A stretch of DNA of 64,000 nucleotides from positions 62,001-126,000 of the forward strand of contig JAKADC010000003.1 in NCBI GenBank assembly GCA_021820845.1, in the 5' to 3' direction. The translations under genes were made by a program, and so were the position numbers. The notes under the pieces were generated by a model. The model was not told the DNA's origin, did not search any database, and worked only from the letters and a program-made list of their open reading frames with translations. This DNA is from Pseudomonadota bacterium (GTDB lineage: Bacteria; Pseudomonadota; Gammaproteobacteria; Burkholderiales; Thiobacillaceae). Below, one piece after another: positions 1-64,000 of this stretch (the first letter of the stretch is position 1; each line of letters opens with the position of its first letter).

Positions 1-123
1 CTGGTCGTCGTTCTTGGCGAGCAGCCCCTTCAACACGGAGACGGCCGTCGCGCCCTTGGCGACGGGCTTGAACGCGAGATGCCGATTGCCGGGGGTGAGA
101 TTGCAGCCGCAGGTGTCGCACAT
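1..123 (-). CDS. hypB: HypB, Ni-binding GTPase for hydrogenase maturation (N-terminal part only)
   Basis: The gene reads leftward out of the window, so only the first 41 codons are present. The peptide opens MCDTCGCN, the cysteine-rich N-terminal metal-binding motif of HypB, and continues HLAFKPVAKG. HypB delivers Ni to the [NiFe] hydrogenase large subunit together with HypA. The GTPase domain lies outside the window. It starts 17 bases after the hypA stop, so hypC-hypA-hypB form one minus-strand operon. Confidence 0.85.
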   Translation of the reverse strand, partial: MCDTCGCNLTPGNRHLAFKPVAKGATAVSVLKGLLAKNDDQ

Positions 124-139
124 TTTTCAGGGCCCGGGG

Positions 140-508
140 TCAGGATTCAGGGGTCAGGGAAGGCGCCGTTTCGAGTTCGACGCTTTCGAGCAGGAGTTCG
201 TCGCCGGAGATCACTTGCGTGTGCCAGTCGCCGCACGCGCCGCAGACGAGGCGGTTCATCGCGGCTTCGGTTTCGCTGCCGCAGGCCTGGCAGCGCACCT
301 TGATCGGCGCGTCGACGAGATCGAGCGTCGCGCGTTCCATGCGGCTGCCGGCGGCGGCGAGCGGAAAGGCTGACGCCAGCAGATCGGGGACGACGCCGGC
401 GAGCGGGCCGATTCGCACCCGGATCCGAGATGCGGCCGAGGCGGCGTGCTGATCGATCACGCTTTCGACCTGTTCGACCAGCGCCTGCGCGACGGCAAGT
501 TCATGCAC
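140..508 (-). CDS. hypA: HypA, hydrogenase nickel incorporation protein
   Basis: HypA is the Ni-carrying partner of HypB in [NiFe] hydrogenase active-site assembly. The 122-residue product starts MHELAVAQALVEQVE, and the Met1-His2-Glu3 N-terminus is the family's Ni-binding end. A C-terminal zinc site is visible as CQACGSE followed by CGAC. The start is a GTG; the reading frame is open further upstream, but only this start gives the required MHE N-terminus. The GTG overlaps the end of hypC by eight bases (GTGCATGA), so translation is probably coupled. Length fits the family (about 115-120 residues). Confidence 0.93.
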   Translation of the reverse strand: MHELAVAQALVEQVESVIDQHAASAASRIRVRIGPLAGVVPDLLASAFPLAAAGSRMERATLDLVDAPIKVRCQACGSETEAAMNRLVCGACGDWHTQVISGDELLLESVELETAPSLTPES

Positions 509-731
509 CGGTTTCCCCCAGAATCTGGTCGAGCAATTCCCAGGCGGTGCGCGCGTCGGCTTCGGCGACTTTCTGGATCGCGTAGCCGACATGGACCATG
601 ACGAAGTCGCCGACGGCCGGCAGGGCGTCCTGCATCATGAACAGGCTGACGTCGCGCCAGACGCCCTTCGCCTGGCAGCGGGCGGTAAAGCCGTCGATCG
701 ATTCGATCTGCATCGGAATGGCGAGACACAT
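501..731 (-). CDS. hypC: HypC/HybG-family hydrogenase assembly chaperone
   Basis: HypC carries the Fe(CN)2CO unit with HypD and then binds the hydrogenase large-subunit precursor. The 76-residue product begins MCLAIPMQIESIDG; the cysteine after the initiator Met is the essential residue of the family. An in-frame ATG three codons upstream would bury that cysteine, so the start at 731 is chosen. It is the first gene of the minus-strand hyp operon and diverges from the structural hydrogenase genes. The remaining hyp genes are not in the window. Confidence 0.93.
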   Translation of the reverse strand: MCLAIPMQIESIDGFTARCQAKGVWRDVSLFMMQDALPAVGDFVMVHVGYAIQKVAEADARTAWELLDQILGETGA

Positions 732-881
732 GGGCGGCAATCAGAATCTACACTGAACGCAGTATATGTGATTTGCCGGCCCCGCGCCCCGGCTGGAATA
801 TTACGAAATAATTATGAAGAATCAAAAACTTGAGCGAATTGCTTGGTTGTTATTCGAATGGCCGGCTGATAGATTGCAGCC
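732..881. promoter_or_regulatory. Divergent intergenic region between hypC and the hydrogenase operon
   Basis: This 150-base spacer separates the minus-strand hyp genes from the plus-strand hynD gene and must hold both promoters. It has an AT-rich centre (about 800-855), unlike the coding DNA on both sides. I could not identify a convincing promoter pair, and no clear Shine-Dalgarno sequence precedes hynD. Confidence 0.4.
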
Positions 882-1355
882 ATGAAAACGCTCGTGCTCG
901 GCATAGGCAACACGCTGCTTACCGACGAAGGAATCGGCATCCACGTTTTGCGCGCGCTTGAGCCCGAACTCGCGAATCGGCCCGACGTGACCCTGCTCGA
1001 CGGCGGCACGCTGTCATTCACGCTGGCGGGACCGATCGAGGAAGCGGATGCGCTGATCGTCGTCGACGCCGCCAACATCAAATCGCGGCCGGGCGGCTGG
1101 GCCCTGCTGGAAGGGACGGAAATGGACGCCTTCCTGGTCGGCAATCGCAAGGCATCGGTGCACGAAGTGGGCCTGACCGACTTGCGAGCCATTGCAATCC
1201 TCGCCGGCCATTGGCCGGAAAGACGCGCCATGCTGGCGATCCAGCCGCAGACCATCGATTGGGGCGAGACGCCGACTCCGGCCGTCGCTGCCGCCATTCC
1301 CCCTGCCTGCGCGGCGATCCGTGACCTGATCCGGGAATGGCACGATGTCGCTTGA
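882..1355 (+). CDS. hynD: Hydrogenase maturation endopeptidase (HupD/HyaD/HybD type)
   Basis: This protease removes the C-terminal extension of the hydrogenase large subunit after Ni insertion. The 157-residue product starts MKTLVLGIGNTLLTDEGIG. The family's Ni-sensing residues can be placed at Glu16 (TDEGIG), Asp62 (VVDAAN) and His94 (SVHEVGL), matching the known HybD triad positions. Its target is probably HynL encoded downstream, which still carries a C-terminal tail. It overlaps the following hupH gene by 11 bases. Confidence 0.92.
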   Translation: MKTLVLGIGNTLLTDEGIGIHVLRALEPELANRPDVTLLDGGTLSFTLAGPIEEADALIVVDAANIKSRPGGWALLEGTEMDAFLVGNRKASVHEVGLTDLRAIAILAGHWPERRAMLAIQPQTIDWGETPTPAVAAAIPPACAAIRDLIREWHDVA

Positions 1356-1764
1356 CGCCATTCCCATCCAGGTCGTCCACACTACGCCGCCTGGCGAGCC
1401 GGGTCTCACCGGCAACGCGCCGCCGCTCCTGCGCGAGTTGCTCGAACAGGTGGAGCGCCTGCTAGAGACCGGCGTGCCGTCGGCCATCGACCTGTCCGCG
1501 CTGCCGCTGACGCCGGCCGACATGGACTGGCTGCGCAACGCGCTGGGCCCCGGCGAAATCGACGTCACGCTCGACGCCAACGGCGAATCGACGCTGAGCG
1601 AGACCGGCTGCCCCGGCGTCTGGTGGATCACGCATCGCAATGAACAGGGCGCGGTGACGTCGCAGTTCCTCGAAGTGACGTTCGTGCCGGAACTGGTGAA
1701 GGCGCACCCCCAGGATGTGGCCATGGGACGGGAAACGCTTGAGCGTCTGCTCGCCGATCTCTAA
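1345..1764 (+). CDS. hupH: HupH/HyaF-family hydrogenase expression protein, short form
   Basis: The 139-residue product resembles the C-terminal half of HupH/HyaF. The typical block runs from about residue 80 (ESTLSETGCPGVWWITHRNE) through QFLEVTFVPELV. Canonical HupH/HyaF proteins are about twice this length, so this is a single-unit version; no frameshift or missing half is visible upstream because hynD directly overlaps it. The family is thought to act in small-subunit or FeS assembly, but the mechanism is not settled. Its place between the protease and the small-subunit gene supports a hydrogenase role. Confidence 0.8.
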   Translation: MSLDAIPIQVVHTTPPGEPGLTGNAPPLLRELLEQVERLLETGVPSAIDLSALPLTPADMDWLRNALGPGEIDVTLDANGESTLSETGCPGVWWITHRNEQGAVTSQFLEVTFVPELVKAHPQDVAMGRETLERLLADL

Positions 1765-1827
1765 AGTGAATTGAACGCTGTCGTGCTTCAAGGCTGTTGA
1801 TGTTTTACACCGGAGGAGGAAAACGTC

Positions 1828-2907
1828 ATGCAGGGTCCGTTGATCGATACACTCGCGCGGCAGGGCGTCACCCGCCGGACTTTTCTCAAATATTGCGCCA
1901 CGCTCGCTTCGATGATGGCGCTGCCTCCCGCGGCGGGACGCGCCATGGCCGAGGCGATGGCAGCGGTGCGACGGCCCTCGGTGATCTGGCTGCCGTTCCA
2001 GGAATGCACCGGCTGCACTGAATCGATCACGCGTTCGCACTCCCCGACCATCGAGGGCATGATCTTCGACATGATCTCGCTGGACTACCAGGAGACGCTG
2101 ATGGCGGCCGCCGGCCACCAGGCCGAGGAAGCCCGGCAGAACGCGATGAAGGCGAACGCGGGCAAATATCTGCTGATTGTCGACGGTTCGATCCCGTTGG
2201 GGCAGAACGGCGCCTATTCCTGCATCGGCGGCCGGTCTAACGTGGACATCCTCAAGGAGGCGGCCGGAGGCGCGGCCGCCGTCATCGCCGTCGGCACCTG
2301 CGCGTCGTATGGCGGCATCCCGAAAGCCAACCCCAATCCGACCGGCGCGGTGCCGGTGTCCGACATCGTCAAGGACAAGCCCATCGTCAACATTCCGGGC
2401 TGCCCGCCGATTCCCGTCGTGATGACCGGCGTGCTGGCGCATTACCTGACGTTCGGCAGCCTGCCCGAACTCGACGACAAGGGACGGCCCAAGTCCTTCT
2501 TCGGCGAAACCATCCATGACCGCTGCTACCGGCGCCCGTTCTACGACCAGGGCAAATTCGCCAAGACGTTCGACGACGAAGGGGCGCGCCGGGGCTGGTG
2601 CCTGTTCGAACTCGGCTGCAAGGGGCCGGTGACGCACAACGCCTGCGCCACGGTGAAATGGAACGGCGGCACCTCGTGGCCGGTGGAATCGGGGCACGGC
2701 TGCCTCGGCTGTTCCGAGCCCGACTTCTGGGACGGCGGCGGCTTCTACAAGGCGCTGTCGGCGCCGGCCGACCCGCTCAAGTTCGCCGCAGCCGCCTCCG
2801 TCGTGGGTGCCGCCGTGGGCGTGGGAGTCAGCTTTGCCAACCGGGCCAAGAAGAACAAGGCGAAGGCGACGCACGAAACGATCACCGTGGCCGACCTGGA
2901 GAAATGA
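1828..2907 (+). CDS. hynS: [NiFe] hydrogenase small subunit HynS, group 1e (Isp-type)
   Basis: This is the electron-transfer subunit, which takes electrons from the NiFe site through three FeS clusters. The 359-residue precursor has a Tat signal with Arg16-Arg17 in VTRRTFLK, so the enzyme is exported folded. Cluster ligands visible are CTGC at 60-63, IPGCPP, the LGCKGPVTHNAC segment and GHGCLGCSEPDFWD. A hydrophobic C-terminal helix (AAAASVVGAAVGVGVSF) followed by a basic tail anchors it in the membrane. A strong Shine-Dalgarno (GGAGGAGG) precedes the ATG. The order hynS-isp1-isp2-hynL is diagnostic of the Thiocapsa/Allochromatium HynSL type. Confidence 0.96.
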   Translation: MQGPLIDTLARQGVTRRTFLKYCATLASMMALPPAAGRAMAEAMAAVRRPSVIWLPFQECTGCTESITRSHSPTIEGMIFDMISLDYQETLMAAAGHQAEEARQNAMKANAGKYLLIVDGSIPLGQNGAYSCIGGRSNVDILKEAAGGAAAVIAVGTCASYGGIPKANPNPTGAVPVSDIVKDKPIVNIPGCPPIPVVMTGVLAHYLTFGSLPELDDKGRPKSFFGETIHDRCYRRPFYDQGKFAKTFDDEGARRGWCLFELGCKGPVTHNACATVKWNGGTSWPVESGHGCLGCSEPDFWDGGGFYKALSAPADPLKFAAAASVVGAAVGVGVSFANRAKKNKAKATHETITVADLEK

Positions 2908-2908
2908 C

Positions 2909-3568
2909 ATGACCGATCTGCAATTTCTGACCTGGACGCGCGGGCCGGGCCTCGACCTTGCCGTCGCCGTCTTTCTCCTCGGCGTGCTGTGGCGCCTGAT
3001 CGAGATATACACGCTCGGACGCAAGAAGGATCTCGCCGCGCCGCGCCACGCGCCCGGCGCCTCGGGCCTTCATACCGTATTCCGGCGCTCGCTGCCTCCG
3101 CCCGGAATGCTGAAACGCTCGCCGGTCAGCTATATCGGCGGCTACGTCTTTCACATCGGGCTGGCGATCATCGTGTTCCTGGGGGCGCCGCATGTCCTGC
3201 TGATCAAGAACCTCGTTGGCGTGTCCTGGCCCACCTTGCCCTCGCAGTTCATCGGCCTGACGGCGGTGGTGACGATGGCGGCGATGGTGCTGATGCTGGC
3301 CGACCGCATCAACAAGCCGGTCAAGCGCTTCCTCAGCACCTTCGAGGACTGGTTCACCTGGGCGGTGACCTTCCTGCCGGTGCTGACCGGCTGGATGGCG
3401 ACGCAGCACCTGCTGCTGCCTTATACGCAGATGCTGGCGCTGCATATTCTCTCCGCGGAAATCCTGCTGGTGGTGCTGCCTTTCAGCAAGCTGTTCCACG
3501 GTTTCACCCTGTTCGGCTCGCGCTGGTACAACGGCCGCGTCAACGCGCACAAGGGGGTGCCGGTATGA
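2909..3568 (+). CDS. isp1: Isp1, membrane b-type cytochrome subunit of Isp-type hydrogenase
   Basis: Isp1 is the predicted haem-b quinone-side membrane partner of HynSL. The 219-residue product has about five hydrophobic segments (LDLAVAVFLLGVLW, YVFHIGLAIIVFLG, FIGLTAVVTMAAMVLML, WFTWAVTFLPVLTGW, LALHILSAEILLVV). Histidines lie inside or at the ends of these helices (YVFHIG, LALHIL, KLFHGF) and are candidate haem ligands. It resembles the NarI-like membrane family. The ATG sits one base after the hynS stop. Its own stop overlaps the ATG of the repeat ORF that follows (ATGA). Confidence 0.9.
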   Translation: MTDLQFLTWTRGPGLDLAVAVFLLGVLWRLIEIYTLGRKKDLAAPRHAPGASGLHTVFRRSLPPPGMLKRSPVSYIGGYVFHIGLAIIVFLGAPHVLLIKNLVGVSWPTLPSQFIGLTAVVTMAAMVLMLADRINKPVKRFLSTFEDWFTWAVTFLPVLTGWMATQHLLLPYTQMLALHILSAEILLVVLPFSKLFHGFTLFGSRWYNGRVNAHKGVPV

Positions 3569-3614
3569 GCAGGGAGCAGGGGCCCCACGCAGTGGGGATG
3601 CGACCGTCCGCGAA
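3565..3614 (+). repeat. Direct repeat copy 1, 5' part of repeat unit 1
   Basis: These 50 bases recur at 3676-3725 with a single mismatch at the sixth base. The copy contains a perfect hairpin: CCCCAC at 3583-3588 pairs with GTGGGG at 3592-3597 across a GCA loop. Unit 1 as a whole spans 3565-3675. Confidence 0.9.
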
Positions 3615-3855
3615 TACCGGCAGCGCCCGACGCGCCAGCCTCGGCATAAACGACACGGCGAAAGAGGGCGCACGTATGAGTAGGGAGCAGGGGCCCCACG
3701 CAGTGGGGATGCGACCGTCCGCGAAAACGAAGCTTCGGCGCAGGCTAACTTGCTTCAGCAAGTTAAGCCACGTCGTGGCGGCCGAAGCCAATCCCGGCAG
3801 CGCCCGACGCGCTGGCCTCGGAATAACTGAAATATTCAAGGAGGGAGCGGTATGA
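3565..3855 (+). CDS. Unrecognised 96-residue ORF made of two repeat units, between isp1 and isp2
   Basis: The frame opens with an ATG that overlaps the isp1 stop and closes with a TGA that overlaps the isp2 ATG (ATGA at both ends), so the operon could remain translationally coupled through it. The peptide is two related modules, each beginning MSREQGPHAVGMRPSA and ending GSARRAxLGI, with a 22-residue insert in the second. A purine-rich ribosome-binding sequence precedes each module start (AAGGGGGTG, AAAGAGGG) and also the isp2 start (AAGGAGGG). I recognise no domain. The base sequence is full of hairpins, so the peptide may be incidental to a DNA or RNA repeat element. Confidence 0.45.
   Translation: MSREQGPHAVGMRPSANTGSARRASLGINDTAKEGARMSREQGPHAVGMRPSAKTKLRRRLTCFSKLSHVVAAEANPGSARRAGLGITEIFKEGAV
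3617..3649 (+). repeat. Direct repeat copy 1, 3' part of repeat unit 1
   Basis: This 33-base segment recurs at 3794-3826 with three mismatches. In unit 1 it directly follows the 5' part. In unit 2 about 68 bases lie between the two parts. Confidence 0.85.
3676..3725 (+). repeat. Direct repeat copy 2, 5' part of repeat unit 2
   Basis: This is the second copy of the 50-base segment at 3565-3614, again starting with an in-frame ATG and holding the CCCCAC/GTGGGG hairpin (3694-3699 with 3703-3708). Unit 2 spans 3676-3851. Confidence 0.9.
3732..3788. repeat. Nested palindrome inside repeat unit 2
   Basis: The outer arms GCTTCGGC (3732-3739) and GCCGAAGC (3781-3788) are perfectly complementary. 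They enclose a second perfect hairpin, TAACTTGC (3746-3753) with GCAAGTTA (3758-3765) across a four-base loop, and a small CCACG/CGTGG stem. This insert is absent from unit 1. It looks like a REP-type palindromic module. Confidence 0.85.
3794..3826 (+). repeat. Direct repeat copy 2, 3' part of repeat unit 2
   Basis: This is the second copy of the 33-base segment at 3617-3649, with three substitutions. It is followed by the AAGGAGGG ribosome-binding site of isp2. Confidence 0.85.
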
Positions 3856-5114
3856 GCGCCTCACTCGAAAAAGGCATCCACGCCCTCAAGGAAGTCATCG
3901 ACGCGCCCATCGCCAGCTACTTCGAAAGCTGCGTGCACTGCGGCCTGTGCGCCGAGGCGTGCCTGTTCCACACCGAGACCGGCGATCCGAAGTACACGCC
4001 GATCCACAAGGTCGAGCCGCTGCGGCGCGTCTACGAGCGGGAGTACACGCTGCTCGGGCGGCTCAAGAAGATGATCGGCCTATCGAAGCCGGTGACCGAC
4101 GCCGAGCTCGACGAATGGCAGGAACTCGTCTACGACAGCTGCACCCTTTGCGGACGCTGCTCGCTCGTCTGCCCGGTGGGCAACGACATCGTCTACATGG
4201 TGCGCAAGCTGCGCGAGGGCATGGCGGTGTCCGGCCACGCGCCCGCGGGCATCAGGAGCGCGACCAAGAACACCGTCGAGAGCGGGGGGCCGATGGGACT
4301 CAAGTGGCCGGCGGTCGCCAATGTGCTCCGGAAGGCCGAGGAGAGCACGGGCCTTCGCATTCCGGTCGACCAGGAAGGCGCCGAATACATGGTGCTGCTC
4401 TCGTCGATGGAGATCGTCAACTATCCGGAATACATCGACGCGCTGGCCAAGATCTTCCACAAGGCCGGCATCAGCTTCACGCTCTCGTCCGAGGCCTACG
4501 AAGCGACCAATGCCGGCATCCAGATCGGCAGTTCGGATCTGGCGAAAGTGATCGTCTCGCGCATTGTCGACGCGGCGGAGAAGCTGAAGGTCAAGAACGT
4601 GCTGTCGCCCGAATGCGGCCACGCCTACATGGCGATTCGCTGGGAAGGCCCCAATCTCGTCGGCCGCCCGTTCAAGTTCAATGTCGTCCATGTGCTGGAA
4701 CTCCTCGACGATCTGCGCCTGAAGGGCGTGCTGACGATGAGGGACAAGCTGAAGGATCCGCTCATCCTGCACGACCCTTGCCAGATCGTGCGCCGCGGCG
4801 GCGTGCTGCAGGCGCCCGAGCCGCTGATCCGCCAGGTCGCGGAGAACTACATCCCGATCGCCGACAAGCAGAAATTGAACTGGTGCTGCGGCGGCGGCGG
4901 GGGCGCGTCGGCGATCCACACCGAGGCGGCGGAAGCGCTGCGTGCCACCGCCTTTCGCATCAAGAAGCGCCAGATCGAGGAGGCTGGCGTCGGCACGATG
5001 GTGACGTTCTGCGCCAACTGCCGCATCACGATCGAGGAAGGCTTCGACCATTACGAAATGAATACCAAGCTGCTCGGCCTGACCGAGCTTCTGGCAGCAC
5101 ACCTGGAGGCCTGA
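3852..5114 (+). CDS. isp2: Isp2, cytoplasmic HdrD-like iron-sulfur subunit of Isp-type hydrogenase
   Basis: Isp2 is thought to pass electrons from the Isp1/HynSL complex to a cytoplasmic acceptor or the reverse. The 420-residue product has two [4Fe-4S] ferredoxin motifs, Cys27-x2-Cys30-x2-Cys33-x3-Cys37 (CVHCGLCAEAC) and CTLCGRCSLVCP. A heterodisulfide-reductase CCG region follows, with an intact second motif (HDPCQ, NWCCGGGGG, FCANCR). The first CCG motif is degenerate here: only PECGH remains where a CxxC would be expected. A strong AAGGAGGG precedes the ATG, which overlaps the stop of the repeat ORF. Confidence 0.92.
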   Translation: MSASLEKGIHALKEVIDAPIASYFESCVHCGLCAEACLFHTETGDPKYTPIHKVEPLRRVYEREYTLLGRLKKMIGLSKPVTDAELDEWQELVYDSCTLCGRCSLVCPVGNDIVYMVRKLREGMAVSGHAPAGIRSATKNTVESGGPMGLKWPAVANVLRKAEESTGLRIPVDQEGAEYMVLLSSMEIVNYPEYIDALAKIFHKAGISFTLSSEAYEATNAGIQIGSSDLAKVIVSRIVDAAEKLKVKNVLSPECGHAYMAIRWEGPNLVGRPFKFNVVHVLELLDDLRLKGVLTMRDKLKDPLILHDPCQIVRRGGVLQAPEPLIRQVAENYIPIADKQKLNWCCGGGGGASAIHTEAAEALRATAFRIKKRQIEEAGVGTMVTFCANCRITIEEGFDHYEMNTKLLGLTELLAAHLEA

Positions 5115-5118
5115 ACCC

Positions 5119-6912
5119 ATGACCACAGCAGAACGCGTTGTCGTCGATCCGATCACCCGCATCGAGGGTCACCTGCGCATCGAAGCGGAAACCGACGCCA
5201 GCGGCAAGATCACCCAGGCATACTCCGCGGGCACCATGGTGCGCGGCATCGAAATCATCCTGCGCGGGCGCGACCCGCGCGACGCCTGGGCGTTCGCGCA
5301 GCGCATCTGCGGCGTCTGCACGCTGGTGCATGGCGTTGCCTCGGTGCGCTCGGTCGAGGACGCGCTGCACCGAGCGATTCCCGCGTACAGCATTCCGCGG
5401 AATGCCGAACTGATCCGCAACCTGATGATTGCCGCGCAGCACGTGCACGACCACGTGATGCATTTCTATCACCTCCACGCGCTCGACTGGGTCGACGTCG
5501 TGTCGGCGCTGAAGGCCGATCCCAAGGCCACGTCGGCGCTGGCGCAGTCGATCTCCGGCTATTCGAAGTCGTCGCCGGGCTACTTCGCCGACGTGCAGAA
5601 AAAGGTGAAGACCTTCGTCGAGCAGGGCCAGCTCGGCATCTTCGCCAACGCCTACTGGGGCCATCCGGCGTACAAGCTGCCGCCCGAGGCCAACCTGATG
5701 GCTGTGGCGCACTACCTCGATGCGCTCGCGTGGCAGCGCGACGTGGTCAAGCTGCATGCCATCTTCGGCGGCAAGAACCCGCATCCGAATTTTGTCGTCG
5801 GCGGCGTGCCCTCGGCCATCTCCATCCAGCCGGGCGGCGGGCACGGCCGCGGCGGGCCGCATTATCGCGGCGGCGAGGACGCGACCGCGCTCAACGTGGT
5901 GGGCCTGGAAACGATACAGAATGTCATCCGCCAGATGCGCGACTTCGTCGACCAGGTTTACGTGCCCGACACGCTCGCCATCGCCGGCTTCTACAAGGAC
6001 TGGGCCGGGCGCGGCGAAGGGCTGGGCAATTTCCTGTCGTTCGGCGATCTGCCGTCGAAGAATTTCTGGGACACCGATTCGTATCTCATTCCGCGCGGCG
6101 TCATCCTCAACCGCGACCTCTCCAAGGTCCACCCCATCGACCTCGACGCGGACAATGAAATCCAGGAGTTCGTCAGCCATTCCTGGTACAAGTACAGCAA
6201 GGGCGACGGCACCGGCCTGCATCCGTTCAAGGGCGAGACGGAACTCCACTACACCGGGCCGACCCCTCCGTACGAACAGCTCGACGTCGACAAGAAATAT
6301 TCCTGGCTGAAATCGCCGCGCTGGCAGGGGAAATCCATGGAGGTCGGGCCGCTCGCCCGCATGCTGGTGATGTACGCCAGCGGCAATGCGCAGGCGAAGG
6401 AACTGGTGGGCTACACGCTGAAGACGCTGGACGTGCCGGTCGATGCGCTGTATTCCACCCTCGGGCGCACCGCCGCGCGGACGCTCGAATCGAAAATCCT
6501 GGCGGACGCGATGCAGGGCTGGTACGACGAGCTCGTCGCCAACATCAGGGCCGGCGACCTCAGCACGTTCAACGAGCAGTACTGGGACCCGTCGACCTGG
6601 CCGAAGCACATGCAGGGCGTCGGCCTGATGGAAGCGCCGCGCGGCGGCCTGAGCCACTGGATCGTCATCGACGACGGCAAGATCAGCAACTACCAGGCCG
6701 TGGTGCCGAGCACCTGGAATGCCGGCCCGCGCGACATGCAGGGCCAGCCGGGGGCCTACGAGGCGGCGCTGCAGGACAACCACGTGATGCACGATCCGAA
6801 GCAGCCGATCGAGATCCTGCGCACGATCCATTCGTTCGATCCCTGCATCGCCTGCGCCGTGCACGTGACCGATCCGGACGGCGAGGAACTGGTGAAGGTC
6901 AAGATCAAGTGA
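5119..6912 (+). CDS. hynL: [NiFe] hydrogenase large subunit HynL, group 1e
   Basis: This subunit carries the NiFe(CN)2CO active site that splits H2. The 597-residue precursor has the N-terminal RIEGHLRIE block, the proximal cysteine pair in RICGVCTLVHG and the distal pair in DPCIACAVH. About 14 residues (VTDPDGEELVKVKIK) follow the last His, which is the tail expected to be removed by the HynD protease. It has no signal peptide and would be co-exported with HynS through Tat. It lies 4 bases after isp2 and closes the hynS-isp1-isp2-hynL set. Confidence 0.96.
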   Translation: MTTAERVVVDPITRIEGHLRIEAETDASGKITQAYSAGTMVRGIEIILRGRDPRDAWAFAQRICGVCTLVHGVASVRSVEDALHRAIPAYSIPRNAELIRNLMIAAQHVHDHVMHFYHLHALDWVDVVSALKADPKATSALAQSISGYSKSSPGYFADVQKKVKTFVEQGQLGIFANAYWGHPAYKLPPEANLMAVAHYLDALAWQRDVVKLHAIFGGKNPHPNFVVGGVPSAISIQPGGGHGRGGPHYRGGEDATALNVVGLETIQNVIRQMRDFVDQVYVPDTLAIAGFYKDWAGRGEGLGNFLSFGDLPSKNFWDTDSYLIPRGVILNRDLSKVHPIDLDADNEIQEFVSHSWYKYSKGDGTGLHPFKGETELHYTGPTPPYEQLDVDKKYSWLKSPRWQGKSMEVGPLARMLVMYASGNAQAKELVGYTLKTLDVPVDALYSTLGRTAARTLESKILADAMQGWYDELVANIRAGDLSTFNEQYWDPSTWPKHMQGVGLMEAPRGGLSHWIVIDDGKISNYQAVVPSTWNAGPRDMQGQPGAYEAALQDNHVMHDPKQPIEILRTIHSFDPCIACAVHVTDPDGEELVKVKIK

Positions 6913-6961
6913 CGCCCCGCCGCCCATTTTCCGACTGATTTCCAATGTGGAGAGCACCGCG

Positions 6962-7534
6962 ATGAACCCGATCAAGCACGCACGCATGACTGCCCTGGTT
7001 TTTCTCTGCCTGTCCGCCGGAACGGCGTATGCCCATCCCGGCCACGCAGCGAGCGGCTTTGCCGGCGGCCTCGCCCATCCGTTTACGGGCCTGGATCACC
7101 TGTTGGCCATGCTCGCGATCGGCCTGTGGGCCGCGCAGCAGGGCGGGCGGGCGCTGTGGGCGATACCGGCTGCCTTTGTCGGCGCGATGGGACTGGGCGC
7201 CGCGCTGGCCTGGTCGGGCGCCGCGCTGCCGCATGTCGAAGCGGCCGTTGCGCTGTCGGTGCTGCTGCTCGGGTTGCTGGTCGCCGTGCGCTTCAAGGCA
7301 TCGTTGACAGCTGGCACCGCGATCGCCGGCGTCTTCGCGCTCTTCCATGGCTACGCCCATGGACTGGAAATGCCGCAGGCCGCATCGCCCGGGCTTTATG
7401 CCCTCGGCTTCGTGCTCGCCACGGCGTGCCTGCATGCGCTTGGCGTTGCCGGCGGCCTGCTCGGCCATCGCGCGATACGAACCGCCGGCATCGGCATCGC
7501 GGCGAGCGGCGCGGTGCTGCTGGCGCTTGTGTGA
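6962..7534 (+). CDS. hupE: HupE/UreJ-family nickel transporter
   Basis: HupE proteins are membrane Ni(II) permeases that feed hydrogenase maturation. The 190-residue product has a signal-like N-terminus (MTALVFLCLSAGTAYA) followed by HPGH, the family's conserved His motif. Further HPFTGLDHLLAM and a HGYAHGLEMP motif occur with about six hydrophobic helices. An in-frame ATG five codons upstream exists, but the GGAGAG ribosome site fits the start at 6962. It sits 49 bases after hynL, consistent with an operon. Confidence 0.9.
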   Translation: MNPIKHARMTALVFLCLSAGTAYAHPGHAASGFAGGLAHPFTGLDHLLAMLAIGLWAAQQGGRALWAIPAAFVGAMGLGAALAWSGAALPHVEAAVALSVLLLGLLVAVRFKASLTAGTAIAGVFALFHGYAHGLEMPQAASPGLYALGFVLATACLHALGVAGGLLGHRAIRTAGIGIAASGAVLLALV

Positions 7535-7574
7535 ATCCGCGCCTGACCGCACTTCGATAAGCTAACTCGGACAG

Positions 7575-7892
7575 ATGGACGAGCCCCTGCAACGACTGCT
7601 CGACGCCGAGGCCCGGGCCCAGGCCGTGATCGACGAGGCGCACCGGGAGCGCCAGCGCATGATGGACGAGGCACTCGCGGCGGTGCGTGATGCCGAGCAG
7701 CGATTCGAAGCGGACCGCGCCGAATTGCGGGCGCCTTACCTGCGCGAGGCGCAGGGGCGTGCCGACCAGATGGTGGCCGAGCTGTCGCGCAAATACGGCG
7801 AGCGCCAGCGCATGCTGCGCGAACTCGCCGTCCGCCACGAGCGCGAAGCGGTGGACGCGGCGCTGGCTCTGCTGCTCGATCCGGGCGTATGA
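7575..7892 (+). CDS. ntpF: V/A-type ATPase stalk subunit G/H
   Basis: The 105-residue product is almost entirely charged alpha helix without glycine-rich loops (LLDAEARAQAVIDEAHRERQRMMDEALAAVRDAEQRF), the pattern of the peripheral-stalk G/H subunit that pairs with subunit E. It opens the V/A-ATPase operon, 40 bases after hupE. The identification rests mainly on helix pattern, length and position, because this subunit has low sequence conservation. Confidence 0.75.
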   Translation: MDEPLQRLLDAEARAQAVIDEAHRERQRMMDEALAAVRDAEQRFEADRAELRAPYLREAQGRADQMVAELSRKYGERQRMLRELAVRHEREAVDAALALLLDPGV

Positions 7893-7931
7893 GCGTTCCG
7901 CGCGCCTGAGCGGGGAGGGGATCCGCGAACC

Positions 7932-8993
7932 GTGCCGTCCACGACCGCCATGTCCGCCTATCTCGACACCCGCGTCACGCTGTACGCCAGCCGCCTCTGG
8001 CCGGACGACGCGCTCGAGGCGCTGATCGCAATGCCGGACGCCGCCGTGGCGGAAACCCTCGGCGAACGCGGCCTGCCGCAACTGGCGGCAGGCTACGGCA
8101 GCGCGACCGAACCGCAGCAGAACCTCCCCTCGCTCGAACTGCGGATCATCAGCCAGATCCTGGACGAGACGCAGGTGCTGATCCGGCCTTTGTCCGGCGA
8201 TGCGCGCGCGTTCCTGAATTTTTGGACCGCGCGCTTCGAGGTGTCCAACGTGAAGACGCTGCTGCGCGGCAAGATGACGGGCGAGCGTCCGGCGGCCATC
8301 CTCGCCCGGCTGATCCCGATGGGGCCCTTCGGCCGGCTCGACAACGCGGCGCTCGCGCACGCCGAAGACGTCGGCGAACTGTTGCGCCGCCTGGAGGCCG
8401 GCCCCTACGCCGCCATCGTTCGGCGCGCGCGACGCGCGTTCGAGCAGAGCCAGGACCCGTTCAGTCTCGACGCGGCGCTGGATCGCGGCTACTACGAAGG
8501 CCTCGTCCGGCGCGCCGAGCCGCTGGAGGAAACGGTGGGCGCGCCGTTCCGCCGCCTCATGGCCGACCTCGTCGACCGCATCAATCTGGTGTGGCTGATG
8601 CGCTACCGCTTCAATTACGGACTGCCGCCGGCTCAGGTGTATTACCTCCTGGTGGCGTCGCATTACGCCCTGTCCGGCGCTCGCCTGCGCGAACTGGCCG
8701 CGCTGGACAGCCCGCAGGCGGTGCTGGCGGCGCTGCCGGCGGCGTGGCAGGCGCGGCTCGCGGGCGCGACGGACATCGCGACCGTTTTCGCCAGGATGGA
8801 GCGTGCCGCCGCCGCGGATGCGCTGCAGGTCCTGCGTTCTCGCGCGCCCGAGATCGCGCGTGCGTTCGCCTATCTGATCCTGCGCGAACGCGATCTTCGC
8901 GCCGTGCGCGCCGTGTTGCGCGGGCGCCATCTCGGGCTCCCGGGCGACGACATCCGCCTCGCGCTGCGGCGCGGTTCAGCCGGGATGCACTGA
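7932..8993 (+). CDS. ntpC: V/A-type ATPase subunit C (central-stalk socket)
   Basis: Subunit C connects the D/F central shaft to the membrane c-ring. The 353-residue, mostly helical product has the family's N-terminal AYLDTRVTLYASRLW and later NVKTLLRGKMTGERPAAI segments. A GTG start at 7932 is preferred over the ATG at 7950 because the GGGGAGGGG ribosome site (7912-7920) lies at the right distance from the GTG. It is followed directly by subunit I. Confidence 0.85.
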   Translation: MPSTTAMSAYLDTRVTLYASRLWPDDALEALIAMPDAAVAETLGERGLPQLAAGYGSATEPQQNLPSLELRIISQILDETQVLIRPLSGDARAFLNFWTARFEVSNVKTLLRGKMTGERPAAILARLIPMGPFGRLDNAALAHAEDVGELLRRLEAGPYAAIVRRARRAFEQSQDPFSLDAALDRGYYEGLVRRAEPLEETVGAPFRRLMADLVDRINLVWLMRYRFNYGLPPAQVYYLLVASHYALSGARLRELAALDSPQAVLAALPAAWQARLAGATDIATVFARMERAAAADALQVLRSRAPEIARAFAYLILRERDLRAVRAVLRGRHLGLPGDDIRLALRRGSAGMH

Positions 8994-10889
8994 ATGCTGC
9001 GTGCCGAACCCCTGCTGAAGATCCGGTTGATGCTGCTGGCATCCGAGGCGCAGGACGCGGCGCTGACGCTGGCGCGCTTCGGCGTGTTCAACCCCGCGCC
9101 GTGCGGACTGGAGGCGCTCGCCGATGCGCCCGCGGCCGCCTACCGCGAAGCGTGGCTTGAGGCCGAGGCGCGCTTGTCCAAGCTGATGGAAACGTGCACC
9201 GACGAGGTGCCCGTCGACCTGCCGGCGGCCGCCGAAGCGCCCTCGCTCGCCGATCTCGAGGAACTCAACCATTGGCTGAAGGATGCCTGGAGCGCCTGCT
9301 TCGCGTGTCACGAGGACGAGGCGCGGATCGAGGAAATGCGCAGCCGGCTCGGCGCGCTGGAGGAGACGCTGGCGAAGCTGGAAGGGTTGAACGTGAACCT
9401 GGCGCAGCTGCTGCGCGCCGACAGTCTGCTGGCGGTGAATATCGGCAGCCTGCCGGCGGCGGAGCTCAAGCGCGTGACCGAGGCGCTGGCGATGACCGGT
9501 CATCTGGTGTCGCGGTTCGATCAGGCCGGCGAGCAGGTGTTCGCGGTGATCGCCGGCCCGCGTGCCAGGCAGGGCGAGGTGCGCGGTCTGCTCGCCCAGG
9601 CGGGCTGGCGCGAACTGCCCGTACCCGACGAGCTGCGGACCCATCCGCAGGCGGCCCGCATCTGGCTCGATGCCCAGCGCGCCGGTCTTGATTCGCAATC
9701 GGGCGCGGCGTGCGAAGTGCGCGACAGGCTGCTCGAAGCATTCGGGCCGCGCCTGCACGAAGCGCGCCTGCGCCTCGCCCTGGCGCGTCCCCTGGCTGAG
9801 GCCGCGATGAGCGGCGTGTGCGGCCGGGGCGAGTTGGCCGCGGTGTCGGGCTGGGTTCCGAAACGCCGGCTGGACGCGCTGCGCAGGACGCTGGACGACC
9901 GCTTTCACGGACGCTACTGGCTCGACCTTCGCGAGCCGTCTCCGCGCGAGATCGCCGAGGTGCCTTCGCTGATGCGTTACCCGGGCTGGCTGCGCCCCTA
10001 CGTGCCGCTGGTCAAAAGCTACGGCGTGCCACGCTACGGCGAATTCGACCCGGTGCTGCCGTTCGCCGTGACGTACCTGCTTCTGTTCGGTGCGATGTTC
10101 GGCGACGTCGGGCACGGCGCGGCGATTCTGCTGCTGTCGGCGGGCTTCGCGCGGCGTCTTGGCGCCATGGCATGGATCGGCGTCGCGGCGGGCACCGTCT
10201 CGATCCTGTTCGGCTTCCTCTACGGCAGCGTGTTCGGCTACGAGGATGTCTTCCCGGCGCTCTGGGTGTCGCCGCTGCACGACCCGACACGCGTGCTGAC
10301 GATTGCGGTGGCGTTCGGCGTCGGCTTCATCGCGTTCGTGCTGCTGATCAACGCATTCAACAAGGGCGTCGCCGGCCGCGCCAGCGAAGCCCTGTTCGAT
10401 TCCGGCGGCCTCGCCGGGCTTGCGTTTTATCTCGGCGCGGTCGGCATGCTGGCGAGCCGGGTCGGCATGTTCGACGTCGCCCGGACCGGGGGGCTGCTGG
10501 CGGGCGCGGGCATCGCCGTGGTGGCGGCGTACAAATGGCACGAGGCGCGCGGCGGTCTCGGCGAACGTATTCTCGTGACGATCATCGAGACGCTGGAAAC
10601 CGCCATCACCCTGTTTTCGAATACGCTGTCGTTCATGCGCGTGGCGGCCTTCAGCCTCAACCATGTGGCGCTGGCACTGGCGGTCTTCACCCTGGCGCAC
10701 GGGCTCGACACGGTCGGCCACGGCATCACGCTCGTGCTGGGCAATATCGTCATCATCGTGCTGGAAGGCGGCATCGTGGCGATCCAGGCGCTGCGCCTGA
10801 TGTATTACGAAGGCTTCTCGCGCTTTTTCAATGGCGATGGAAGAGAATTCGTGCCGTTGCGGCTGGAAAACACGGCGGGCGGGCAGTAG
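8994..10889 (+). CDS. ntpI: V/A-type ATPase membrane subunit I
   Basis: Subunit I (equivalent to F-type a) forms the ion half-channels against the c-ring. The 631-residue product has a soluble helical N-terminal half (about 1-350). The hydrophobic C-terminal half contains YLLLFGAMFGDVGHGAAILLL, SILFGFLYGSVFGYED and SNTLSFMRVAAFSLNHVALA, the last with the conserved Arg (SFMRVAAF) expected to interact with the c-ring carboxylate. The ATG immediately follows the subunit C stop. Confidence 0.93.
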   Translation: MLRAEPLLKIRLMLLASEAQDAALTLARFGVFNPAPCGLEALADAPAAAYREAWLEAEARLSKLMETCTDEVPVDLPAAAEAPSLADLEELNHWLKDAWSACFACHEDEARIEEMRSRLGALEETLAKLEGLNVNLAQLLRADSLLAVNIGSLPAAELKRVTEALAMTGHLVSRFDQAGEQVFAVIAGPRARQGEVRGLLAQAGWRELPVPDELRTHPQAARIWLDAQRAGLDSQSGAACEVRDRLLEAFGPRLHEARLRLALARPLAEAAMSGVCGRGELAAVSGWVPKRRLDALRRTLDDRFHGRYWLDLREPSPREIAEVPSLMRYPGWLRPYVPLVKSYGVPRYGEFDPVLPFAVTYLLLFGAMFGDVGHGAAILLLSAGFARRLGAMAWIGVAAGTVSILFGFLYGSVFGYEDVFPALWVSPLHDPTRVLTIAVAFGVGFIAFVLLINAFNKGVAGRASEALFDSGGLAGLAFYLGAVGMLASRVGMFDVARTGGLLAGAGIAVVAAYKWHEARGGLGERILVTIIETLETAITLFSNTLSFMRVAAFSLNHVALALAVFTLAHGLDTVGHGITLVLGNIVIIVLEGGIVAIQALRLMYYEGFSRFFNGDGREFVPLRLENTAGGQ

Positions 10890-10949
10890 CGGAGGCGCCG
10901 GTTGCCGCGTCGTTCAGCACGGCCTTTTCGTGCGCATAAAGGAGAAGAG

Positions 10950-11387
10950 ATGGAGTGGATGATCGTGTTGATGAGCGTGCCGGTCGCGGCCACGCTCGGC
11001 GCCGGCCTCTGGCTGACCCTGAAGCCGCGGCGCGTGTCCGCGGGGTGGCTGAAGAGCGGCCTCGCGGCCAACCTGGCGCTCTTCGGGCTGGGCGTCGCGG
11101 GGGTGATGCTGATGGGTGTGCAGGAAGTCATGGCGGCCGAAGCGACCGCGACGGCGGCGCGGGAAATCAGCCTTGGGCAGGGCCTGGCCCTGCTCGGCAT
11201 CGGGCTGCCGACCGGGCTCGCGGCGCTTGCGGCAGCGATGGCGCTGGGGCCGATCGGCTCGGCGGCGCTCGCGGTGATCGCGGAGAAGCCGGAAATGTTC
11301 GGCCGCACGCTGGTTTACATGGGCCTGGCGGAGGGGATCGCGATCTACGGCCTGGTCATGTCGATCCTCCTGCTCGGCAAGCTCTGA
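10950..11387 (+). CDS. ntpK: V/A-type ATPase c-ring subunit K
   Basis: This is the rotor-ring proteolipid, 145 residues. The C-terminal hairpin (about residues 78-145) is the typical c-subunit hairpin, with the ion-binding Glu in YMGLAEGIAIYGLVMSILLL. An N-terminal hydrophobic hairpin (MIVLMSVPVAATLGAGLWL, LALFGLGVAGVMLM) has no membrane carboxylate, so there appears to be one ion site per subunit. The residue after the Glu is Gly rather than Ser/Thr, and no Gln is seen in the facing helix. This does not look like a Na+ signature and suggests H+. AAGGAG precedes the ATG. Confidence 0.88.
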   Translation: MEWMIVLMSVPVAATLGAGLWLTLKPRRVSAGWLKSGLAANLALFGLGVAGVMLMGVQEVMAAEATATAAREISLGQGLALLGIGLPTGLAALAAAMALGPIGSAALAVIAEKPEMFGRTLVYMGLAEGIAIYGLVMSILLLGKL

Positions 11388-11390
11388 GCG

Positions 11391-11735
11391 ATGCGGCCGC
11401 CTGTCGATCGTCCCGCCGCAGGTGCCCGGCTCGTCGTGCTCGGGAGCGCGGGTCTTGCCGACGGCTTCAGTCTCATTGGCGCGGAGGTCCACGCCGACGC
11501 CGATTCGGCGACCGTGGAAAAAGTGCTCGAGCAGCTTGCGCATAGCGGCGAGGCCGCGCTGGTGCTGCTGGAAACGCCTCTGGCGCACGCGGGCGGGCCG
11601 TGGCTCAGCCGTCTGCGCAATGAAGGCGGACGCATCGTCATTACCGAGCTGCCGCCGCTGCCTGCGCCGCAGGAATACGCGCCCGCCGTCGACGCCGTGC
11701 TGCGCGGGGTGCTGGGGCCCGGGGCGTTGAGCTAG
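11391..11735 (+). CDS. ntpG: V/A-type ATPase subunit F
   Basis: Subunit F binds the D shaft. The 114-residue product has the Rossmann-like pattern of the family: RLVVLGSAGLADGFSLIGAEV, a middle LVLLETPLA strand, and RIVITELPPLP, where archaeal and bacterial F proteins carry a similar ExP element. It starts 3 bases after the subunit K stop. Confidence 0.82.
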   Translation: MRPPVDRPAAGARLVVLGSAGLADGFSLIGAEVHADADSATVEKVLEQLAHSGEAALVLLETPLAHAGGPWLSRLRNEGGRIVITELPPLPAPQEYAPAVDAVLRGVLGPGALS

Positions 11736-11800
11736 AGAAGGCGGAGCTCGCCCGGGGTGACATGCGGGCCGAGAATTCGCTTGAACGCTGCGACTTGAAT

Positions 11801-11825
11801 CTTGCGTCGCAAGCTTCTGTTTTTG
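11801..11825 (+). terminator. Small hairpin with T-run between F and E subunit genes (possible attenuator)
   Basis: CTTGC and GCAAG (11801-11805, 11809-11813) form a short stem with a three-base loop, followed by CTTCTGTTTTT. It sits in the only sizeable gap (99 bases) of the ATPase operon. A partial terminator here could tune the level of the downstream E-A-B-D genes. The stem is only 5 base pairs, so this is weak. Confidence 0.25.
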
Positions 11826-11834
11826 GAGTGAAAC

Positions 11835-12485
11835 ATGGAACCGGACGTCCAGGTCTCCCAACTCGAGCAGGCGCTGCTGCAGCAGGCCGGCACCCTCGCG
11901 CGCGAGTTGCTGCAGAACGCGGAAGCGGCGCGCCGCCGCATCGTCGATGAGTCGGCCGAGAAGCTGAGGCTGGCAGGCGAGCACGAAGTGCTGGCGGCCA
12001 AGGTCGAGGCCGAACGGCTGGTGCGGCGCCAGACCCAGGCCGCCGAGACCCGTCTCGCCGCCGACCTCGATCGCCTGCGCTGGGCATTGACGGAATCGGC
12101 GCTGTCCGAGGTCAAGGCGGCGTTTCGCCAGCTTGAGCAGGACGAAGCGCGCTACCTGCGCGTGCTCGAAGCCTGGCTCGCCGCCGCGGCGCGCGCATTG
12201 CCGCCGGGCGACCTGGTGGCGGAGGTGCGGCCCGAGGACGAGAGACGCTTGCGGCCGGCATGGGACGAGATGCTCGCGCGCGTTGCGCCCGGTCGCGCGG
12301 TCGCGCTCGCCACGCGGGGCATTCCGACCGACGGCGGCGTCCGTGTGCGTCTCGCCAGCGATCTTGCCCAGCTCGACCAGACCGTCGAGGCGCGCTACGC
12401 GCGACTGGCCGACGAACTGGCGCGCGTGGTGATGGAGCGCCTGTTCGCGAGCGCGCCCGATCTGGGGACGCTGGTGCATGGGTGA
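11835..12485 (+). CDS. ntpE: V/A-type ATPase stalk subunit E
   Basis: Subunit E is the larger half of the peripheral stalk. The 216-residue product has a long charged N-terminal helix (about 1-110, SQLEQALLQQAGTLARELLQNAEAARRRIVDESAEKLRL) and a globular C-terminal part containing GIPTDGGVRVRL and DQTVEARYARLADELARVVMERLF, as in the E family. GGAGTG precedes the ATG. Confidence 0.85.
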   Translation: MEPDVQVSQLEQALLQQAGTLARELLQNAEAARRRIVDESAEKLRLAGEHEVLAAKVEAERLVRRQTQAAETRLAADLDRLRWALTESALSEVKAAFRQLEQDEARYLRVLEAWLAAAARALPPGDLVAEVRPEDERRLRPAWDEMLARVAPGRAVALATRGIPTDGGVRVRLASDLAQLDQTVEARYARLADELARVVMERLFASAPDLGTLVHG

Positions 12486-12524
12486 CGCGCCGCGCCGCCG
12501 CGCGCACGCGCTCTGAGGAAAAGC

Positions 12525-14324
12525 ATGGGCAAGATACTGGAAATCAACGGCCCGCTGGTCAAACTCGAACTGCCGCAGACCGTGCTCGGCGAGCAGGTCC
12601 GGGTCGGGCGCATGGGCCTGATCGGCGAGGTGATCGGACGTGCCGGCGACACGGCGCTCGCGCAGTTGTACGAGGACACGACGGGGCTGCGCCCCGGCGA
12701 AGATGCCGAAGGCCTCGGCTGGCCGTTGTCGGTGGAACTCGGGCCGGGGCTGCTGGGCGGCATTTTCGACGGCGTCCAGCGCCCGCTCCAGGCGATGCGC
12801 GAACGAAGCGGCGACCGCATCGCGCACGGCGTCGCGGTCGCCTCGCTGTCGCGCACCCAGCGCTGGCATTTTGTGCCGGAGCCCGCCCGCCGCGCGGGAA
12901 CCCGGCTTGCGGGCGGCGACGTGCTGGGGTTCGTGCAGGAAACCGAGTCGATCCGGCATCGCATCCTGACGCCGCCGCAGATCGAGGGGGAATTGCTGGA
13001 ACTGGCGCCGGAGGGCGATCACTCGGTGGAGGAGGTGATCGGCCGGGTGCGGCTGGCCGACGGCCGCATCGAGAAGCTGCATCTGTTCCACCGCTGGCCG
13101 GTCCGCACCCCGCGGCCCTTCAGGCAGCGCGACCACGCGGTTGCGCCGCTGATCACGGGGCAGCGCATCCTCGATACCTTCTATCCCTTGCTGAAGGGCG
13201 GCAAAGCGGCCATTCCGGGACCGTTCGGCGCGGGCAAGACCATGCTGCAGCACCAGGTCGCACGCTGGTGCGACGCGCAGATCGTCATCTATGTCGGCTG
13301 CGGCGAACGCGGAAACGAACTCACGGACATCCTCGAATCCATGCCCGAACTGAAGGACCCCTACACGGGCCGCTCGCTGATGGAGCGCACGCTGCTGGTG
13401 GCCAACACGTCGAACATGCCGGTGGTCGCGCGCGAGGCCTCGATCTACGTCGGCATCACGCTGGCCGAATATTTCCGCGACCAGGGCTACGACGTGGTGA
13501 TGGTGGCGGATTCGACGAGCCGCTGGGCCGAGGCCCTGCGCGAGGTGTCCGGCCGGCTGGGGCAGATGCCGGTGGAGGAAGGCTACCCGGCATATCTCGG
13601 CTCGCGGCTGGCGGCGTTCTACGAGCGTGCCGGGCGGGTCGAAACCCTGGCGGGCGACCACGGCTCGGTGACGCTGATCGGCGCCGTCTCGCCGCCTGGC
13701 GGCGATTTCTCCGAGCCGGTGACGAGCCATACCAAGGAAATCGTCCAGACGTTCTGGGCCTTGTCGAAGGAGCTGGCCGACGCGCGGCATTACCCGGCGG
13801 TGGACTGGCTGGAAAGCTTTTCCGGCGACGTGAACTCCGCGGCGAAATGGTGGGCGGAACACGTTCATCCGAACTGGCAGGCGGCGCGCGCGGCGGCGCT
13901 CGGCCTGCTCGCCGAATCCGAGGAACTGCAGCGCGTGGTCAATCTGGTCGGCGTCGAGGCGCTGTCCTCGGAACAGCGCTGGGCGCTCGAGTCCGCCAGG
14001 CTGATCAAGGAGGGCCTGCTGCAGCAGGCGGCAACCGACGAAGCCGACAGCTTTGCCTCGCCGGAGAAGCAGTACGCGCTGCTTGCCGCGCTGCTCGAAA
14101 TCCACCGCCGGGGCATGGACCTCGTCCAGTTGGGCGCACCGGCCCAGCGCCTGATCCAGATGCCGCTGCTGGCGCAGGCGCGGCGCTGGAAAAGCCAGCA
14201 CGGCTCGGACGACCTGGCCGGCCTGCAGGCGAAAATCGCCGCCGTTCCGCAAGCCTTCGAGCCGCTGCTGCTCGAGTATGCGTCGACGCGGCAGCCCGCG
14301 GGCGCAGGGGAGGCCCGGCCATGA
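12525..14324 (+). CDS. ntpA: V/A-type ATPase catalytic subunit A
   Basis: This is the catalytic nucleotide-binding subunit, 599 residues, the usual length for the family because of its bulge domain. The P-loop GPFGAGKT is at 232-239. It is followed by IVIYVGCGERGNELTDILE and by the Walker B region YDVVMVADSTSRWAEALREVS. The stop overlaps the start of subunit B (ATGA), a coupling that fits the A3B3 stoichiometry. Confidence 0.96.
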   Translation: MGKILEINGPLVKLELPQTVLGEQVRVGRMGLIGEVIGRAGDTALAQLYEDTTGLRPGEDAEGLGWPLSVELGPGLLGGIFDGVQRPLQAMRERSGDRIAHGVAVASLSRTQRWHFVPEPARRAGTRLAGGDVLGFVQETESIRHRILTPPQIEGELLELAPEGDHSVEEVIGRVRLADGRIEKLHLFHRWPVRTPRPFRQRDHAVAPLITGQRILDTFYPLLKGGKAAIPGPFGAGKTMLQHQVARWCDAQIVIYVGCGERGNELTDILESMPELKDPYTGRSLMERTLLVANTSNMPVVAREASIYVGITLAEYFRDQGYDVVMVADSTSRWAEALREVSGRLGQMPVEEGYPAYLGSRLAAFYERAGRVETLAGDHGSVTLIGAVSPPGGDFSEPVTSHTKEIVQTFWALSKELADARHYPAVDWLESFSGDVNSAAKWWAEHVHPNWQAARAAALGLLAESEELQRVVNLVGVEALSSEQRWALESARLIKEGLLQQAATDEADSFASPEKQYALLAALLEIHRRGMDLVQLGAPAQRLIQMPLLAQARRWKSQHGSDDLAGLQAKIAAVPQAFEPLLLEYASTRQPAGAGEARP

Positions 14325-15703
14325 GGAACGTCGAATTCCGTACCGCCGCATCCGCGCAGGGCGGCCTCGTGGTCATGGCCGGGGTCGCCGGCGTGGCGGC
14401 AGGCTCGCGCGTCCAGTTGCGCGACCATGCGGGGCGGGTGCGCTCGGGGCTGGTCATTCGCAGCGCCGCAGACAACGTGGTGGTGGAGGTGTTCGAGGGC
14501 ACCGACGAGATCGATCTGGAGCGGACCTGGGTCCGCTTCCTCGGCGAGCCGTTCAGGCTGCCGGTGTCACGCGACATTCTCGGCCGCGTCTTCAACGGCT
14601 CGGGACAGCCCACCGACGGCCGGCCGCCGATCATTTCGGCCGACCGGCGCGACATCAACGGCGAGCCGCTCAATCCCTCGGCGCGGGCCTATCCGCGCGA
14701 ATTCATCCAGACCGGCATCTCGGCGATCGACGGCATGAACTCGCTGACGCGCGGCCAGAAGCTCCCGATCTTCTCGGGCGGCGGCCTGCCGCACAACCGC
14801 GTCGCCGCGCAGATCGTGCGGCAGGCCAAGCTGCTTGGCGAGGAAGCCGCCGACTTCGTGGTGGTGTTCGCGGCTTTCGGCGCCTCGCATGCCGATGCCC
14901 GCTTCTTCCAGGAAAGCTTCGAGGAAAGCGGGGTGCTGAACAAGGTCGTGATGTTCCTCAACCTCGCCGACGAGCCGGTGATCGAGCGCCTGCTGACGCC
15001 GCGCGCCGCGCTGACCGCCGCGGAATACCTGGCCTTCGATCTCGACTATCACGTGCTCGTGGTGATGACCGACATGACCGCCTACGCCGAGGCGCTGCGC
15101 GAGGTTGCGGTGCTGCGCGGCGACGTGCCGGCGCGCAAGGGCTATCCGGGCTATCTCTATTCCGATCTCGCGGAAATCTACGAGCGGGCAGGGCGCATCA
15201 AGAACCGGCGCGGCTCCATCACGCTGATTCCGGTGCTGTCGATGCCGTCCGACGACATCACCCACCCGATCCCCGACCTGACCGGCTACATCACCGAGGG
15301 TCAGATCGTGCTGGGGCGCGAATTGTCCGGCGAGGGCGTCTACCCGCCGGTCACGGTGCTGCCTTCGCTTTCGCGGCTGATGAAGGACGGCATCGGCAAG
15401 AATTTCACGCGGGAAGACCATCCCCACGTCGCAAGCCAGCTTTTCGCCAGCTATGCCAAGGCGCTCGAGGTGCGCGGACTGGCGGCGATCATCGGCGCCG
15501 AGGAATTGAGCGACGCCGACCGCCATGCGCTGGCGTTCGCCGACGCGTTCGAGCGCCGCTTCATCAACCAGGGCGAGGACGAGGACCGCAGCATCCACGA
15601 AACGCTCAATCTCGCGTGGGACCTCCTCTCCATGCTGCCGAAGGACGCGCTGACCCGGGTCAGCGAAGAGCAGCTGGCGAAATACCACAAGGGCACGGCA
15701 TGA
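14321..15703 (+). CDS. ntpB: V/A-type ATPase regulatory subunit B
   Basis: This is the non-catalytic partner of subunit A, 460 residues. It has LARG-like spacing with PIFSGGGLPHNRVAAQI where catalytic subunits have a P-loop, and the B-specific blocks GYLYSDLAEIYERAGRI and GSITLIPVLSMPSDDITHPIPDLTGYITEGQI. The ATG at 14321 overlaps the ntpA stop. Its own stop overlaps the ntpD start in the same ATGA manner. Confidence 0.96.
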   Translation: MRNVEFRTAASAQGGLVVMAGVAGVAAGSRVQLRDHAGRVRSGLVIRSAADNVVVEVFEGTDEIDLERTWVRFLGEPFRLPVSRDILGRVFNGSGQPTDGRPPIISADRRDINGEPLNPSARAYPREFIQTGISAIDGMNSLTRGQKLPIFSGGGLPHNRVAAQIVRQAKLLGEEAADFVVVFAAFGASHADARFFQESFEESGVLNKVVMFLNLADEPVIERLLTPRAALTAAEYLAFDLDYHVLVVMTDMTAYAEALREVAVLRGDVPARKGYPGYLYSDLAEIYERAGRIKNRRGSITLIPVLSMPSDDITHPIPDLTGYITEGQIVLGRELSGEGVYPPVTVLPSLSRLMKDGIGKNFTREDHPHVASQLFASYAKALEVRGLAAIIGAEELSDADRHALAFADAFERRFINQGEDEDRSIHETLNLAWDLLSMLPKDALTRVSEEQLAKYHKGTA

Positions 15704-16320
15704 GGAAGCGCCTGGCTGTCCCGCCGACGAAGAGCGCGCTGTTGCAGGTCGGCCGGCAGGCCCGTTTTCTGGAGCAGGGCAGGCAGATGCTGGAAAAGAA
15801 GCGTGACCTGCTGACGCGCCTCGTATACGAGCGGCTGGCGCAATACCGCGAGCTGCGCGCCCAGACGCAGCGTGAACTCGCCGAAGCGTACCGCTGGCTC
15901 GGCATCGTCCAGATGCGCATGGGCGAGCAGATGCTGCGCCAGGCATCGGTCGGCCTCAAGCCGGCAGTCGCGATCAGGGTCGTGGCGCGCTCCAGCGCCG
16001 GCGTGGAATACCCCAGCGTGACGGCCGAGGCCCTGCCACTGCAGCCAGTTGGCCTGATGTGGACCGACGTCAGCTTCGATGAGGCGCGGCAGCGTCTGCG
16101 CGAACTGACGGTGACGCTGGCGCGGCTGGGCGAGGCCGAAAACGCGCTGTGGCGTCTGCTTGCGGCCAGCCGCAAGACGCAGAAGCGGGTCAATGCGCTC
16201 AAGTACAACATCATTCCCCGCTACCAGGCGACGGTTCGGCACATCCGCGCCGCGCTGGAGGAAGACGAACGCAATACGCTGTTCCAGGTCAAGATATTGA
16301 GGGCGCGGCAGTCCGCCTGA
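15700..16320 (+). CDS. ntpD: V/A-type ATPase central-shaft subunit D
   Basis: Subunit D is the rotating coiled-coil shaft. The 206-residue product begins PPTKSALLQVGRQARFLEQGRQMLEKKRDLLTRLV, the conserved D-family N-terminus, and ends with the antiparallel helix KTQKRVNALKYNIIPRYQATVRHIRAALEEDERNTLFQVKILR. With this gene all of A, B, C, D, E, F, G/H, I and K are present, so the operon is complete. Confidence 0.95.
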   Translation: MRKRLAVPPTKSALLQVGRQARFLEQGRQMLEKKRDLLTRLVYERLAQYRELRAQTQRELAEAYRWLGIVQMRMGEQMLRQASVGLKPAVAIRVVARSSAGVEYPSVTAEALPLQPVGLMWTDVSFDEARQRLRELTVTLARLGEAENALWRLLAASRKTQKRVNALKYNIIPRYQATVRHIRAALEEDERNTLFQVKILRARQSA

Positions 16321-16372
16321 ATGCGGATCGTCGTCGTGAACGCGGGTCTGATTCGTGATCAAGGAGGCTTGC

Positions 16373-16456
16373 ATGCGCTATCCAGGAAAGAAAGCCGCTC
16401 CGGCTGTCGTCTCGGCGGTGCTGGCGGTGCCCGCCCGGTCCGCGTCCCGGCCATGA
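16373..16456 (+). CDS. Possible 27-residue leader ORF upstream of glutaredoxin
   Basis: A strong AAGGAGG site at 16361-16367 precedes an ATG encoding a 27-residue basic and hydrophobic peptide (MRYPGKKAAPAVVSAVLAVP, then ARSASRP). The stop overlaps the likely glutaredoxin start by ATGA. The glutaredoxin itself has no good ribosome site, so this ORF may serve to deliver ribosomes to it. No homologous family is recognised. Confidence 0.35.
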   Translation: MRYPGKKAAPAVVSAVLAVPARSASRP

Positions 16457-16716
16457 GCGTGTCGCTGCCCACCGGGGAACGCGTCGTCGTCTACACCAGC
16501 CCCGGATGCCCGGATTGCGCAGCCGTGAAGCGCTATCTCGCGGAACACGGCATCCCGTTCGAAGAGCGGGACGTCACCGCCCCCGGCGTGGCGGATGAGG
16601 CGAAATCGCGCTACGGCGTGCGCGTGGCGCCCATCACCGTCGTCGGCAAGGCGTTCTTCTACGGAACTTTTCCCCAGCAGAAACCGCAGCTCGACGCTGA
16701 GCTGGGCAAAGGATGA
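16453..16716 (+). CDS. Glutaredoxin-family protein
   Basis: The 87-residue product has a thioredoxin fold pattern starting RVVVYTSPGCPDCAAVKRYLAEHGIPFEERDV, with a CPDC active site and the cis-Pro segment VRVAPITVVG. It probably reduces disulfides or mixed glutathione disulfides in the cytoplasm. The frame is open further upstream to an ATG touching the ntpD stop, but the extra 44 residues have no family similarity, so the start at 16453 is used. Confidence 0.82.
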   Translation: MSVSLPTGERVVVYTSPGCPDCAAVKRYLAEHGIPFEERDVTAPGVADEAKSRYGVRVAPITVVGKAFFYGTFPQQKPQLDAELGKG

Positions 16717-16753
16717 TTTGTGGAAGGGTTCCCGCGGTCTGCCACTCGCCGGT

Positions 16754-17488
16754 CTAGGCCGCGACGGCAAGACGATTGATGACCTTGTCGACGGCGAACA
16801 GCGACCACGCGTCCTGTTCGGCCCGATTCCTTTCCGCCTCGTTCGCGACCAGCCCGTCCAGCGTCACGACCCAATGGTCGGTGCTGACCCGGATCTGTGC
16901 CGGATCGGGAATCATGGGATCGATTTCAAGCACCAGCGCCAACGCGTCGCTGACTTCCCCGTCGTTGTCCTGCTCCCGCGGGTCCACCTCCAGCCGGTTC
17001 CCCACGTCCCGGCATCCAGGCGTCCACCAGGCCAGCACGCCCGCCAGGCGCTTGTGCGTCAGACTGATGACGGAGCCGTCCAGCATCACCACGCCGTCTT
17101 TCACCGAAACCAGAATGTGGCCGCCGATGTAGTCGCCGTGCGCTTCCTGCAAGAGGATCGCCCGCCCCTTTTTCATCACGCGCAGCGTGCAGCTCTTCAA
17201 TTCGCGCGCGCCGAGCAACAAGGTCTTCAGGGAATCGATGATCGCGCCGTCGCCCTTGTGTTCGGCCGGCGCGACGTGCAGCCGGTCCACGACGCGTCCG
17301 GTGTGGTGCAATCCGCAGGCGATTTCCAGAATCCGTTTCTTCGCGGCGATGCTTCCCGTATCGCCTTCCAGCAGCAGCGCGTCATCGCCAAGCAGGCTGG
17401 CCTGGATCGGCCAACGGTGCAGATTGATCAGCGGTTCGCGCTCGAGCGCAGCCCGGAGCGATTTGAGAAGGGGAGTTCCGTTGTTCAT
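16754..17488 (-). CDS. BON-domain protein with two BON repeats
   Basis: The 244-residue product has no signal peptide. Two BON-like modules are visible: LRAALEREPLINLHRWPIQASLLGDDALLLEGDTGSIAAKKRILEIA near residues 10-60, and SDALALVLEIDPMIPDPAQIRVSTDHWVVTLDGLVANEAERNRAEQDAW near 180-232. The central part contains GDYIGGHILVSVKDGVVMLDGSVISL. BON domains bind membranes or phospholipids; the role here is unknown. It stands alone on the minus strand, near a second, exported BON protein. Confidence 0.7.
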   Translation of the reverse strand: MNNGTPLLKSLRAALEREPLINLHRWPIQASLLGDDALLLEGDTGSIAAKKRILEIACGLHHTGRVVDRLHVAPAEHKGDGAIIDSLKTLLLGARELKSCTLRVMKKGRAILLQEAHGDYIGGHILVSVKDGVVMLDGSVISLTHKRLAGVLAWWTPGCRDVGNRLEVDPREQDNDGEVSDALALVLEIDPMIPDPAQIRVSTDHWVVTLDGLVANEAERNRAEQDAWSLFAVDKVINRLAVAA

Positions 17489-17744
17489 GTCAGGCCATCT
17501 CCGAGTTCAACGTAACATTTGAAGCCGGTGCATCGGCAGCCCACAAGCGCGCTTCGATACGAACTCGATCTTGTGCGGCGGGAGCGAGCCGCTTTCATCC
17601 ATCAACATAGACCATCGGCCCGCGAGCAGGGGAGGCCGCGCATCGGCGACGGACTCCGAAAAAAAGCGAAATGTCATCGCGGAGCGCCGCCGACGCGCAA
17701 TTCGCGGCTTTGCGGCTCCCGCGGCGAGGGTCTGTGCGCGACCG

Positions 17745-18074
17745 CTAGCGGCCGCTTTCGACGTGAATCGTGCTTCTCACCGACGTCACGCCTTCGGTGG
17801 CATGCGCGATCGAAACGGCCTTGTCGGCTTCTTCCTGGCTGGTGACCGTGCCGCTCAAAACGACGGCGCCGCCGCTGTCGGTATCGACCTGGATATGGGT
17901 CAGGCTTCCCACCTTTTCGGCGGCCAGCTTGGCCTTGATCTTGGTGGTGATGACCGAGTCCTTGACGTAGTTCATCGGATGCTTGCCGTCCGTGTCCTGG
18001 TCGGCGGCATGGGCTGCGACGGGAGCCAAAGACGTGCCGATGACGAAACATGCTGCCGCGAGTCGGGTCTTCAT
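17745..18074 (-). CDS. Periplasmic BON-domain (OsmY-like) protein
   Basis: The 109-residue precursor has a cleavable signal peptide (MKTRLAAACFVIGTSLAPVAAHA) and one BON domain: VKDSVITTKIKAKLAAEKVGSLTHIQVDTDSGGAVVLSGTVTSQEEADKAVSIAHATEGVTSVRSTIHV. The open frame extends upstream, but the signal peptide and a GGAAAGGAC-type ribosome site fix the start at 18074. OsmY-like proteins are stress-induced periplasmic proteins; induction here is not shown. Confidence 0.85.
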   Translation of the reverse strand: MKTRLAAACFVIGTSLAPVAAHAADQDTDGKHPMNYVKDSVITTKIKAKLAAEKVGSLTHIQVDTDSGGAVVLSGTVTSQEEADKAVSIAHATEGVTSVRSTIHVESGR

Positions 18075-18306
18075 GGTTTTGTCCTTTCCTGGGTGGTGGG
18101 CGGAAACAACGAGAGGCCTCCAGCAGCAGGCTGCGCGCGTCCCTTTGCCCGCGGGCTCATCGGTCGGGACCGGCCTCAAGCGCTCCAGCATAGAACAATT
18201 CCGCACGCCTTCCAGGCGCGGCGCGCCTCACCGGCGGCCCGCGCATCTGGCCGCGGGAGTGTCCGTCGCGTCGCGCCATCTACAATGACGATCTGAAGCG
18301 AACGCG

Positions 18307-18816
18307 TTGATACGGCTGATCCGTCATCTCCGCTTCACGGGGCGACAGAGTGTGAGGACGAGCAGAATCAGTTACGGGGGGACGGCCGCCGTCGTGACGA
18401 GCACGGCGCTGGTCAGCGGACTGGGCGCCGCGAACGCGACCACGTCCGTCATTGTGAGTGCGCTTCTCGTCGCCGCGCTCGCCGACAATCTCACCGATGC
18501 CCTCAGCATCCACATCTATCAGGAATCTGAACAGCTCGACGAGCGCGAGGCGTTCACCGGGACCGTCAGCAACTTTTTCGCCCGGTTCCTGCTGTGTGTC
18601 AGTTTTGCGATCCTCGTCGGATTGTTCCCTCAGGCCGTCGCCGCCCGGGCGGCAATCGCCTGGGGCGCCGTGCTGCTTGCCGCGCTGACCTATCTGGTGG
18701 CGCGCGAGCGCCGTGCGAACCCCTGGCTCGAGATCGTGAAGCACCTGGTCGTCGCCTCCGCAGTGATCCTGGCGAGCACCGTGATCGGGTACTGGGTCAG
18801 CGCTATCCTCGGCTGA
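18307..18816 (+). CDS. VIT1/CCC1-family-like membrane protein
   Basis: The 169-residue product has four to five hydrophobic helices and the VIT1/CCC1 pattern: YGGTAAVVTSTALVSGLGAA, then ALLVAALADNLTDALSIHIYQESEQ, with acidic residues after the second helix. The family moves Fe(II)/Mn(II) across membranes, but this member is short and lacks the full metal-binding helix set. The frame has no ATG: it starts at a TTG (18307), with an alternative GTG at 18352. Confidence 0.6.
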   Translation: MIRLIRHLRFTGRQSVRTSRISYGGTAAVVTSTALVSGLGAANATTSVIVSALLVAALADNLTDALSIHIYQESEQLDEREAFTGTVSNFFARFLLCVSFAILVGLFPQAVAARAAIAWGAVLLAALTYLVARERRANPWLEIVKHLVVASAVILASTVIGYWVSAILG

Positions 18817-18822
18817 CGCCGT

Positions 18823-18850
18823 TTGACATGCCCTTTGCACGTGCTAGCGT
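18823..18850 (+). promoter_or_regulatory. Putative sigma-70 promoter for aprMBA
   Basis: A perfect TTGACA (18823-18828) is followed after 16 bases by TAGCGT (18845-18850), a weak -10. It lies in the gap between the VIT-like gene and aprM, about 135 bases before the aprM start. Confidence 0.35.
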
Positions 18851-18984
18851 GAATTTCATGTTTCTTTTTCCGGGAACGCGCCCCGCGCGCCGCGCCATGA
18901 CGGCCGCACTCCCCGAAACGCAGCCCTCACCCGCGTGACAAGACGCCATCGGCGTTCCCACGCCGCACGCACTGGAGTCGACGG

Positions 18985-19734
18985 ATGTTCACTGGCAACC
19001 CCTTCTTCGCGGTGACGGATGTGCTTCCTTCCGGCTTCATGCAGGCCTATGTCGTCCTGATGATCCTGGCGGTCGTCGCCGGGACCGCGTTTGATCTCTA
19101 CCACAAGCGCAGCGCGCAGTTTTTCCTGGCGAAGCGGAAGCAGTCCCGCGCCGCCGCGACGCGCAAGCTCGATGGCGGGGCATTGGCTGCCATCGCCGCC
19201 CGCACGCTTGCGCACGACGTGGCGACCTTCGGCGAATTCTGCAATCCGCGTCGAAGGCTCTCGCACGTGCTGATGTTCTATGGATTCGTGCTGTACCTCC
19301 TCATGACCGTCGTGCTGGTGTTCGCCTATCCGGCGGACCCGAGCCCTCCGCCGGCCTTGGCAGCGCTCTGGAATCTCGGCGCGGTGATGGTGCTCATCGG
19401 CGGATACTGGTTCTTCTTCTTCCTCCGGGTGGACGTCGCACACGAGGGCCATTCTCGCTGGCGCCTCGTGCGCGCCGACCTGTTCATCGTTTCGCTGCTC
19501 GCGAGCGTCACGTTCGCGCTCGTATTCGAGGTCGCAGCAGCGGCGCAGAGCGCGGCCGCCACCCGCGTGTGCTTCGGCGTCTATCTGTTCTTCACGACGC
19601 TGCTCTTCGTTTCCGTCCCGTGGTCCAAGTTCGCCCACATGTTCTACAAGCCGGCGATGGCGTTCGAGCGGCGGGTGCAGCAGGAAGACGGTTCCTCCGA
19701 CCTCCCGGCGGCAGCGCGCCGGCACCAGATCTGA
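18985..19734 (+). CDS. aprM: AprM, membrane anchor associated with APS reductase
   Basis: AprM is the membrane protein found with AprBA in one lineage of sulfur-oxidising bacteria, where it is proposed to link APS reductase to the quinone pool. The 249-residue product has about five transmembrane helices (AYVVLMILAVVAGTAF, VLMFYGFVLYLLMTVVLVFAY, LGAVMVLIGGYWFFFFL, LFIVSLLASVTFALVF, VCFGVYLFFTTLLFVSV). His residues near helix ends (SHVLMF, KFAHMFY) are candidate haem ligands. It is followed 7 bases later by aprB. Confidence 0.88.
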   Translation: MFTGNPFFAVTDVLPSGFMQAYVVLMILAVVAGTAFDLYHKRSAQFFLAKRKQSRAAATRKLDGGALAAIAARTLAHDVATFGEFCNPRRRLSHVLMFYGFVLYLLMTVVLVFAYPADPSPPPALAALWNLGAVMVLIGGYWFFFFLRVDVAHEGHSRWRLVRADLFIVSLLASVTFALVFEVAAAAQSAAATRVCFGVYLFFTTLLFVSVPWSKFAHMFYKPAMAFERRVQQEDGSSDLPAAARRHQI

Positions 19735-19741
19735 GCCCGCC

Positions 19742-20200
19742 ATGCCGACCTTCGTGTACATGGGACGTTGCGACGGATGCGGCCAGTGTGTGGACATCTG
19801 TCCATCGGACATCATGCACATCGATCCGGTCTACCGGCGCGCGTTCAATGTCGAGCCGAATTTCTGCTGGGAGTGCTATTCGTGCGTGAAGTCCTGCCCG
19901 CAGCACGCGATCGACGTGCGCGGCTACGCGGACTTCAATCCGCTCGGACACAGCGTGCGGGTCCATCGCGATACCGCCCTGCAGACCGTCTTCTGGAAGA
20001 TCCGCTATCGGGATGGCCGGCTGAAGGAATTCGAGTTTCCCATCAGGACCACGCCGTGGGGATCGATCCAGGCGCCCGCGGACTGTGCGCCGCCGGACCT
20101 GAACATGCTCGACTCGCCGATGCTGGCGCACGAACCCGAGGCACTCAAGATCGGCGATCTGCCCCGGCTTCCCAAGAATGAAACCGGAGCGGCGTCATGA
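19742..20200 (+). CDS. aprB: Adenylylsulfate reductase beta subunit AprB
   Basis: AprB carries two [4Fe-4S] clusters that transfer electrons from AprA. The 152-residue product has Cys10, Cys13, Cys16 and Cys20 (CDGCGQCVDIC) and Cys42, Cys45, Cys48 and Cys52 (CWECYSCVKSC), then the AprB tail with YRDGRLKEFEFPIRTTPWG. The stop overlaps the aprA start (ATGA), as usual for this pair. In this context the enzyme probably runs in the sulfite-oxidising direction (sulfite + AMP to APS). Confidence 0.96.
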   Translation: MPTFVYMGRCDGCGQCVDICPSDIMHIDPVYRRAFNVEPNFCWECYSCVKSCPQHAIDVRGYADFNPLGHSVRVHRDTALQTVFWKIRYRDGRLKEFEFPIRTTPWGSIQAPADCAPPDLNMLDSPMLAHEPEALKIGDLPRLPKNETGAAS

Positions 20201-22038
20201 CTCCGCGACCCTCGCGCAAGATCAGGTTCGTCGACGCCGACATCCTCGTCATCGGCGGCGGCTTCGGCGGCTGCGGCGCAGCGTACGAATCCCGCTTCTG
20301 GGGCCGCGACCTGAAGATCGTCGTCGCCGAAAAAGCGCATATCGACCGCAGCGGCGCCGTTGCCCACGGTCTGTCGGCGATCAACTGCTACATGGGCATG
20401 CAGTGGAACGAAAACCAGCCCGAGGATTTCGTGCGCTACGCGCGCGGCGACCTGATGGGCCTGGTGCGCGAAGACCTGATCTACGACATCGCGCGCCACG
20501 TCGACTCGACCGTGCATAAATTCGAGGAATGGGGTCTGCCGATCATGAAGAACCCGGAGACGGGGCGCTACCTGCGGGAAGGCAAGTGGCAGGTCATGAT
20601 CCACGGCGAGAGCTACAAGCCGATCGTCGCCGAGGCCGCGAAGAAGTCGGCCGACGTCTACAACCGCATCATGGTGACGCACCTGTTGATGGACGCAACG
20701 CGTCCCAACCGGGTCGCCGGTGCGGTCGGCTTCAGCGTGCGCGACGGCAGCTTCTACGTGTTCCGCGCCAAGGCTGTGATCAACGCCGCAGGCGGTGCGT
20801 CGCACGTGTTCCGGCCGCGCTCGGTGGGCGAGGGCATGGGGCGGACCTGGTACGCGCCGTGGAGCAGCGCATCGGCGTACGCGCTGCTGCTGGAGGCGGG
20901 CGCGAACATGATCCAGCTGGAAAACCGGATCGTGCTGGCCCGCTTCAAGGACGGGTACGGCCCCGTCGGCGCGTGGTTCCTGCTGCTCAAGACCTTCGTC
21001 ACCAACGCCTACGGCGAGCGCTTCGAGGCGTCGTGGATGGACGAGATCCGGTCCATGGTCGGCAAGTACGCCGACGTCACGCCGCTGCCGACCTGCCTGC
21101 GCAATCATGCGCTGCTGCAGGAGGTCAAGGCGGGCAAGGGGCCGATCCTGATGCACACGCAGGAGGCGCTCGACAGCCGCGAAAAAGAGGACATCGGATG
21201 GGAGGATTTTCTCGACATGACCGTCGGCCAGGCCGTGGTCTGGGCGTCGCAGAACATCGATCCGAGGGAGACGCCATCCGAGCTGATCACATCCGAACCC
21301 TACGTCATGGGATCCCATGCGACCTGTTCCGGCGCGTGGGCGAGCGGGCCGGAGGATTGCGCGCCGGCCGACTACCAGTGGGGCTACAACCGCATGACCA
21401 CGGTCGAAGGGCTGTTCGGCGCGGGCGACACCGTCGGCGGCTCGGCGCACAAGTTCTCGTCCGGCTCGTTCACCGAGGGGCGCATCGCGGGCAAGGCGGC
21501 AGTGAAATACGTGCTCGACCATGCCGGCGATCCGCCGAAAGTGGACGAGCAGCAGGTCGAGCGGCTCCGGCATGCGATTTTCCAGCCGCTCGAAACCTTC
21601 GCGCTCGGCCGCAACGAGATCGTCGCGGGATCGGTCGCGCCGGGCTACATCTCGCCGCTGCAAGGGCTCCAGCGACTCGAAAAGATCATGGACGAGTACG
21701 TCGGCGGCGTGAGCATGTTCTACGTGACGAGCGAACCGTTGCTCGATCGCGGCATCGAGCTTTTGCGCATGCTGAAGGAGGACCTGGACTACCTTGGCGC
21801 CGAGGATCTGCACCAGCTGCAGCGGGCGTGGGAACTGCATCACCGCGTGCTGACCGCCGAGGCCGTCACGCGGCACACGCTGTTCCGCCAGGAAACCCGC
21901 TGGCCGGGCTACTACTATCGGGCCGACCATCCGAAGCTGGTCGACTCCGACTGGCACGTCTTCACCTCGTCGCGTTACGACGCAGAGGAGGACGCCTGGG
22001 AGATGACGAAGCTGCCGGTCCACCACATCGTTCCGTGA
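20197..22038 (+). CDS. aprA: Adenylylsulfate reductase alpha subunit AprA
   Basis: AprA is the FAD subunit that interconverts sulfite + AMP and adenylylsulfate. The 613-residue product has the FAD-binding DILVIGGGFGGCGAAYE near the N-terminus and the AprA-specific blocks CYMGMQWNENQPEDFVRYARGD, VINAAGGASHVFRPRS and PYVMGSHATCSGAWASGPEDCAP, as well as GLFGAGDTVGGSAHKFSSGSF. Length matches sulfur-oxidiser AprA. No qmo or dsr genes are in the window, and aprM precedes it, indicating the AprM-type arrangement. Confidence 0.97.
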   Translation: MTPRPSRKIRFVDADILVIGGGFGGCGAAYESRFWGRDLKIVVAEKAHIDRSGAVAHGLSAINCYMGMQWNENQPEDFVRYARGDLMGLVREDLIYDIARHVDSTVHKFEEWGLPIMKNPETGRYLREGKWQVMIHGESYKPIVAEAAKKSADVYNRIMVTHLLMDATRPNRVAGAVGFSVRDGSFYVFRAKAVINAAGGASHVFRPRSVGEGMGRTWYAPWSSASAYALLLEAGANMIQLENRIVLARFKDGYGPVGAWFLLLKTFVTNAYGERFEASWMDEIRSMVGKYADVTPLPTCLRNHALLQEVKAGKGPILMHTQEALDSREKEDIGWEDFLDMTVGQAVVWASQNIDPRETPSELITSEPYVMGSHATCSGAWASGPEDCAPADYQWGYNRMTTVEGLFGAGDTVGGSAHKFSSGSFTEGRIAGKAAVKYVLDHAGDPPKVDEQQVERLRHAIFQPLETFALGRNEIVAGSVAPGYISPLQGLQRLEKIMDEYVGGVSMFYVTSEPLLDRGIELLRMLKEDLDYLGAEDLHQLQRAWELHHRVLTAEAVTRHTLFRQETRWPGYYYRADHPKLVDSDWHVFTSSRYDAEEDAWEMTKLPVHHIVP

Positions 22039-22187
22039 GCGGCGAAGCAACGACGCGGCTCGCCATGCGCCGCTCCGCGACCGCGACCGCGAGCAGGCGG
22101 CGCGATTTGCATCTATCCTGAAGCATCGCCAGGCGACGGCCGGCAAGCGTCGCGGACGGCCTGGGCCGCCGCGCGGAATGCGACCTC

Positions 22188-25100
22188 ATGGAAGAAGAAG
22201 ACCCGCACTGGTACAAGGATGCCATCATCTACGAATTGCACGTCAAGGCCTTCTACGACGGCAATGGCGACGGAGTGGGCGACTTCTCGGGTCTGATCTC
22301 CAAGCTCGACTACCTGCAGGAACTCGGCGTCAACACGCTGTGGCTGCTGCCTTTCTATCCGTCACCCATGCGCGACGACGGCTACGACATCGCCGACTAT
22401 CACAATGTGCATCCCGCCTACGGCGATATCGCGGAATTCCGCACGTTCATCGAAGAAGCGCACCGGCGCGGCTTGCGCGTGATCACCGAGTTGATGGTGA
22501 ATCACACGTCCGACCAGCATCCGTGGTTCCAGGCCGCGCGCCGCGCGCCGCCCGGCTCGGCGAAGCGCGACTACTACGTGTGGAGCGACAGCGACACCCG
22601 GTACGCCGGCACGCGCATCATCTTCAACGACACCGAGACGTCCAACTGGTCATGGGACGAGGTCGCGCAGGCCTATTACTGGCACCGCTTCTTCTCGCAC
22701 CAGCCGGACCTCAACTTCGCCAACCCCCACGTGTTCAAGGCGCTGATGCGCGTGATGCGCTTCTGGTTCGACGCCGGGGTGGACGCGATGCGGCTCGACG
22801 CGGTGCCCTACCTGTGCGAGCGCGAGGGCACCAGCAACGAGAACCTGCCGGAGACGCATGCCGTGATCAAGCGCATGCGCGCCGAACTCGACCGCCATTA
22901 CAAGGACCGCATGCTGCTTGCCGAGGCGAACCAGTGGCCAGAGGACGTGCGCGAGTATTTCGCCAACGGCGACGAATGCCACATGGCGTATCACTTTCCC
23001 CTGATGCCGCGGATGTACATGGCGATCGCGCAGGAAGACCGCCACCCCATCGTCGAGATCATGGAGCAGACCCCGGACATCCCGGACAACTGCCAGTGGG
23101 CGGTCTTCCTCCGCAATCACGACGAACTCACGCTCGAGATGGTGACCGACCGCGAGCGCGACTATCTCTACCAGACCTATGCGAGCAACCCGCAGGCGCG
23201 CCTCAATCTCGGCATCCGCCGCCGTCTCGCGCCGCTGCTGGACAACGACCGCCACCGCATCGAGCTGATGCACCTGCTGCTGATGACGCTGCTGGGGTCG
23301 CCGATCCTCTATTACGGCGACGAGATCGGCATGGGCGACAACATCGAACTCGGCGACCGCAACGGCGTGCGCACGCCCATGCAGTGGAACAGCGGGTTGA
23401 ACGGCGGCTTTTCGACCGCCGCGCCGGATCAGCTTTACCTCCAGCCGATCGACGACCCGGTCTACGGCTTTGGCGCCGTGAACGTCGAGGCGCAGCATCG
23501 CAGCCCCTTTTCGCTGTTGAACTGGACCCGGCGCCTGATCGCGATGCGCAAGGCGAATCGCGCCTTCGGCCGCGGCACGCTGCGTTTTCTGCGACCCGGG
23601 AACCGCAAGATCCTCGCCTATCTGCGCGAATACCAGGGCGAAACGATACTGTGCGTGGCGAACCTGTCGCGCGCGCCGCAGCCTGTCGAACTCGATCTTT
23701 CCGCGTTCAAGGGACGCGTCCCGGTCGAACTCTTGGGGCGCAGCCGCTTCCCGCCCATCGGCGAACTGCCGTACCTGCTGACGCTCAGCGAGCTCGGTTT
23801 CTATGCGTTTCGCCTCGCGGCGGACGTCGAGGCGCCGTCCTGGCACGAGGAGCGCCCGGTGCCGCCGGATCTCCCGGTCCTGGTGCTGGTGGACAGCGGC
23901 TGGCGCACGCTGTTCACGCGAGGAGAGGAGGTCGCGGACCTGAACCAGCTGACGCTGCGCCGCGCGCGCGAACAGCTCGAGCACCAGATCATTCCGCGCT
24001 ATTTCCGCGACCAGCCCTGGTTCGTCAACCATGACGTCGCGGTCGAGAAAATCGAATTCGGCGCCATGCGCGAGTGGACCGTGGATGCGGCGAGCTGGCT
24101 GCTCGCCACCGTCGACGTCACCCTCGTCGGCGGAGAAATCCAGCGCTTCGCCATCCCGCTGGCGCTGGCGTGGGACGACGACGCGGAGGGCCGCGGCCCC
24201 ATGCTGCTGCACGCCACCCTGGCAAAGGTGCGACGCCACGCGCGGGTCGGTGTGCTGTTCGACGCATTCTGGGACGACCGTTTCTGCTGCGCCGTGGCGT
24301 CGGCGATGGAGCGGGGCGAGACGCTCGCTTTCGGCGAAGGCAACCTCGAATTCCGTATCACCGCGGCCTATCCGGGCCTTGCATGCGGCCCCACGCCGGC
24401 CGGCGTCATCCGCGAAGTGTCCGAGCATGGCCGGCTGCGGGTGAATCTCAACGATCAGCTGGTGCTGAAGACCTATCGCCGGCTGCTGGCGGGGACGCAT
24501 CCCGAGCTGGAAATATCGCGCTTCCTGACCGAGACGGCCAAGTTCAAGCACGTGCCGCAACTCGCGGGCACCGTCGAGTATGCCAACGCGCACGGCCGTC
24601 ACGCGACGCTGGCGATTCTCGAACGCTATGCGCAAAACCAGGGCGATGCGCGGCTCTACACGCTGGGTTACCTCGAGCGTTTCCTCGACGTTTGCCGCAC
24701 GAGCCCCGAGCAGACGCAGGATGAACGGCACCGCGCCTACGTGGTATTGATGAACACGATCGGCCAGCGCACGGCCGAATTCCACCGGGCCCTGGCGCTT
24801 CCGGACGACGCGGGCGATTTCGGAAGCGAACCGATCGGACCGGAGGATATCCTCGACTGGGTCAATGCGGAGCGCCATCGGATGGAGCGGATGTTCGAGC
24901 TGCTCGGCCAGGCGCTGCCCGAGCTGCCCGACGCGGCGTGGCCGGTCGCCCGGAACCTGCTCGCGGCGCGGCCCAGGCTCTACCGGCGCATCATGCGCGC
25001 GTCGAGCGTGCGGCTGCAGGCGACGAAAACGCGCGGCCACGGCAATTACCATCTCGGCCAGGTATGGATCATGAAGAACGACGTCCTGATCGCCAATTAC

Positions 25101-25481
25101 GGTGGCGTGCCCGGGCTCAGCTGGTCCGAGCGGCGCCGCCGGCATTCGCCCTTGCGCGACGTGGCGAGCATGCTGCTGTCGATCGGCGAGGCCGGCGCCG
25201 CCGCGCTCGATCATGTCGCCGGCGACTCGGCCGAAGCGCAAGCCGCATTGCAGCGCCGGGTGGACGAATGGGAGGCGCTCGCCCGCAAGGCCTTCCTGCG
25301 CAGCTACCGCCGCGGCATGGCCGGGCACCCGGCGTATCCTGCGGAACCCGACGCGGCCGAGGCGCTGCTCACGCTGTTCCTGGCCGAGAAGGCGATCGCC
25401 GACGCGAGCGACGCGCTCGGGCGGCATGCACCGGGCACCGGGGCGGCGCTGCGGCGGCTGCTCCAGGTGAGTCGGCGCTGA
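22188..25481 (+). CDS. treS: Trehalose synthase (TreS) fused to a degenerate maltokinase domain
   Basis: TreS interconverts maltose and trehalose. In the 1097-residue fusion the GH13 part (about 1-560) is intact: nucleophile Asp204 (MRLDAVPYL), acid Glu246 (LLAEANQWPE) and Asp312 (RNHDELTLEM). The C-terminal part (about 600-1097) aligns with maltokinase (Mak/Pep2), which makes maltose 1-phosphate. However, the catalytic HGDYHLGQ loop reads HGNYHLGQ (Asn953), and the Mg-binding DFEGEP motif reads NYGGVP (Asn970). The two sites are 17 residues apart, as in true maltokinases, so the kinase is probably inactive. It is the first gene of the trehalose operon; treZ follows 3 bases later. Confidence 0.93.
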   Translation: MEEEDPHWYKDAIIYELHVKAFYDGNGDGVGDFSGLISKLDYLQELGVNTLWLLPFYPSPMRDDGYDIADYHNVHPAYGDIAEFRTFIEEAHRRGLRVITELMVNHTSDQHPWFQAARRAPPGSAKRDYYVWSDSDTRYAGTRIIFNDTETSNWSWDEVAQAYYWHRFFSHQPDLNFANPHVFKALMRVMRFWFDAGVDAMRLDAVPYLCEREGTSNENLPETHAVIKRMRAELDRHYKDRMLLAEANQWPEDVREYFANGDECHMAYHFPLMPRMYMAIAQEDRHPIVEIMEQTPDIPDNCQWAVFLRNHDELTLEMVTDRERDYLYQTYASNPQARLNLGIRRRLAPLLDNDRHRIELMHLLLMTLLGSPILYYGDEIGMGDNIELGDRNGVRTPMQWNSGLNGGFSTAAPDQLYLQPIDDPVYGFGAVNVEAQHRSPFSLLNWTRRLIAMRKANRAFGRGTLRFLRPGNRKILAYLREYQGETILCVANLSRAPQPVELDLSAFKGRVPVELLGRSRFPPIGELPYLLTLSELGFYAFRLAADVEAPSWHEERPVPPDLPVLVLVDSGWRTLFTRGEEVADLNQLTLRRAREQLEHQIIPRYFRDQPWFVNHDVAVEKIEFGAMREWTVDAASWLLATVDVTLVGGEIQRFAIPLALAWDDDAEGRGPMLLHATLAKVRRHARVGVLFDAFWDDRFCCAVASAMERGETLAFGEGNLEFRITAAYPGLACGPTPAGVIREVSEHGRLRVNLNDQLVLKTYRRLLAGTHPELEISRFLTETAKFKHVPQLAGTVEYANAHGRHATLAILERYAQNQGDARLYTLGYLERFLDVCRTSPEQTQDERHRAYVVLMNTIGQRTAEFHRALALPDDAGDFGSEPIGPEDILDWVNAERHRMERMFELLGQALPELPDAAWPVARNLLAARPRLYRRIMRASSVRLQATKTRGHGNYHLGQVWIMKNDVLIANYGGVPGLSWSERRRRHSPLRDVASMLLSIGEAGAAALDHVAGDSAEAQAALQRRVDEWEALARKAFLRSYRRGMAGHPAYPAEPDAAEALLTLFLAEKAIADASDALGRHAPGTGAALRRLLQVSRR

Positions 25482-25484
25482 GGC

Positions 25485-27308
25485 ATGGACATGGCCGCAC
25501 GACGATTCGACATGCCGTTCGGCGCCGAGCTCACCAGCGAGGGCGTGCGCTTCCGCCTGTGGGCGCCCGGCTGCGATGAAGTCGGGCTGTGCCTCGGCGA
25601 GGGCCCCGAGGAAGCAGTGCGGCCGATGAACGCACTCGGCGACGGCTGGTTCGAACTCGACGTTGCGGGTGCCGGCCCCGGCACGCGTTACCGCTACGCG
25701 GTGAACGACGGCCTGCGCGTGCCCGACCCGGCGTCGCGCTTCAATCCGGACGACGTGCACGCAGCGAGCGAAGTGATCGATCCCGCCGCGTTCGACTGGC
25801 GCGACGGCGACTGGCGCGGCCGGCCGTGGGAGGAGGCGGTCGTGTACGAACTCCACGTCGGAACGTTTTCGCCCGAAGGGACCTTCGCCGGCGTCGCGGC
25901 GCGGCTCGACTATCTGGTCGCGCTGGGGGTGACCGCGATCGAACTGATGCCCGTCGCGGACTTTCCGGGCGCGCGCAACTGGGGCTACGACGGCGTGCTG
26001 CCGTTCGCGCCCGACAGCCGCTACGGCCGGCCCGAGGATCTCAAGAACCTGGTGCAGGCCGCGCATGCGCGAGGCCTGATGGTGCTGCTGGACGTCGTGT
26101 ACAACCACTTCGGCCCCGAGGGGAACTACCTTCACGTCTACGCGCGGCCATTCTTTTCCGAGCGCCATCACACCTTGTGGGGCGCCGCAATCAACTTCGA
26201 CGGCCCGCGCAGCCGCACGGTGCGCGAGTTCTTCATCCACAACGCGTTGTACTGGCTCACCGAATACCACTTCGACGGGTTGCGCCTCGATGCGGTGCAC
26301 GCGATCGTCGACGATTCGGTGCCGCACATCCTCGACGAACTCGCGGCACGCGTGCACGCGGCGGTCGAGCCCGGGCGCCACGTTCACCTGGTGCTCGAGA
26401 ACGACGCCAATGCCGCGCGCCATCTCGGCCCCGGCCGCTACGCCGCGCAGTGGAATGACGACATTCACCACGCGCTGCACGTCCTCGCGACCGGCGAAAC
26501 CGACGGCTACTACGCGGACTACGCGGATGCGCCGTTGCGCCACCTCGGACGCTGCCTGGCCGAAGGTTTCGCCTACCAGGGCGAAGCCTCGCCGTATCGC
26601 GGCGACGCGCCGCGCGGCGAGCCGAGCGCGCAATTGCCCCCGCAGACCTTCGTGTCCTTCCTGCAGAACCACGATCAGATCGGCAACCGCGCGTTCGGCG
26701 AGCGCATCGGCCAGCTCGCGCCCGTCCCGGCGCTGCGCGCGGCGGCGGCGATCTACCTGCTGGCGCCGGCCATCCCGCTGCTCTTCATGGGCGAGGAGTT
26801 TTCGGCCGCGACACCGTTTCCGTTCTTCTGCGACTTCGGCGACGACCTGCGCGACGCCGTCACCAACGGCCGGCGCCGCGAATTCCGCAAATTCGCACGC
26901 TTCGCCGACGCCGCCGCGCAGGCGGCGATCCCCGACCCGAATTCGGTGGCGACCTTCGAGTCGGCCAGGCTCGACTGGGCGACCGCCGAAGACGGCGAAT
27001 GGCTCGCCTATTACCGCGGCCTGCTGACGCTGCGTCGCGAGGTCGTCGTGCCGCGCCTGCCCGGCACGACGGGGCACGCCGCGCAATTCGACGTGCTGGC
27101 CCCGAGCGGCGTCCGCGTGGCATGGCGTCTCGGCGACGGCTCGACACTGCGCCTGCTGGCCAATCTGTCGGCGGCGCCGATGCGCGCCGTGACGCCGCCG
27201 GGCGAGGCCCTGTTTGCCCTCGGGACCGAGCGGGCAGGCGAGGGCACGCTCGCGCTCGCGCCGTGGGCGGTGCTGTGGACGCTCGATGACGGAGAGACGC
27301 AGCGATGA
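25485..27308 (+). CDS. treZ: Malto-oligosyltrehalose trehalohydrolase TreZ
   Basis: TreZ releases trehalose from malto-oligosyltrehalose made by TreY. The 607-residue product has an N-terminal immunoglobulin-like domain (FGAELTSEGVRFRLWAPGCDEVGL) and a GH13 barrel with NWGYDGVLPFAPDSRYG, nucleophile in GLRLDAVHAIVDDS, acid in HLVLENDANAARHL and the third carboxylate in FLQNHDQIGNRAFGERI. The start at 25485 follows the treS stop by 3 bases (a second ATG lies at 25491). The stop overlaps the next start by ATGA. Confidence 0.95.
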   Translation: MDMAARRFDMPFGAELTSEGVRFRLWAPGCDEVGLCLGEGPEEAVRPMNALGDGWFELDVAGAGPGTRYRYAVNDGLRVPDPASRFNPDDVHAASEVIDPAAFDWRDGDWRGRPWEEAVVYELHVGTFSPEGTFAGVAARLDYLVALGVTAIELMPVADFPGARNWGYDGVLPFAPDSRYGRPEDLKNLVQAAHARGLMVLLDVVYNHFGPEGNYLHVYARPFFSERHHTLWGAAINFDGPRSRTVREFFIHNALYWLTEYHFDGLRLDAVHAIVDDSVPHILDELAARVHAAVEPGRHVHLVLENDANAARHLGPGRYAAQWNDDIHHALHVLATGETDGYYADYADAPLRHLGRCLAEGFAYQGEASPYRGDAPRGEPSAQLPPQTFVSFLQNHDQIGNRAFGERIGQLAPVPALRAAAAIYLLAPAIPLLFMGEEFSAATPFPFFCDFGDDLRDAVTNGRRREFRKFARFADAAAQAAIPDPNSVATFESARLDWATAEDGEWLAYYRGLLTLRREVVVPRLPGTTGHAAQFDVLAPSGVRVAWRLGDGSTLRLLANLSAAPMRAVTPPGEALFALGTERAGEGTLALAPWAVLWTLDDGETQR

Positions 27309-30300
27309 AGAGCCTGCTCGATCAGCTTTGCGAGCGCTGCGGCGTACTGCCCTCGTATTACGACATCTGGGGCGGCGTGCATTCCGCCTCGGATGCGGCG
27401 AAGCGCGCCCTGCTCGGGGCGATGGGGGTCGCGGCCGACAGCGACGAAGCGGTCTCGCGCTCGCTCGACGAACTCGAGCGGCGCGAGTGGGACCGCGTGC
27501 TGCCGCCGGTGCGCGTGGTGCGCGAAACGGCGCGTCCGCATCGCATCGCCATCGTGCTGCCGGCGAGCGAGGCACAGGCGACGTGGCGCTGGCGCGTGCG
27601 CCGCGAATCGGGCGCCGAAGACGCCGGAGAATTCCTGCCGGCGACACTGGAGCCGACAGCGCGCGGCAGCCTTGACGGCCAGGCGTACGTGCGCTGGACG
27701 CTGCCGCTGGACCTCGCGCTGGAGCCGGGCTACCACAGCCTGAGCCTCGGGCGCACCGACGGGGCGAGGCCGGCGGCCGAGATGCCGCTCATCGTCGCGC
27801 CGGCCGCCTGCTACCAGCCGCCGGCGATCCAGGGCGACGGCAGGGTGTGGGGCTTTGCCGCGCAGCTCTACGGACTGCGATCCGAGCGCAACTGGGGCAT
27901 CGGCGATTTCGGCGACCTGCGCCGCATGCTCGATTTCTGCGGCGAGGCCGGCGCGGCGACCTTGCTGGTCAACCCGCTGCACGCCCTGTTCCCGGACGCG
28001 CCGGAGCACGCCAGTCCCTACAGCCCGTCGAGCCGCGCCTGGTTCAACACGCTCTATCTCGATGTCGAGGCCATCGCCGAGTTCGCCGAGTGCGACGAGG
28101 CACGCGCGCTCGTCCACGCGCCGCAGTTCCAGGCGCGGCTGCGCGCCTTGCGCGCGGCCGAGCAGGTCGACTATCGCGGCGTCGCGGTGGCGAAGGCGCA
28201 GGTGCTCGAGCGTCTCTACGCCCACTTTCGCGATGTTCACCTGGCGCACGGCAGCGAGCGCGCGGGCCTGTTCCGCGCGTTCCGGGCGGCGCAGGGCGAC
28301 ACCCTGCGCACGCACGCGCTGTTCGAGACGCTGCAGGCGCATTTCCGCGGCGAGGACAGCGCCGTCTGGGGCTGGCCGGTCTGGCCCGACGCGTACCGCG
28401 ACCCGCAGGCACCGGAAGTCATCGCGTTCCGCGACGCGAACATCGAGCGCATTGAATATTTCGAATACCTGCAGTGGCAGGCATCGAACCAGCTCGCCGC
28501 GGCCGGCACGCGTTCCTGGGAACTGGGGCTCGGGGTCGGGCTGATGCTCGACCTTGCGGTCGGCGTCGCGGAGGGCGGCGCTTCGGCCTGGCGCCGGCGC
28601 GATCTGTTCGCGCTGAAAGCGAGCACCGGCGCGCCGCCCGACGAGATCAACCGCATGGGGCAGGACTGGGGCCTGCCGCCGTGGATTCCGCAGCGGCTGA
28701 CCGCGACCGCCTACGCGCCCTTCATCGAATTGCTGCGCGCGAACATGCGCGACGCCGGCGCGCTGCGCCTCGACCACGTGATGGGGCTGTGCCGCCTGTT
28801 CTGGGTCGCGCGCGGGCTGCCGGCCATCGAAGGGGCCTACGTCGCCTATCCGTTCGACGACCTGCTCGGCATCCTCGCGCTGGAAAGCCAGCGCAACCGT
28901 TGCCTGGTGATCGGCGAGGATCTCGGCACGGTGCCGGACGAGGTGCGCGCCGCGCTCGCGCCGCTGGGCGTGCTGTCGACGCGGCTGCTCTATTTCGAGC
29001 GCGAGGACGACGGCCGCCTGAAGCCGCCGCAGGCCTACCCGGCTAACGCCGCCGCGGCCGTGACCAACCACGACCTGCCGACCCTGGCCGGATTCTGGCA
29101 GGGACTCGACATCGACCTGCGCACCCAGTTGCACCTGTTTCCCGACGACACCGTGCGCAACCACCAGATCGTCATGCGCGCCGAGGACCGCGCGCAACTG
29201 CTGCTGGCGCTGGACAGCGAGGGCGCGCTGCCGCCCGGGAGCGGGCTGCAGCCGACGGCGTTTCCGGAAATGACGCCCGAACTGTCGGCCGCGGTCTACA
29301 CCTACCTCGGGCGGGCGCCTTCCAAGGTGCTGCTGGTGCAGCTGGAGGACGCCTTCGGCGTGCGCGAGCAGCCCAACCTGCCGGGCACGACCGAGCCGGC
29401 CTATCCGAGCTGGCGGCTGAAAATGCCGCTCAACCTCGAATCGTGGCACGCCAATGCCACGCTGCAGGGCGTCCTGCAGGCGCTGCGCCGGGAGCGTCCG
29501 GTGGTGCGCGTGCCCGGCCCGGCCGGCGGCACGACGGGCGAGGGCCCGCGTCTGTGGATCCCGCGCGCGACCTACCGGCTGCAGATGAACCGCGATTTCA
29601 CGCTGCGCCAGGCGACCGCGCTGCTGTCCTATCTCGACGAACTGGGCGTCAGCCACTGCTACCTGTCGCCGATTCTCAAGGCGCGTCCGGGCAGCCGCCA
29701 CGGCTACGACATCATCGACCACAGCAGCCTCAATCCCGAGATCGCCAGCGCCGAGGACGTCGAGCAATTCGTCGGCGGCCTCAGGCGCCGTCACATGGGG
29801 CAGATCATGGACATAGTGCCCAACCACATGGGCGTCATGGGCGCCGACAACGCATGGTGGCTGGACGTCCTGGAAAACGGGCCTGCCTCGCGCTTCGCCG
29901 GCCACTTCGACATCGACTGGTACGCCTTTTCCGGTGAGGCGCCCGGGCGGGTGCTGCTGGCGGTGCTGGGCGGCCACTACGGCAGCGTGCTCGAAGCCGG
30001 CGAGCTGCGGCTCGCGTTCGATCCGGAGGAGGGGAGCTTCAGCGTCTTCTATTTCGAGCATCGCTTTCCGGTCGACCCGCGCGAATACCCGCGCATCCTG
30101 GCCCACGGCCTCGAACGCCTGCAGTCGCGCGTCGGCGCCGACAACCCGCTGTTCCTGGAATTCCAGTCGCTCATCACGGCGCTCGGGCATCTGCCGCCGC
30201 GCGATCGCGCCGACGCCGACGCCGTGGCGGAGCGAGCCCGCGACAAGGAAGTGCACAAACGCCACCTCGCCGCCCTCTACGGGGGGAGCGCCGATCTCGC

Positions 30301-32464
30301 GCAGTTCATCGACGAGAACGTGGCGGAATTCAACGGGGCGCCTGACGATGCGAATTTCGACCTGATGCACGCGCTGCTGCAGGCCCAGGCGTATCGCCCG
30401 GCGTTCTGGCGCGTCGCGGCCGACGAGATCAACTATCGCCGCTTCTTCGACATCAACGACCTCGCGGCACTGCGCATGGGCAACCCCGCGGTGTTCGAGG
30501 CCACCCACCGCCTGGTGCGCGAACTGCTGGCGCGCGGCTACGTGAACGGGCTGCGCATCGACCACCCCGACGGCCTGTACGCGCCGAAGGAGTATTTCGA
30601 CAGGCTGCAGGCCATGGCGGCCGCGCTCTCGCCCGACCCGCCGGCGCAAGACGAGCGCTCCTTGTACCTCGTGGTGGAAAAGATCCTCGCCGCGCACGAG
30701 CATCTGCCGGAGTCGTGGGCGGTCCACGGCACCACCGGCTACGACTTCGCGGCCGCGTGCTGCGGCCTGTTCGTCGACGCGGGGACGGCAGAGCGCTTCA
30801 CCCGCATCTATCAGGCCTTCATCCGCGCGCACCTCGATCTCGGCGAGATGCTGCGGGCCAACAAACGCCTCATCATGGAAACCGCGCTGGCCGGCGAGCT
30901 GCAGGTGCTGGCGACCCAGCTCACCCGGCTGGCCAAGGGCGACCGCCGCACCCGCGACTACACTTTGAACAGCCTGCGCGGCGCGCTCGCCGAAATCGTC
31001 GCCAGCTTCCCGGTTTACCGCACCTACGTCGCGCACTGCGAGGTGTCTTCGGACGACGTCCGCTACGTGGAATGGGCCGTCGGCGTGGCGAAGAAGCGCA
31101 GCAAGGCGGCCGACACCGGCATCTTCGATTTCGTGCGCGAGGTGCTGCTGACGCGCCACGGCCAGGGCCGCGACGACGACTACCGGCAGGCCGTGTGTGC
31201 CTTCGCCATGAAATTCCAGCAGTACAGCAGCCCGGTGATGGCGAAGGCGGTGGAAGACACGACCTTCTATCAGTACAACCGGTTGCTTGCCCTGAACGAG
31301 GTCGGCGCGGATCCGCAGCGTTTCGGCGTATCACTCGCCGCCTTCCATCAGGAGAATCTCCAGCGCTTGCGCCACTGGCCGCACGCCATGCTGGCCAGTT
31401 CGACCCATGACAGCAAGCGTTCGGAAGATGTGCGGGCCCGCCTTTGCGCGCTGTCCGAGATGCCGGAAGCGTGGCGCCGCGCGCTGTCGCGCTGGAGCAG
31501 ACTCAATCGCAGCAAGCGCCGCAGGCTGGGCGAGGAGCGCGCGCCCAGCGCCAACGACGAATACCTGCTGTACCAGACCCTGCTGGGCGTCTGGCCGTTC
31601 GAGGAGCCCGACGCGGCAGGTCTCGCGCACCTCGCCGACCGGGTCGAGGCCTACATGACCAAGGCGGTGCGCGAGGCCAAGGTGCACAGTTCGTGGATCA
31701 GCCCCGATTCCGACTACGAGGATGCGACCCGCGACTTCGTGCGCGCGCTCCTCGCGCCCGAACCCGGCAATGGATTCCTGCGCGATTTCCTGCCATTCCA
31801 GCGGCGGATCGCGCGGGTCGGCGCCTTCAACAGCCTGTCCCAGCTCCTGCTCAAGCTCGCCAGCCCCGGCGTGCCGGATCTCTATCAGGGTTCCGAGCTG
31901 TGGGATTTCAGCCTGGTCGATCCCGACAACCGGCGGCCGGTCGACTATGCTCTGCGGCACGCGGCGCTGCGTTCGATCAAGGTCGCGCATGCCGAGCAAG
32001 GCGCCGCAAGCTGCGCGCACGAACTGCTCGAGCGCCTGCAGGACGGCGAGATCAAGCTCTATCTCATCTGGAAGGTTCTCGGCTTCCGCCGCGAGCACGA
32101 AGCGCTGTTCCGCGATGGCGATTACCTGCCGCTCAGGACCCACGGCGCCCGCGCCGAACAGGTCTGCGCCTTCGCGCGGCAGGCGGGCGGCGAGACGCTG
32201 GTGCTGGTGGTGCCGCGCCTGGTCGGCAACTTGATTGCCGAACACGGCCTGCCGGTCGGTTTGGCGGCGTGGGGCGACACCCGGATCGAACTGCCGCCGG
32301 AACAGGCCCTGGCGCAGTGGACCTGCGTGCTGACCGGACAGACGTTCGCCGCCCAGACGCAGGACGAATCGCCGTCACTCGCGCTGGCACGGCTTTTCGA
32401 GACCTTTCCCTACGCGCTGCTGTACGCGCCGCCCGAGGCCAATCCCGCGGCCGGGGAGGCCTGA
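27305..32464 (+). CDS. malQ-treY: 4-alpha-glucanotransferase (MalQ) fused to malto-oligosyltrehalose synthase (TreY)
   Basis: One 1719-residue chain holds two enzymes. Residues 1 to about 735 are MalQ, which lengthens and disproportionates maltodextrins: GALRLDHVMGLCRLFWV, VIGEDLGTVPDEVR and NHDLPTLAGFW hold the GH77 catalytic residues. From about residue 748 a TreY domain begins (IPRATYRLQMNRDFTLRQA) with GYDIIDHSSLNPE, NGLRIDHPDGLYAPKEYF, LVVEKILAAHEHLPE and STHDSKRSEDVRARL, all intact. TreY isomerises the reducing end of maltodextrin to a trehalose unit. The fusion could channel chains between the two activities. No frameshift is apparent at the junction. Confidence 0.93.
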   Translation: MKSLLDQLCERCGVLPSYYDIWGGVHSASDAAKRALLGAMGVAADSDEAVSRSLDELERREWDRVLPPVRVVRETARPHRIAIVLPASEAQATWRWRVRRESGAEDAGEFLPATLEPTARGSLDGQAYVRWTLPLDLALEPGYHSLSLGRTDGARPAAEMPLIVAPAACYQPPAIQGDGRVWGFAAQLYGLRSERNWGIGDFGDLRRMLDFCGEAGAATLLVNPLHALFPDAPEHASPYSPSSRAWFNTLYLDVEAIAEFAECDEARALVHAPQFQARLRALRAAEQVDYRGVAVAKAQVLERLYAHFRDVHLAHGSERAGLFRAFRAAQGDTLRTHALFETLQAHFRGEDSAVWGWPVWPDAYRDPQAPEVIAFRDANIERIEYFEYLQWQASNQLAAAGTRSWELGLGVGLMLDLAVGVAEGGASAWRRRDLFALKASTGAPPDEINRMGQDWGLPPWIPQRLTATAYAPFIELLRANMRDAGALRLDHVMGLCRLFWVARGLPAIEGAYVAYPFDDLLGILALESQRNRCLVIGEDLGTVPDEVRAALAPLGVLSTRLLYFEREDDGRLKPPQAYPANAAAAVTNHDLPTLAGFWQGLDIDLRTQLHLFPDDTVRNHQIVMRAEDRAQLLLALDSEGALPPGSGLQPTAFPEMTPELSAAVYTYLGRAPSKVLLVQLEDAFGVREQPNLPGTTEPAYPSWRLKMPLNLESWHANATLQGVLQALRRERPVVRVPGPAGGTTGEGPRLWIPRATYRLQMNRDFTLRQATALLSYLDELGVSHCYLSPILKARPGSRHGYDIIDHSSLNPEIASAEDVEQFVGGLRRRHMGQIMDIVPNHMGVMGADNAWWLDVLENGPASRFAGHFDIDWYAFSGEAPGRVLLAVLGGHYGSVLEAGELRLAFDPEEGSFSVFYFEHRFPVDPREYPRILAHGLERLQSRVGADNPLFLEFQSLITALGHLPPRDRADADAVAERARDKEVHKRHLAALYGGSADLAQFIDENVAEFNGAPDDANFDLMHALLQAQAYRPAFWRVAADEINYRRFFDINDLAALRMGNPAVFEATHRLVRELLARGYVNGLRIDHPDGLYAPKEYFDRLQAMAAALSPDPPAQDERSLYLVVEKILAAHEHLPESWAVHGTTGYDFAAACCGLFVDAGTAERFTRIYQAFIRAHLDLGEMLRANKRLIMETALAGELQVLATQLTRLAKGDRRTRDYTLNSLRGALAEIVASFPVYRTYVAHCEVSSDDVRYVEWAVGVAKKRSKAADTGIFDFVREVLLTRHGQGRDDDYRQAVCAFAMKFQQYSSPVMAKAVEDTTFYQYNRLLALNEVGADPQRFGVSLAAFHQENLQRLRHWPHAMLASSTHDSKRSEDVRARLCALSEMPEAWRRALSRWSRLNRSKRRRLGEERAPSANDEYLLYQTLLGVWPFEEPDAAGLAHLADRVEAYMTKAVREAKVHSSWISPDSDYEDATRDFVRALLAPEPGNGFLRDFLPFQRRIARVGAFNSLSQLLLKLASPGVPDLYQGSELWDFSLVDPDNRRPVDYALRHAALRSIKVAHAEQGAASCAHELLERLQDGEIKLYLIWKVLGFRREHEALFRDGDYLPLRTHGARAEQVCAFARQAGGETLVLVVPRLVGNLIAEHGLPVGLAAWGDTRIELPPEQALAQWTCVLTGQTFAAQTQDESPSLALARLFETFPYALLYAPPEANPAAGEA

Positions 32465-32552
32465 TCCGCCGGTTTGCCATCGCCGCTTCACGGCGTAGAT
32501 GGCCTTGCATGCGACCCCCATTTCGATTGGCGTTTTCTCGCCCCGGTATTTA

Positions 32553-32572
32553 TACTGTATATGCATACAGTA
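32553..32572. promoter_or_regulatory. LexA operator upstream of the lexA remnant/imuA/imuB/dnaE2 cluster
   Basis: TACTGTATATGCATACAGTA is a perfect 20-base palindrome that fits the CTGT-N8-ACAG LexA box. It lies 17 bases before the ATG of the lexA remnant, so LexA binding would cover the promoter of the whole mutagenesis cassette. Confidence 0.93.
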
Positions 32573-32588
32573 TTTTGAGGCGAATCCC

Positions 32589-32777
32589 ATGCACGATCCG
32601 ACCCGCCGTCAGGCAGAAATCCTGAGCTTCATCCAGGGGTGGATCGAGGCGATCTGCCTGCTGCCGACGCGCACCGCGCGTGCGCAGCATTCCGCTTTCA
32701 GTTGGCCCGGCGCGGAGAGACGGGTGCCGGCCAGGCAAGGCGTCCGGGAAGGGCGGGCGCCGGGAACGTCGCCATGA
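32589..32777 (+). pseudogene. lexA: Truncated lexA (LexA2-like) N-terminal remnant
   Basis: The first 25 to 30 residues, MHDPTRRQAEILSFIQGWIE and the following LLPTR, match the start of the LexA winged-helix domain (TxRQxEILxFI...PPTR). After that the similarity stops. The recognition helix, cleavage site and Ser/Lys protease are all missing, and the remaining residues look like out-of-family arginine-rich sequence. The 62-residue frame ends in an ATGA overlap with imuA. In many genomes lexA2 is the first gene of lexA2-imuA-imuB-dnaE2, which explains the position. It may now act only as a translated leader for imuA. Confidence 0.7.
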
Positions 32778-33451
32778 GCACGGCACTGGAATCCGTTCTG
32801 CAATACCCCGGCATCTGGCGCGGCAACCAGCGTGCGCAGACGGCCGAGGGCGCGCTGCCGACCGGCTACGCGGCGCTGGACGACCTGCTGCCTGGCGGTG
32901 GTTGGCCGCTGGGAGCGCTGACCGAGGTGCTGCTCTCGCGGCAGGGCATCGGCGAACTGCGGCTCTTGATGCCGACGCTGGCGCGCCTGTCGGAAGCGGA
33001 CGGCTGGCTCGCGTGGGTGGCGCCGCCGTACGTGCCCTATGCCGCCGCCCTGGCCGCCGCCGGCGTCAATCTGGAACGCCTGGTGGTGGCAAAACCGCAA
33101 TCCGAAGCCGATGCGTGGTGGACGGCGGAGCAGGCGCTGCGCTCCGGCGCCTGCGGTGCGCTCCTGGCATGGCTGCGCGCGGCGGACGAGCGCCGCATGC
33201 GCCGCATGCAACTGGCGGCCGAGACCGGCCACAGCTGGGGCGTGCTGTTCCGCCACGCGCGCGCCGCGCAGGACCGCTCGCCCGCCGCATTGCGCCTGCT
33301 GCTCGAACCCGCCGTGGACGGACTCGCGGTGACGATCCTCAAGCGGCGCGGCGGGCCGGTGAGCAAACCGGTGGTCGTGGGCGTGCCGCAGGCCGGCGTG
33401 GCCCGCCGGGCACGGCGTGCGGCGCCGGTACTGGCGGCCGTGAAGGTTTGA
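32774..33451 (+). CDS. imuA: ImuA, SulA/RecA-like SOS mutagenesis protein
   Basis: ImuA works with ImuB and DnaE2 in damage-induced translesion synthesis. The 225-residue product has the ImuA N-terminus (ALPTGYAALDDLLPGGGWPLGALTEVLLSRQGIGELRLLMPTLARL) that resembles the RecA core without a proper Walker A. It is a short form without a long C-terminal extension. The start at 32774 overlaps the lexA-remnant stop; the open frame upstream is ignored because homology begins here. Confidence 0.9.
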   Translation: MSTALESVLQYPGIWRGNQRAQTAEGALPTGYAALDDLLPGGGWPLGALTEVLLSRQGIGELRLLMPTLARLSEADGWLAWVAPPYVPYAAALAAAGVNLERLVVAKPQSEADAWWTAEQALRSGACGALLAWLRAADERRMRRMQLAAETGHSWGVLFRHARAAQDRSPAALRLLLEPAVDGLAVTILKRRGGPVSKPVVVGVPQAGVARRARRAAPVLAAVKV

Positions 33452-33542
33452 TCCCGTTTCAAGGCGAGCCCGACATGCATCGCACGCCCATCCTTTCCAG
33501 GGTGCAAGCCCTCTCCTGAAGTCATCCTGCGAGTGTTTTTTC

Positions 33543-34943
33543 ATGCTGTGGCTCGCCCTTCATTTTCATTCTCTGTCGCTGGAAGTGTTTTCCCGCGGCA
33601 CGGCCGCATCCGACCCGCTGGCGATCGTCGAGAAGCAGGGCAGCCGAACTTCGGTCATCGCCTGCAACGGCGCCGCCGCGGCCTGCGGCATAAGTGTCGG
33701 CATGGCCGCATCCGCCGCGCAGGCCCTGGCGGACGGCCTGATCGTGCGCAAACGCGACCACTCGGCGGAGCGCGATTCGCTTGCCGGGCTTGCCGTCTGG
33801 GCAGGACGTTTCACGCCTTCGGTGAGCCTCTTGCCGCCCGACGGCCTGCTGCTCGAGATCAACACCTGCCTGAACCTGCATCGCGGCCTCGGCAACCTGC
33901 TGAAACAGGCGCGCAGCGGGGTCGGCGAGATGGGCTATGCCGCCACCCTGGCCTGCGGGCCTTCGTCGCACGGCGCCTGGCTGCTGGCGAAGGCGGGAAT
34001 CGAAAAAGCCGTTCGCGAGCAGGCTCGGCTGGGCACGATCCTCGCCGCGCTGCCGGTCGCGCTGCTCGATCAGCCGCCGGCAGTACTGGAAGGACTGGAA
34101 AGAATCGGTGCGCAAACACTCGGCGACTGCCTGCGCCTGCCGCGCGACGGCGTGGCGCGGCGCTTCGGCCAGTCGCTGCTCGACGAGATCGATCGGGCGC
34201 TGGGCCGGCTGCCCGACGCGCGCAGCTTCTTCGTGCCGCCTGCGAGCTTCGAGCGTTCGCTGGAACTCCCCGCGCCGGTGCATGGCGCGGAAGCGCTGCA
34301 ATTCGCGGCCTGCCGGCTGCTGCCGGAACTGGAGGGCTATCTCGTGCTGCGCCAGGCCAGCGTCCAGGAACTGGAACTCGCCTGCCGCCACGAGCGCCGG
34401 GCCGATACCGTCCTGAAGCTCGGCTTCGCCAAGCCGTCGCGCGACGCGGGACGCATGCAGATTCTGCTGCGCGAGACGCTCGGCCGTAGCCGCCTGCCGG
34501 CCGCCGTGCATGCCATCGTCCTGCGGGCGCCGCTCGTGTTGCCGCTGTCCGGGTCGAGCGGCGAACTGTTCCGGAAAACCCGCGAGGCGGACGGCGACCT
34601 GCTGCTGGAGCGCCTGCGCATCCGTCTCGGCAAGGACGCGGTCTACGGCATCGGGACCGCCGCCGACCATCGCCCCGAACATGCCTGGCGCGCCTGCCTG
34701 GAACCCGGCGGCGCAGCGGCCGCCAACCGCCATCGCCCGCTGTGGCTGCTGCCCCGTCCGCTGCCGTGCCACGACGGCAGGCTCAAGCTGACGTCCGGGC
34801 CCGAGCGCATCGAAAGCGGCTGGTGGGACGGCGGCGACGTCGCCCGCGACTACTACGTGGCGGAAGACCGGAACGGCGCGCAGCTCTGGGTGTACTGCGA
34901 CCGGGTGAGCGGTGAGTGGTACGTGCACGGGATATTTGGGTGA
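33543..34943 (+). CDS. imuB: ImuB, catalytically inactive Y-family polymerase homologue
   Basis: ImuB is the adaptor that recruits DnaE2 to the beta clamp. The 466-residue product has the Y-family layout (palm/fingers from MLWLALHFHSLSLEVF, little finger near 240-340). The metal-binding acidic residues are absent: the N-terminal DxD-type strand reads WLALHFHSLSLE, as expected for ImuB. It lies 91 bases after imuA and 28 before dnaE2 in the LexA-controlled cluster. Confidence 0.9.
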   Translation: MLWLALHFHSLSLEVFSRGTAASDPLAIVEKQGSRTSVIACNGAAAACGISVGMAASAAQALADGLIVRKRDHSAERDSLAGLAVWAGRFTPSVSLLPPDGLLLEINTCLNLHRGLGNLLKQARSGVGEMGYAATLACGPSSHGAWLLAKAGIEKAVREQARLGTILAALPVALLDQPPAVLEGLERIGAQTLGDCLRLPRDGVARRFGQSLLDEIDRALGRLPDARSFFVPPASFERSLELPAPVHGAEALQFAACRLLPELEGYLVLRQASVQELELACRHERRADTVLKLGFAKPSRDAGRMQILLRETLGRSRLPAAVHAIVLRAPLVLPLSGSSGELFRKTREADGDLLLERLRIRLGKDAVYGIGTAADHRPEHAWRACLEPGGAAAANRHRPLWLLPRPLPCHDGRLKLTSGPERIESGWWDGGDVARDYYVAEDRNGAQLWVYCDRVSGEWYVHGIFG

Positions 34944-34971
34944 AGGCGAATAAACGTCGACATCATCCGAT

Positions 34972-37900
34972 ATGCCTTCTTACGCCGAACTCCACTGCCT
35001 CTCCAACTTCACCTTCCTGCGCGGCGCGTCGCATGCGGAAGAGCTGGTCGCGCGCGCGAAGGAACTCGATTACGCGGCGCTCGCCGTCACCGACGAATGC
35101 TCGCTCGCGGGCATCGTGCGCGCGCACGTCGCGGCGAAGGAGGCGAGCCTCAAGCTGATCGTCGGCAGCGAGATCCGGCTGAGCGAAGGCCCGCGCGTCG
35201 TGCTGCTGGCGACGAGCCGGGCAGGTTACGGCAATCTGTCCGCGCTCATCACCCGGGGGCGCCGCAGCGCGACCAAGGGGCGCTACGCGCTGTCGCTCGA
35301 CGACCTCGCCGATGGCGTGCCCAGCTGCCTCGCCTTGCTGCTCGCCGATCCGCTGCCTTCATTGATGCACGCGCAGGCTATCGCCGCGCGTTTTTCAGGA
35401 CGCACCTGGCTCGCGGTGGAATTGTTCCGCGCCCCCGACGACGCCGAGCGGCTGGCGGCGGCGACCGAACTGGCACAAGCGGCGGCCCTGCCGCTCGTGG
35501 CGGCGGGAGACGTGCACATGCACGTTCCCGAGCGCCGCCCCCTGCAGGACACGCTCACCGCGATCCGGCTCGGCGCGCCGGTGTTCGACGCCGGCGACGC
35601 GCTCCATCCCAACGGCGAACGCCATTTGCGGGCGCCTGGCGATCTCGTGCAACTCTATCCGCCACAGCTTCTGGCGGCGACGCTGGAGATTGCGGCGCGT
35701 TGCCGGTTTTCGCTCGACGAGTTGCGCTATGAATACCCCGAGGAACTGGTGCCGCCCGGCGAGACCGCGATCTCGCATCTGCGCAAGCTGACGGAAGCGG
35801 GCCTCCTGCGGCGTTTTCCGAACGGCACGCCAGACAAGGTGCGCGGACAGATCGAGCATGAGCTCACGCTCATCGAGGAACTCGGATACGAGCCGTATTT
35901 CCTCACCGTGCACGACATCGTCCGCTTCGCCCGCTCGCGCGGCATCCTGTGCCAGGGGCGCGGCTCGGCGGCCAATTCGTCGGTGTGCTACGCGCTGGGG
36001 ATTACCGAGGTGAACCCGGCGTGCATGGAGATGCTGTTCGAGCGCTTCATCTCGCGCGAGCGCAATGAACCGCCTGACATCGACGTCGACTTCGAGCACG
36101 AGCGGCGCGAGGAGGTGATCCAGTACCTCTACGAAAAATACGGCCGCGACCGCGCGGCGCTCGCCGCGACGGTGATCAGCTACCGCCCGCGGAGCGCGAT
36201 GCGCGACGTCGGCAAGGCGCTCGGATTCGATCTCGAGCAGGTCGACCGGCTGGCGAAGTCGATGGCGTGGTGGGACGGCCGCAAGATCAAGCCCGAGCGC
36301 CTGATGGAGGCGGGCTTCGACCCCGCGAACAGAAAAGTGGCGCTGCTGATCCGTCTGGTCGAAGAGCTGGTCGGCTTTCCGCGCCATCTCTCGCAGCACG
36401 TCGGCGGTTTCGTCATTGCGCGCGGGCAGCTCTCGCAGCTGGTGCCGATCGAGAACGCGGCGATGCCCGAGCGCACCATCATCCAGTGGGACAAGGACGA
36501 CCTCGACGCGCTTGGCCTCCTGAAGATCGATGTGCTCGCGCTCGGCATGCTCTCGGCGATCCGCCGCGCGCTCGAACTCGTGAGCGCGGTGCGCGGGCGG
36601 CCGTTCGTGATGAGCGACGTGCCCTCGGAAGATCAGGCGGTCTACGACATGATCGGCCACGCCGACACGCTGGGCGTGTTCCAGATCGAGTCGCGCGCGC
36701 AGATGGCGATGCTGCCGCGCATGAAGCCGCGCCGCTTCTACGACCTGGTGATCGAGGTGGCGATCGTGCGCCCGGGACCGATCCAGGGCGGCATGGTGCA
36801 TCCCTACCTGCGCCGGCGCGAAGGGTCCGAGCCGGTGACCTATCCGAGCGAGGAAGTGCGCGGCGTTCTGGAAAGAACGCTCGGCGTGCCGATCTTCCAG
36901 GAGCAGGTGATGCAGCTCGCCGTGGTCGCCGCCGGCTTCACCCCCGGCGAGGCCGACAAGCTGCGCCGATCGATGGCCGCGTGGCGCAGGAAGGGCGGCC
37001 TCGAAGCATTCGAGCGCCGGCTCGTCGACGGCATGCGCGAACGCGGCTACCAGGAAGACTTCGCGCGACAGATCTTCATGCAGATCCAGGGATTCGGCGA
37101 ATACGGCTTCCCCGAGTCGCACGCCGCGAGCTTCGCGCTGCTGGTGTACGTGTCGGCGTGGCTCAAGTGCCACGAGCCGGCGGCCTTCGCCTGCGCGCTC
37201 CTGAACAGCCAGCCCATGGGCTTCTACGCGCCTGCCCAGATCGTGCAGGATGCGCGCCGCCACGGCGTCGAGGTGCGGCCGGTCGACGTGCTGGAAAGCG
37301 AATGGGCGTGCACGCTGGAGGAAGCAGGGGAGGGCAGGCACGCCCTGCGCCTGGGCCTGCGCATGGTCAACGGATTCTCGCTCGAAGGCGTCGCCCGCCT
37401 CGCTGCGGCACGCGCGCAAGGGCCATTCACGAGCGTCGAGGAACTCGCCGCACGCAGCGGCATCGACCCGCGCGACCTCAAGTGCCTTGCCGCCGCCGGC
37501 GCGTTCGCCAGGCTAGCCGGCCACCGCAGGCAGGCTTACTGGGACGTCGCCGGAATCGAGCGGGCGACGCCGCTCGCCATGGGGTACGTGGCGGAAGCGC
37601 AGCCGGCCCTGTTTCCGCTTACCGAAGGCCAGGATCTGGTCGCCGATTACGCGAGTCTCGGACTCAGCCTCGGCCGGCATCCGCTCGCCTTGCTGCGCGA
37701 CCGCCTGCGGCGCGACCGGATGGCCACCGCCGAGGAATTGCGGCGGCTTCCGCACGGGCGCCTCGCGCGCGCCGCCGGCCTCGTCCTCAACCGCCAGCGC
37801 CCCGGCACCGCGAGCGGCGTCACCTTCCTCACGCTCGAGGACGAGACCGGCCACGTCAACGTCGTCGTCTGGCGCGACCTGGCCGAGCGGCAACGGCGCG

Positions 37901-38040
37901 AACTATTGGGCGCACGCCTGCTGGCGGTCTACGGCACGCTGGAGCGGCACGGCGAGGTGGCGCATCTCATCGCCGGACATCTTCGGGACATGACGCCGCT
38001 GCTGGGAAACCTGGTGACGCATTCGCGGGATTTTCATTGA
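34972..38040 (+). CDS. dnaE2: Error-prone DNA polymerase III alpha-like DnaE2 (ImuC)
   Basis: DnaE2 is the catalytic subunit of the ImuABC mutasome. The 1022-residue product has an N-terminal PHP domain (PSYAELHCLSNFTFLRGASHAEELVARA), the polymerase core with the catalytic aspartates in NEPPDIDVDFEHERREEV, SYRPRSAMRDVGKALG and VAIVRPGPIQGGMVHPYLRRR, and a C-terminal OB fold (GVTFLTLEDETGHVNVVVWRDLAERQR). The length fits DnaE2 (about 1030) rather than DnaE1 (about 1160). It is the last gene of the cassette. Confidence 0.96.
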   Translation: MPSYAELHCLSNFTFLRGASHAEELVARAKELDYAALAVTDECSLAGIVRAHVAAKEASLKLIVGSEIRLSEGPRVVLLATSRAGYGNLSALITRGRRSATKGRYALSLDDLADGVPSCLALLLADPLPSLMHAQAIAARFSGRTWLAVELFRAPDDAERLAAATELAQAAALPLVAAGDVHMHVPERRPLQDTLTAIRLGAPVFDAGDALHPNGERHLRAPGDLVQLYPPQLLAATLEIAARCRFSLDELRYEYPEELVPPGETAISHLRKLTEAGLLRRFPNGTPDKVRGQIEHELTLIEELGYEPYFLTVHDIVRFARSRGILCQGRGSAANSSVCYALGITEVNPACMEMLFERFISRERNEPPDIDVDFEHERREEVIQYLYEKYGRDRAALAATVISYRPRSAMRDVGKALGFDLEQVDRLAKSMAWWDGRKIKPERLMEAGFDPANRKVALLIRLVEELVGFPRHLSQHVGGFVIARGQLSQLVPIENAAMPERTIIQWDKDDLDALGLLKIDVLALGMLSAIRRALELVSAVRGRPFVMSDVPSEDQAVYDMIGHADTLGVFQIESRAQMAMLPRMKPRRFYDLVIEVAIVRPGPIQGGMVHPYLRRREGSEPVTYPSEEVRGVLERTLGVPIFQEQVMQLAVVAAGFTPGEADKLRRSMAAWRRKGGLEAFERRLVDGMRERGYQEDFARQIFMQIQGFGEYGFPESHAASFALLVYVSAWLKCHEPAAFACALLNSQPMGFYAPAQIVQDARRHGVEVRPVDVLESEWACTLEEAGEGRHALRLGLRMVNGFSLEGVARLAAARAQGPFTSVEELAARSGIDPRDLKCLAAAGAFARLAGHRRQAYWDVAGIERATPLAMGYVAEAQPALFPLTEGQDLVADYASLGLSLGRHPLALLRDRLRRDRMATAEELRRLPHGRLARAAGLVLNRQRPGTASGVTFLTLEDETGHVNVVVWRDLAERQRRELLGARLLAVYGTLERHGEVAHLIAGHLRDMTPLLGNLVTHSRDFH

Positions 38041-38123
38041 AGGCCGGCTGTATACCAGGCTTGAAACCTGCAGTCACAGGGTGCCAGCGTTTCGCCGACG
38101 GCTGGAAGACATCGGCAGCGACC

Positions 38124-38924
38124 CTACCGGTAAATCAGATCTTCCAGCGATATCACGTATTCCCGTCGGGCTCCATCGTACTTCACGCTGTAGCGTGTCG
38201 GGTAGTACGCCTGCCGGGCATAGGCCTTGGGCAGCTTGACTGGGTCGGTGACGTTCGGCTTCGTCTCAAGAAAGGCCCGCGTGGCCATCGGCTCCAGGAA
38301 GGCCATCGAGCCGTCGTAAAAGCCGTAAACGAAGGTTTTCGTAAAAACCCGCTTATGGAACTCGGGGCTCGCGGGATCCACTGCGTGAGCGCCCATCCGG
38401 GGCACTTCGGTGCCCTCTGGCAGGATATATCCTTCGGGCATGAAATCCGGCGCGGGCGCTTTATGGGTCCTTGCGAGATCGTCCCCCTTTGCCGTGATCC
38501 TGTTCCGCTGCTCCGGGCTGATCAGATAGAAATGAAAATCGAAATGGGGGATGTCGTAGACGCCCGGCGGCGGGTGCCCCTTCGGATTCCAGTCAATCTC
38601 GACGTGGTTGTAACCGGAGGTTTCAGCCTCTTTCGGCAAGGACAGTACATACTCCCCTGCGTGTCCGTCGTGGGTCAGCCCCGTCGGCAAGCCAGACAAA
38701 ACGGCTTCTGACATTCTGATGCCGATGGCTGTCGGTTTCCCGGCCGCATCCAGCGTAACAAAGGTATACGCGCGACCGTTTCCCATCTGGCGAACGGGCC
38801 CATCATAGGTCCCCGCCGTGCCTCCCGAATTTCCGACGCCCGCACAACCCTGGATGAATGCCACCATTGCCGCTGCAAGAATCAGCCCCAGAGAGCCCCC
38901 GGCAGTCATTCTGCAATTGCGCAT
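38124..38924 (-). CDS. Unrecognised secreted lipoprotein (possibly DUF5602/TTHB210-like)
   Basis: The 266-residue precursor has a signal peptide with lipobox AFIQGC (Cys27) and a strong AAGGAGGAAGG ribosome site before the ATG. The mature part is rich in His and aromatic residues, with motifs GHAGEYVLSLPKE, YNHVEIDWNPKGHPPPGVYDIPHFDFHFYLIS and PEGYILPEGTEVPRMGAHAVDP. This resembles the family annotated DUF5602; I name it only tentatively. The clustered histidines (HFDFHFY, GAHAVD) suggest a metal or redox function. It is antiparallel to its SOS neighbours and probably unrelated to them. Confidence 0.65.
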   Translation of the reverse strand: MRNCRMTAGGSLGLILAAAMVAFIQGCAGVGNSGGTAGTYDGPVRQMGNGRAYTFVTLDAAGKPTAIGIRMSEAVLSGLPTGLTHDGHAGEYVLSLPKEAETSGYNHVEIDWNPKGHPPPGVYDIPHFDFHFYLISPEQRNRITAKGDDLARTHKAPAPDFMPEGYILPEGTEVPRMGAHAVDPASPEFHKRVFTKTFVYGFYDGSMAFLEPMATRAFLETKPNVTDPVKLPKAYARQAYYPTRYSVKYDGARREYVISLEDLIYR

Positions 38925-39077
38925 TTCCTTCCTCCTTGTTTCAGGCCGTACCTTCAACACTCGCGGGCAGAAGAAACATCGATTGCATCAACCAATATAG
39001 GCTCGGTTGTATTTATTACAAAAAACGGGACGCGGTCCGTGCGTGTGTGAACGGCTCGGCTTGCCACGGTATCGATA

Positions 39078-39093
39078 CTGTATAAAAATACAG
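39078..39093. promoter_or_regulatory. LexA operator upstream of the UvrD/Rep-type helicase
   Basis: CTGTATAAAAATACAG fits CTGT-N8-ACAG exactly and ends one base before the helicase ATG at 39095. A repressor bound here would block transcription or initiation of the helicase gene. Confidence 0.88.
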
Positions 39094-39094
39094 C

Positions 39095-41182
39095 ATGCAA
39101 TCCGTCGTTTCTTCCGTCATCGAAGCCCCGGCCGACGCGCACGACTACCTGTCCCGCCTGAACCCCGAGCAGCGTGCCGCAGCGGCGCATGGCCCTGCCG
39201 ACGGTCCGCTGCTGGTGATCGCCGGCGCGGGCTCGGGCAAGACCAACGTGCTGGCCCATCGCGTCGCGCACCTTGTCGCCGAGGGCGCCGACCCGGGCGC
39301 GATCCTGCTGCTGACCTTCTCGCGGCGTGCGGCGGACGAGATGTCGCGCCGCGTCGAGCGCATCGTGCGCCAGGTCGCGGCGCGCCGTCCGCAGCTGGCC
39401 GGGGCGAAGCTCGCGTGGGCCGGCACCTTCCACAGCATCGGCGCACGCCTGCTGCGCGACTACGCGCCGCGCATCGGCCTCAACCCGGCGTTCACCATCC
39501 ACGACCGCGAGGACTCGGCCGATCTTCTCAATCTGGTGCGCCACGAACTCGGCCTTGCCGACACCGGCAAGCGCTTCCCGCGCAAGCACACCTGCCTCGC
39601 AATCTATTCGGCCGCGGTCAACACGCTCGCGCCGCTACCCGACGTGCTCGCGCAGCGCTATTCCTGGTGCACCGAATTCGAGGACGACCTCAAGCGCCTG
39701 TTCCGCGCCTACGTCGAGGCGAAGCAGGCGCAGCACGTCCTCGATTACGACGACCTGCTGCTGTACTGGGCGCACCTGGCCGCGGAGCCGGCGCTGGCGG
39801 CCGAGCTCGGCGCGCGCTTCAGCCACGTCCTCGTCGACGAATACCAGGACACCAACGCCTTGCAGGCGAGCATCGTGAAAGCGCTGAAGCCCGACGGCAC
39901 CGGCGTGACCGTGGTCGGCGACGACGCGCAGTCGATCTACGCGTTCCGCGGCGCGACGGTGAGGAACATTCTCGACTTCCCCGGCCAGTTCACGCCGCCG
40001 GCGCGCATCGTCACGCTCGAGCAGAACTATCGCTCGACGCAGCCGATTCTTGCGGCAGCGAACGGCGTGATCGCCCGCGCGCGCGAGGGCTACGCCAAGT
40101 CGCTGTGGAGCGGGCGCGAATCGGCCGCGCGGCCGCAGCTCGTGAGCGTGCGCGACGAGGCGGACCAGGCCGCGTTCATCGTCGAGACCGTGCTGGAGCG
40201 GCGCGAGGCCGGCATTGCGCTCAAGCAGCAGGCGGTCTTGTTCCGCGCCTCGCACCACAGCGCGACGCTGGAAGTCGAACTCGTGCGCCGCAACATCCCG
40301 TTCGTGAAATTCGGCGGCCTGAAGTTTCTCGAAGCCGCGCACGTCAAGGACGCACTGGCGGTGCTGCGCTGGATCGAAAACCCGCGCGACCGCGTCGCCG
40401 GCTTCCGCACGCTGCAGCTGATGCCCGGCATCGGCCCGAAGACCGCGGCGCAGGTGCTCGACCAGGTCGCTGCGGTCGAGGACGTGGCGATGGCGCTCGG
40501 CGAGGCGCGCATCCCGCCCGCCGCAGCGCACGCATGGCAGGACTTCCGGGCGCTCGTCGACTCGCTGCACGGCCGCGACCTGCCTTGGCCCGCGGAATTC
40601 GAGGCGGTCGGCCGCTGGTACGCGCCGCATCTCGAGCGCCTGTACGAAGACGCCGAGATGCGCCAGAGCGACATCGTGCAGCTTCAGCAGATCGCACGCA
40701 CCTATCCCTCGCGCCAGCGCTTCCTCACCGAACTCACGCTCGACCCGCCCGACGCCACCAGCGACGAGGCGGGCGCGCCGCTGCGCGATGAGGACTATCT
40801 GATTCTCTCCACCATCCATTCCGCCAAGGGGCAGGAGTGGGCGGCCGTGACCCTGCTGAACGCGGTCGACGGCTGCATTCCGTCCGATCTCGCGACCGGC
40901 ACCCCCCACGAGATCGAGGAAGAGCGCCGGCTGCTGTATGTCGCGATGACGCGTGCCAAGGACCACCTGCAGATCGTCGTGCCGCAGCGCTTCTATGTCA
41001 CCCAGCAGCGGGGTTACGGCGATCGCCACGTCTACGCGGGCAGGACGCGCTTCATTCCGCCCGGAATGGCCGAGCTCTTCGAGACGCGGGTATGGCCGGA
41101 AGTCGAGCCACAATCCGCCGCAAGCCCACCGCCGCCCGAGGTCGTCGAACTGCTTTCGAAGATGAAGCAGATGTGGGGTTGA
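39095..41182 (+). CDS. UvrD/Rep-family ATP-dependent 3'-5' DNA helicase
   Basis: This is an SF1 helicase of 695 residues. Walker A is AGAGSGKT at 43-50, motif II is HVLVDEYQDTNALQ, and further motifs are VVGDDAQSIYAFRGATVRNIL, LEQNYRSTQPIL, LSTIHSAKGQEWAAVTL and EEERRLLYVAMTRAKDHL. All helicase motifs look intact. A LexA box immediately before the ATG makes it SOS-inducible. It lies about 1 kb beyond dnaE2 and could help process damaged forks. It is slightly shorter than UvrD (about 720). Confidence 0.93.
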   Translation: MQSVVSSVIEAPADAHDYLSRLNPEQRAAAAHGPADGPLLVIAGAGSGKTNVLAHRVAHLVAEGADPGAILLLTFSRRAADEMSRRVERIVRQVAARRPQLAGAKLAWAGTFHSIGARLLRDYAPRIGLNPAFTIHDREDSADLLNLVRHELGLADTGKRFPRKHTCLAIYSAAVNTLAPLPDVLAQRYSWCTEFEDDLKRLFRAYVEAKQAQHVLDYDDLLLYWAHLAAEPALAAELGARFSHVLVDEYQDTNALQASIVKALKPDGTGVTVVGDDAQSIYAFRGATVRNILDFPGQFTPPARIVTLEQNYRSTQPILAAANGVIARAREGYAKSLWSGRESAARPQLVSVRDEADQAAFIVETVLERREAGIALKQQAVLFRASHHSATLEVELVRRNIPFVKFGGLKFLEAAHVKDALAVLRWIENPRDRVAGFRTLQLMPGIGPKTAAQVLDQVAAVEDVAMALGEARIPPAAAHAWQDFRALVDSLHGRDLPWPAEFEAVGRWYAPHLERLYEDAEMRQSDIVQLQQIARTYPSRQRFLTELTLDPPDATSDEAGAPLRDEDYLILSTIHSAKGQEWAAVTLLNAVDGCIPSDLATGTPHEIEEERRLLYVAMTRAKDHLQIVVPQRFYVTQQRGYGDRHVYAGRTRFIPPGMAELFETRVWPEVEPQSAASPPPPEVVELLSKMKQMWG

Positions 41183-41479
41183 CGGACAAGGAACATGGCG
41201 CGGATGCGGACGGCGCGGCGCCGCCGACAGTCCGGGAAGGGGATAGGTGCAGGTAAGCAATAGCCGCAAGCAACACGGATCCAACAAAGAAGGAAACGGT
41301 CGCCTTACGCCATGTCGCATCCACAAACATCGCGTATGGGGCTCAAATTAGCCACTATCAAGCCAAGGATTGCGGATGCCCCGGTTTAAGAGCCAGCACG
41401 GCCACTGATGGGCGATATGCTGGAGTGCCAGAGGCTTGCTGAGCGGCGCATGATGCAGGTTTGAGATGAGGAGGGTGGA
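41183..41479. other. Intergenic stretch after the helicase gene
   Basis: I see no gene here. A minus-strand frame with a hydrophobic start (from 41330) runs into the helicase gene and looks like a shadow. A KOPS-type octamer GGGAAGGG lies at 41234-41241. The ribosome-binding GAGGAGGG of the next gene is at 41469-41476. Confidence 0.5.
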
Positions 41480-42592
41480 GTGAAAAATAAGCAGGGATTA
41501 CTTTTTGTGTTTCTGCGCATTTGCGGTTTTTTAGCAGTTGTCGCGTTGTCTGCTTTGCAGACAGCATGTAGCAACCAAGAAAGCGAAACTGCCAAGCTTA
41601 TTCAGACCGTCAATCTCGGGAAGCCACCGATGGCAGTGGCTTGGCGGCCAGATGGTAAACAATTTGCTGCTGTTGGATTTGGCAATCTAGGGGTTTGGGA
41701 TGCCGCTACCGGAAAACAAGTCCCTACACCTACCATGTGGGCGATTGAATCATCGGTTGTCTACAGTCCCGATGGCCGCCTACTGGTTTTGCACAAGGCC
41801 ATGGAAGGCCATCAGGGCATGAGTGCATTGGTGTGGCTGGATGCCAAAGATCAGCATGTAATCAGCGAATACTTTGACGAATATCCCAGTGTCATACATG
41901 GCACGGCATTCAGCCCGGATAGCCGTTTTTTGGTAGTCGGCGCGAATAAAAAGGCTGACTATGTAGCCACGGTTTTTGATACGGCAGAGAAAAAGCCTGT
42001 CGCTAAACTTGTTCCAGCGACTCCGAAAGGGTGGAGTGGTGAATCAATTAATTGCATCATTTTTAGCCCGGATGGTTCTATGGTCATCGTCGGGGGATTG
42101 AGTGGCGCCGTGAACGTCTGGTCAACCCGAGATTGGCAGATCATCAAAACCTTCAAGGCACATAAAAGCTCTATCCGCTCTATGGCGATTAGCCCGAATG
42201 GCAAGTGGTTGGCGACCGGGAGTGAGTCAGGCGGTGTACGTGGACATTACGACCCCACCACCGGGACAACAACCGAAACCAAGTTAGATGACCCCATCAA
42301 GATATGGGATACGACTACTTGGGAGCAAGTAAAGGCTTTGCCGGTACGCGACCAGCCTACCTCATCGCTGGCTTTTCTTCCTGATGGCAAACATCTGGTT
42401 TCGGCGAACGCGGACAGAATTGTGTTTTGGGACGTTCAGACAGAAAAACAAGTGGGAATCATCAAGGGTAACTTCAAAGGCGGAAGTGCGTTAAATTTTG
42501 CATTAAGTCAGGACGGTAAATATCTGGTTGTAGGGGGCATGGGGTCACTAGAAGTGCAGCTCTGGAAGATCACCGGTCAACTGAACAACTGA
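41480..42592 (+). CDS. WD40-repeat lipoprotein
   Basis: The 370-residue product begins with a signal peptide and a lipobox ending at Cys30 (LQTACSN), so it is probably membrane-anchored outside the cytoplasm. The rest is WD40-like beta-propeller repeats: AVAWRPDGKQFAAVGFGNLGVWDAATGK, GTAFSPDSRFLVVGAN, CIIFSPDGSMVIVGGLSGAVNVWSTRDWQ, SMAISPNGKWLATGSESGG and KIWDTTTWEQ. Function is unknown; such propellers bind proteins. The start is GTG with a good GAGGAGGG site. The gene is visibly AT-richer than its neighbours and lies just before dif, which suggests recent acquisition. Confidence 0.85.
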   Translation: MKNKQGLLFVFLRICGFLAVVALSALQTACSNQESETAKLIQTVNLGKPPMAVAWRPDGKQFAAVGFGNLGVWDAATGKQVPTPTMWAIESSVVYSPDGRLLVLHKAMEGHQGMSALVWLDAKDQHVISEYFDEYPSVIHGTAFSPDSRFLVVGANKKADYVATVFDTAEKKPVAKLVPATPKGWSGESINCIIFSPDGSMVIVGGLSGAVNVWSTRDWQIIKTFKAHKSSIRSMAISPNGKWLATGSESGGVRGHYDPTTGTTTETKLDDPIKIWDTTTWEQVKALPVRDQPTSSLAFLPDGKHLVSANADRIVFWDVQTEKQVGIIKGNFKGGSALNFALSQDGKYLVVGGMGSLEVQLWKITGQLNN

Positions 42593-43331
42593 CTTGCGCT
42601 TGCGGCTACGCGTATATCCATGCCCAGCGACATTGCGGGATTCCCTTGCCAAGGTCGGACATCCCGCGCCGCCCAATATCCGCAAGGGCCTTTTGCAGCG
42701 CGTTCACCGACGTCCGGCAGGCATTGCTTCTCGATATTGTACGATTCGCATAATGTATATTATGTTAAATAATATGATTGGCTGGGTCCGAGATGTACCC
42801 CGGCCGCGAATGGCGCGCGTGCGACAAAACTTGAGACGCACTCCTCTTTGAAACTCTATCGGTGCGCCACGCTTGCGGACCTCGACCCGGTCAAGCCGCA
42901 CGAGACCTCCGCGAGTCGTTCTCCGGAAAGAACGCGAGCCGACGCCACCGACTGAATGGCGCTGCGATTTTCATGAACGCGCTTTGCCCGAGCTAAAAGA
43001 TCGGCAACAGCCACTGGCACGCCGCGCAAACGCACTTGGGGTTTTTTTCTTGGCGCCGGCAGACCTCCCGGCGGACTCACGAGACGTTATGAACAAGCGT
43101 CTTTTCACGTTAAATACACGAGGTATACATTTGATCCAACGGGACTTAGCTGACGGCGTGGCATAACACCTGGCGGCACTTTGAGGTTCACGTGGCCAAG
43201 CGCAGTTTTCTGCGTCGGGCCAAGGCATTTCTTGACCTGTCTTCGCAAATAACGTCTTTATCCAATTGAATCTACGTGTTATGTGGGCGACTGAAACGCT
43301 TCGCCCGCTCCTCTACCGTCCCGGCAAGGAC
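42593..43331. other. Gene-free terminus region containing dif
   Basis: No convincing gene is present in these 739 bases. The open frames (for example 42594-42851 and 42873-43166) have no recognisable family, and the first runs through dif. The only clear element is the dif site at 42743-42770, in an AT-rich patch (about 42730-42785). A weak 8-base inverted repeat (CATAACAC at 43162, GTGTTATG at 43276) is also seen. Confidence 0.6.
42743..42770 (+). other. dif: dif, XerC/XerD chromosome-dimer resolution site
   Basis: The 28 bases read as an XerC arm GATTCGCATAA, a central TGTATA and an XerD arm TTATGTTAAAT. Compared with the E. coli dif site, the central region and XerD arm are identical and the XerC arm differs at two outer positions, so 26 of 28 bases match. 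It lies between genes, as dif sites do. KOPS octamers (GGGNAGGG) seen to its left are on the plus strand and those to its right on the minus strand, the orientation that directs FtsK toward dif. This marks the replication terminus. Confidence 0.93.
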
Positions 43332-44405
43332 TCACCCCACCAGCGCCACCGCCTTGATCTGCGCCCACACCTCGAGGCCGGGACGGAGTTGCAGTTTCGA
43401 AGCCGAGCGGCGCGTGATGCGCGCGACGAGCGGCGCGCCGTCGGCATTGAGTTTCACCAGCGCGAGCGCGGGATGGGTGTCGTCCGCCACTTGTTCGACC
43501 CGGGCCGGCAGCACGTTGAGGATGCTCGTGTCGCCGTGCGCTTCGAGGGCGAGACTGATGTCGCGAGCGAGGATGCGCACGCGCACGGCACGGCCTACGG
43601 GCAGGCCGTTGTCGCGTACCCACAGGTTGCCGCCGGGGGCCGCGACTCGCGCAAGATGCCATGCCGGGTCGATTTCCGCGATCTCCCCTTCCAGCACGAC
43701 GCCCGCGTCCTCGCCCAGGCGGATCGGCAGGTCGAGCCGCGCGAGCGTTTCCCCCAGCGGTCCCTGCGCGGCGACGCGGCCGGCATCCAGCGCGACGATG
43801 TAATCGGCCAGGCGCGCGACTTCGTCGGGTGCATGGCTGACGTAGAGGACGGGGATTTCCAGTTCGTCGTGCAGTCGCTCCAGGTAAGGCAGGATTTCCT
43901 GCTTGCGGGCGAGGTCGAGCGCCGACAGCGGCTCGTCCATCAGCAGCACGCGGGGGCTGGTGGCGAGTGCGCGGGCGATCGCGATGCGCTGTCGCTCGCC
44001 GCCCGACAGGTGCGCCGGCTTCCGTTCGAGCAGACGGGCGATTCCGAGCAGATCGATGACGCGGGCCACATCGACCCGGCGCATGGCGGGGGGCACCCGC
44101 TTCATACCGTATTCGAGGTTGCGTCGAACCGAGAGGTGCGGAAACAGATTGGCATCCTGGAACACGTAGCCGAGGGCGCGCCGATGCGTCGGCACGAAGA
44201 CGTTCGCCGCATCGTCCTGCCAGGTTTCGCCGTTCACTTCGAGGACGCCCGCCGCGCGCTCGAGGCCGGCGATCAGCCTCAGCAGCGTGGTCTTGCCGGA
44301 TCCGGATGCGCCGAACAGCGCGCTGACGCCGCGGCCCGGCAACTCCAGCTCCACGTCGAGGACAAATTCGCCGCGCTGGAGCCTGAACTGCGCGCGAATG
44401 CTCAT
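43332..44405 (-). CDS. modC: Molybdate ABC transporter ATP-binding protein ModC
   Basis: ModC energises molybdate import. The 357-residue product has Walker [11 protein letters not shown] (31-40), the signature [16 protein letters not shown] and Walker [14 protein letters not shown], then a C-terminal TOBE/Mop domain ([41 protein letters not shown]) that binds oxyanion. The start overlaps the modB stop by ATGA; a longer open frame upstream is only the modB shadow. It is the last gene of the modEABC operon. Confidence 0.95.
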
Positions 44406-45070
44406 GCCTCGCGCCTCCGCCCGAGCCAGTTGAGGCTCAGCAGCACCAGGAAGGAGAACGCCACCATGCTGCCGGCGAGCACATGGGCAGGACCGTATTC
44501 CAGGGCCTCGACCCGGTTGTAGATCGCGACCGACACGACCAGCGTCTCGCCGGGAATGTTGCCGCCCAGCATCAGCACCACCCCGAATTCGCCGACGGTG
44601 TGCGCGAAGGCGAGCACGATCGCGGTCAGGAAGCCCGGCCGCGCGAGCGGCACGGCGACGCTGAAGAAACGATCGAGGAAGCCGGCGCGCAGCGTGGCGG
44701 CCGCTTCCAGCGGGCGCGTGCCGACGGCCTCGAAGGCGTTCTGGATCGGCTGCACCGCGAACGGCAGCGAGAACAGCACGGAGCCGACGACGATCCCCCA
44801 GAACGTGAACGGCAGCCGGCCGACGCCGAGCGATTCGGTCAGATGCCCGATCGGTCCGTGCGGTCCCATCCCGATCAGTAGATAGAAGCCCAGCACCGTG
44901 GGCGGGAGTACCAGCGGCAGGTTGACCAGCGCGCCCACCGGTGCTTTCCAGGCCGAGCGCGTATGCGCCAGCCACCACGCGAGCGGCGTGGCGATGACGA
45001 GCAGGATCGCGGTGGTGACCGCGGCCAGCCTGAGCGTAAGCCAGATGGCCAGGACATCTTCGGGACTCAT
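44402..45070 (-). CDS. modB: Molybdate ABC transporter permease ModB
   Basis: ModB forms the inner-membrane channel for molybdate. The 222-residue product has about five to six helices and the ABC-permease EAA loop, [49 protein letters not shown]. The [15 protein letters not shown] segment is typical of ModB. It is followed by modC with a 4-base overlap. Confidence 0.95.
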
Positions 45071-45083
45071 GCGCTTCCTCGCA

Positions 45084-45848
45084 TCAGGGCAGACCGTAGC
45101 CGAAGCGCCTGATCACCCTGACGGCCTTGGCGCTCTTCAGATATTTCATGAAGGCGACGGCGGCGGCCTGGTCCTGCGGCCGCGCCAGCAGGACGGCGTC
45201 CTGGCGGATCGGCGCGTAGAGGGTCTGCGGCACGACCCAGACGGAGCCGCCTACCGGCTTGCCGTCCCGAAACGTCTGCGACATCGCGACGAAGGCGAGG
45301 TCGGCAGCACCGCTGTCGGCGAACTGCAGCGTCTGGCTGATGTTTTCGCCCATGACGATGCGGCCTTGCACGCGGTTCCACAGACCCAGCTTTTGCAGGG
45401 TTTCCTGCGCCGCGGCCCCGTACGGCGCGAGCCTGGGGTTGGCGATGGCGAGCTTGCCGAATGACCCGTTCAGCACCTCGCCCCTGGCGTCGACCGTGCC
45501 GGGCGCCCTGCTCCACAGCACCAGCTTGCCGACCGCGTAGGTGAAGCGGCTCGGTCCCTGGGCCAGCCCTTCCGCAGCCATCCTCGCCGGCGTGGCGTCG
45601 TCGGCCGCCAGCAGCACGTCGTAGGGCGCGCCATTCCTGATCTGCGCGTAGAACTTGCCGGTCGCGCCATAGCTCGCCTGCACCGTGTGGCCGGTGTCGG
45701 CCTGGAACAGCGCAGCGATCTCCTTCAGCGGCGCGGTGAAGTTGGCAGCGACGGCGACGCGCACCTCGCCGGCGTCGGCGCGCAGGGCGCACAGGCCGAG
45801 GGCGGCGGCGAGAACGATACGGGGAAGCATCATGCGGCTCGCTTTCAC
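45084..45848 (-). CDS. modA: Molybdate-binding periplasmic protein ModA
   Basis: ModA captures molybdate or tungstate in the periplasm. The precursor has a signal peptide ([22 protein letters not shown]) and the ModA fold: [63 protein letters not shown], plus a later [27 protein letters not shown]. The start is either a GTG at 45848, whose GTGA overlaps the modE stop, or ATGs at 45833 and 45830. The GTG is annotated because of the coupling; the mature protein is the same. Confidence 0.92.
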
Positions 45849-46639
45849 GGGGCGACGGCGAGGATGATGTGCGAGGCCTTGATCAGGGCGCAGGCGCGCG
45901 CGCCGACCGCGAGGCCGAGGGTGCGAACGCTGTCGTTCGTGACGATCGACGTCACGAGCTTGCCGCCCGGCAGTTCGAGCACCACCTCGGCGTTCACCGC
46001 GCCTTCCTGACAGCGCACGACGGTTCCGCACAAACGGTTGCGTGCGCTGGTCCTGAGATTGTCCTCGGTGGTGAGGATCACCCACGGCGCCTTGACGAGC
46101 GCATAGGCCTCGACCCCGGGGACAAGGTCGAGGTGATCGACGCTGTCGTTGGTGATGATGGCGACGAGCGCGTCGCCGCCGCCGATGTCGAGGATCACCT
46201 CGGCGTTGACGGCGCCCTTCTTCACCGACGTCACGCTGCCAAGGAACTGGTTGCGCGCGCTGGTCTGCATGTCGAACCTCCTGATCACGCGGTAATACTG
46301 CTCAAAATCGCCCGTCACCTCGCCGAGCCGGGCGAGCACGCGCTGGCGCTCCTGTTCCAGCGCCTTGTACGCGGCGACGACGCGCCGGCCATAGTCGGTG
46401 AGGCGCGTGCCTCCTCCGCGCGACCCGCCCGCCTGGCGCGCCACAAGGGGGCGTTCGGAAAGGTTGTTCATCGCCTCCACCGCTTGCCATGCCGCCTTGT
46501 AGCTCATGCCCATCGCCTGGGCCGCGGCCGAGATCGAGCCGCTGGCGTCGATGCGCGCCAGCAGGTCGAGATGGTCCCACCGGCGCCCCCGCGGGACGGC
46601 GAACGGCAGGGGCTTCGAGGGTTCGAGGGCAGGCTTCAT
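45845..46639 (-). CDS. modE: Molybdate-responsive regulator ModE
   Basis: ModE represses the molybdate transporter when molybdate is bound and can activate molybdoenzyme genes. The 264-residue product has an N-terminal LysR-like winged helix (DHLDLLARIDASGSISAAAQAMGMSYKAAWQAVEAMNN) and two Mop/TOBE domains with the repeated TSARNxxxGxVxxxxxGAVNAEVxLxxxGG pattern. It is the first gene of the operon, so it probably autoregulates through the palindrome upstream. The modA start overlaps its stop. Confidence 0.95.
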   Translation of the reverse strand: MKPALEPSKPLPFAVPRGRRWDHLDLLARIDASGSISAAAQAMGMSYKAAWQAVEAMNNLSERPLVARQAGGSRGGGTRLTDYGRRVVAAYKALEQERQRVLARLGEVTGDFEQYYRVIRRFDMQTSARNQFLGSVTSVKKGAVNAEVILDIGGGDALVAIITNDSVDHLDLVPGVEAYALVKAPWVILTTEDNLRTSARNRLCGTVVRCQEGAVNAEVVLELPGGKLVTSIVTNDSVRTLGLAVGARACALIKASHIILAVAP

Positions 46640-46676
46640 AGGGGCGTCCCCGCTTTCCGTAATTCGTAATTCAATG

Positions 46677-46701
46677 CGTTATGACTTTATACGACATAAC
46701 G
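46677..46701. promoter_or_regulatory. ModE-box-like palindrome upstream of modE
   Basis: CGTTATG (46677-46683) and CATAACG (46695-46701) form a perfect 7-base inverted repeat with an AT-rich 11-base spacer. This resembles the CGnTAT/ATAnCG half-sites bound by ModE. It lies 38 to 62 bases before the modE start, where a repressor of modEABC would bind. Confidence 0.65.
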
Positions 46702-46784
46702 GGTGATGGAAAGATCGCGTCACCTCGATGCCACTCCAAGCGGGGCCGCAGACCGGTTTGGTTGCGCCGCTGGCGACGCCAAAG

Positions 46785-46806
46785 AATTTCCCGAAACCGG
46801 GAAATT
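46785..46806. promoter_or_regulatory. Perfect 9-base palindrome upstream of the efflux operon
   Basis: AATTTCCCG (46785-46793) pairs perfectly with CGGGAAATT (46798-46806) across a four-base loop. A short T-run follows on the plus strand. It could be an operator for a repressor of the emr-type operon or a small terminator. No regulator gene of the MarR or TetR type is adjacent. Confidence 0.4.
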
Positions 46807-47147
46807 TTCAGAAGAAGAACGTCTATGCTTTTGATTGCCCGCGAACTGTATGCCGCCGTCGACGGCGCTGAACGCCCCGCCGGCGGCGGGCGATGCGACG
46901 ACGCCGCGTCCTGCGGATTTCGGCCGGTCGACATATGGTTATCATGGCGGGGTCGCCTCCTCTCACCCTCGTTGCCGCCGGGAACCGATGCGAGCAAGCT
47001 GCGCCGGTCGAATTGTCATTAATTTCAATCGATAGGAACTTGATTCTGAAATCCTTATTCGCGCCGCGCCGCCCGATCGAGCACTCGGGGGACGAAGGTT
47101 CGTGGGCGCCGTTACGCAAAAGCGGCCGGCCGATCCGGGGCGCCGCG

Positions 47148-48575
47148 ATGAAGCGCTGGCTCCCTGCCCTTTACCTGGCAATGGCCGGCTGCGCCCAGTT
47201 GCCGCAGGACCTGCCGGCGCGTCCGGCGATGAAGACACCTCAAGTGGCTGCCGCGATCGCCTCGTCGACGCATCAGGCGACGCGCGACGTCGACGCGCAT
47301 CCCGTGGCCGGGCCCTGGTGGCGCGCATTCGGCGTGGCCGAACTCGATCGCCTGATCGAGACGGCGCTGAAGGATGCCCCCGACCTCGACGCCGCCCGGG
47401 CGCGCGTGCGCGTGGCCGGCGAGGCCGAGCGTCTGGCGCGCCTGAACGGACAGGTGCAGTACGCAACCGACGCCTCCATCGTCCGCGAGCGCCTGAGCAA
47501 GAACGGGCTGTTCCCCCCGCCGATCGGCGGCAGCACCTTCACGCAGACCGAGATCACCCAGGAGCTTTCCTATGCCCTCGACTGGTGGGGCCGAAACCGG
47601 TCGCTCGTGCGGGCCGCGGGCAACGAGCGGCAGGCTGCGAACGACGAGCTCGCGGCGGTGCGTCTTGCCGTGGCCGCGGCCGTCGCCGATGCCTATTTCG
47701 CTGGCGCGGATGTCGAGGCGCGGCTGGAAATCGCCCGCGCCCTGAGGGAAGACCACCGCAAGGAATACGATCTGCTCAAGGCGCGCCACGACCTCGGCCT
47801 CGATTCGGTTCAGCCGGTGATCGACGCCCGCAAGCGGCTGGACGAGGACGAAGACCGGATCGGGGGACTGGAATATCTCGCGCGCTCGCTGCGCTATCGG
47901 CTGAGCGCGCTGACCGGCGCCGACCCGGACCACGCCGCGGATCTGCCCGCCCCCCGGCTTGCCGCCCGCCCGCCTTCCCTGCCCGGCCGTCTTCCGCTGG
48001 ACTGGCTGGCCCGCCGTCCCGACGTCGCCGCGCTGCGCAGCCGGGTGGATGCGGCCGCCGATCGGAGCGCCGCCGCGAAAGCGGACTTCTATCCCAATCT
48101 CGACCTGCGCATGATGGTCGGCCTCGACACGCTCGACCTCGGCAAGCTGCTCCAGGCCGGCAGCCTCACGGCGTCGATCGGGCCGGCCCTGCATCTGCCG
48201 ATATTCAACGGCGGCACGCTCAGGGCCAAACTGGGCATGCGCGAAGCGGATTACGCGGCGGCGGTCGCGGCCTATAACCGCACGGTTCTCGACGCCGCGC
48301 GCCAGGCCGCCGACGCCTATGCCCTGATCGCAAGCCTGGACCTGCGCGGCGAGGCGCAGCGGCAGGCGCTGCAGAAAACCGAGCAGACCCGTGACCTGGC
48401 GGAACAGCGCCGGACGCTCGGACTGGCCAGCCCGCTGGACGCGCTCGAAGCAGACAGCGCCGTCCTCGGCGAACGCATGAACGACATCGAGATCCAGGCC
48501 GCCCGCCTGCGCGCCCGAGTGGCGCTGTTCAAGGCACTCGGCGGCGACGCCCCTCTCAAGGACCCCGCACCATGA
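47148..48575 (+). CDS. Outer-membrane efflux lipoprotein (NodT/OprM family)
   Basis: This is the TolC-like exit duct of the tripartite pump encoded with the two following genes. The 475-residue product has a lipobox ending at Cys15 (LAMAGCAQ) and the two OEP repeats, with typical motifs WWRAFGVAELDRLIETALKDAPDLDAARARV, LSYALDWWGRNRS and PDVAALRSRVDAAADRSAAAKADFYPNLDLR. The frame is open further upstream, but the lipoprotein signal fixes the start. Its stop overlaps the emrA start (ATGA). Confidence 0.92.
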   Translation: MKRWLPALYLAMAGCAQLPQDLPARPAMKTPQVAAAIASSTHQATRDVDAHPVAGPWWRAFGVAELDRLIETALKDAPDLDAARARVRVAGEAERLARLNGQVQYATDASIVRERLSKNGLFPPPIGGSTFTQTEITQELSYALDWWGRNRSLVRAAGNERQAANDELAAVRLAVAAAVADAYFAGADVEARLEIARALREDHRKEYDLLKARHDLGLDSVQPVIDARKRLDEDEDRIGGLEYLARSLRYRLSALTGADPDHAADLPAPRLAARPPSLPGRLPLDWLARRPDVAALRSRVDAAADRSAAAKADFYPNLDLRMMVGLDTLDLGKLLQAGSLTASIGPALHLPIFNGGTLRAKLGMREADYAAAVAAYNRTVLDAARQAADAYALIASLDLRGEAQRQALQKTEQTRDLAEQRRTLGLASPLDALEADSAVLGERMNDIEIQAARLRARVALFKALGGDAPLKDPAP

Positions 48576-49714
48576 CCATTCACGCCCCGGAAGCCAATCC
48601 GGCGAAGCGCAAACGCCTGCTGACCATTCTGGCCCTGGTCTTCCTTGTCGCCGGACTTGCCTGGGGCGTGCGCTGGTTCCTGCACAGCCGCGGTCACGAA
48701 AGCACGGACGACGCGTATGTCGCGGGCAACCTCGTGCGGGTGACGCCGCGTGTCGGCGGGTCGGTGATGGCGGTGCTTGCGGACGACACCGACCTCGTCA
48801 AGCAGGGCCAGGTCCTCGTGAGGCTGGACGATACCGATGCGCGGCTTGCGCTCGACAAGGCCGAAGCCGATCTGGGTGAAACCGTCCGCCGGATCAGCCA
48901 GACTTATGAGGCCCATTCCCAGCAGGTCGCCAACCTGGCCGTGAAGCAGCGCACCCTTGAACAGGCCGAGATTGACCTGACGCGGCGCACGCGGGCGGTG
49001 GCGGTCGATGCCGTCTCCCGCGAAGAAGCCGAGCACGCCCGCACCGCACGCGACAAGGCGAAGTCCGAACTCGATCTGGCGCGCGCCCAGCTGGCCGCCT
49101 CCGAGGCCGAAGTCGGCGGCACCTCGGTGGCGACGCATCCGGCCGTCCAACAGGCCGAGGCCAGGTTGCGCGAAGCCTGGCTGGCCCTGGCTCGCTGCGA
49201 GATCCGCGCACCGGAGGCGGGCCAGGTCGCGCAGCGCTCGGTCCAGATCGGCCAGCAGGTCGCCCCCGGCGCGGCGCTCATGGCCATCGTGCCGGTTACC
49301 CAGCTGTGGGTGGAAGCCAACTTCAAGGAAGACCAGTTGAAGGGCATGCGCATCGGCCAGCCGGTGCAGCTGGTCTCCGACCTCTATGGCAGCGGCATGA
49401 CGTTCCACGGCACAGTCGCAGGGTTGTCACCCGGCACGGGCAGCGTGTTTTCGCTGCTGCCACCGCAGAACGCCAGCGGCAACTGGATCAAGATCGTCCA
49501 GCGCCTGCCGGTGCGCATCGCGCTCGATCCGAAGGAACTGGCCAAACATCCCCTGCGGGTGGGCCTGTCGATGAAGGTGGAGGTGGAAACCGCCGCCGCC
49601 GGGAGGACCGAGGCACTGCCTGCGACCCGCTACGTCACGCCGGTGGAAGATGCAAAAGGTGCGGATGCACTGATCCGTTCCATCGTGCGGGCGAACCAGG
49701 TTCGCAAGGGCTGA
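48572..49714 (+). CDS. emrA: EmrA-like periplasmic adaptor (HlyD family)
   Basis: This adaptor links the EmrB-like transporter to the outer-membrane channel. The 380-residue product has one N-terminal transmembrane helix (LLTILALVFLVAGLAWGVRWFL), then ESTDDAYVAGNLVRVTPRVGGSVMAVLADDTDLVKQGQVLVRLD (lipoyl half-motif), a long coiled coil and the second half ARCEIRAPEAGQVAQRSVQIGQQVAPGAALMAIVP. The STDDAYV motif is typical of EmrA. Confidence 0.93.
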   Translation: MTIHAPEANPAKRKRLLTILALVFLVAGLAWGVRWFLHSRGHESTDDAYVAGNLVRVTPRVGGSVMAVLADDTDLVKQGQVLVRLDDTDARLALDKAEADLGETVRRISQTYEAHSQQVANLAVKQRTLEQAEIDLTRRTRAVAVDAVSREEAEHARTARDKAKSELDLARAQLAASEAEVGGTSVATHPAVQQAEARLREAWLALARCEIRAPEAGQVAQRSVQIGQQVAPGAALMAIVPVTQLWVEANFKEDQLKGMRIGQPVQLVSDLYGSGMTFHGTVAGLSPGTGSVFSLLPPQNASGNWIKIVQRLPVRIALDPKELAKHPLRVGLSMKVEVETAAAGRTEALPATRYVTPVEDAKGADALIRSIVRANQVRKG

Positions 49715-49724
49715 GCCCGACGCC

Positions 49725-51248
49725 ATGGCCCATCAGCCGCTGCACGGTCCCACGCTGATCCTGCTGACGCTCGGCCTGAGCCTCGGCACCTTCATGCAGG
49801 TGCTGGATACCTCCATCGCCAACGTCTCGCTGCCCGCGATTTCGGGCGACCTGGCGGTGAGCCCGAACCAGGGCACCTGGGTCATCACCTCCTTCGCCGT
49901 CAGCAACGCCATCGCGCTGCCGCTCACCGGCTGGCTGTCGCGCCGCTTCGGCGATGTCCGCCTGTTCGTGCTGTCCACCCTGCTCTTCACGCTCGCCTCC
50001 TGGCTCTGCGGCCTGGCACCCAGCCTGCCCTCGCTGATCGCCGCGCGCGTCCTGCAAGGCGCCGTGGCGGGGCCGATGATTCCGCTATCGCAGAGCCTGC
50101 TGCTGAACAACTATCCGCCGGAGAAAAAGGGACTCGCCCTGGCGCTGTGGTCGATGACCGTCATCGTCGCGCCCATCCTGGGGCCGATCCTGGGCGGCTG
50201 GATCACCGACAACATCAACTGGCCGTGGATCTTCTACATCAACCTGCCGGTCGGCCTGCTGTCGGCTTTCCTGACCTGGACGATCCTCGGCAAACGCTCC
50301 AGCGCGACCCAGGTCGTTCCGATCGACAAGGTGGGCCTGGTCCTGCTGGTGCTCGGCGTCGGGGCGCTGCAGATCCTGCTGGACAAGGGCAACGACCTGG
50401 ACTGGTTCGAATCCGGCACCATCGTCACCCTCGCGATCGTTTCGGCAGCGGCCTTGAGCGTGCTGGTGATATGGGAATTGACCGACCGCCATCCGGTAGT
50501 GGATTTCCACCTGTTCGCCCAGCGCAATTTCCTGATAGGCACGGTCATCCTCAGCTTCGGCTACCTGGTGTTCTTCGGCAACGTCGTGATCCTGCCGCTC
50601 TGGCTGCAGACCAACATGGGCTACACCGCGACCTGGGCGGGGATGGCTGCCGCGCCCATCGGCATCCTGCCGGTGTTCCTGTCCGCCGTCGTCGGCAAGA
50701 ACATGCACAAGGTCGACCTGCGCATCTGGGCCACCTTCAGCTTCGCGGTATTCGCCGCGGTGTCGTTCTGGAACAGCCAGTTCAATTCCGACGTCACGTT
50801 CCAGCACATCGTGATTCCCCGCCTGCTGATGGGCTTCGGCGTCGCAACCTTCTTCGTGCCGCTCACGGCGCTGACCCTCTCGGACATTCCGCCCCAACTG
50901 ATGCCCAGCGCCACCGGCCTGTCGAATTTCTCGCGCATCCTGGCCGGCAGTTTCGGAACCTCGCTCAGCATCACCCTGTGGGACCGGCGCACCACGTTCC
51001 ACCACAGCATCCTGAGCGCGCACGTCTCGGCGTTCGATCCGAACGCTGCCGAAAGTCTCGGCAACCTCGGGACTGCCGCGACGAATCCCGCCATGCTCGA
51101 CCGGATCGTCAACCAGCAGGCCGTGCTGCTGGCGACCAATGACCTCTTCTGGCTGTCCGGCTGCTTTTTCGTCGCCCTGATGTTCCTGGTCTGGCTGGCC
51201 AGGCCGCCCGCCCACGGCGCCACGCCCGCAGCCAGCGGCGCGCATTGA
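49725..51248 (+). CDS. emrB: EmrB/QacA-type MFS drug exporter (DHA2, 14 TM)
   Basis: This is a proton-driven efflux transporter. The 507-residue product has the DHA2 motif C-type start LGTFMQVLDTSIANVSLPAISGDLAVSPNQGTWVITSF, motif A-like LSRRFGDVRLF, and about 14 hydrophobic helices. The EmrB-type motif WPWIFYINLPVGLLSAFLTW is present. Substrates cannot be inferred, although hydrophobic toxicants and uncouplers are usual. A GC-rich hairpin follows (51259-51281). Confidence 0.93.
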   Translation: MAHQPLHGPTLILLTLGLSLGTFMQVLDTSIANVSLPAISGDLAVSPNQGTWVITSFAVSNAIALPLTGWLSRRFGDVRLFVLSTLLFTLASWLCGLAPSLPSLIAARVLQGAVAGPMIPLSQSLLLNNYPPEKKGLALALWSMTVIVAPILGPILGGWITDNINWPWIFYINLPVGLLSAFLTWTILGKRSSATQVVPIDKVGLVLLVLGVGALQILLDKGNDLDWFESGTIVTLAIVSAAALSVLVIWELTDRHPVVDFHLFAQRNFLIGTVILSFGYLVFFGNVVILPLWLQTNMGYTATWAGMAAAPIGILPVFLSAVVGKNMHKVDLRIWATFSFAVFAAVSFWNSQFNSDVTFQHIVIPRLLMGFGVATFFVPLTALTLSDIPPQLMPSATGLSNFSRILAGSFGTSLSITLWDRRTTFHHSILSAHVSAFDPNAAESLGNLGTAATNPAMLDRIVNQQAVLLATNDLFWLSGCFFVALMFLVWLARPPAHGATPAASGAH

Positions 51249-51258
51249 ACGCGATTTT

Positions 51259-51281
51259 CACGGCCAACGGAAACGGCCGTG
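51259..51281 (+). terminator. GC-rich hairpin after emrB
   Basis: CACGGCC (51259-51265) and GGCCGTG (51275-51281) form a 7-base-pair stem just after the emrB stop. There is no T-run, so termination would be weak or Rho-assisted. Confidence 0.4.
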
Positions 51282-51462
51282 CCGCGTCGGTCCAAGGGAA
51301 CCAAAATTGAATTGCCATTTCTACAATAGGCTTATTTTTCATTTATATTTGTCAATAAGCGCATCGGATGGCCTCCATACCGGCGGGCCGCCTGATGGAG
51401 TGAGCGAGCCGCGTCTACATTTGTGCGGTGTTTTCCCAGAACTTTAAATTTGGAGCAAAAAT

Positions 51463-51801
51463 ATGAACCAACCACGCTCGTACAAAACCCTTTCCATCCT
51501 GGGCGCTTCAGTGCTTTTCATTGGACTCTTGGGCGGATGCGCTACTACCGAAAATGTGACCAAGGCCCAGTCGACGGCCGACCAGGCCTTGCAGAAGGCC
51601 AACGACGCCGACGCCAACGCCGCTGCTGCCAAGAGCGCCGCCGACCAGGCCGCGCAGAAGGCCGATGAGGCCAACACCAACGCCGCTGCTGCCAAGTCGA
51701 CCGCGGATCAGGCCAATTCCACTGCGGAAGCGGCGAAATCCGAAGTCGACAAACTGTCCGAGAAGATCGACCGGATGTTCAAGAAGACGATGCAGAAGTA
51801 A
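51463..51801 (+). CDS. Lpp-like alanine-zipper outer-membrane lipoprotein
   Basis: The 112-residue precursor has a signal peptide and lipobox ending at Cys26 (LLGGCATT; Ala at +2 favours the outer membrane). The rest is a heptad-patterned alanine-rich coiled coil: QSTADQALQKANDADANAAAAKSAADQAAQKADEANTNAAAAKSTADQANSTAEAAKSEVDKLSEKIDRM. The DNA is internally repetitive (51606-51640 resembles 51672-51706). It ends in MFKKTMQK with a C-terminal Lys, as in Lpp, where that Lys is bonded to peptidoglycan. It is longer than E. coli Lpp (78 residues). Two L,D-transpeptidases follow. Confidence 0.9.
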   Translation: MNQPRSYKTLSILGASVLFIGLLGGCATTENVTKAQSTADQALQKANDADANAAAAKSAADQAAQKADEANTNAAAAKSTADQANSTAEAAKSEVDKLSEKIDRMFKKTMQK

Positions 51802-51817
51802 TTTTTGCAATGCAGAA

Positions 51818-51846
51818 GGACAGGGAATGCCACGCATCCCCTGTCC
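51818..51846 (+). terminator. Strong hairpin after the alanine-zipper lipoprotein gene
   Basis: GGACAGGGAATGC (51818-51830) pairs with GCATCCCCTGTCC (51834-51846) with one mismatch and a CAC loop. It lies between the convergent lipoprotein gene and the minus-strand L,D-transpeptidase. It probably terminates both, though no T-run is present on the plus strand. Confidence 0.6.
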
Positions 51847-51888
51847 TCCGATGTCTCGCGGTTTGCCCGCTACGCGAGACGTCGAATC

Positions 51889-52461
51889 TCAGCGAATGAC
51901 AACGCGGGTTCCGATATGGATCCAGTTTGAAAGCCGCCGCAGTTGCCGGTTGCCGAGCGCCACACAACCGTCGGTCCAGTTGACCGCCTGCTGGACGTCG
52001 GGATCGCCTCCGCCGAGGCCATGGATACCCAACTGGCCGCCAAGCGGCGTGTTCTGAGGTGGCGTGCGGTGGTGTTGCAAGGCATTCATGATCGCGTCGA
52101 ATTCTTCCCCGCTGATGCGCCCTTCAAAATAGGCGAGACGCGCAACGGGCGCCGACGGATAATCCAGCCCGTAGAACGTGCCGAAGCGGCTCTGCCGATC
52201 TACCCAGGACACATGAAACGTGCCGCGCGGCGTCGTCTGGTCGCCGCGCAGATGATATGCGGCCGCGCCGCCGCTGCCGATGGAAATGTTGGGGAAACGG
52301 GCCAGAACGTGGTTGTTCCCCGAAAAAACCGTCAGCGTCAATGCCTCGGTATCCACCAGAATCCAGGGCTGCCGGTCCCCCGCCCGCGAAATCATGGGCA
52401 GCGCCAGCATGGCCGTGACAAATAACGTATATAAATAGCGCCGCAACGCGATGACCCTCAT
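51889..52461 (-). CDS. L,D-transpeptidase (YkuD domain), short form
   Basis: L,D-transpeptidases form 3-3 crosslinks or attach Lpp-like proteins to peptidoglycan. The 190-residue precursor has a signal peptide (ALRRYLYTLFVTAMLALPMISRAG) and a YkuD domain: DTEALTLTVFSGNNHVLARFPNISIG, TTPRGTFHVSW and the catalytic segment IHGLGGGDPDVQQAVNWTDGCVALGNRQL. The Cys is intact, with Thr-Asp before GC where Ser-His or Ser-Asn is more usual. The start at 52461 is chosen for the signal peptide; it overlaps or abuts the divergent gene's start region. Confidence 0.85.
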   Translation of the reverse strand: MRVIALRRYLYTLFVTAMLALPMISRAGDRQPWILVDTEALTLTVFSGNNHVLARFPNISIGSGGAAAYHLRGDQTTPRGTFHVSWVDRQSRFGTFYGLDYPSAPVARLAYFEGRISGEEFDAIMNALQHHRTPPQNTPLGGQLGIHGLGGGDPDVQQAVNWTDGCVALGNRQLRRLSNWIHIGTRVVIR

Positions 52462-52471
52462 AAACCCGTCG

Positions 52472-53563
52472 ATGAAACGAATGTCCTTTTCCGATTCGCG
52501 TGCCGCCGCGCGCGCCGCTCGCCACTGGCGCGGGCTCATGCTGTTGCTTTTCTGCTGGGCCGTACCGGCCTGGGGAGCGACCTTCCCGCTGCCGACCGAC
52601 GGCAGCACGGTCGTCGGGCAACTCAGGGTGGTGACGGCCGACTCGCGCAATACATTGCTGGACATCGCCCGCCATTATGACCTCGGCTACGAGGAAATCA
52701 CGCTCGCCAATCCCGGCGTGTCGGTCTGGCTGCCCGGCGACGGCACTCGTATCGTCGTGCCCACCGAGTTCATCCTGCCCCCGCGGCCGTGGGTGGGGAT
52801 CGTCGTGAACATCCCGCAGCGACGACTTTACTATTTCCCCCGCCACAAGGCCAAGGAACCGGCGACCGTCGTCACCTTCCCCATCGGGATTGCGCGGCCC
52901 GGCTGGCCTACCCCTTTGGGGAGCACGCGAATCATTGCCAAATTCAAGGATCCTGCGTGGATCGTCCCCAAGAATATCCAGGAAGAGCATCGCCTCCAGG
53001 GCGAGGCCAATTTCCCCGACTATTTTCCGCCGGGCCCGAACAACCCCATGGGCATGCTCGCGCTTGAGACCGGCTTTTCGCAGATTTTCATCCACGGCAC
53101 CAACCGCCCCTGGGGCATCGGGATGGAAGTCAGCCACGGCTGCATCCACTTGTATCCGGAGAACGCGGTCGATTTCTTTTCGTGGGTACCTCCGGGGACG
53201 CCGGTGAAATTCGTCAACGAGCCGGTTTCGGTCGGCTACCGGGCGCACACGCTTTATCTGGGCGTCTCCGCGCCGCTGGGCGAGTATCCAGGCGACAACG
53301 ACAGCCTGCTGATGCGGGCAATCGACGCGCTCGTGGGTTTCAAGGTGAAGGACGCCCCGAGGATCGATCTGGACCGGGTGCGCCAGGTTGTCGAAGCGCG
53401 TCGGGTCATGCCGGTGCCGGTCAGCGTGGGCGCGCCCAGCCTCGAGCACATCCTCGCTTCCACGAAGGCGGAAAAATACGACTTCGAGCCATACGGCATC
53501 GAAGCCAACGACGCTTCGCCGCCAACCCGGGCCGAACCTGCGCCCAAGCGGGTGATCCCCTAG
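52472..53563 (+). CDS. L,D-transpeptidase with N-terminal LysM-like region (ErfK/YbiS type)
   Basis: The 363-residue precursor has a signal segment ([15 protein letters not shown]), a LysM-like stretch ([45 protein letters not shown]) and a YkuD domain. The latter has [29 protein letters not shown], and the catalytic [27 protein letters not shown]. This architecture is that of ErfK/YbiS/YcfS, the enzymes that tether Lpp in E. coli. Alternative starts at 52451, 52481 and 52538 exist. Its promoter must overlap the divergent transpeptidase gene. Confidence 0.9.
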
Positions 53564-53658
53564 AATTCACAATCCAGTCGGGCGCGAACGCCCGATTCCA
53601 GTCGTCGTCAGGGGGCCTTCGGGCCCGCGTCCATCCACTCATTCGAGGAGCCCTGCCA

Positions 53659-54117
53659 ATGATCAAGCTCACCGTGAACGGCCAACCGCAGCAACTCGAC
53701 GTGGCGCCCGACACGCCGCTGCTCTGGGCGCTGCGTGACGCCTTGCATCTGACCGGCACGAAGTACGGCTGCGGGCAGTCGCTGTGCGGCGCATGCACCG
53801 TGCACGTGGACGGAACGCCGACGCGTTCCTGCTCGGTGCCGGTGTCGGCGGTCGCGGGCCGCAACGTCACCACGATCGAGGCGGTCGACCGGAATCGCAT
53901 CGGCCAGGTGGTCCAGGAGGCCTGGCGCAAGCTCGACGTCGTCCAATGCGGCTATTGCCAGTCCGGCCAGATCATGAGCGCCGTGGCGCTGTTGAGCCAG
54001 AATCAAAAACCCAGCGACGAGGACATCGACAACGCGATGTCCGGCAATCTGTGCCGTTGCGCGACCTACGTCCGGATCCGGGCTGCGATCCACGAAGCCG
54101 CGAAAGCGCTTGCCTAG
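53659..54117 (+). CDS. iorA: Isoquinoline 1-oxidoreductase-type small subunit (2x[2Fe-2S])
   Basis: This is the electron-transfer subunit of a xanthine-oxidase-family molybdenum hydroxylase. The 152-residue product has the plant-type cluster ([17 protein letters not shown]) and the C-terminal cluster ([32 protein letters not shown]). It has no signal peptide and would be exported with the Tat-tagged large subunit. GAGGAG lies about 10 bases before the ATG, and iorB follows 9 bases after the stop. Confidence 0.93.
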
Positions 54118-54126
54118 GAGAACGCC

Positions 54127-56331
54127 ATGTCGATACTCGAAAATCTCAGCCGCCGCCGTTTCCTTCAGGGCGGCGCCGGCCTCACCCTCGGCTTTTTCCT
54201 GCCGGGCCTCGCCGACGCGACGAGCGCCGCGCCCCGCAAGCCCGGCGAACGCGCGGCCGACACGGCCCGTTTCGAGCCCAACGCCTTCCTCCGCATCGGC
54301 CCCGACGATACCGTGACCGTGATTTCCAAGCATCTGGAAATGGGCCAGGGAACCTACACCGGCCTCGCCACCATCCTGGCCGACGAACTGGACGCCGACT
54401 GGAAGACGGTGCGTATCGAGGGCGCGCCGGCCGACGCCAAGCGCTACAACAACCTGTTCTGGGGCCCGGCGCAGGGGACCGGCGGCAGCACGGCGATCGC
54501 CAATTCCTGGGAGCAGTTGCGCCGCGCCGGGGCCGCGGGCCGCGCGATGCTGGTCGCCGCGGCGGCACGCAAGTGGGGCGTGCCGGCGTCCGACATCACC
54601 GTACGCGACGGCGTGGTCAGCCACGCCGGGTCGAAGCGCCAGGCCCGTTTCGGCGAACTGGCCCAGCTTGCCGCCGAGCAGCCGGTTCCGGCCGACGTGA
54701 AACTGAAAGACCCGAAGGACTTCCGCCTCATCGGCAAGCAGGTGAAACGCAAGGACAGTACCGACAAGACCAACGGCCAGGCCCGCTTCACCCAGGACGT
54801 GCAACTGCCCGGCATGCTGGTCGCCGTCGTCGCGCATCCGCCGCGCTTCGGCGCCACGGTTCGCTCTTTCGACGCCACGCGCGCGAAGGCGGTAAAGGGC
54901 GTCGTCGACGTCGTGCAGATCCCGCAGGGGGTCGCCGTCCTGGCCAGCGATACCTGGAGCGCGAAAAAGGGGCGCGACGCGCTCACCGTGAACTGGGACG
55001 AAAGCGCCGCATTCAAACTCGGCACCGATGAAATTTTCGCCCGCTACCGGGAGCTCGCGAAGACCCCGGGCCTCGTCGCGCACGCGAGCGGCGACACCGA
55101 CCGCGCCTTCGGCAAAGCCGCGAAAGTCGTCCGCGCGAACTACGACTTCCCGTATCTCGCCCATGCGGCGATGGAGCCCATGAACTGCGTGATCCGGCTC
55201 GGCGACGGCAGCTGCGAGGTCTGGAACGGCGAGCAGATGCAGACCGGCGACCAGCACGCAGTTGCCGCCCTGCTCGGTCTCAAGCCCGAGCAGGTGACGA
55301 TCCACATGCTCTACGCCGGCGGCAGCTTCGGGCGGCGCGCCAGCTCGCACTCCGACTATGTGGTGGAAGCCGCCCAGATCGCGAAGGCGATCCATGGCCG
55401 GGCGCCGGTGAAGCTGGTGTGGATGCGCGAGGACGACATGCGCGCGGGCTATTACCGTCCGCTCTTCCATCACGCGCTGGAGGCGGCGATCGACGGCGAA
55501 GGCAGGCTGGCAGGCTGGCGCCACCGCCTGGTCGGCCAGTCGATCATGGCCGGCTCGCCCTTCGCGAGCGCCATGATCAACGACGGCATCGACCGCGTCT
55601 CGGTGGAGGGTGCCGCCAACCTGCCCTACGCGATTCCCAGCCTGAAGGTCGATTTGCATACGCCGAACGACATCCCGGTGCCCGTGCTGTGGTGGCGCTC
55701 GGTGGGCTCCTCGCACACCGCCTATTCCACCGAGACCTTCCTCGACCAGGTGGCCGCGGCGATGGGCAAGGACCCGGTCGCGCTGCGGGCGGAACTCCTC
55801 GCCGGCCACCCGCGCCACCTCGGCGTGCTGAAACTGGCGGCCGAGAAGGCCAACTGGGGCACGCCGCTCAAGCCGGGCAAACCCGGCGAACGCCGCGGCC
55901 GCGGCGTGGCGGTACATGAATCGTTCAATTCCTACGTCGCCGAGGTGGCCGAGGTGACGGTCGCCAAGGACGGCAGCGTCAAGGTCGACCGCATGATCTG
56001 CGCGGTGGATTGCGGCATCGCCGTCAATCCGGACAACATCCGCGCCCAGGTGCAGGGTGCGGTCGGCTTCGCGCTGTCGGCCGCGCTGCATGGCGAGATC
56101 ACGCTCAACGAAGGCCGCGTGGTGCAGGGCAATTTCGACGGCTATCCACCGCTGCGCATCAACGAGATGCCGCAGGTGGAAGTGCACATCGTGCCCTCGG
56201 CGGCAGCGCCCACCGGCATCGGCGAGCCCGGCGTGCCCCCCGCGGCACCGGCGGTCGCCAACGCCATCGCGGCCGCGACCGGCAAGCACCTCACCCGCCT
56301 CCCCTTCAATCGCGCGGAACTCGCCGCCTGA
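54127..56331 (+). CDS. iorB: Isoquinoline 1-oxidoreductase-type large subunit, molybdopterin-binding
   Basis: This subunit carries the Mo site (molybdopterin cytosine dinucleotide in this family) for hydroxylating an aldehyde or N-heterocycle; the true substrate is unknown. The 734-residue precursor has a Tat signal ([24 protein letters not shown]). It has the IorB-like blocks [60 protein letters not shown] and a C-terminal [18 protein letters not shown] with the conserved Glu. It starts 9 bases after iorA. XdhC and MocA homologues follow, supporting a MCD enzyme. Confidence 0.93.
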
Positions 56332-56333
56332 GC

Positions 56334-57338
56334 ATGGACAGCCAGGACGGCGAGGTGCTGTCGGCGGTCCGTCGCTGGGCGGATCAAGGCCACCGCTTCG
56401 CCCTCGTCACCGTGGCCCGCACCTGGGGCTCGGCGCCGCGCCCGCCCGGCGCCTGGATGGCGCTGCGCGACGACGGCCGCGTACAGGGCTCGGTATCGGG
56501 CGGCTGCGTCGAGGACGATCTGATCGCGCGCATGGCGGCCGGGGAGCTGGGCGGGACGCGGTCCTTCGTTCGCCACTACGGTGTGACCCGGGACGATGCG
56601 CACCGCTTCGGCCTCCCCTGCGGCGGCGTTCTCGAGCTGGTGATCGAACCGGCGCCGGACCTCGCCTTGCTGGACGAACTGGCGCAACGCATCGCCAGCG
56701 GGCTCCTGGCGCTGCGCACGGTCGACCTTGCCGACGGCACGGTGGGCATCCGCGACGGTTGCCGCAGCGACGGGCTCGAGTGGGACGGCACGCGACTCAC
56801 CACGCTGCACGGCCCGGCCTGGCGCCTGCTGATCATCGGCGCCGGACAGATTTCCCGCCATCTCGCGTCGATGGCCCAGGCACTGGACTATCGCGTGCTC
56901 GTTTGCGACCCGCGCGTCGAATACAGCGCGGGCTGGGATGTCCCCGGCGCCACGCTGTTGGCGGGCATGCCGGACAACGCCGTGGTGGATCTGGCCCTCG
57001 ATCCCCGCAGCGCCGTGGTGGCCCTGACCCACGATCCCAAGCTCGACGACATGGCGCTGCTGGAAGCGCTGAAGTCGCCGGCCTTTTACGTCGGCGCGCT
57101 CGGTTCGCACGCCAACAGCGCCAAGCGGCGCGCGCGCCTGCTGCAGCATTTCGATCTCTCGGAAGCCGAGGTGGCGCGCCTGCACGGACCCGTCGGCGTG
57201 CGCATCGGGAGTCGCACGCCCCCTGAAATCGCGGTCTCCATCCTGGCCGAGATGACCGCGGTCAAGAACGGCGTCTCTGCCGGCGCCGACGCTCAGCGAC
57301 CCGCGGCGGCTGCCGGCGTCGGCTGCCGCGTCGATTGA
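56334..57338 (+). CDS. xdhC: XdhC/CoxI-family molybdoenzyme maturation protein
   Basis: XdhC-type proteins bind and sulfurate the Mo cofactor before insertion into xanthine-oxidase-family enzymes. The 334-residue product has the N-terminal XdhC/CoxI domain ([42 protein letters not shown], with the GCVE cysteine) and a C-terminal Rossmann domain ([68 protein letters not shown]). The ATG follows the iorB stop by 2 bases. Confidence 0.93.
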
Positions 57339-57340
57339 GC

Positions 57341-57931
57341 ATGGCGCCCGCGCCGGTCGTCGGCATTCTTCTGGCCGCGGGCGGCAGCCGCCGCTTCGGC
57401 GGCGACAAGCTGCTGTTCCCCCTGGCCGACGCGACCCCGCTCGCCGTGGCCGCGGCGCGCCGGTTGCGCCCCGCCTGCGACCGCGTGCTGGCGGTGGTAC
57501 GGCCTGGCAGCGACCAGTTGGCCGGGCTGCTCGCTACGGAGGGTTTCGAACCCGTCGTCAGCCCGGACGCCGCGAGAGGCATGGGCCACAGCCTGGCCGC
57601 CGGAATCCGCGCAGCGCCGGACGCCGCCGGCTGGCTCATCGCGCTCGCCGACATGCCCTATATCGCACCCGCCACGCACGTCCGCGTCGCAGAGGCCTTG
57701 CGCGCCGGCGGCAGCATCGTGGTTCCGGAATACCAGGGGCGCCGCGGCCATCCCGTCGGGTTCGGGGCGGCATGGGGCACGCAGCTCGCGCTGCTGGCAG
57801 GCGACGAAGGCGCGCGCGGCATCCTGGGACGTTCCCCGGAGGCGATCGTGCGTTGCACCGTCGACGATCCGGGGATCGTCCGCGACGTGGACCGGCGCGC
57901 CGATCTGATGGAAGATGCGGGCGGGCACTAG
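57341..57931 (+). CDS. mocA: MocA-like molybdenum cofactor cytidylyltransferase
   Basis: MocA makes molybdopterin cytosine dinucleotide, the cofactor form used by the IorAB class. The 196-residue product has the nucleotidyltransferase start [21 protein letters not shown], then [24 protein letters not shown] and [24 protein letters not shown] two codons upstream overlaps the xdhC stop, but the ATG at 57341 is preferred. Its position after iorAB and xdhC is the usual arrangement. Confidence 0.9.
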
Positions 57932-57956
57932 CAGGCGCACAGGCAAGGAGCAAAAC

Positions 57957-58160
57957 ATGAGCACGTCATCCCTTCTCTGGGGCCTGCTTTTCGGCTCGAT
58001 CGGACTCGGCTTCTTCCTGTACGGCAAGAAACAGCAGGCCTTCGTCCCCCTCCTCAGCGGCCTGGCGCTCATGATCTTTCCCTATTTCGTGTCGAGCACG
58101 GCCCTGCTGGTCACGATCGGAATCGCGCTCACCGCCCTCCCCTATTTCTTCAGGATCTGA
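57957..58160 (+). CDS. Small two- or three-helix membrane protein
   Basis: The 67-residue product is almost wholly hydrophobic: SLLWGLLFGSIGLGFFLYGKKQQAFVPLLSGLALMIFPYFVSSTALLVTIGIALTALPYFF. AAGGAG lies just before the ATG. Small proteins of this pattern (YGKKQ turn, then PYF) occur widely in proteobacteria, often annotated as amino-acid transport proteins without experimental support. Function is unknown. Confidence 0.75.
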   Translation: MSTSSLLWGLLFGSIGLGFFLYGKKQQAFVPLLSGLALMIFPYFVSSTALLVTIGIALTALPYFFRI

Positions 58161-58192
58161 ACGCGCAGGAGGCACCGGTTTCGGGCGGCGAT

Positions 58193-59077
58193 TCAGTTCT
58201 CCGGCGCTTCCGCCAGCAGCTGTTCGCGGAACGACAGCAGTTCCTGGCGGCGCGTCGCGTCGGTCTCGGGATAGCGCATCTTGAGGGCCTTGAACGTATC
58301 CAGGATGATCCGGGAGACGATCAGCCGCGCGTTCTCCTTGTCGTCGGCCGGAACGACGTACCACGGGGCATCTTTCGTGCTCGTCGCGCTCAGGCATGCC
58401 TCGTAGGCGCGCATGTACTGTTTCCAGAACTTTCGCTCCTCGAGATCGGCCTGGCTGAATTTCCAGTTCTTGTCCGGCTCGTCTATGCGAGCCAGAAAGC
58501 GTTTCCGCTGCTCTTCCTTGGACAGGTGCAGAAAGAACTTGATGATCCGCGTGCCGTTGCGATGGAGGTGGTTTTCCATGTCGACGATCGAGCGATACCG
58601 CTCCTTCCACACGGATTTCTCGTCGAGCAGGGCGTCGGGCAATCCCTGGCTGCGCAGGATCTCCGGATGGACGCGAACGATCAGCACCTCCTCGTAATAC
58701 GACCGGTTGAAGATGCCGATGCGCCCCCGCTCGGGGAGCGCCTGCGTCGTGCGCCACAGGAAGTCGTGCTCGAGTTCGGCCGCGCTCGGATGCCTGAAGC
58801 TGAACACCTGGCAGCCCTGCGGATTGATGCCGGACATCACGTGCTTGATCGCGCCGTCCTTGCCGGCGGCGTCCATCGCCTGAAAAATCAGGAGGACCGC
58901 ATAGTGGTTATCGGCGTACTGCAGCTGTTGCAGGTCGCTCAGTTCGGCCACCTGGGCCTCGAGAAGCTCCTGATAGTGCTCCTTCGATTCGTAGACACGC
59001 TGGATCCGCGTCGGCCACGCGTCGAGTTTGACTTTCGTGCCTTCCGCAACGCGGAAAGCCTTGGATCGGATTTTCAT
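58193..59077 (-). CDS. ppk2: Polyphosphate kinase 2 (PPK2) family protein
   Basis: PPK2 enzymes use polyphosphate to phosphorylate nucleoside mono- or diphosphates. The 294-residue product has Walker A in [47 protein letters not shown] and Walker B/lid segments [22 protein letters not shown] and [50 protein letters not shown]. The AMDAAGKDG and NPQGCQV forms resemble the AMP/ADP-phosphorylating class III subgroup, but the class is my inference. The start at 59077 discards an unconserved extension. Confidence 0.92.
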
Positions 59078-59168
59078 CTTCGTTTCTCCGTTGTCACGTC
59101 GCCCTGCCCTGCCGTGACCAAAAGCCCTCGGCTCGAGTTCCGTCCCACGCTTCGCCACGACGTCCCGA

Positions 59169-59966
59169 TCACGAGGGCGATGCATCGTCGGCGGAGCCTT
59201 GCGCGATGAAGCTCCCGCTCGCCGTCGGCTTGCCCTTGAGCATCCACTCGAAGAGAACCCCGATCATTGCGCCGAGCAAAGGCCCCAGCACGTAGATCCA
59301 CGTCGTGCCGAACTCGCCGCGGAGCAGGTCGGGGGCCAGCGACCGTACGGGGTTCATCGACGCGCCGGTGATCGGCGCCGACCACAATGCGGCGAGCGCG
59401 ATGTAGCCGCCGACCGCGATCGCCCCGTTGGCGCCGATGTTGCGCGCACCCGCCGCAGTACCCAGGATCGTGTTCACCAGCCCGGCGGTCAGCACCGTTT
59501 CCATCGCCAAGGCCACGCCGTCGCTGATGCCACTTGCAGGCGTGGTGGCCCCGAGTGCGCCGGCGGTGCCGAACAGGGTCTTGAGGAAAAACGCGGCCGC
59601 GAAACCACCCACCAGTTGCGCCGCAATGTAACCGGGGACGCGCCGCCAGGGAAAATTGCGTCGCATCGCGAACGCGAGGGTGATCGCCGGATTCAGGTGC
59701 GCGCCACTGACGGTGCCCATGAAGTAGATGATCACCATTACCGCCAGACCCGGCGCCGCTGCGGTCATGCCTGGCGTCACCGCACCGCCGCTCAGCGCCG
59801 CCACCACTTCGCCACCGGCGGCCGCGAGAACCAGCAGGAAGGTGCCCCAGGCCTCGGCGAAGAGGCGTCGCCATTCGTGCAGCGGGTCCAGGAAGCTGGG
59901 CGCCTGCTGGCTCCGCATCATGCGTTGCTGCTGCTCGCTCTTCTTGCTGCCTGGGATCGATGCCAT
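59169..59966 (-). CDS. aqpZ: Aquaporin/MIP-family channel
   Basis: MIP channels pass water or small neutral solutes. The 265-residue product has six helices and both NPA-type boxes: [15 protein letters not shown] and [15 protein letters not shown] (the second is NPV). Length is close to AqpZ (231), with a charged N-terminal extension (about 35 residues). Whether it is a water or glycerol channel cannot be settled from the selectivity-filter residues by eye. It follows ppk2 in the opposite sense of translation order on the minus strand, 91 bases upstream. Confidence 0.88.
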
Positions 59967-60113
59967 GCGCCCCCCGCTTCGACTGTCGCTGCGCGCGCCG
60001 GCCGCCGCGCGCACTCTACACTTCAGGAAATATAGCCGGCCGAATCGAAGGCGGGCGTCGCGCCCTTCGATCGCTCCGCGAATTTCCTCCGTCACAGACA
60101 CGGGACCTTTTTC

Positions 60114-60701
60114 ATGCCAGCAAATCTGCGTGCAATTCAAGCCGACATCACGACGCTCCAGGTCGACGCCATCGTCAACGCCGCCAATTCCTCGCTGCTC
60201 GGCGGCGGGGGCGTCGACGGCGCGATCCATCGTACGGCGGGGCCCGCCTTGCTGGAAGCCTGCCGGCGGCTCGGCGGCTGCCCGACCGGCGAGGCCAGGA
60301 TCACCGAAGGCTATCGCCTCCCTGCCCGCTTCGTGATCCACGCCGTCGGCCCCGTTTGGCGCGGCGGAAACCATGGCGAACCCGCGCTGCTGGCGTCGTG
60401 CTATCGCAGCGCGATCAGCCTCGCCGGCCAGCACGGCGTGCACACACTGGCGTTCCCCGCCATCAGCACGGGGGCCTACGGCTATCCGTTCGAGGCCGCC
60501 GCCCGCGTTGCCATTGCCGCCGTCCGTGACGCGATCCGCGTTTCGCCCGCCATCCGCGAAGTCGTCTTCTGCTGCCATTCTGCCGACGCGCTGGCGATCT
60601 ATGAAAAACAGCTCGGCGAGTGCGATCAGGGTGACCCTCGCGCTCGCAGGGATAAGGCGCGTGCGGGGAGAGGCTCGGCTTTGCCGCCCGATGCAAACTA
60701 G
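60114..60701 (+). CDS. Macrodomain protein (O-acetyl-ADP-ribose deacetylase-like)
   Basis: Macrodomains bind ADP-ribose and often hydrolyse O-acetyl-ADP-ribose or remove ADP-ribose from proteins. The 195-residue product has all YmdB-type motifs: IQADITTLQVDAIVNAANSSLLGGGGVDGAIHRTAGPALLEACRRLGGCPTGEARITEGYRLPARFVIHAVGP and TLAFPAISTGAYGYPFEAAA. The catalytic Asn, Asp and Gly-rich loop are intact. The C-terminal 25 residues are arginine-rich and not conserved. Confidence 0.93.
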   Translation: MPANLRAIQADITTLQVDAIVNAANSSLLGGGGVDGAIHRTAGPALLEACRRLGGCPTGEARITEGYRLPARFVIHAVGPVWRGGNHGEPALLASCYRSAISLAGQHGVHTLAFPAISTGAYGYPFEAAARVAIAAVRDAIRVSPAIREVVFCCHSADALAIYEKQLGECDQGDPRARRDKARAGRGSALPPDAN

Positions 60702-60895
60702 GCTATCTTTTGCGGCGAGGGGTACGTTCTTTGATGCAGCGGGCGATGCAGCATCCCCCCAAGAACAAATTCCTCCTCGGAGCGATGCCTGGAGGAACAT
60801 AACGATACGGTTTCACTGCGGCGAATCTGGTTTTGGTAAACGGGCGGACGCTCCGGCGTCGGCTGCGTAGTTCCGACAGGAAGAGCTGAACCACC

Positions 60896-63469
60896 ATGAA
60901 AACCGTTGACGCGTATTTTGACGGCCGGAAACCCGCAGCGGGAATATCGCTCATCCGCCGCTTCGTGATCATCTGGCTGCCGATCATGCTGGTGCTTGCT
61001 GCGGTCATCTGGGCGTTTTACCTCGTGCAGGCGAAAAGCGCGCTGGCGCTGCAGAAGGCCGCGGAGCGGCAGGCGGTCCAACTGGCCGTCCAGACGAGCG
61101 TCACCGAATTCGCGAACGTTCGTTCCGACCTGCTCTATCTGGCCGACCAGTACGCGCTCCTGAATCCCGACGTCTCGGCGATGCCGCCCGCCTATGCCCC
61201 GCTCGCCGACCGCTACCTTGCCTTCGCCTCCCGCAAGGCGCTCTACGACCAGGTCCGCTTCCTCGACACGAACGGCCGCGAGGTGGTTCGCGTCGACTGG
61301 AACAACGGCCGTCCGGCAAGCGTCCCCGCGCCCGGGCTGCAGGACAAATCCGGCCGCTACTACGTGCGCGAAGCGCTGGCGCTGCCGCAGGGCGGCATCT
61401 ACGTTTCGCCGCTCGATCTCAATGTCGAAAACGGAAAGATCGAACAGCCTCCGAAGCCCACGATGCGGTTCGCCACGCCCGTGTTCGATCGGCAAGGCCG
61501 CAAGCGCGGCATCATCGTCCTCAATTACCTCGGCGAGAGCTTCCTCGGCCACCTCCGGCACATCGCGCAAACCGACCGGGCGACCACCCGGATCTGGCTG
61601 CTCAATGCCGACGGCTATTGGATGCTGGGGCCGCGCCCGGCGGATGAGTGGGGATTCATGTTTCGGGATCGCGCGGACAGGCGGCTGGGCACACGCGATC
61701 CGCAAGCCTGGACGCGCATCAGCGGCGGCACCCGCGAGGGACAGTTTCTGACCGACCGAGGCCTGTACGCCTACGCCACGATCGAGCCGTTCGCCGCCGC
61801 GCCAGGCGGATCGGAAGCCGGCGGAAGCGAGCGCTGGATCATGGTCGCCTACCAGCCGCCGGCGGTGCTTGCCGCCCCAGGCGGCGCGCTGTCGCAGCGC
61901 CTGTGGATCGTCTTCGCGAGCCTGGCGCTCATCTTCACCGTCGCGGCCTGGGCGATCGCCTTCTACAGCGTGCGTCGCAAAGTGGCCGAACAATCGGTCC
62001 GGGCGAGCGAGGCGCGCTTCCGGGCGCTGGTCGAGTCGGCGCCGGACGCCATCGTCATCGTCGACAGCGCGGGCCGCATCGTGCTGGTCAACGCGCAGAC
62101 CGAAAATTATTTCGGCTACGCGCGCGAAGAGCTGCTGCGGCAGCCGGTCGAGGTGCTCGTGCCGGAGCCGTTGCGCAACGTGCACGAAGGGCACCGTGCG
62201 GGTTATGCCGCCGATCCGTACACGCGTCCCATGGGCGAGGGAATGGAGCTGTTCGGCCGGCGCAAGGATGGCAGCACGTTTCCGCTGGAAATCAGCCTGA
62301 GCCCGCTCGACACCGCGCAGGGAAAGGTCGTGACGGCGGTCATTCGCGACATCAGCGTGCGCAAGCAGGCCGAGCGCCAGCGCCGCGAAGCGCAGGCCCG
62401 CTACCAGGAATTGATCAACAATCTGCCGGTGGGCGTGTTCCGCAAGACGATCGGACCGGAGCGGCGCTTCCTCGAGGTGAATCCGGCGCTGGTCAGCATG
62501 CTCGAGGCCGACTCGGCCGAGGCCTTGCTCACCCGTCCCGTCGCCATCTTCAAGACCGCGTCCGGCGAGCCGCTTTTCCGCGAAAACGGAGGACAGCCGG
62601 ACATGATCGTCAACGAGGAAATCGAGATGCATACGCTGAAGGGCCGCCCCTTCTGCGGTGCCATCACGGCAACGCTGAAGCGCGAGCCGGGCGGACGCAT
62701 CTATTACGACGGCATCATCGAGGACATCACGCAACGCAAGGAAATCGAGCGGCAACTGAACAACCGCTCTGTCGAACTGGAGGCCATCAACCAGGAACTC
62801 GAAGCCTTCAGCTATTCGGTCTCCCACGACTTGCGCGCCCCGCTCCGCGCAATCGACGGCTTCAGCCACATTCTTCTCAACGACTATTCCGACCGGCTCG
62901 ACGACATCGGGCGCGACCGTCTCGGGCGCGTGCGCCGCGCGGCGCAGCACATGGGCACGCTGATCGACGATCTGCTCAAGCTGTCGCGCGTCACCCGCAC
63001 CGAACTCAGGCACGAGCAGGTGGACCTGAGCGCGCTCGCAAACGAAATCGCCGCGGACCTGTCCAAACAAGCGCCGGACCGCAAGGTCGAATTCATCATC
63101 GCACCCCACCTCGTGGCGCAGGGCGACAAGGGACTCCTGCGCATCGTGCTCGACAACCTGCTCGGCAACGCGTGGAAATTCACCGGCGGGCGTGACGACG
63201 CGCGGATCGAACTGGCGCTCGCGCCCAGCGAGGGCAGCCCTGTCTTCATCGTGAGCGACAACGGCGCCGGCTTCGACATGGCCTATGCCGACAAGCTGTT
63301 CGGCGTATTCCAGCGCCTGCACGACACCAGCGAATTCCCCGGGACCGGCATCGGGCTCGCCACCGTGCAACGAATCGTTCACAAGCACGGCGGCAGAATA
63401 TGGGCTGAAAGCGAAGTCGGAAAAGGGTCGAGATTCTATTTCACACTGGAAGCGGAGGCGTCACCGTGA
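60896..63469 (+). CDS. Membrane PAS-containing sensor histidine kinase
   Basis: The 857-residue protein has an N-terminal transmembrane helix (about 22-44), a periplasmic sensor region of about 290 residues and a second helix at about 337-360 ([22 protein letters not shown]). Two PAS domains follow ([54 protein letters not shown]), then a phytochrome-like HisKA with His644 in [23 protein letters not shown] and an ATPase domain with [36 protein letters not shown] and [18 protein letters not shown]. The response regulator start overlaps its stop. Confidence 0.93.
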
Positions 63470-63909
63470 GCGAAAAGAGCATACTTTTGGTCGAGGACAA
63501 CCCGGACGATGCCGCACTCACCGTCCATGCCCTCGAAACCAACAACATCGGCAACAGGCTGGTTCTCGCGCGCGACGGCGTCGAGGCGCTCGACTACCTC
63601 TTCTGCAGCGGGTCTTACGCCGGACGGGATCCCGACGACCGCCCCTCGGTCGTGCTGCTGGACCTCAAGCTTCCGAAAATCGACGGCCTCGAGGTATTGC
63701 GCCGCGTTCGCGCCGCCGAATCGACGCGCCTGCAGCCGGTCGTGATCCTGACCTCTTCGAACGAAGAGGAAGACCGGGTCAAGGGCTACGCCCTCGGCGC
63801 CAACAGCTACGTGCGCAAGCCCGTCGATTTCGACGATTTCGTGCGGGCCGCAGGCCAGCTCGGTCTTTACTGGCTGTTGCTCAACGAGGTGCCGCCTCAT
63901 GCCGGCTAG
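63466..63909 (+). CDS. Single-domain response regulator (Rcp1/CheY-like)
   Basis: The 147-residue product is a receiver domain alone: [20 protein letters not shown] with the acidic pair, phosphoacceptor Asp66 in [17 protein letters not shown], the Thr/Ser of [10 protein letters not shown] and the Lys of [11 protein letters not shown]. This subfamily pairs with phytochrome-type kinases. The start is a GTG overlapping the kinase stop (GTGA), so the two form an operon. With no output domain it may relay to the receiver protein that follows. Confidence 0.93.
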
Positions 63910-64000
63910 ACACGACGACGAACACGCGGCAAACCCGCCGCGAACCGCCGTGGATGAATCCGGCGAAGGCGTCCCGGTACGCGCCCTGATCGTGGAGGAT
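63899..64000 (+). CDS. N-terminal part of a further receiver-domain protein
   Basis: An ATG overlaps the end of the preceding regulator by 11 bases and opens a frame running to the window edge. The last residues read VPVRALIVED, the first strand and acidic pair of a receiver domain. It is probably a hybrid kinase or response regulator of the same signalling operon; the domains beyond are not visible. Confidence 0.75.
   Translation, partial: MPARHDDEHAANPPRTAVDESGEGVPVRALIVED

Follow-up and report, generated by a model that had tools for sequence, protein, structure and literature searches.

The dif site of a Thiobacillus-like betaproteobacterium: FtsK/KOPS/XerCD chromosome dimer resolution and the neighbourhood of the site

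In Escherichia coli, KOPS serve as loading sites for FtsK, which then travels to dif. At dif it encounters bound XerCD, and XerD is activated by the FtsK gamma domain (PMC5357621). The dif sequences of Pseudomonas aeruginosa PAO1 and of Thiobacillus denitrificans have both been tabulated (PMC2731167, Table 1). The site described here is of this known kind, and the dif of the genus was already tabulated in 2009.

The window, which is the whole stretch of 64,000 nucleotides that was analysed, corresponds to C1:62001-126000 on a contig of 355,629 bases, and its dif is at C1:104743. This site is, nearly certainly, the dif at which a Thiobacillus-like betaproteobacterium resolves chromosome dimers, served by FtsK, KOPS and XerCD. 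The site is present in a single copy, KOPS are polarised toward it and switch at it, and the genome has xerC, xerD and the gamma domain of ftsK.

Sequence of dif and the Xer machinery

The sequence GATTCGCATAATGTATATTATGTTAAAT, at positions 42743-42770 of the window, has the same base as E. coli dif at 26 of 28 positions. The architecture is that of dif: 28 bp composed of two 11-bp arms and a 6-bp centre, with a conserved XerD arm. The XerC arm, GATTCGCATAA (42743..42753, plus strand), matches E. coli at 9 of 11 bases and is identical to that of P. aeruginosa PAO1. The central hexamer, TGTATA (42754..42759, plus strand), and the XerD arm, TTATGTTAAAT (42760..42770, plus strand), match E. coli dif at 6/6 and 11/11 bases. 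The only mismatches, at positions 2 and 4, fall within the XerC arm. The same agreement in the three parts of the site had been given in the initial annotation, and the base-by-base comparison confirmed it.

There is one copy of dif in the genome, a 99.98% complete draft of 2,849,024 bases in 24 contigs. The XerD arm, with one mismatch or less, is found at a single place on the contig. A second dif was sought in the whole draft genome with the XerD half alone, allowing up to three mismatches, and nothing else convincing was found. A better dif elsewhere on the same chromosome, which the initial annotation had named as an observation that would speak against its reading, is thus absent from the draft genome, as is any second dif. 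A match to dif by chance is not a credible explanation. In an independent-base estimate from the base composition, only ~2e-9 matches with two mismatches or less are expected per genome, and the runner-up on the contig has 10 mismatches. A dif-like site is also observed in 40 of 60 relatives, including 27 of 35 congeners, nearly always as one per genome, and the single copy is kept in most of the genus. The dif of the window fixes the dimer-resolution terminus of the genome to the base.

The genes for both recombinases were found on other contigs. The XerD gene on C11 scores 386.7 bits against an equivalog cut-off of 329.6, and the XerC gene on C14 scores 355.4 bits against a cut-off of 335.15. 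The gamma domain of FtsK is encoded on the contig of dif (C1:295704-295886, 95.4 bits). It aligns at full length with the solved FtsK gamma domains 2j5o, 2ve8, and 2j5p, including the GYNRAARMIE stretch, in which YNRAAR was aligned to 2j5o. The genome therefore encodes an FtsK with a gamma domain predicted from its sequence to read KOPS.

By analogy with the E. coli system, binding, activation, and recombination are likely to proceed at the dif of the window as follows. An odd number of crossovers would leave the sister chromosomes fused. Hexameric FtsK at the septum would load on KOPS (GGGNAGGG), and the polarity of KOPS would steer it along both arms of the chromosome to dif. There, it would reach XerC and XerD on the two 11-bp arms of the site. 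The FtsK gamma domain would activate XerD, which would start the exchange in the 6-bp centre, and XerC would complete it.

KOPS polarity and GC skew around dif

Eleven KOPS were observed in the window, and all of them point toward dif. The six on the left are on the plus strand: GGGGAGGG at 7912..7919 and 37327..37334, GGGCAGGG at 11175..11182 and 15186..15193, and GGGAAGGG at 32746..32753 and 41234..41241, the last being the closest on this side at 1.5 kb from dif. The five on the right are on the minus strand: GGGCAGGG at 47162..47169 (the closest on this side, 4.4 kb from dif), 47977..47984, 59102..59109, and 60320..60327, and GGGGAGGG at 58135..58142. The initial annotation had counted eight KOPS and none in the opposite orientation. 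The orientation was right, but the count was short by those at 11175, 15186, and 58135. The number of KOPS in the window shows no excess over chance (11 against 9.15 expected), so only their orientation is informative. With a free choice of direction, the probability of this polarity is 2 x 0.5^11 = 0.001; it rises to 0.023 when comparable G-rich octamers, with their own strand bias, are taken as the background.

The polarity extends over the contig. To the left of dif, 17 KOPS are on the plus strand and two on the minus strand; to the right, five are on the plus strand and 41 on the minus (Fisher P = 2e-9). In total, 58 of 65 (89%) point toward dif and seven point away, in agreement with the FtsK-loading polarity around dif that had been proposed from the window. 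The best single switch point falls between C1:103234 and C1:109162, a 5.9-kb interval that brackets dif, and the switch near 42.75 kb on which that proposal depended is thus present.

One may consider that this polarity is a general G excess of the leading strand and has no bearing on FtsK. Indeed, octamers other than KOPS that contain six G and one A point to dif in 71% of cases. This explanation is nevertheless very unlikely, as GGGNAGGG exceeds this G-rich background significantly (58/65 against 71%, P = 0.0004). When the one-gap octamers with at least 30 occurrences were ranked by their polarity about dif, with no motif preselected, GGGNAGGG was the most polarised of 42,322. The same pattern is seen in the finished congener G011, where 60 of 69 KOPS (87%) within 200 kb on each side of dif point toward it, the switch falls inside 2.4 kb that hold dif, and only one of 44,800 octamers ranks above GGGNAGGG. 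These results confirm GGGNAGGG as the KOPS of the genus without the motif being chosen beforehand.

The GC skew, computed over the dif-bearing contig (355.6 kb of the 2.85-Mb genome), is +0.026 to the left of dif and -0.026 to the right. The cumulative skew peaks at C1:78429, 26 kb to the left of dif, and is flat from there to dif. Of the skew switch predicted in the initial annotation, the sign change across dif was therefore found on the contig, whereas the cumulative peak lies 26 kb to the left. Such distances have been reported: the skew shift point is 9.3 kb from dif in T. denitrificans (PMC2731167), and the published distance between dif and the shift point is 15 kb in PAO1, where the end of replication was measured 682 kb from the skew switch (PMC6199493). 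In a 400-kb stretch of G011, the cumulative skew shifts at 1,440,335, and dif is at 1,430,770.

The initial annotation had placed the window at the replication terminus. The presence of dif and the polarity of KOPS uphold this in the sense of a terminus of dimer resolution and segregation. With the skew peak 26 kb away, "dimer-resolution/segregation terminus" is a safer term than "replication termination point". It is likely that replication also ends at dif here. The dif of the window is also that of P. aeruginosa PAO1-UW, in which replication was shown to end far from dif (PMC6199493). The genome of the window is in 24 contigs, but in two finished congeners, dif is located roughly opposite dnaA. 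In G011, dnaA is at 179 and dif at 1,430,770 of 2,909,809 (49%), and in G024, dnaA is at 113 and dif at 1,418,591 of 3,010,981 (47%). Together, dif and KOPS mark the site of dimer resolution and the end of segregation.

Neighbourhood of dif in the window and in congeners

The dif of the window is non-coding and AT-rich relative to the genome, and the GC-skew peak is within 26 kb of it on a genome of 2.85 Mb. It is contained in a stretch of 739 bp (42593..43331) where no convincing gene was recognised and where the G+C content is 0.56 against ~0.66 for the genome. An open reading frame of 97 amino acids is seen in this stretch at 42873-43166. Directly to the left is a WD40-repeat lipoprotein-like gene (41480-42592, plus strand). 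Its G+C content is low (0.50 against ~0.66), and no boundary of an element was found beside it to the left of dif. To the right is a modC-like gene (about 43332-44402, minus strand). It belongs to a modCBAE-like cluster at 43332-46639, between dif and tolC-emrA-emrB-like genes.

Conservation of the dif flanks does not extend across the genus. On the right, the window, G005, and G016 have ~5.6 kb in common, on the tolC-emrA-emrB side; in the window, the modCBAE cluster separates dif from those genes, and in G005 and G016 the tolC-emrA-emrB-like genes begin ~2 kb from dif. None of the other congeners examined has a flank that matches the window. The neighbourhood of dif thus changes from species to species.

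Some congeners have ICE-like blocks at dif. Seven of them (G008, G009, G013, G015, G029, G030, and G032) carry a conserved block whose end coincides exactly with dif, on the XerC side. The XerC arm of these is altered (TATGCACATAA), and the flank opposite the block differs in each. A related block is at dif in G003 and G016. The right flank of G016 is that of G005 (93% over 10 kb) but their left flanks are different, indicating that G005 represents the site without that block. The blocks at dif (loci L061, L062, L065, L066, L095, L072, and L073) encode a MobH relaxase, a TraD coupling protein of the TOL/SXT type, and a TIGR03747-like membrane protein; some also encode Jet (Wadjet). In G004, G008, G009, G013, G016, and G026, among others, there is a further site at which the XerC arm is intact and the XerD side is changed (TTCGCATAATGTATATTAGC), and a similar one, the ACC variant TTCGCATAATGTATATTACC, is present in G029. 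These second sites (L266, L271-L277, L279, and L291) are candidates for the other end of the block, for which such a sequence would be expected. The two ends of the block are on separate contigs in the drafts of G016 and G029. The XerC-arm variants TATGCACATAA, CGTGGAA, and CGTGTAA accompany inserted blocks (L035, L036, L040-L044, L046, and L048). The element is therefore the apparent source of the XerC half of dif in block-bearing species.

Very small elements of ~1.5-1.9 kb were observed on the XerC side of dif in three congeners: two in tandem in G011 (L057:6426-10026), and others in G002 (L060:8496-10026) and G034 (L063:8381-10026). In the sites that bound them, the XerC arm is intact and the XerD arm is degenerate. 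These elements encode a DUF3653 helix-turn-helix protein, which showed no match to named phages, and no recombinase gene was recognised in them. Both the blocks and the small elements resemble the known IMEX class; the likeness concerns their organisation at dif, and their mobility is putative. Across the genus, dif repeatedly serves as a landing site, both for conjugative-type blocks and for elements of very small size. The 24-base core of the window dif is also found in at least 120 viral contigs, many of them 5-15 kb long (L198-L205 among them).

In the window, no inserted element was recognised at dif. The sequence from the helicase gene to dif (41183-42742), which is of the size of the small elements in congeners, was considered as a candidate and rejected, as it has neither a DUF3653 gene nor a left half-site.

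A short dyad is found beside the XerC arm in the genus. TTGC is located at exactly -19 in 23 of 32 XerC-side flanks, and at any other offset in three or fewer. It is the right half of the dyad GGCA-N5-TGCC at -27..-15, that is, 15-27 bases outside the XerC arm. The flanks (loci L264-L293) were fetched by a pattern that includes TTGC, with three mismatches allowed, which favours at least one matching base of the four; the count for the right half is thus partly inflated, while the left half of the dyad is not affected. The two halves form 3.1 of 4 pairs on average; other positions and loop lengths give a background of 1.0 (sd 0.26). The full dyad is present in 8 of 17 distinct flanks, about half, compared with 0.06 in shuffled sequences, and in two flanks an A-T pair takes the place of a C-G pair. 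The dyad adjoins the small elements, but is also seen in flanks without their DUF3653 gene. In 26 flanks from an exact-match scan, mostly of other genera, the dyad is absent at that offset.

The window has a near-match, CGGCAGGCATTGC (42715-42727, plus strand), in which three of the four pairs are Watson-Crick pairs and the fourth is G-T. On the plus strand of the window, CGGCANNNNTTGC occurs only here, at the exact conserved offset. The short dyad near dif persists while the neighbouring genes change. One possibility, a rather doubtful one, is that the functional dif is longer than 28 bases, and that the dyad ~21 bp outside the XerC arm binds a putative accessory protein, of the host or of the elements, which would steer Xer recombination; the window would then carry one version of it. 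With equal plausibility, the dyad may be a worn remnant of the ends of elements formerly at dif. The dyad and the small elements of relatives are of modest interest, while the site itself is expected.

Elements of this kind, with degenerate second sites, are found at dif in congeners, and the XerC-side flank of the window has the dyad motif that is also found at the ends of small elements. On this basis, the site could be one that resembles dif and at which a Xer-dependent integrated element (IMEX) attaches, while the true dif of the chromosome would be located elsewhere. An IMEX is expected to be bounded by a partly degenerate second dif, and half-site searches of the genome and the contig revealed no such site. 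The site is the sole match to the XerD arm on the contig within one mismatch and the sole real match in the genome, both of its arms are canonical, and the polarity of KOPS switches exactly at it. An attachment site of this kind is thus extremely unlikely, and the site is best regarded as the chromosomal dif.

Comparison with known dif systems

The dif of E. coli K-12 and that of the window are alike in the centre, the XerD arm, and nine of 11 bases of the XerC arm; they differ at positions 2 and 4 of the XerC arm. The dif of P. aeruginosa PAO1 is closer, being identical to that of the window at 28/28 bases, although its host belongs to another class of Proteobacteria and the flanks are unrelated. 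The exact 28-mer is present in 27 named genome records, mostly of Pseudomonas (including PA7), and two are of Thiobacillus or Thiobacillaceae.

Compared with the IMEX class, the dif of the window bears no such element. The elements at dif in congeners are like IMEX in having a good dif at one end and a degenerate dif at the other. They differ in content: the blocks have the MobH relaxase, the TraD of the TOL/SXT type, and Jet (Wadjet), and the small elements are 1.5-1.9 kb long with a DUF3653 protein.

The dif of T. denitrificans is from the same genus group. It has the same XerD arm and centre as the window and is likewise a single copy. It starts with AC, in contrast to GA in the window, and two small elements are located on its XerC side.
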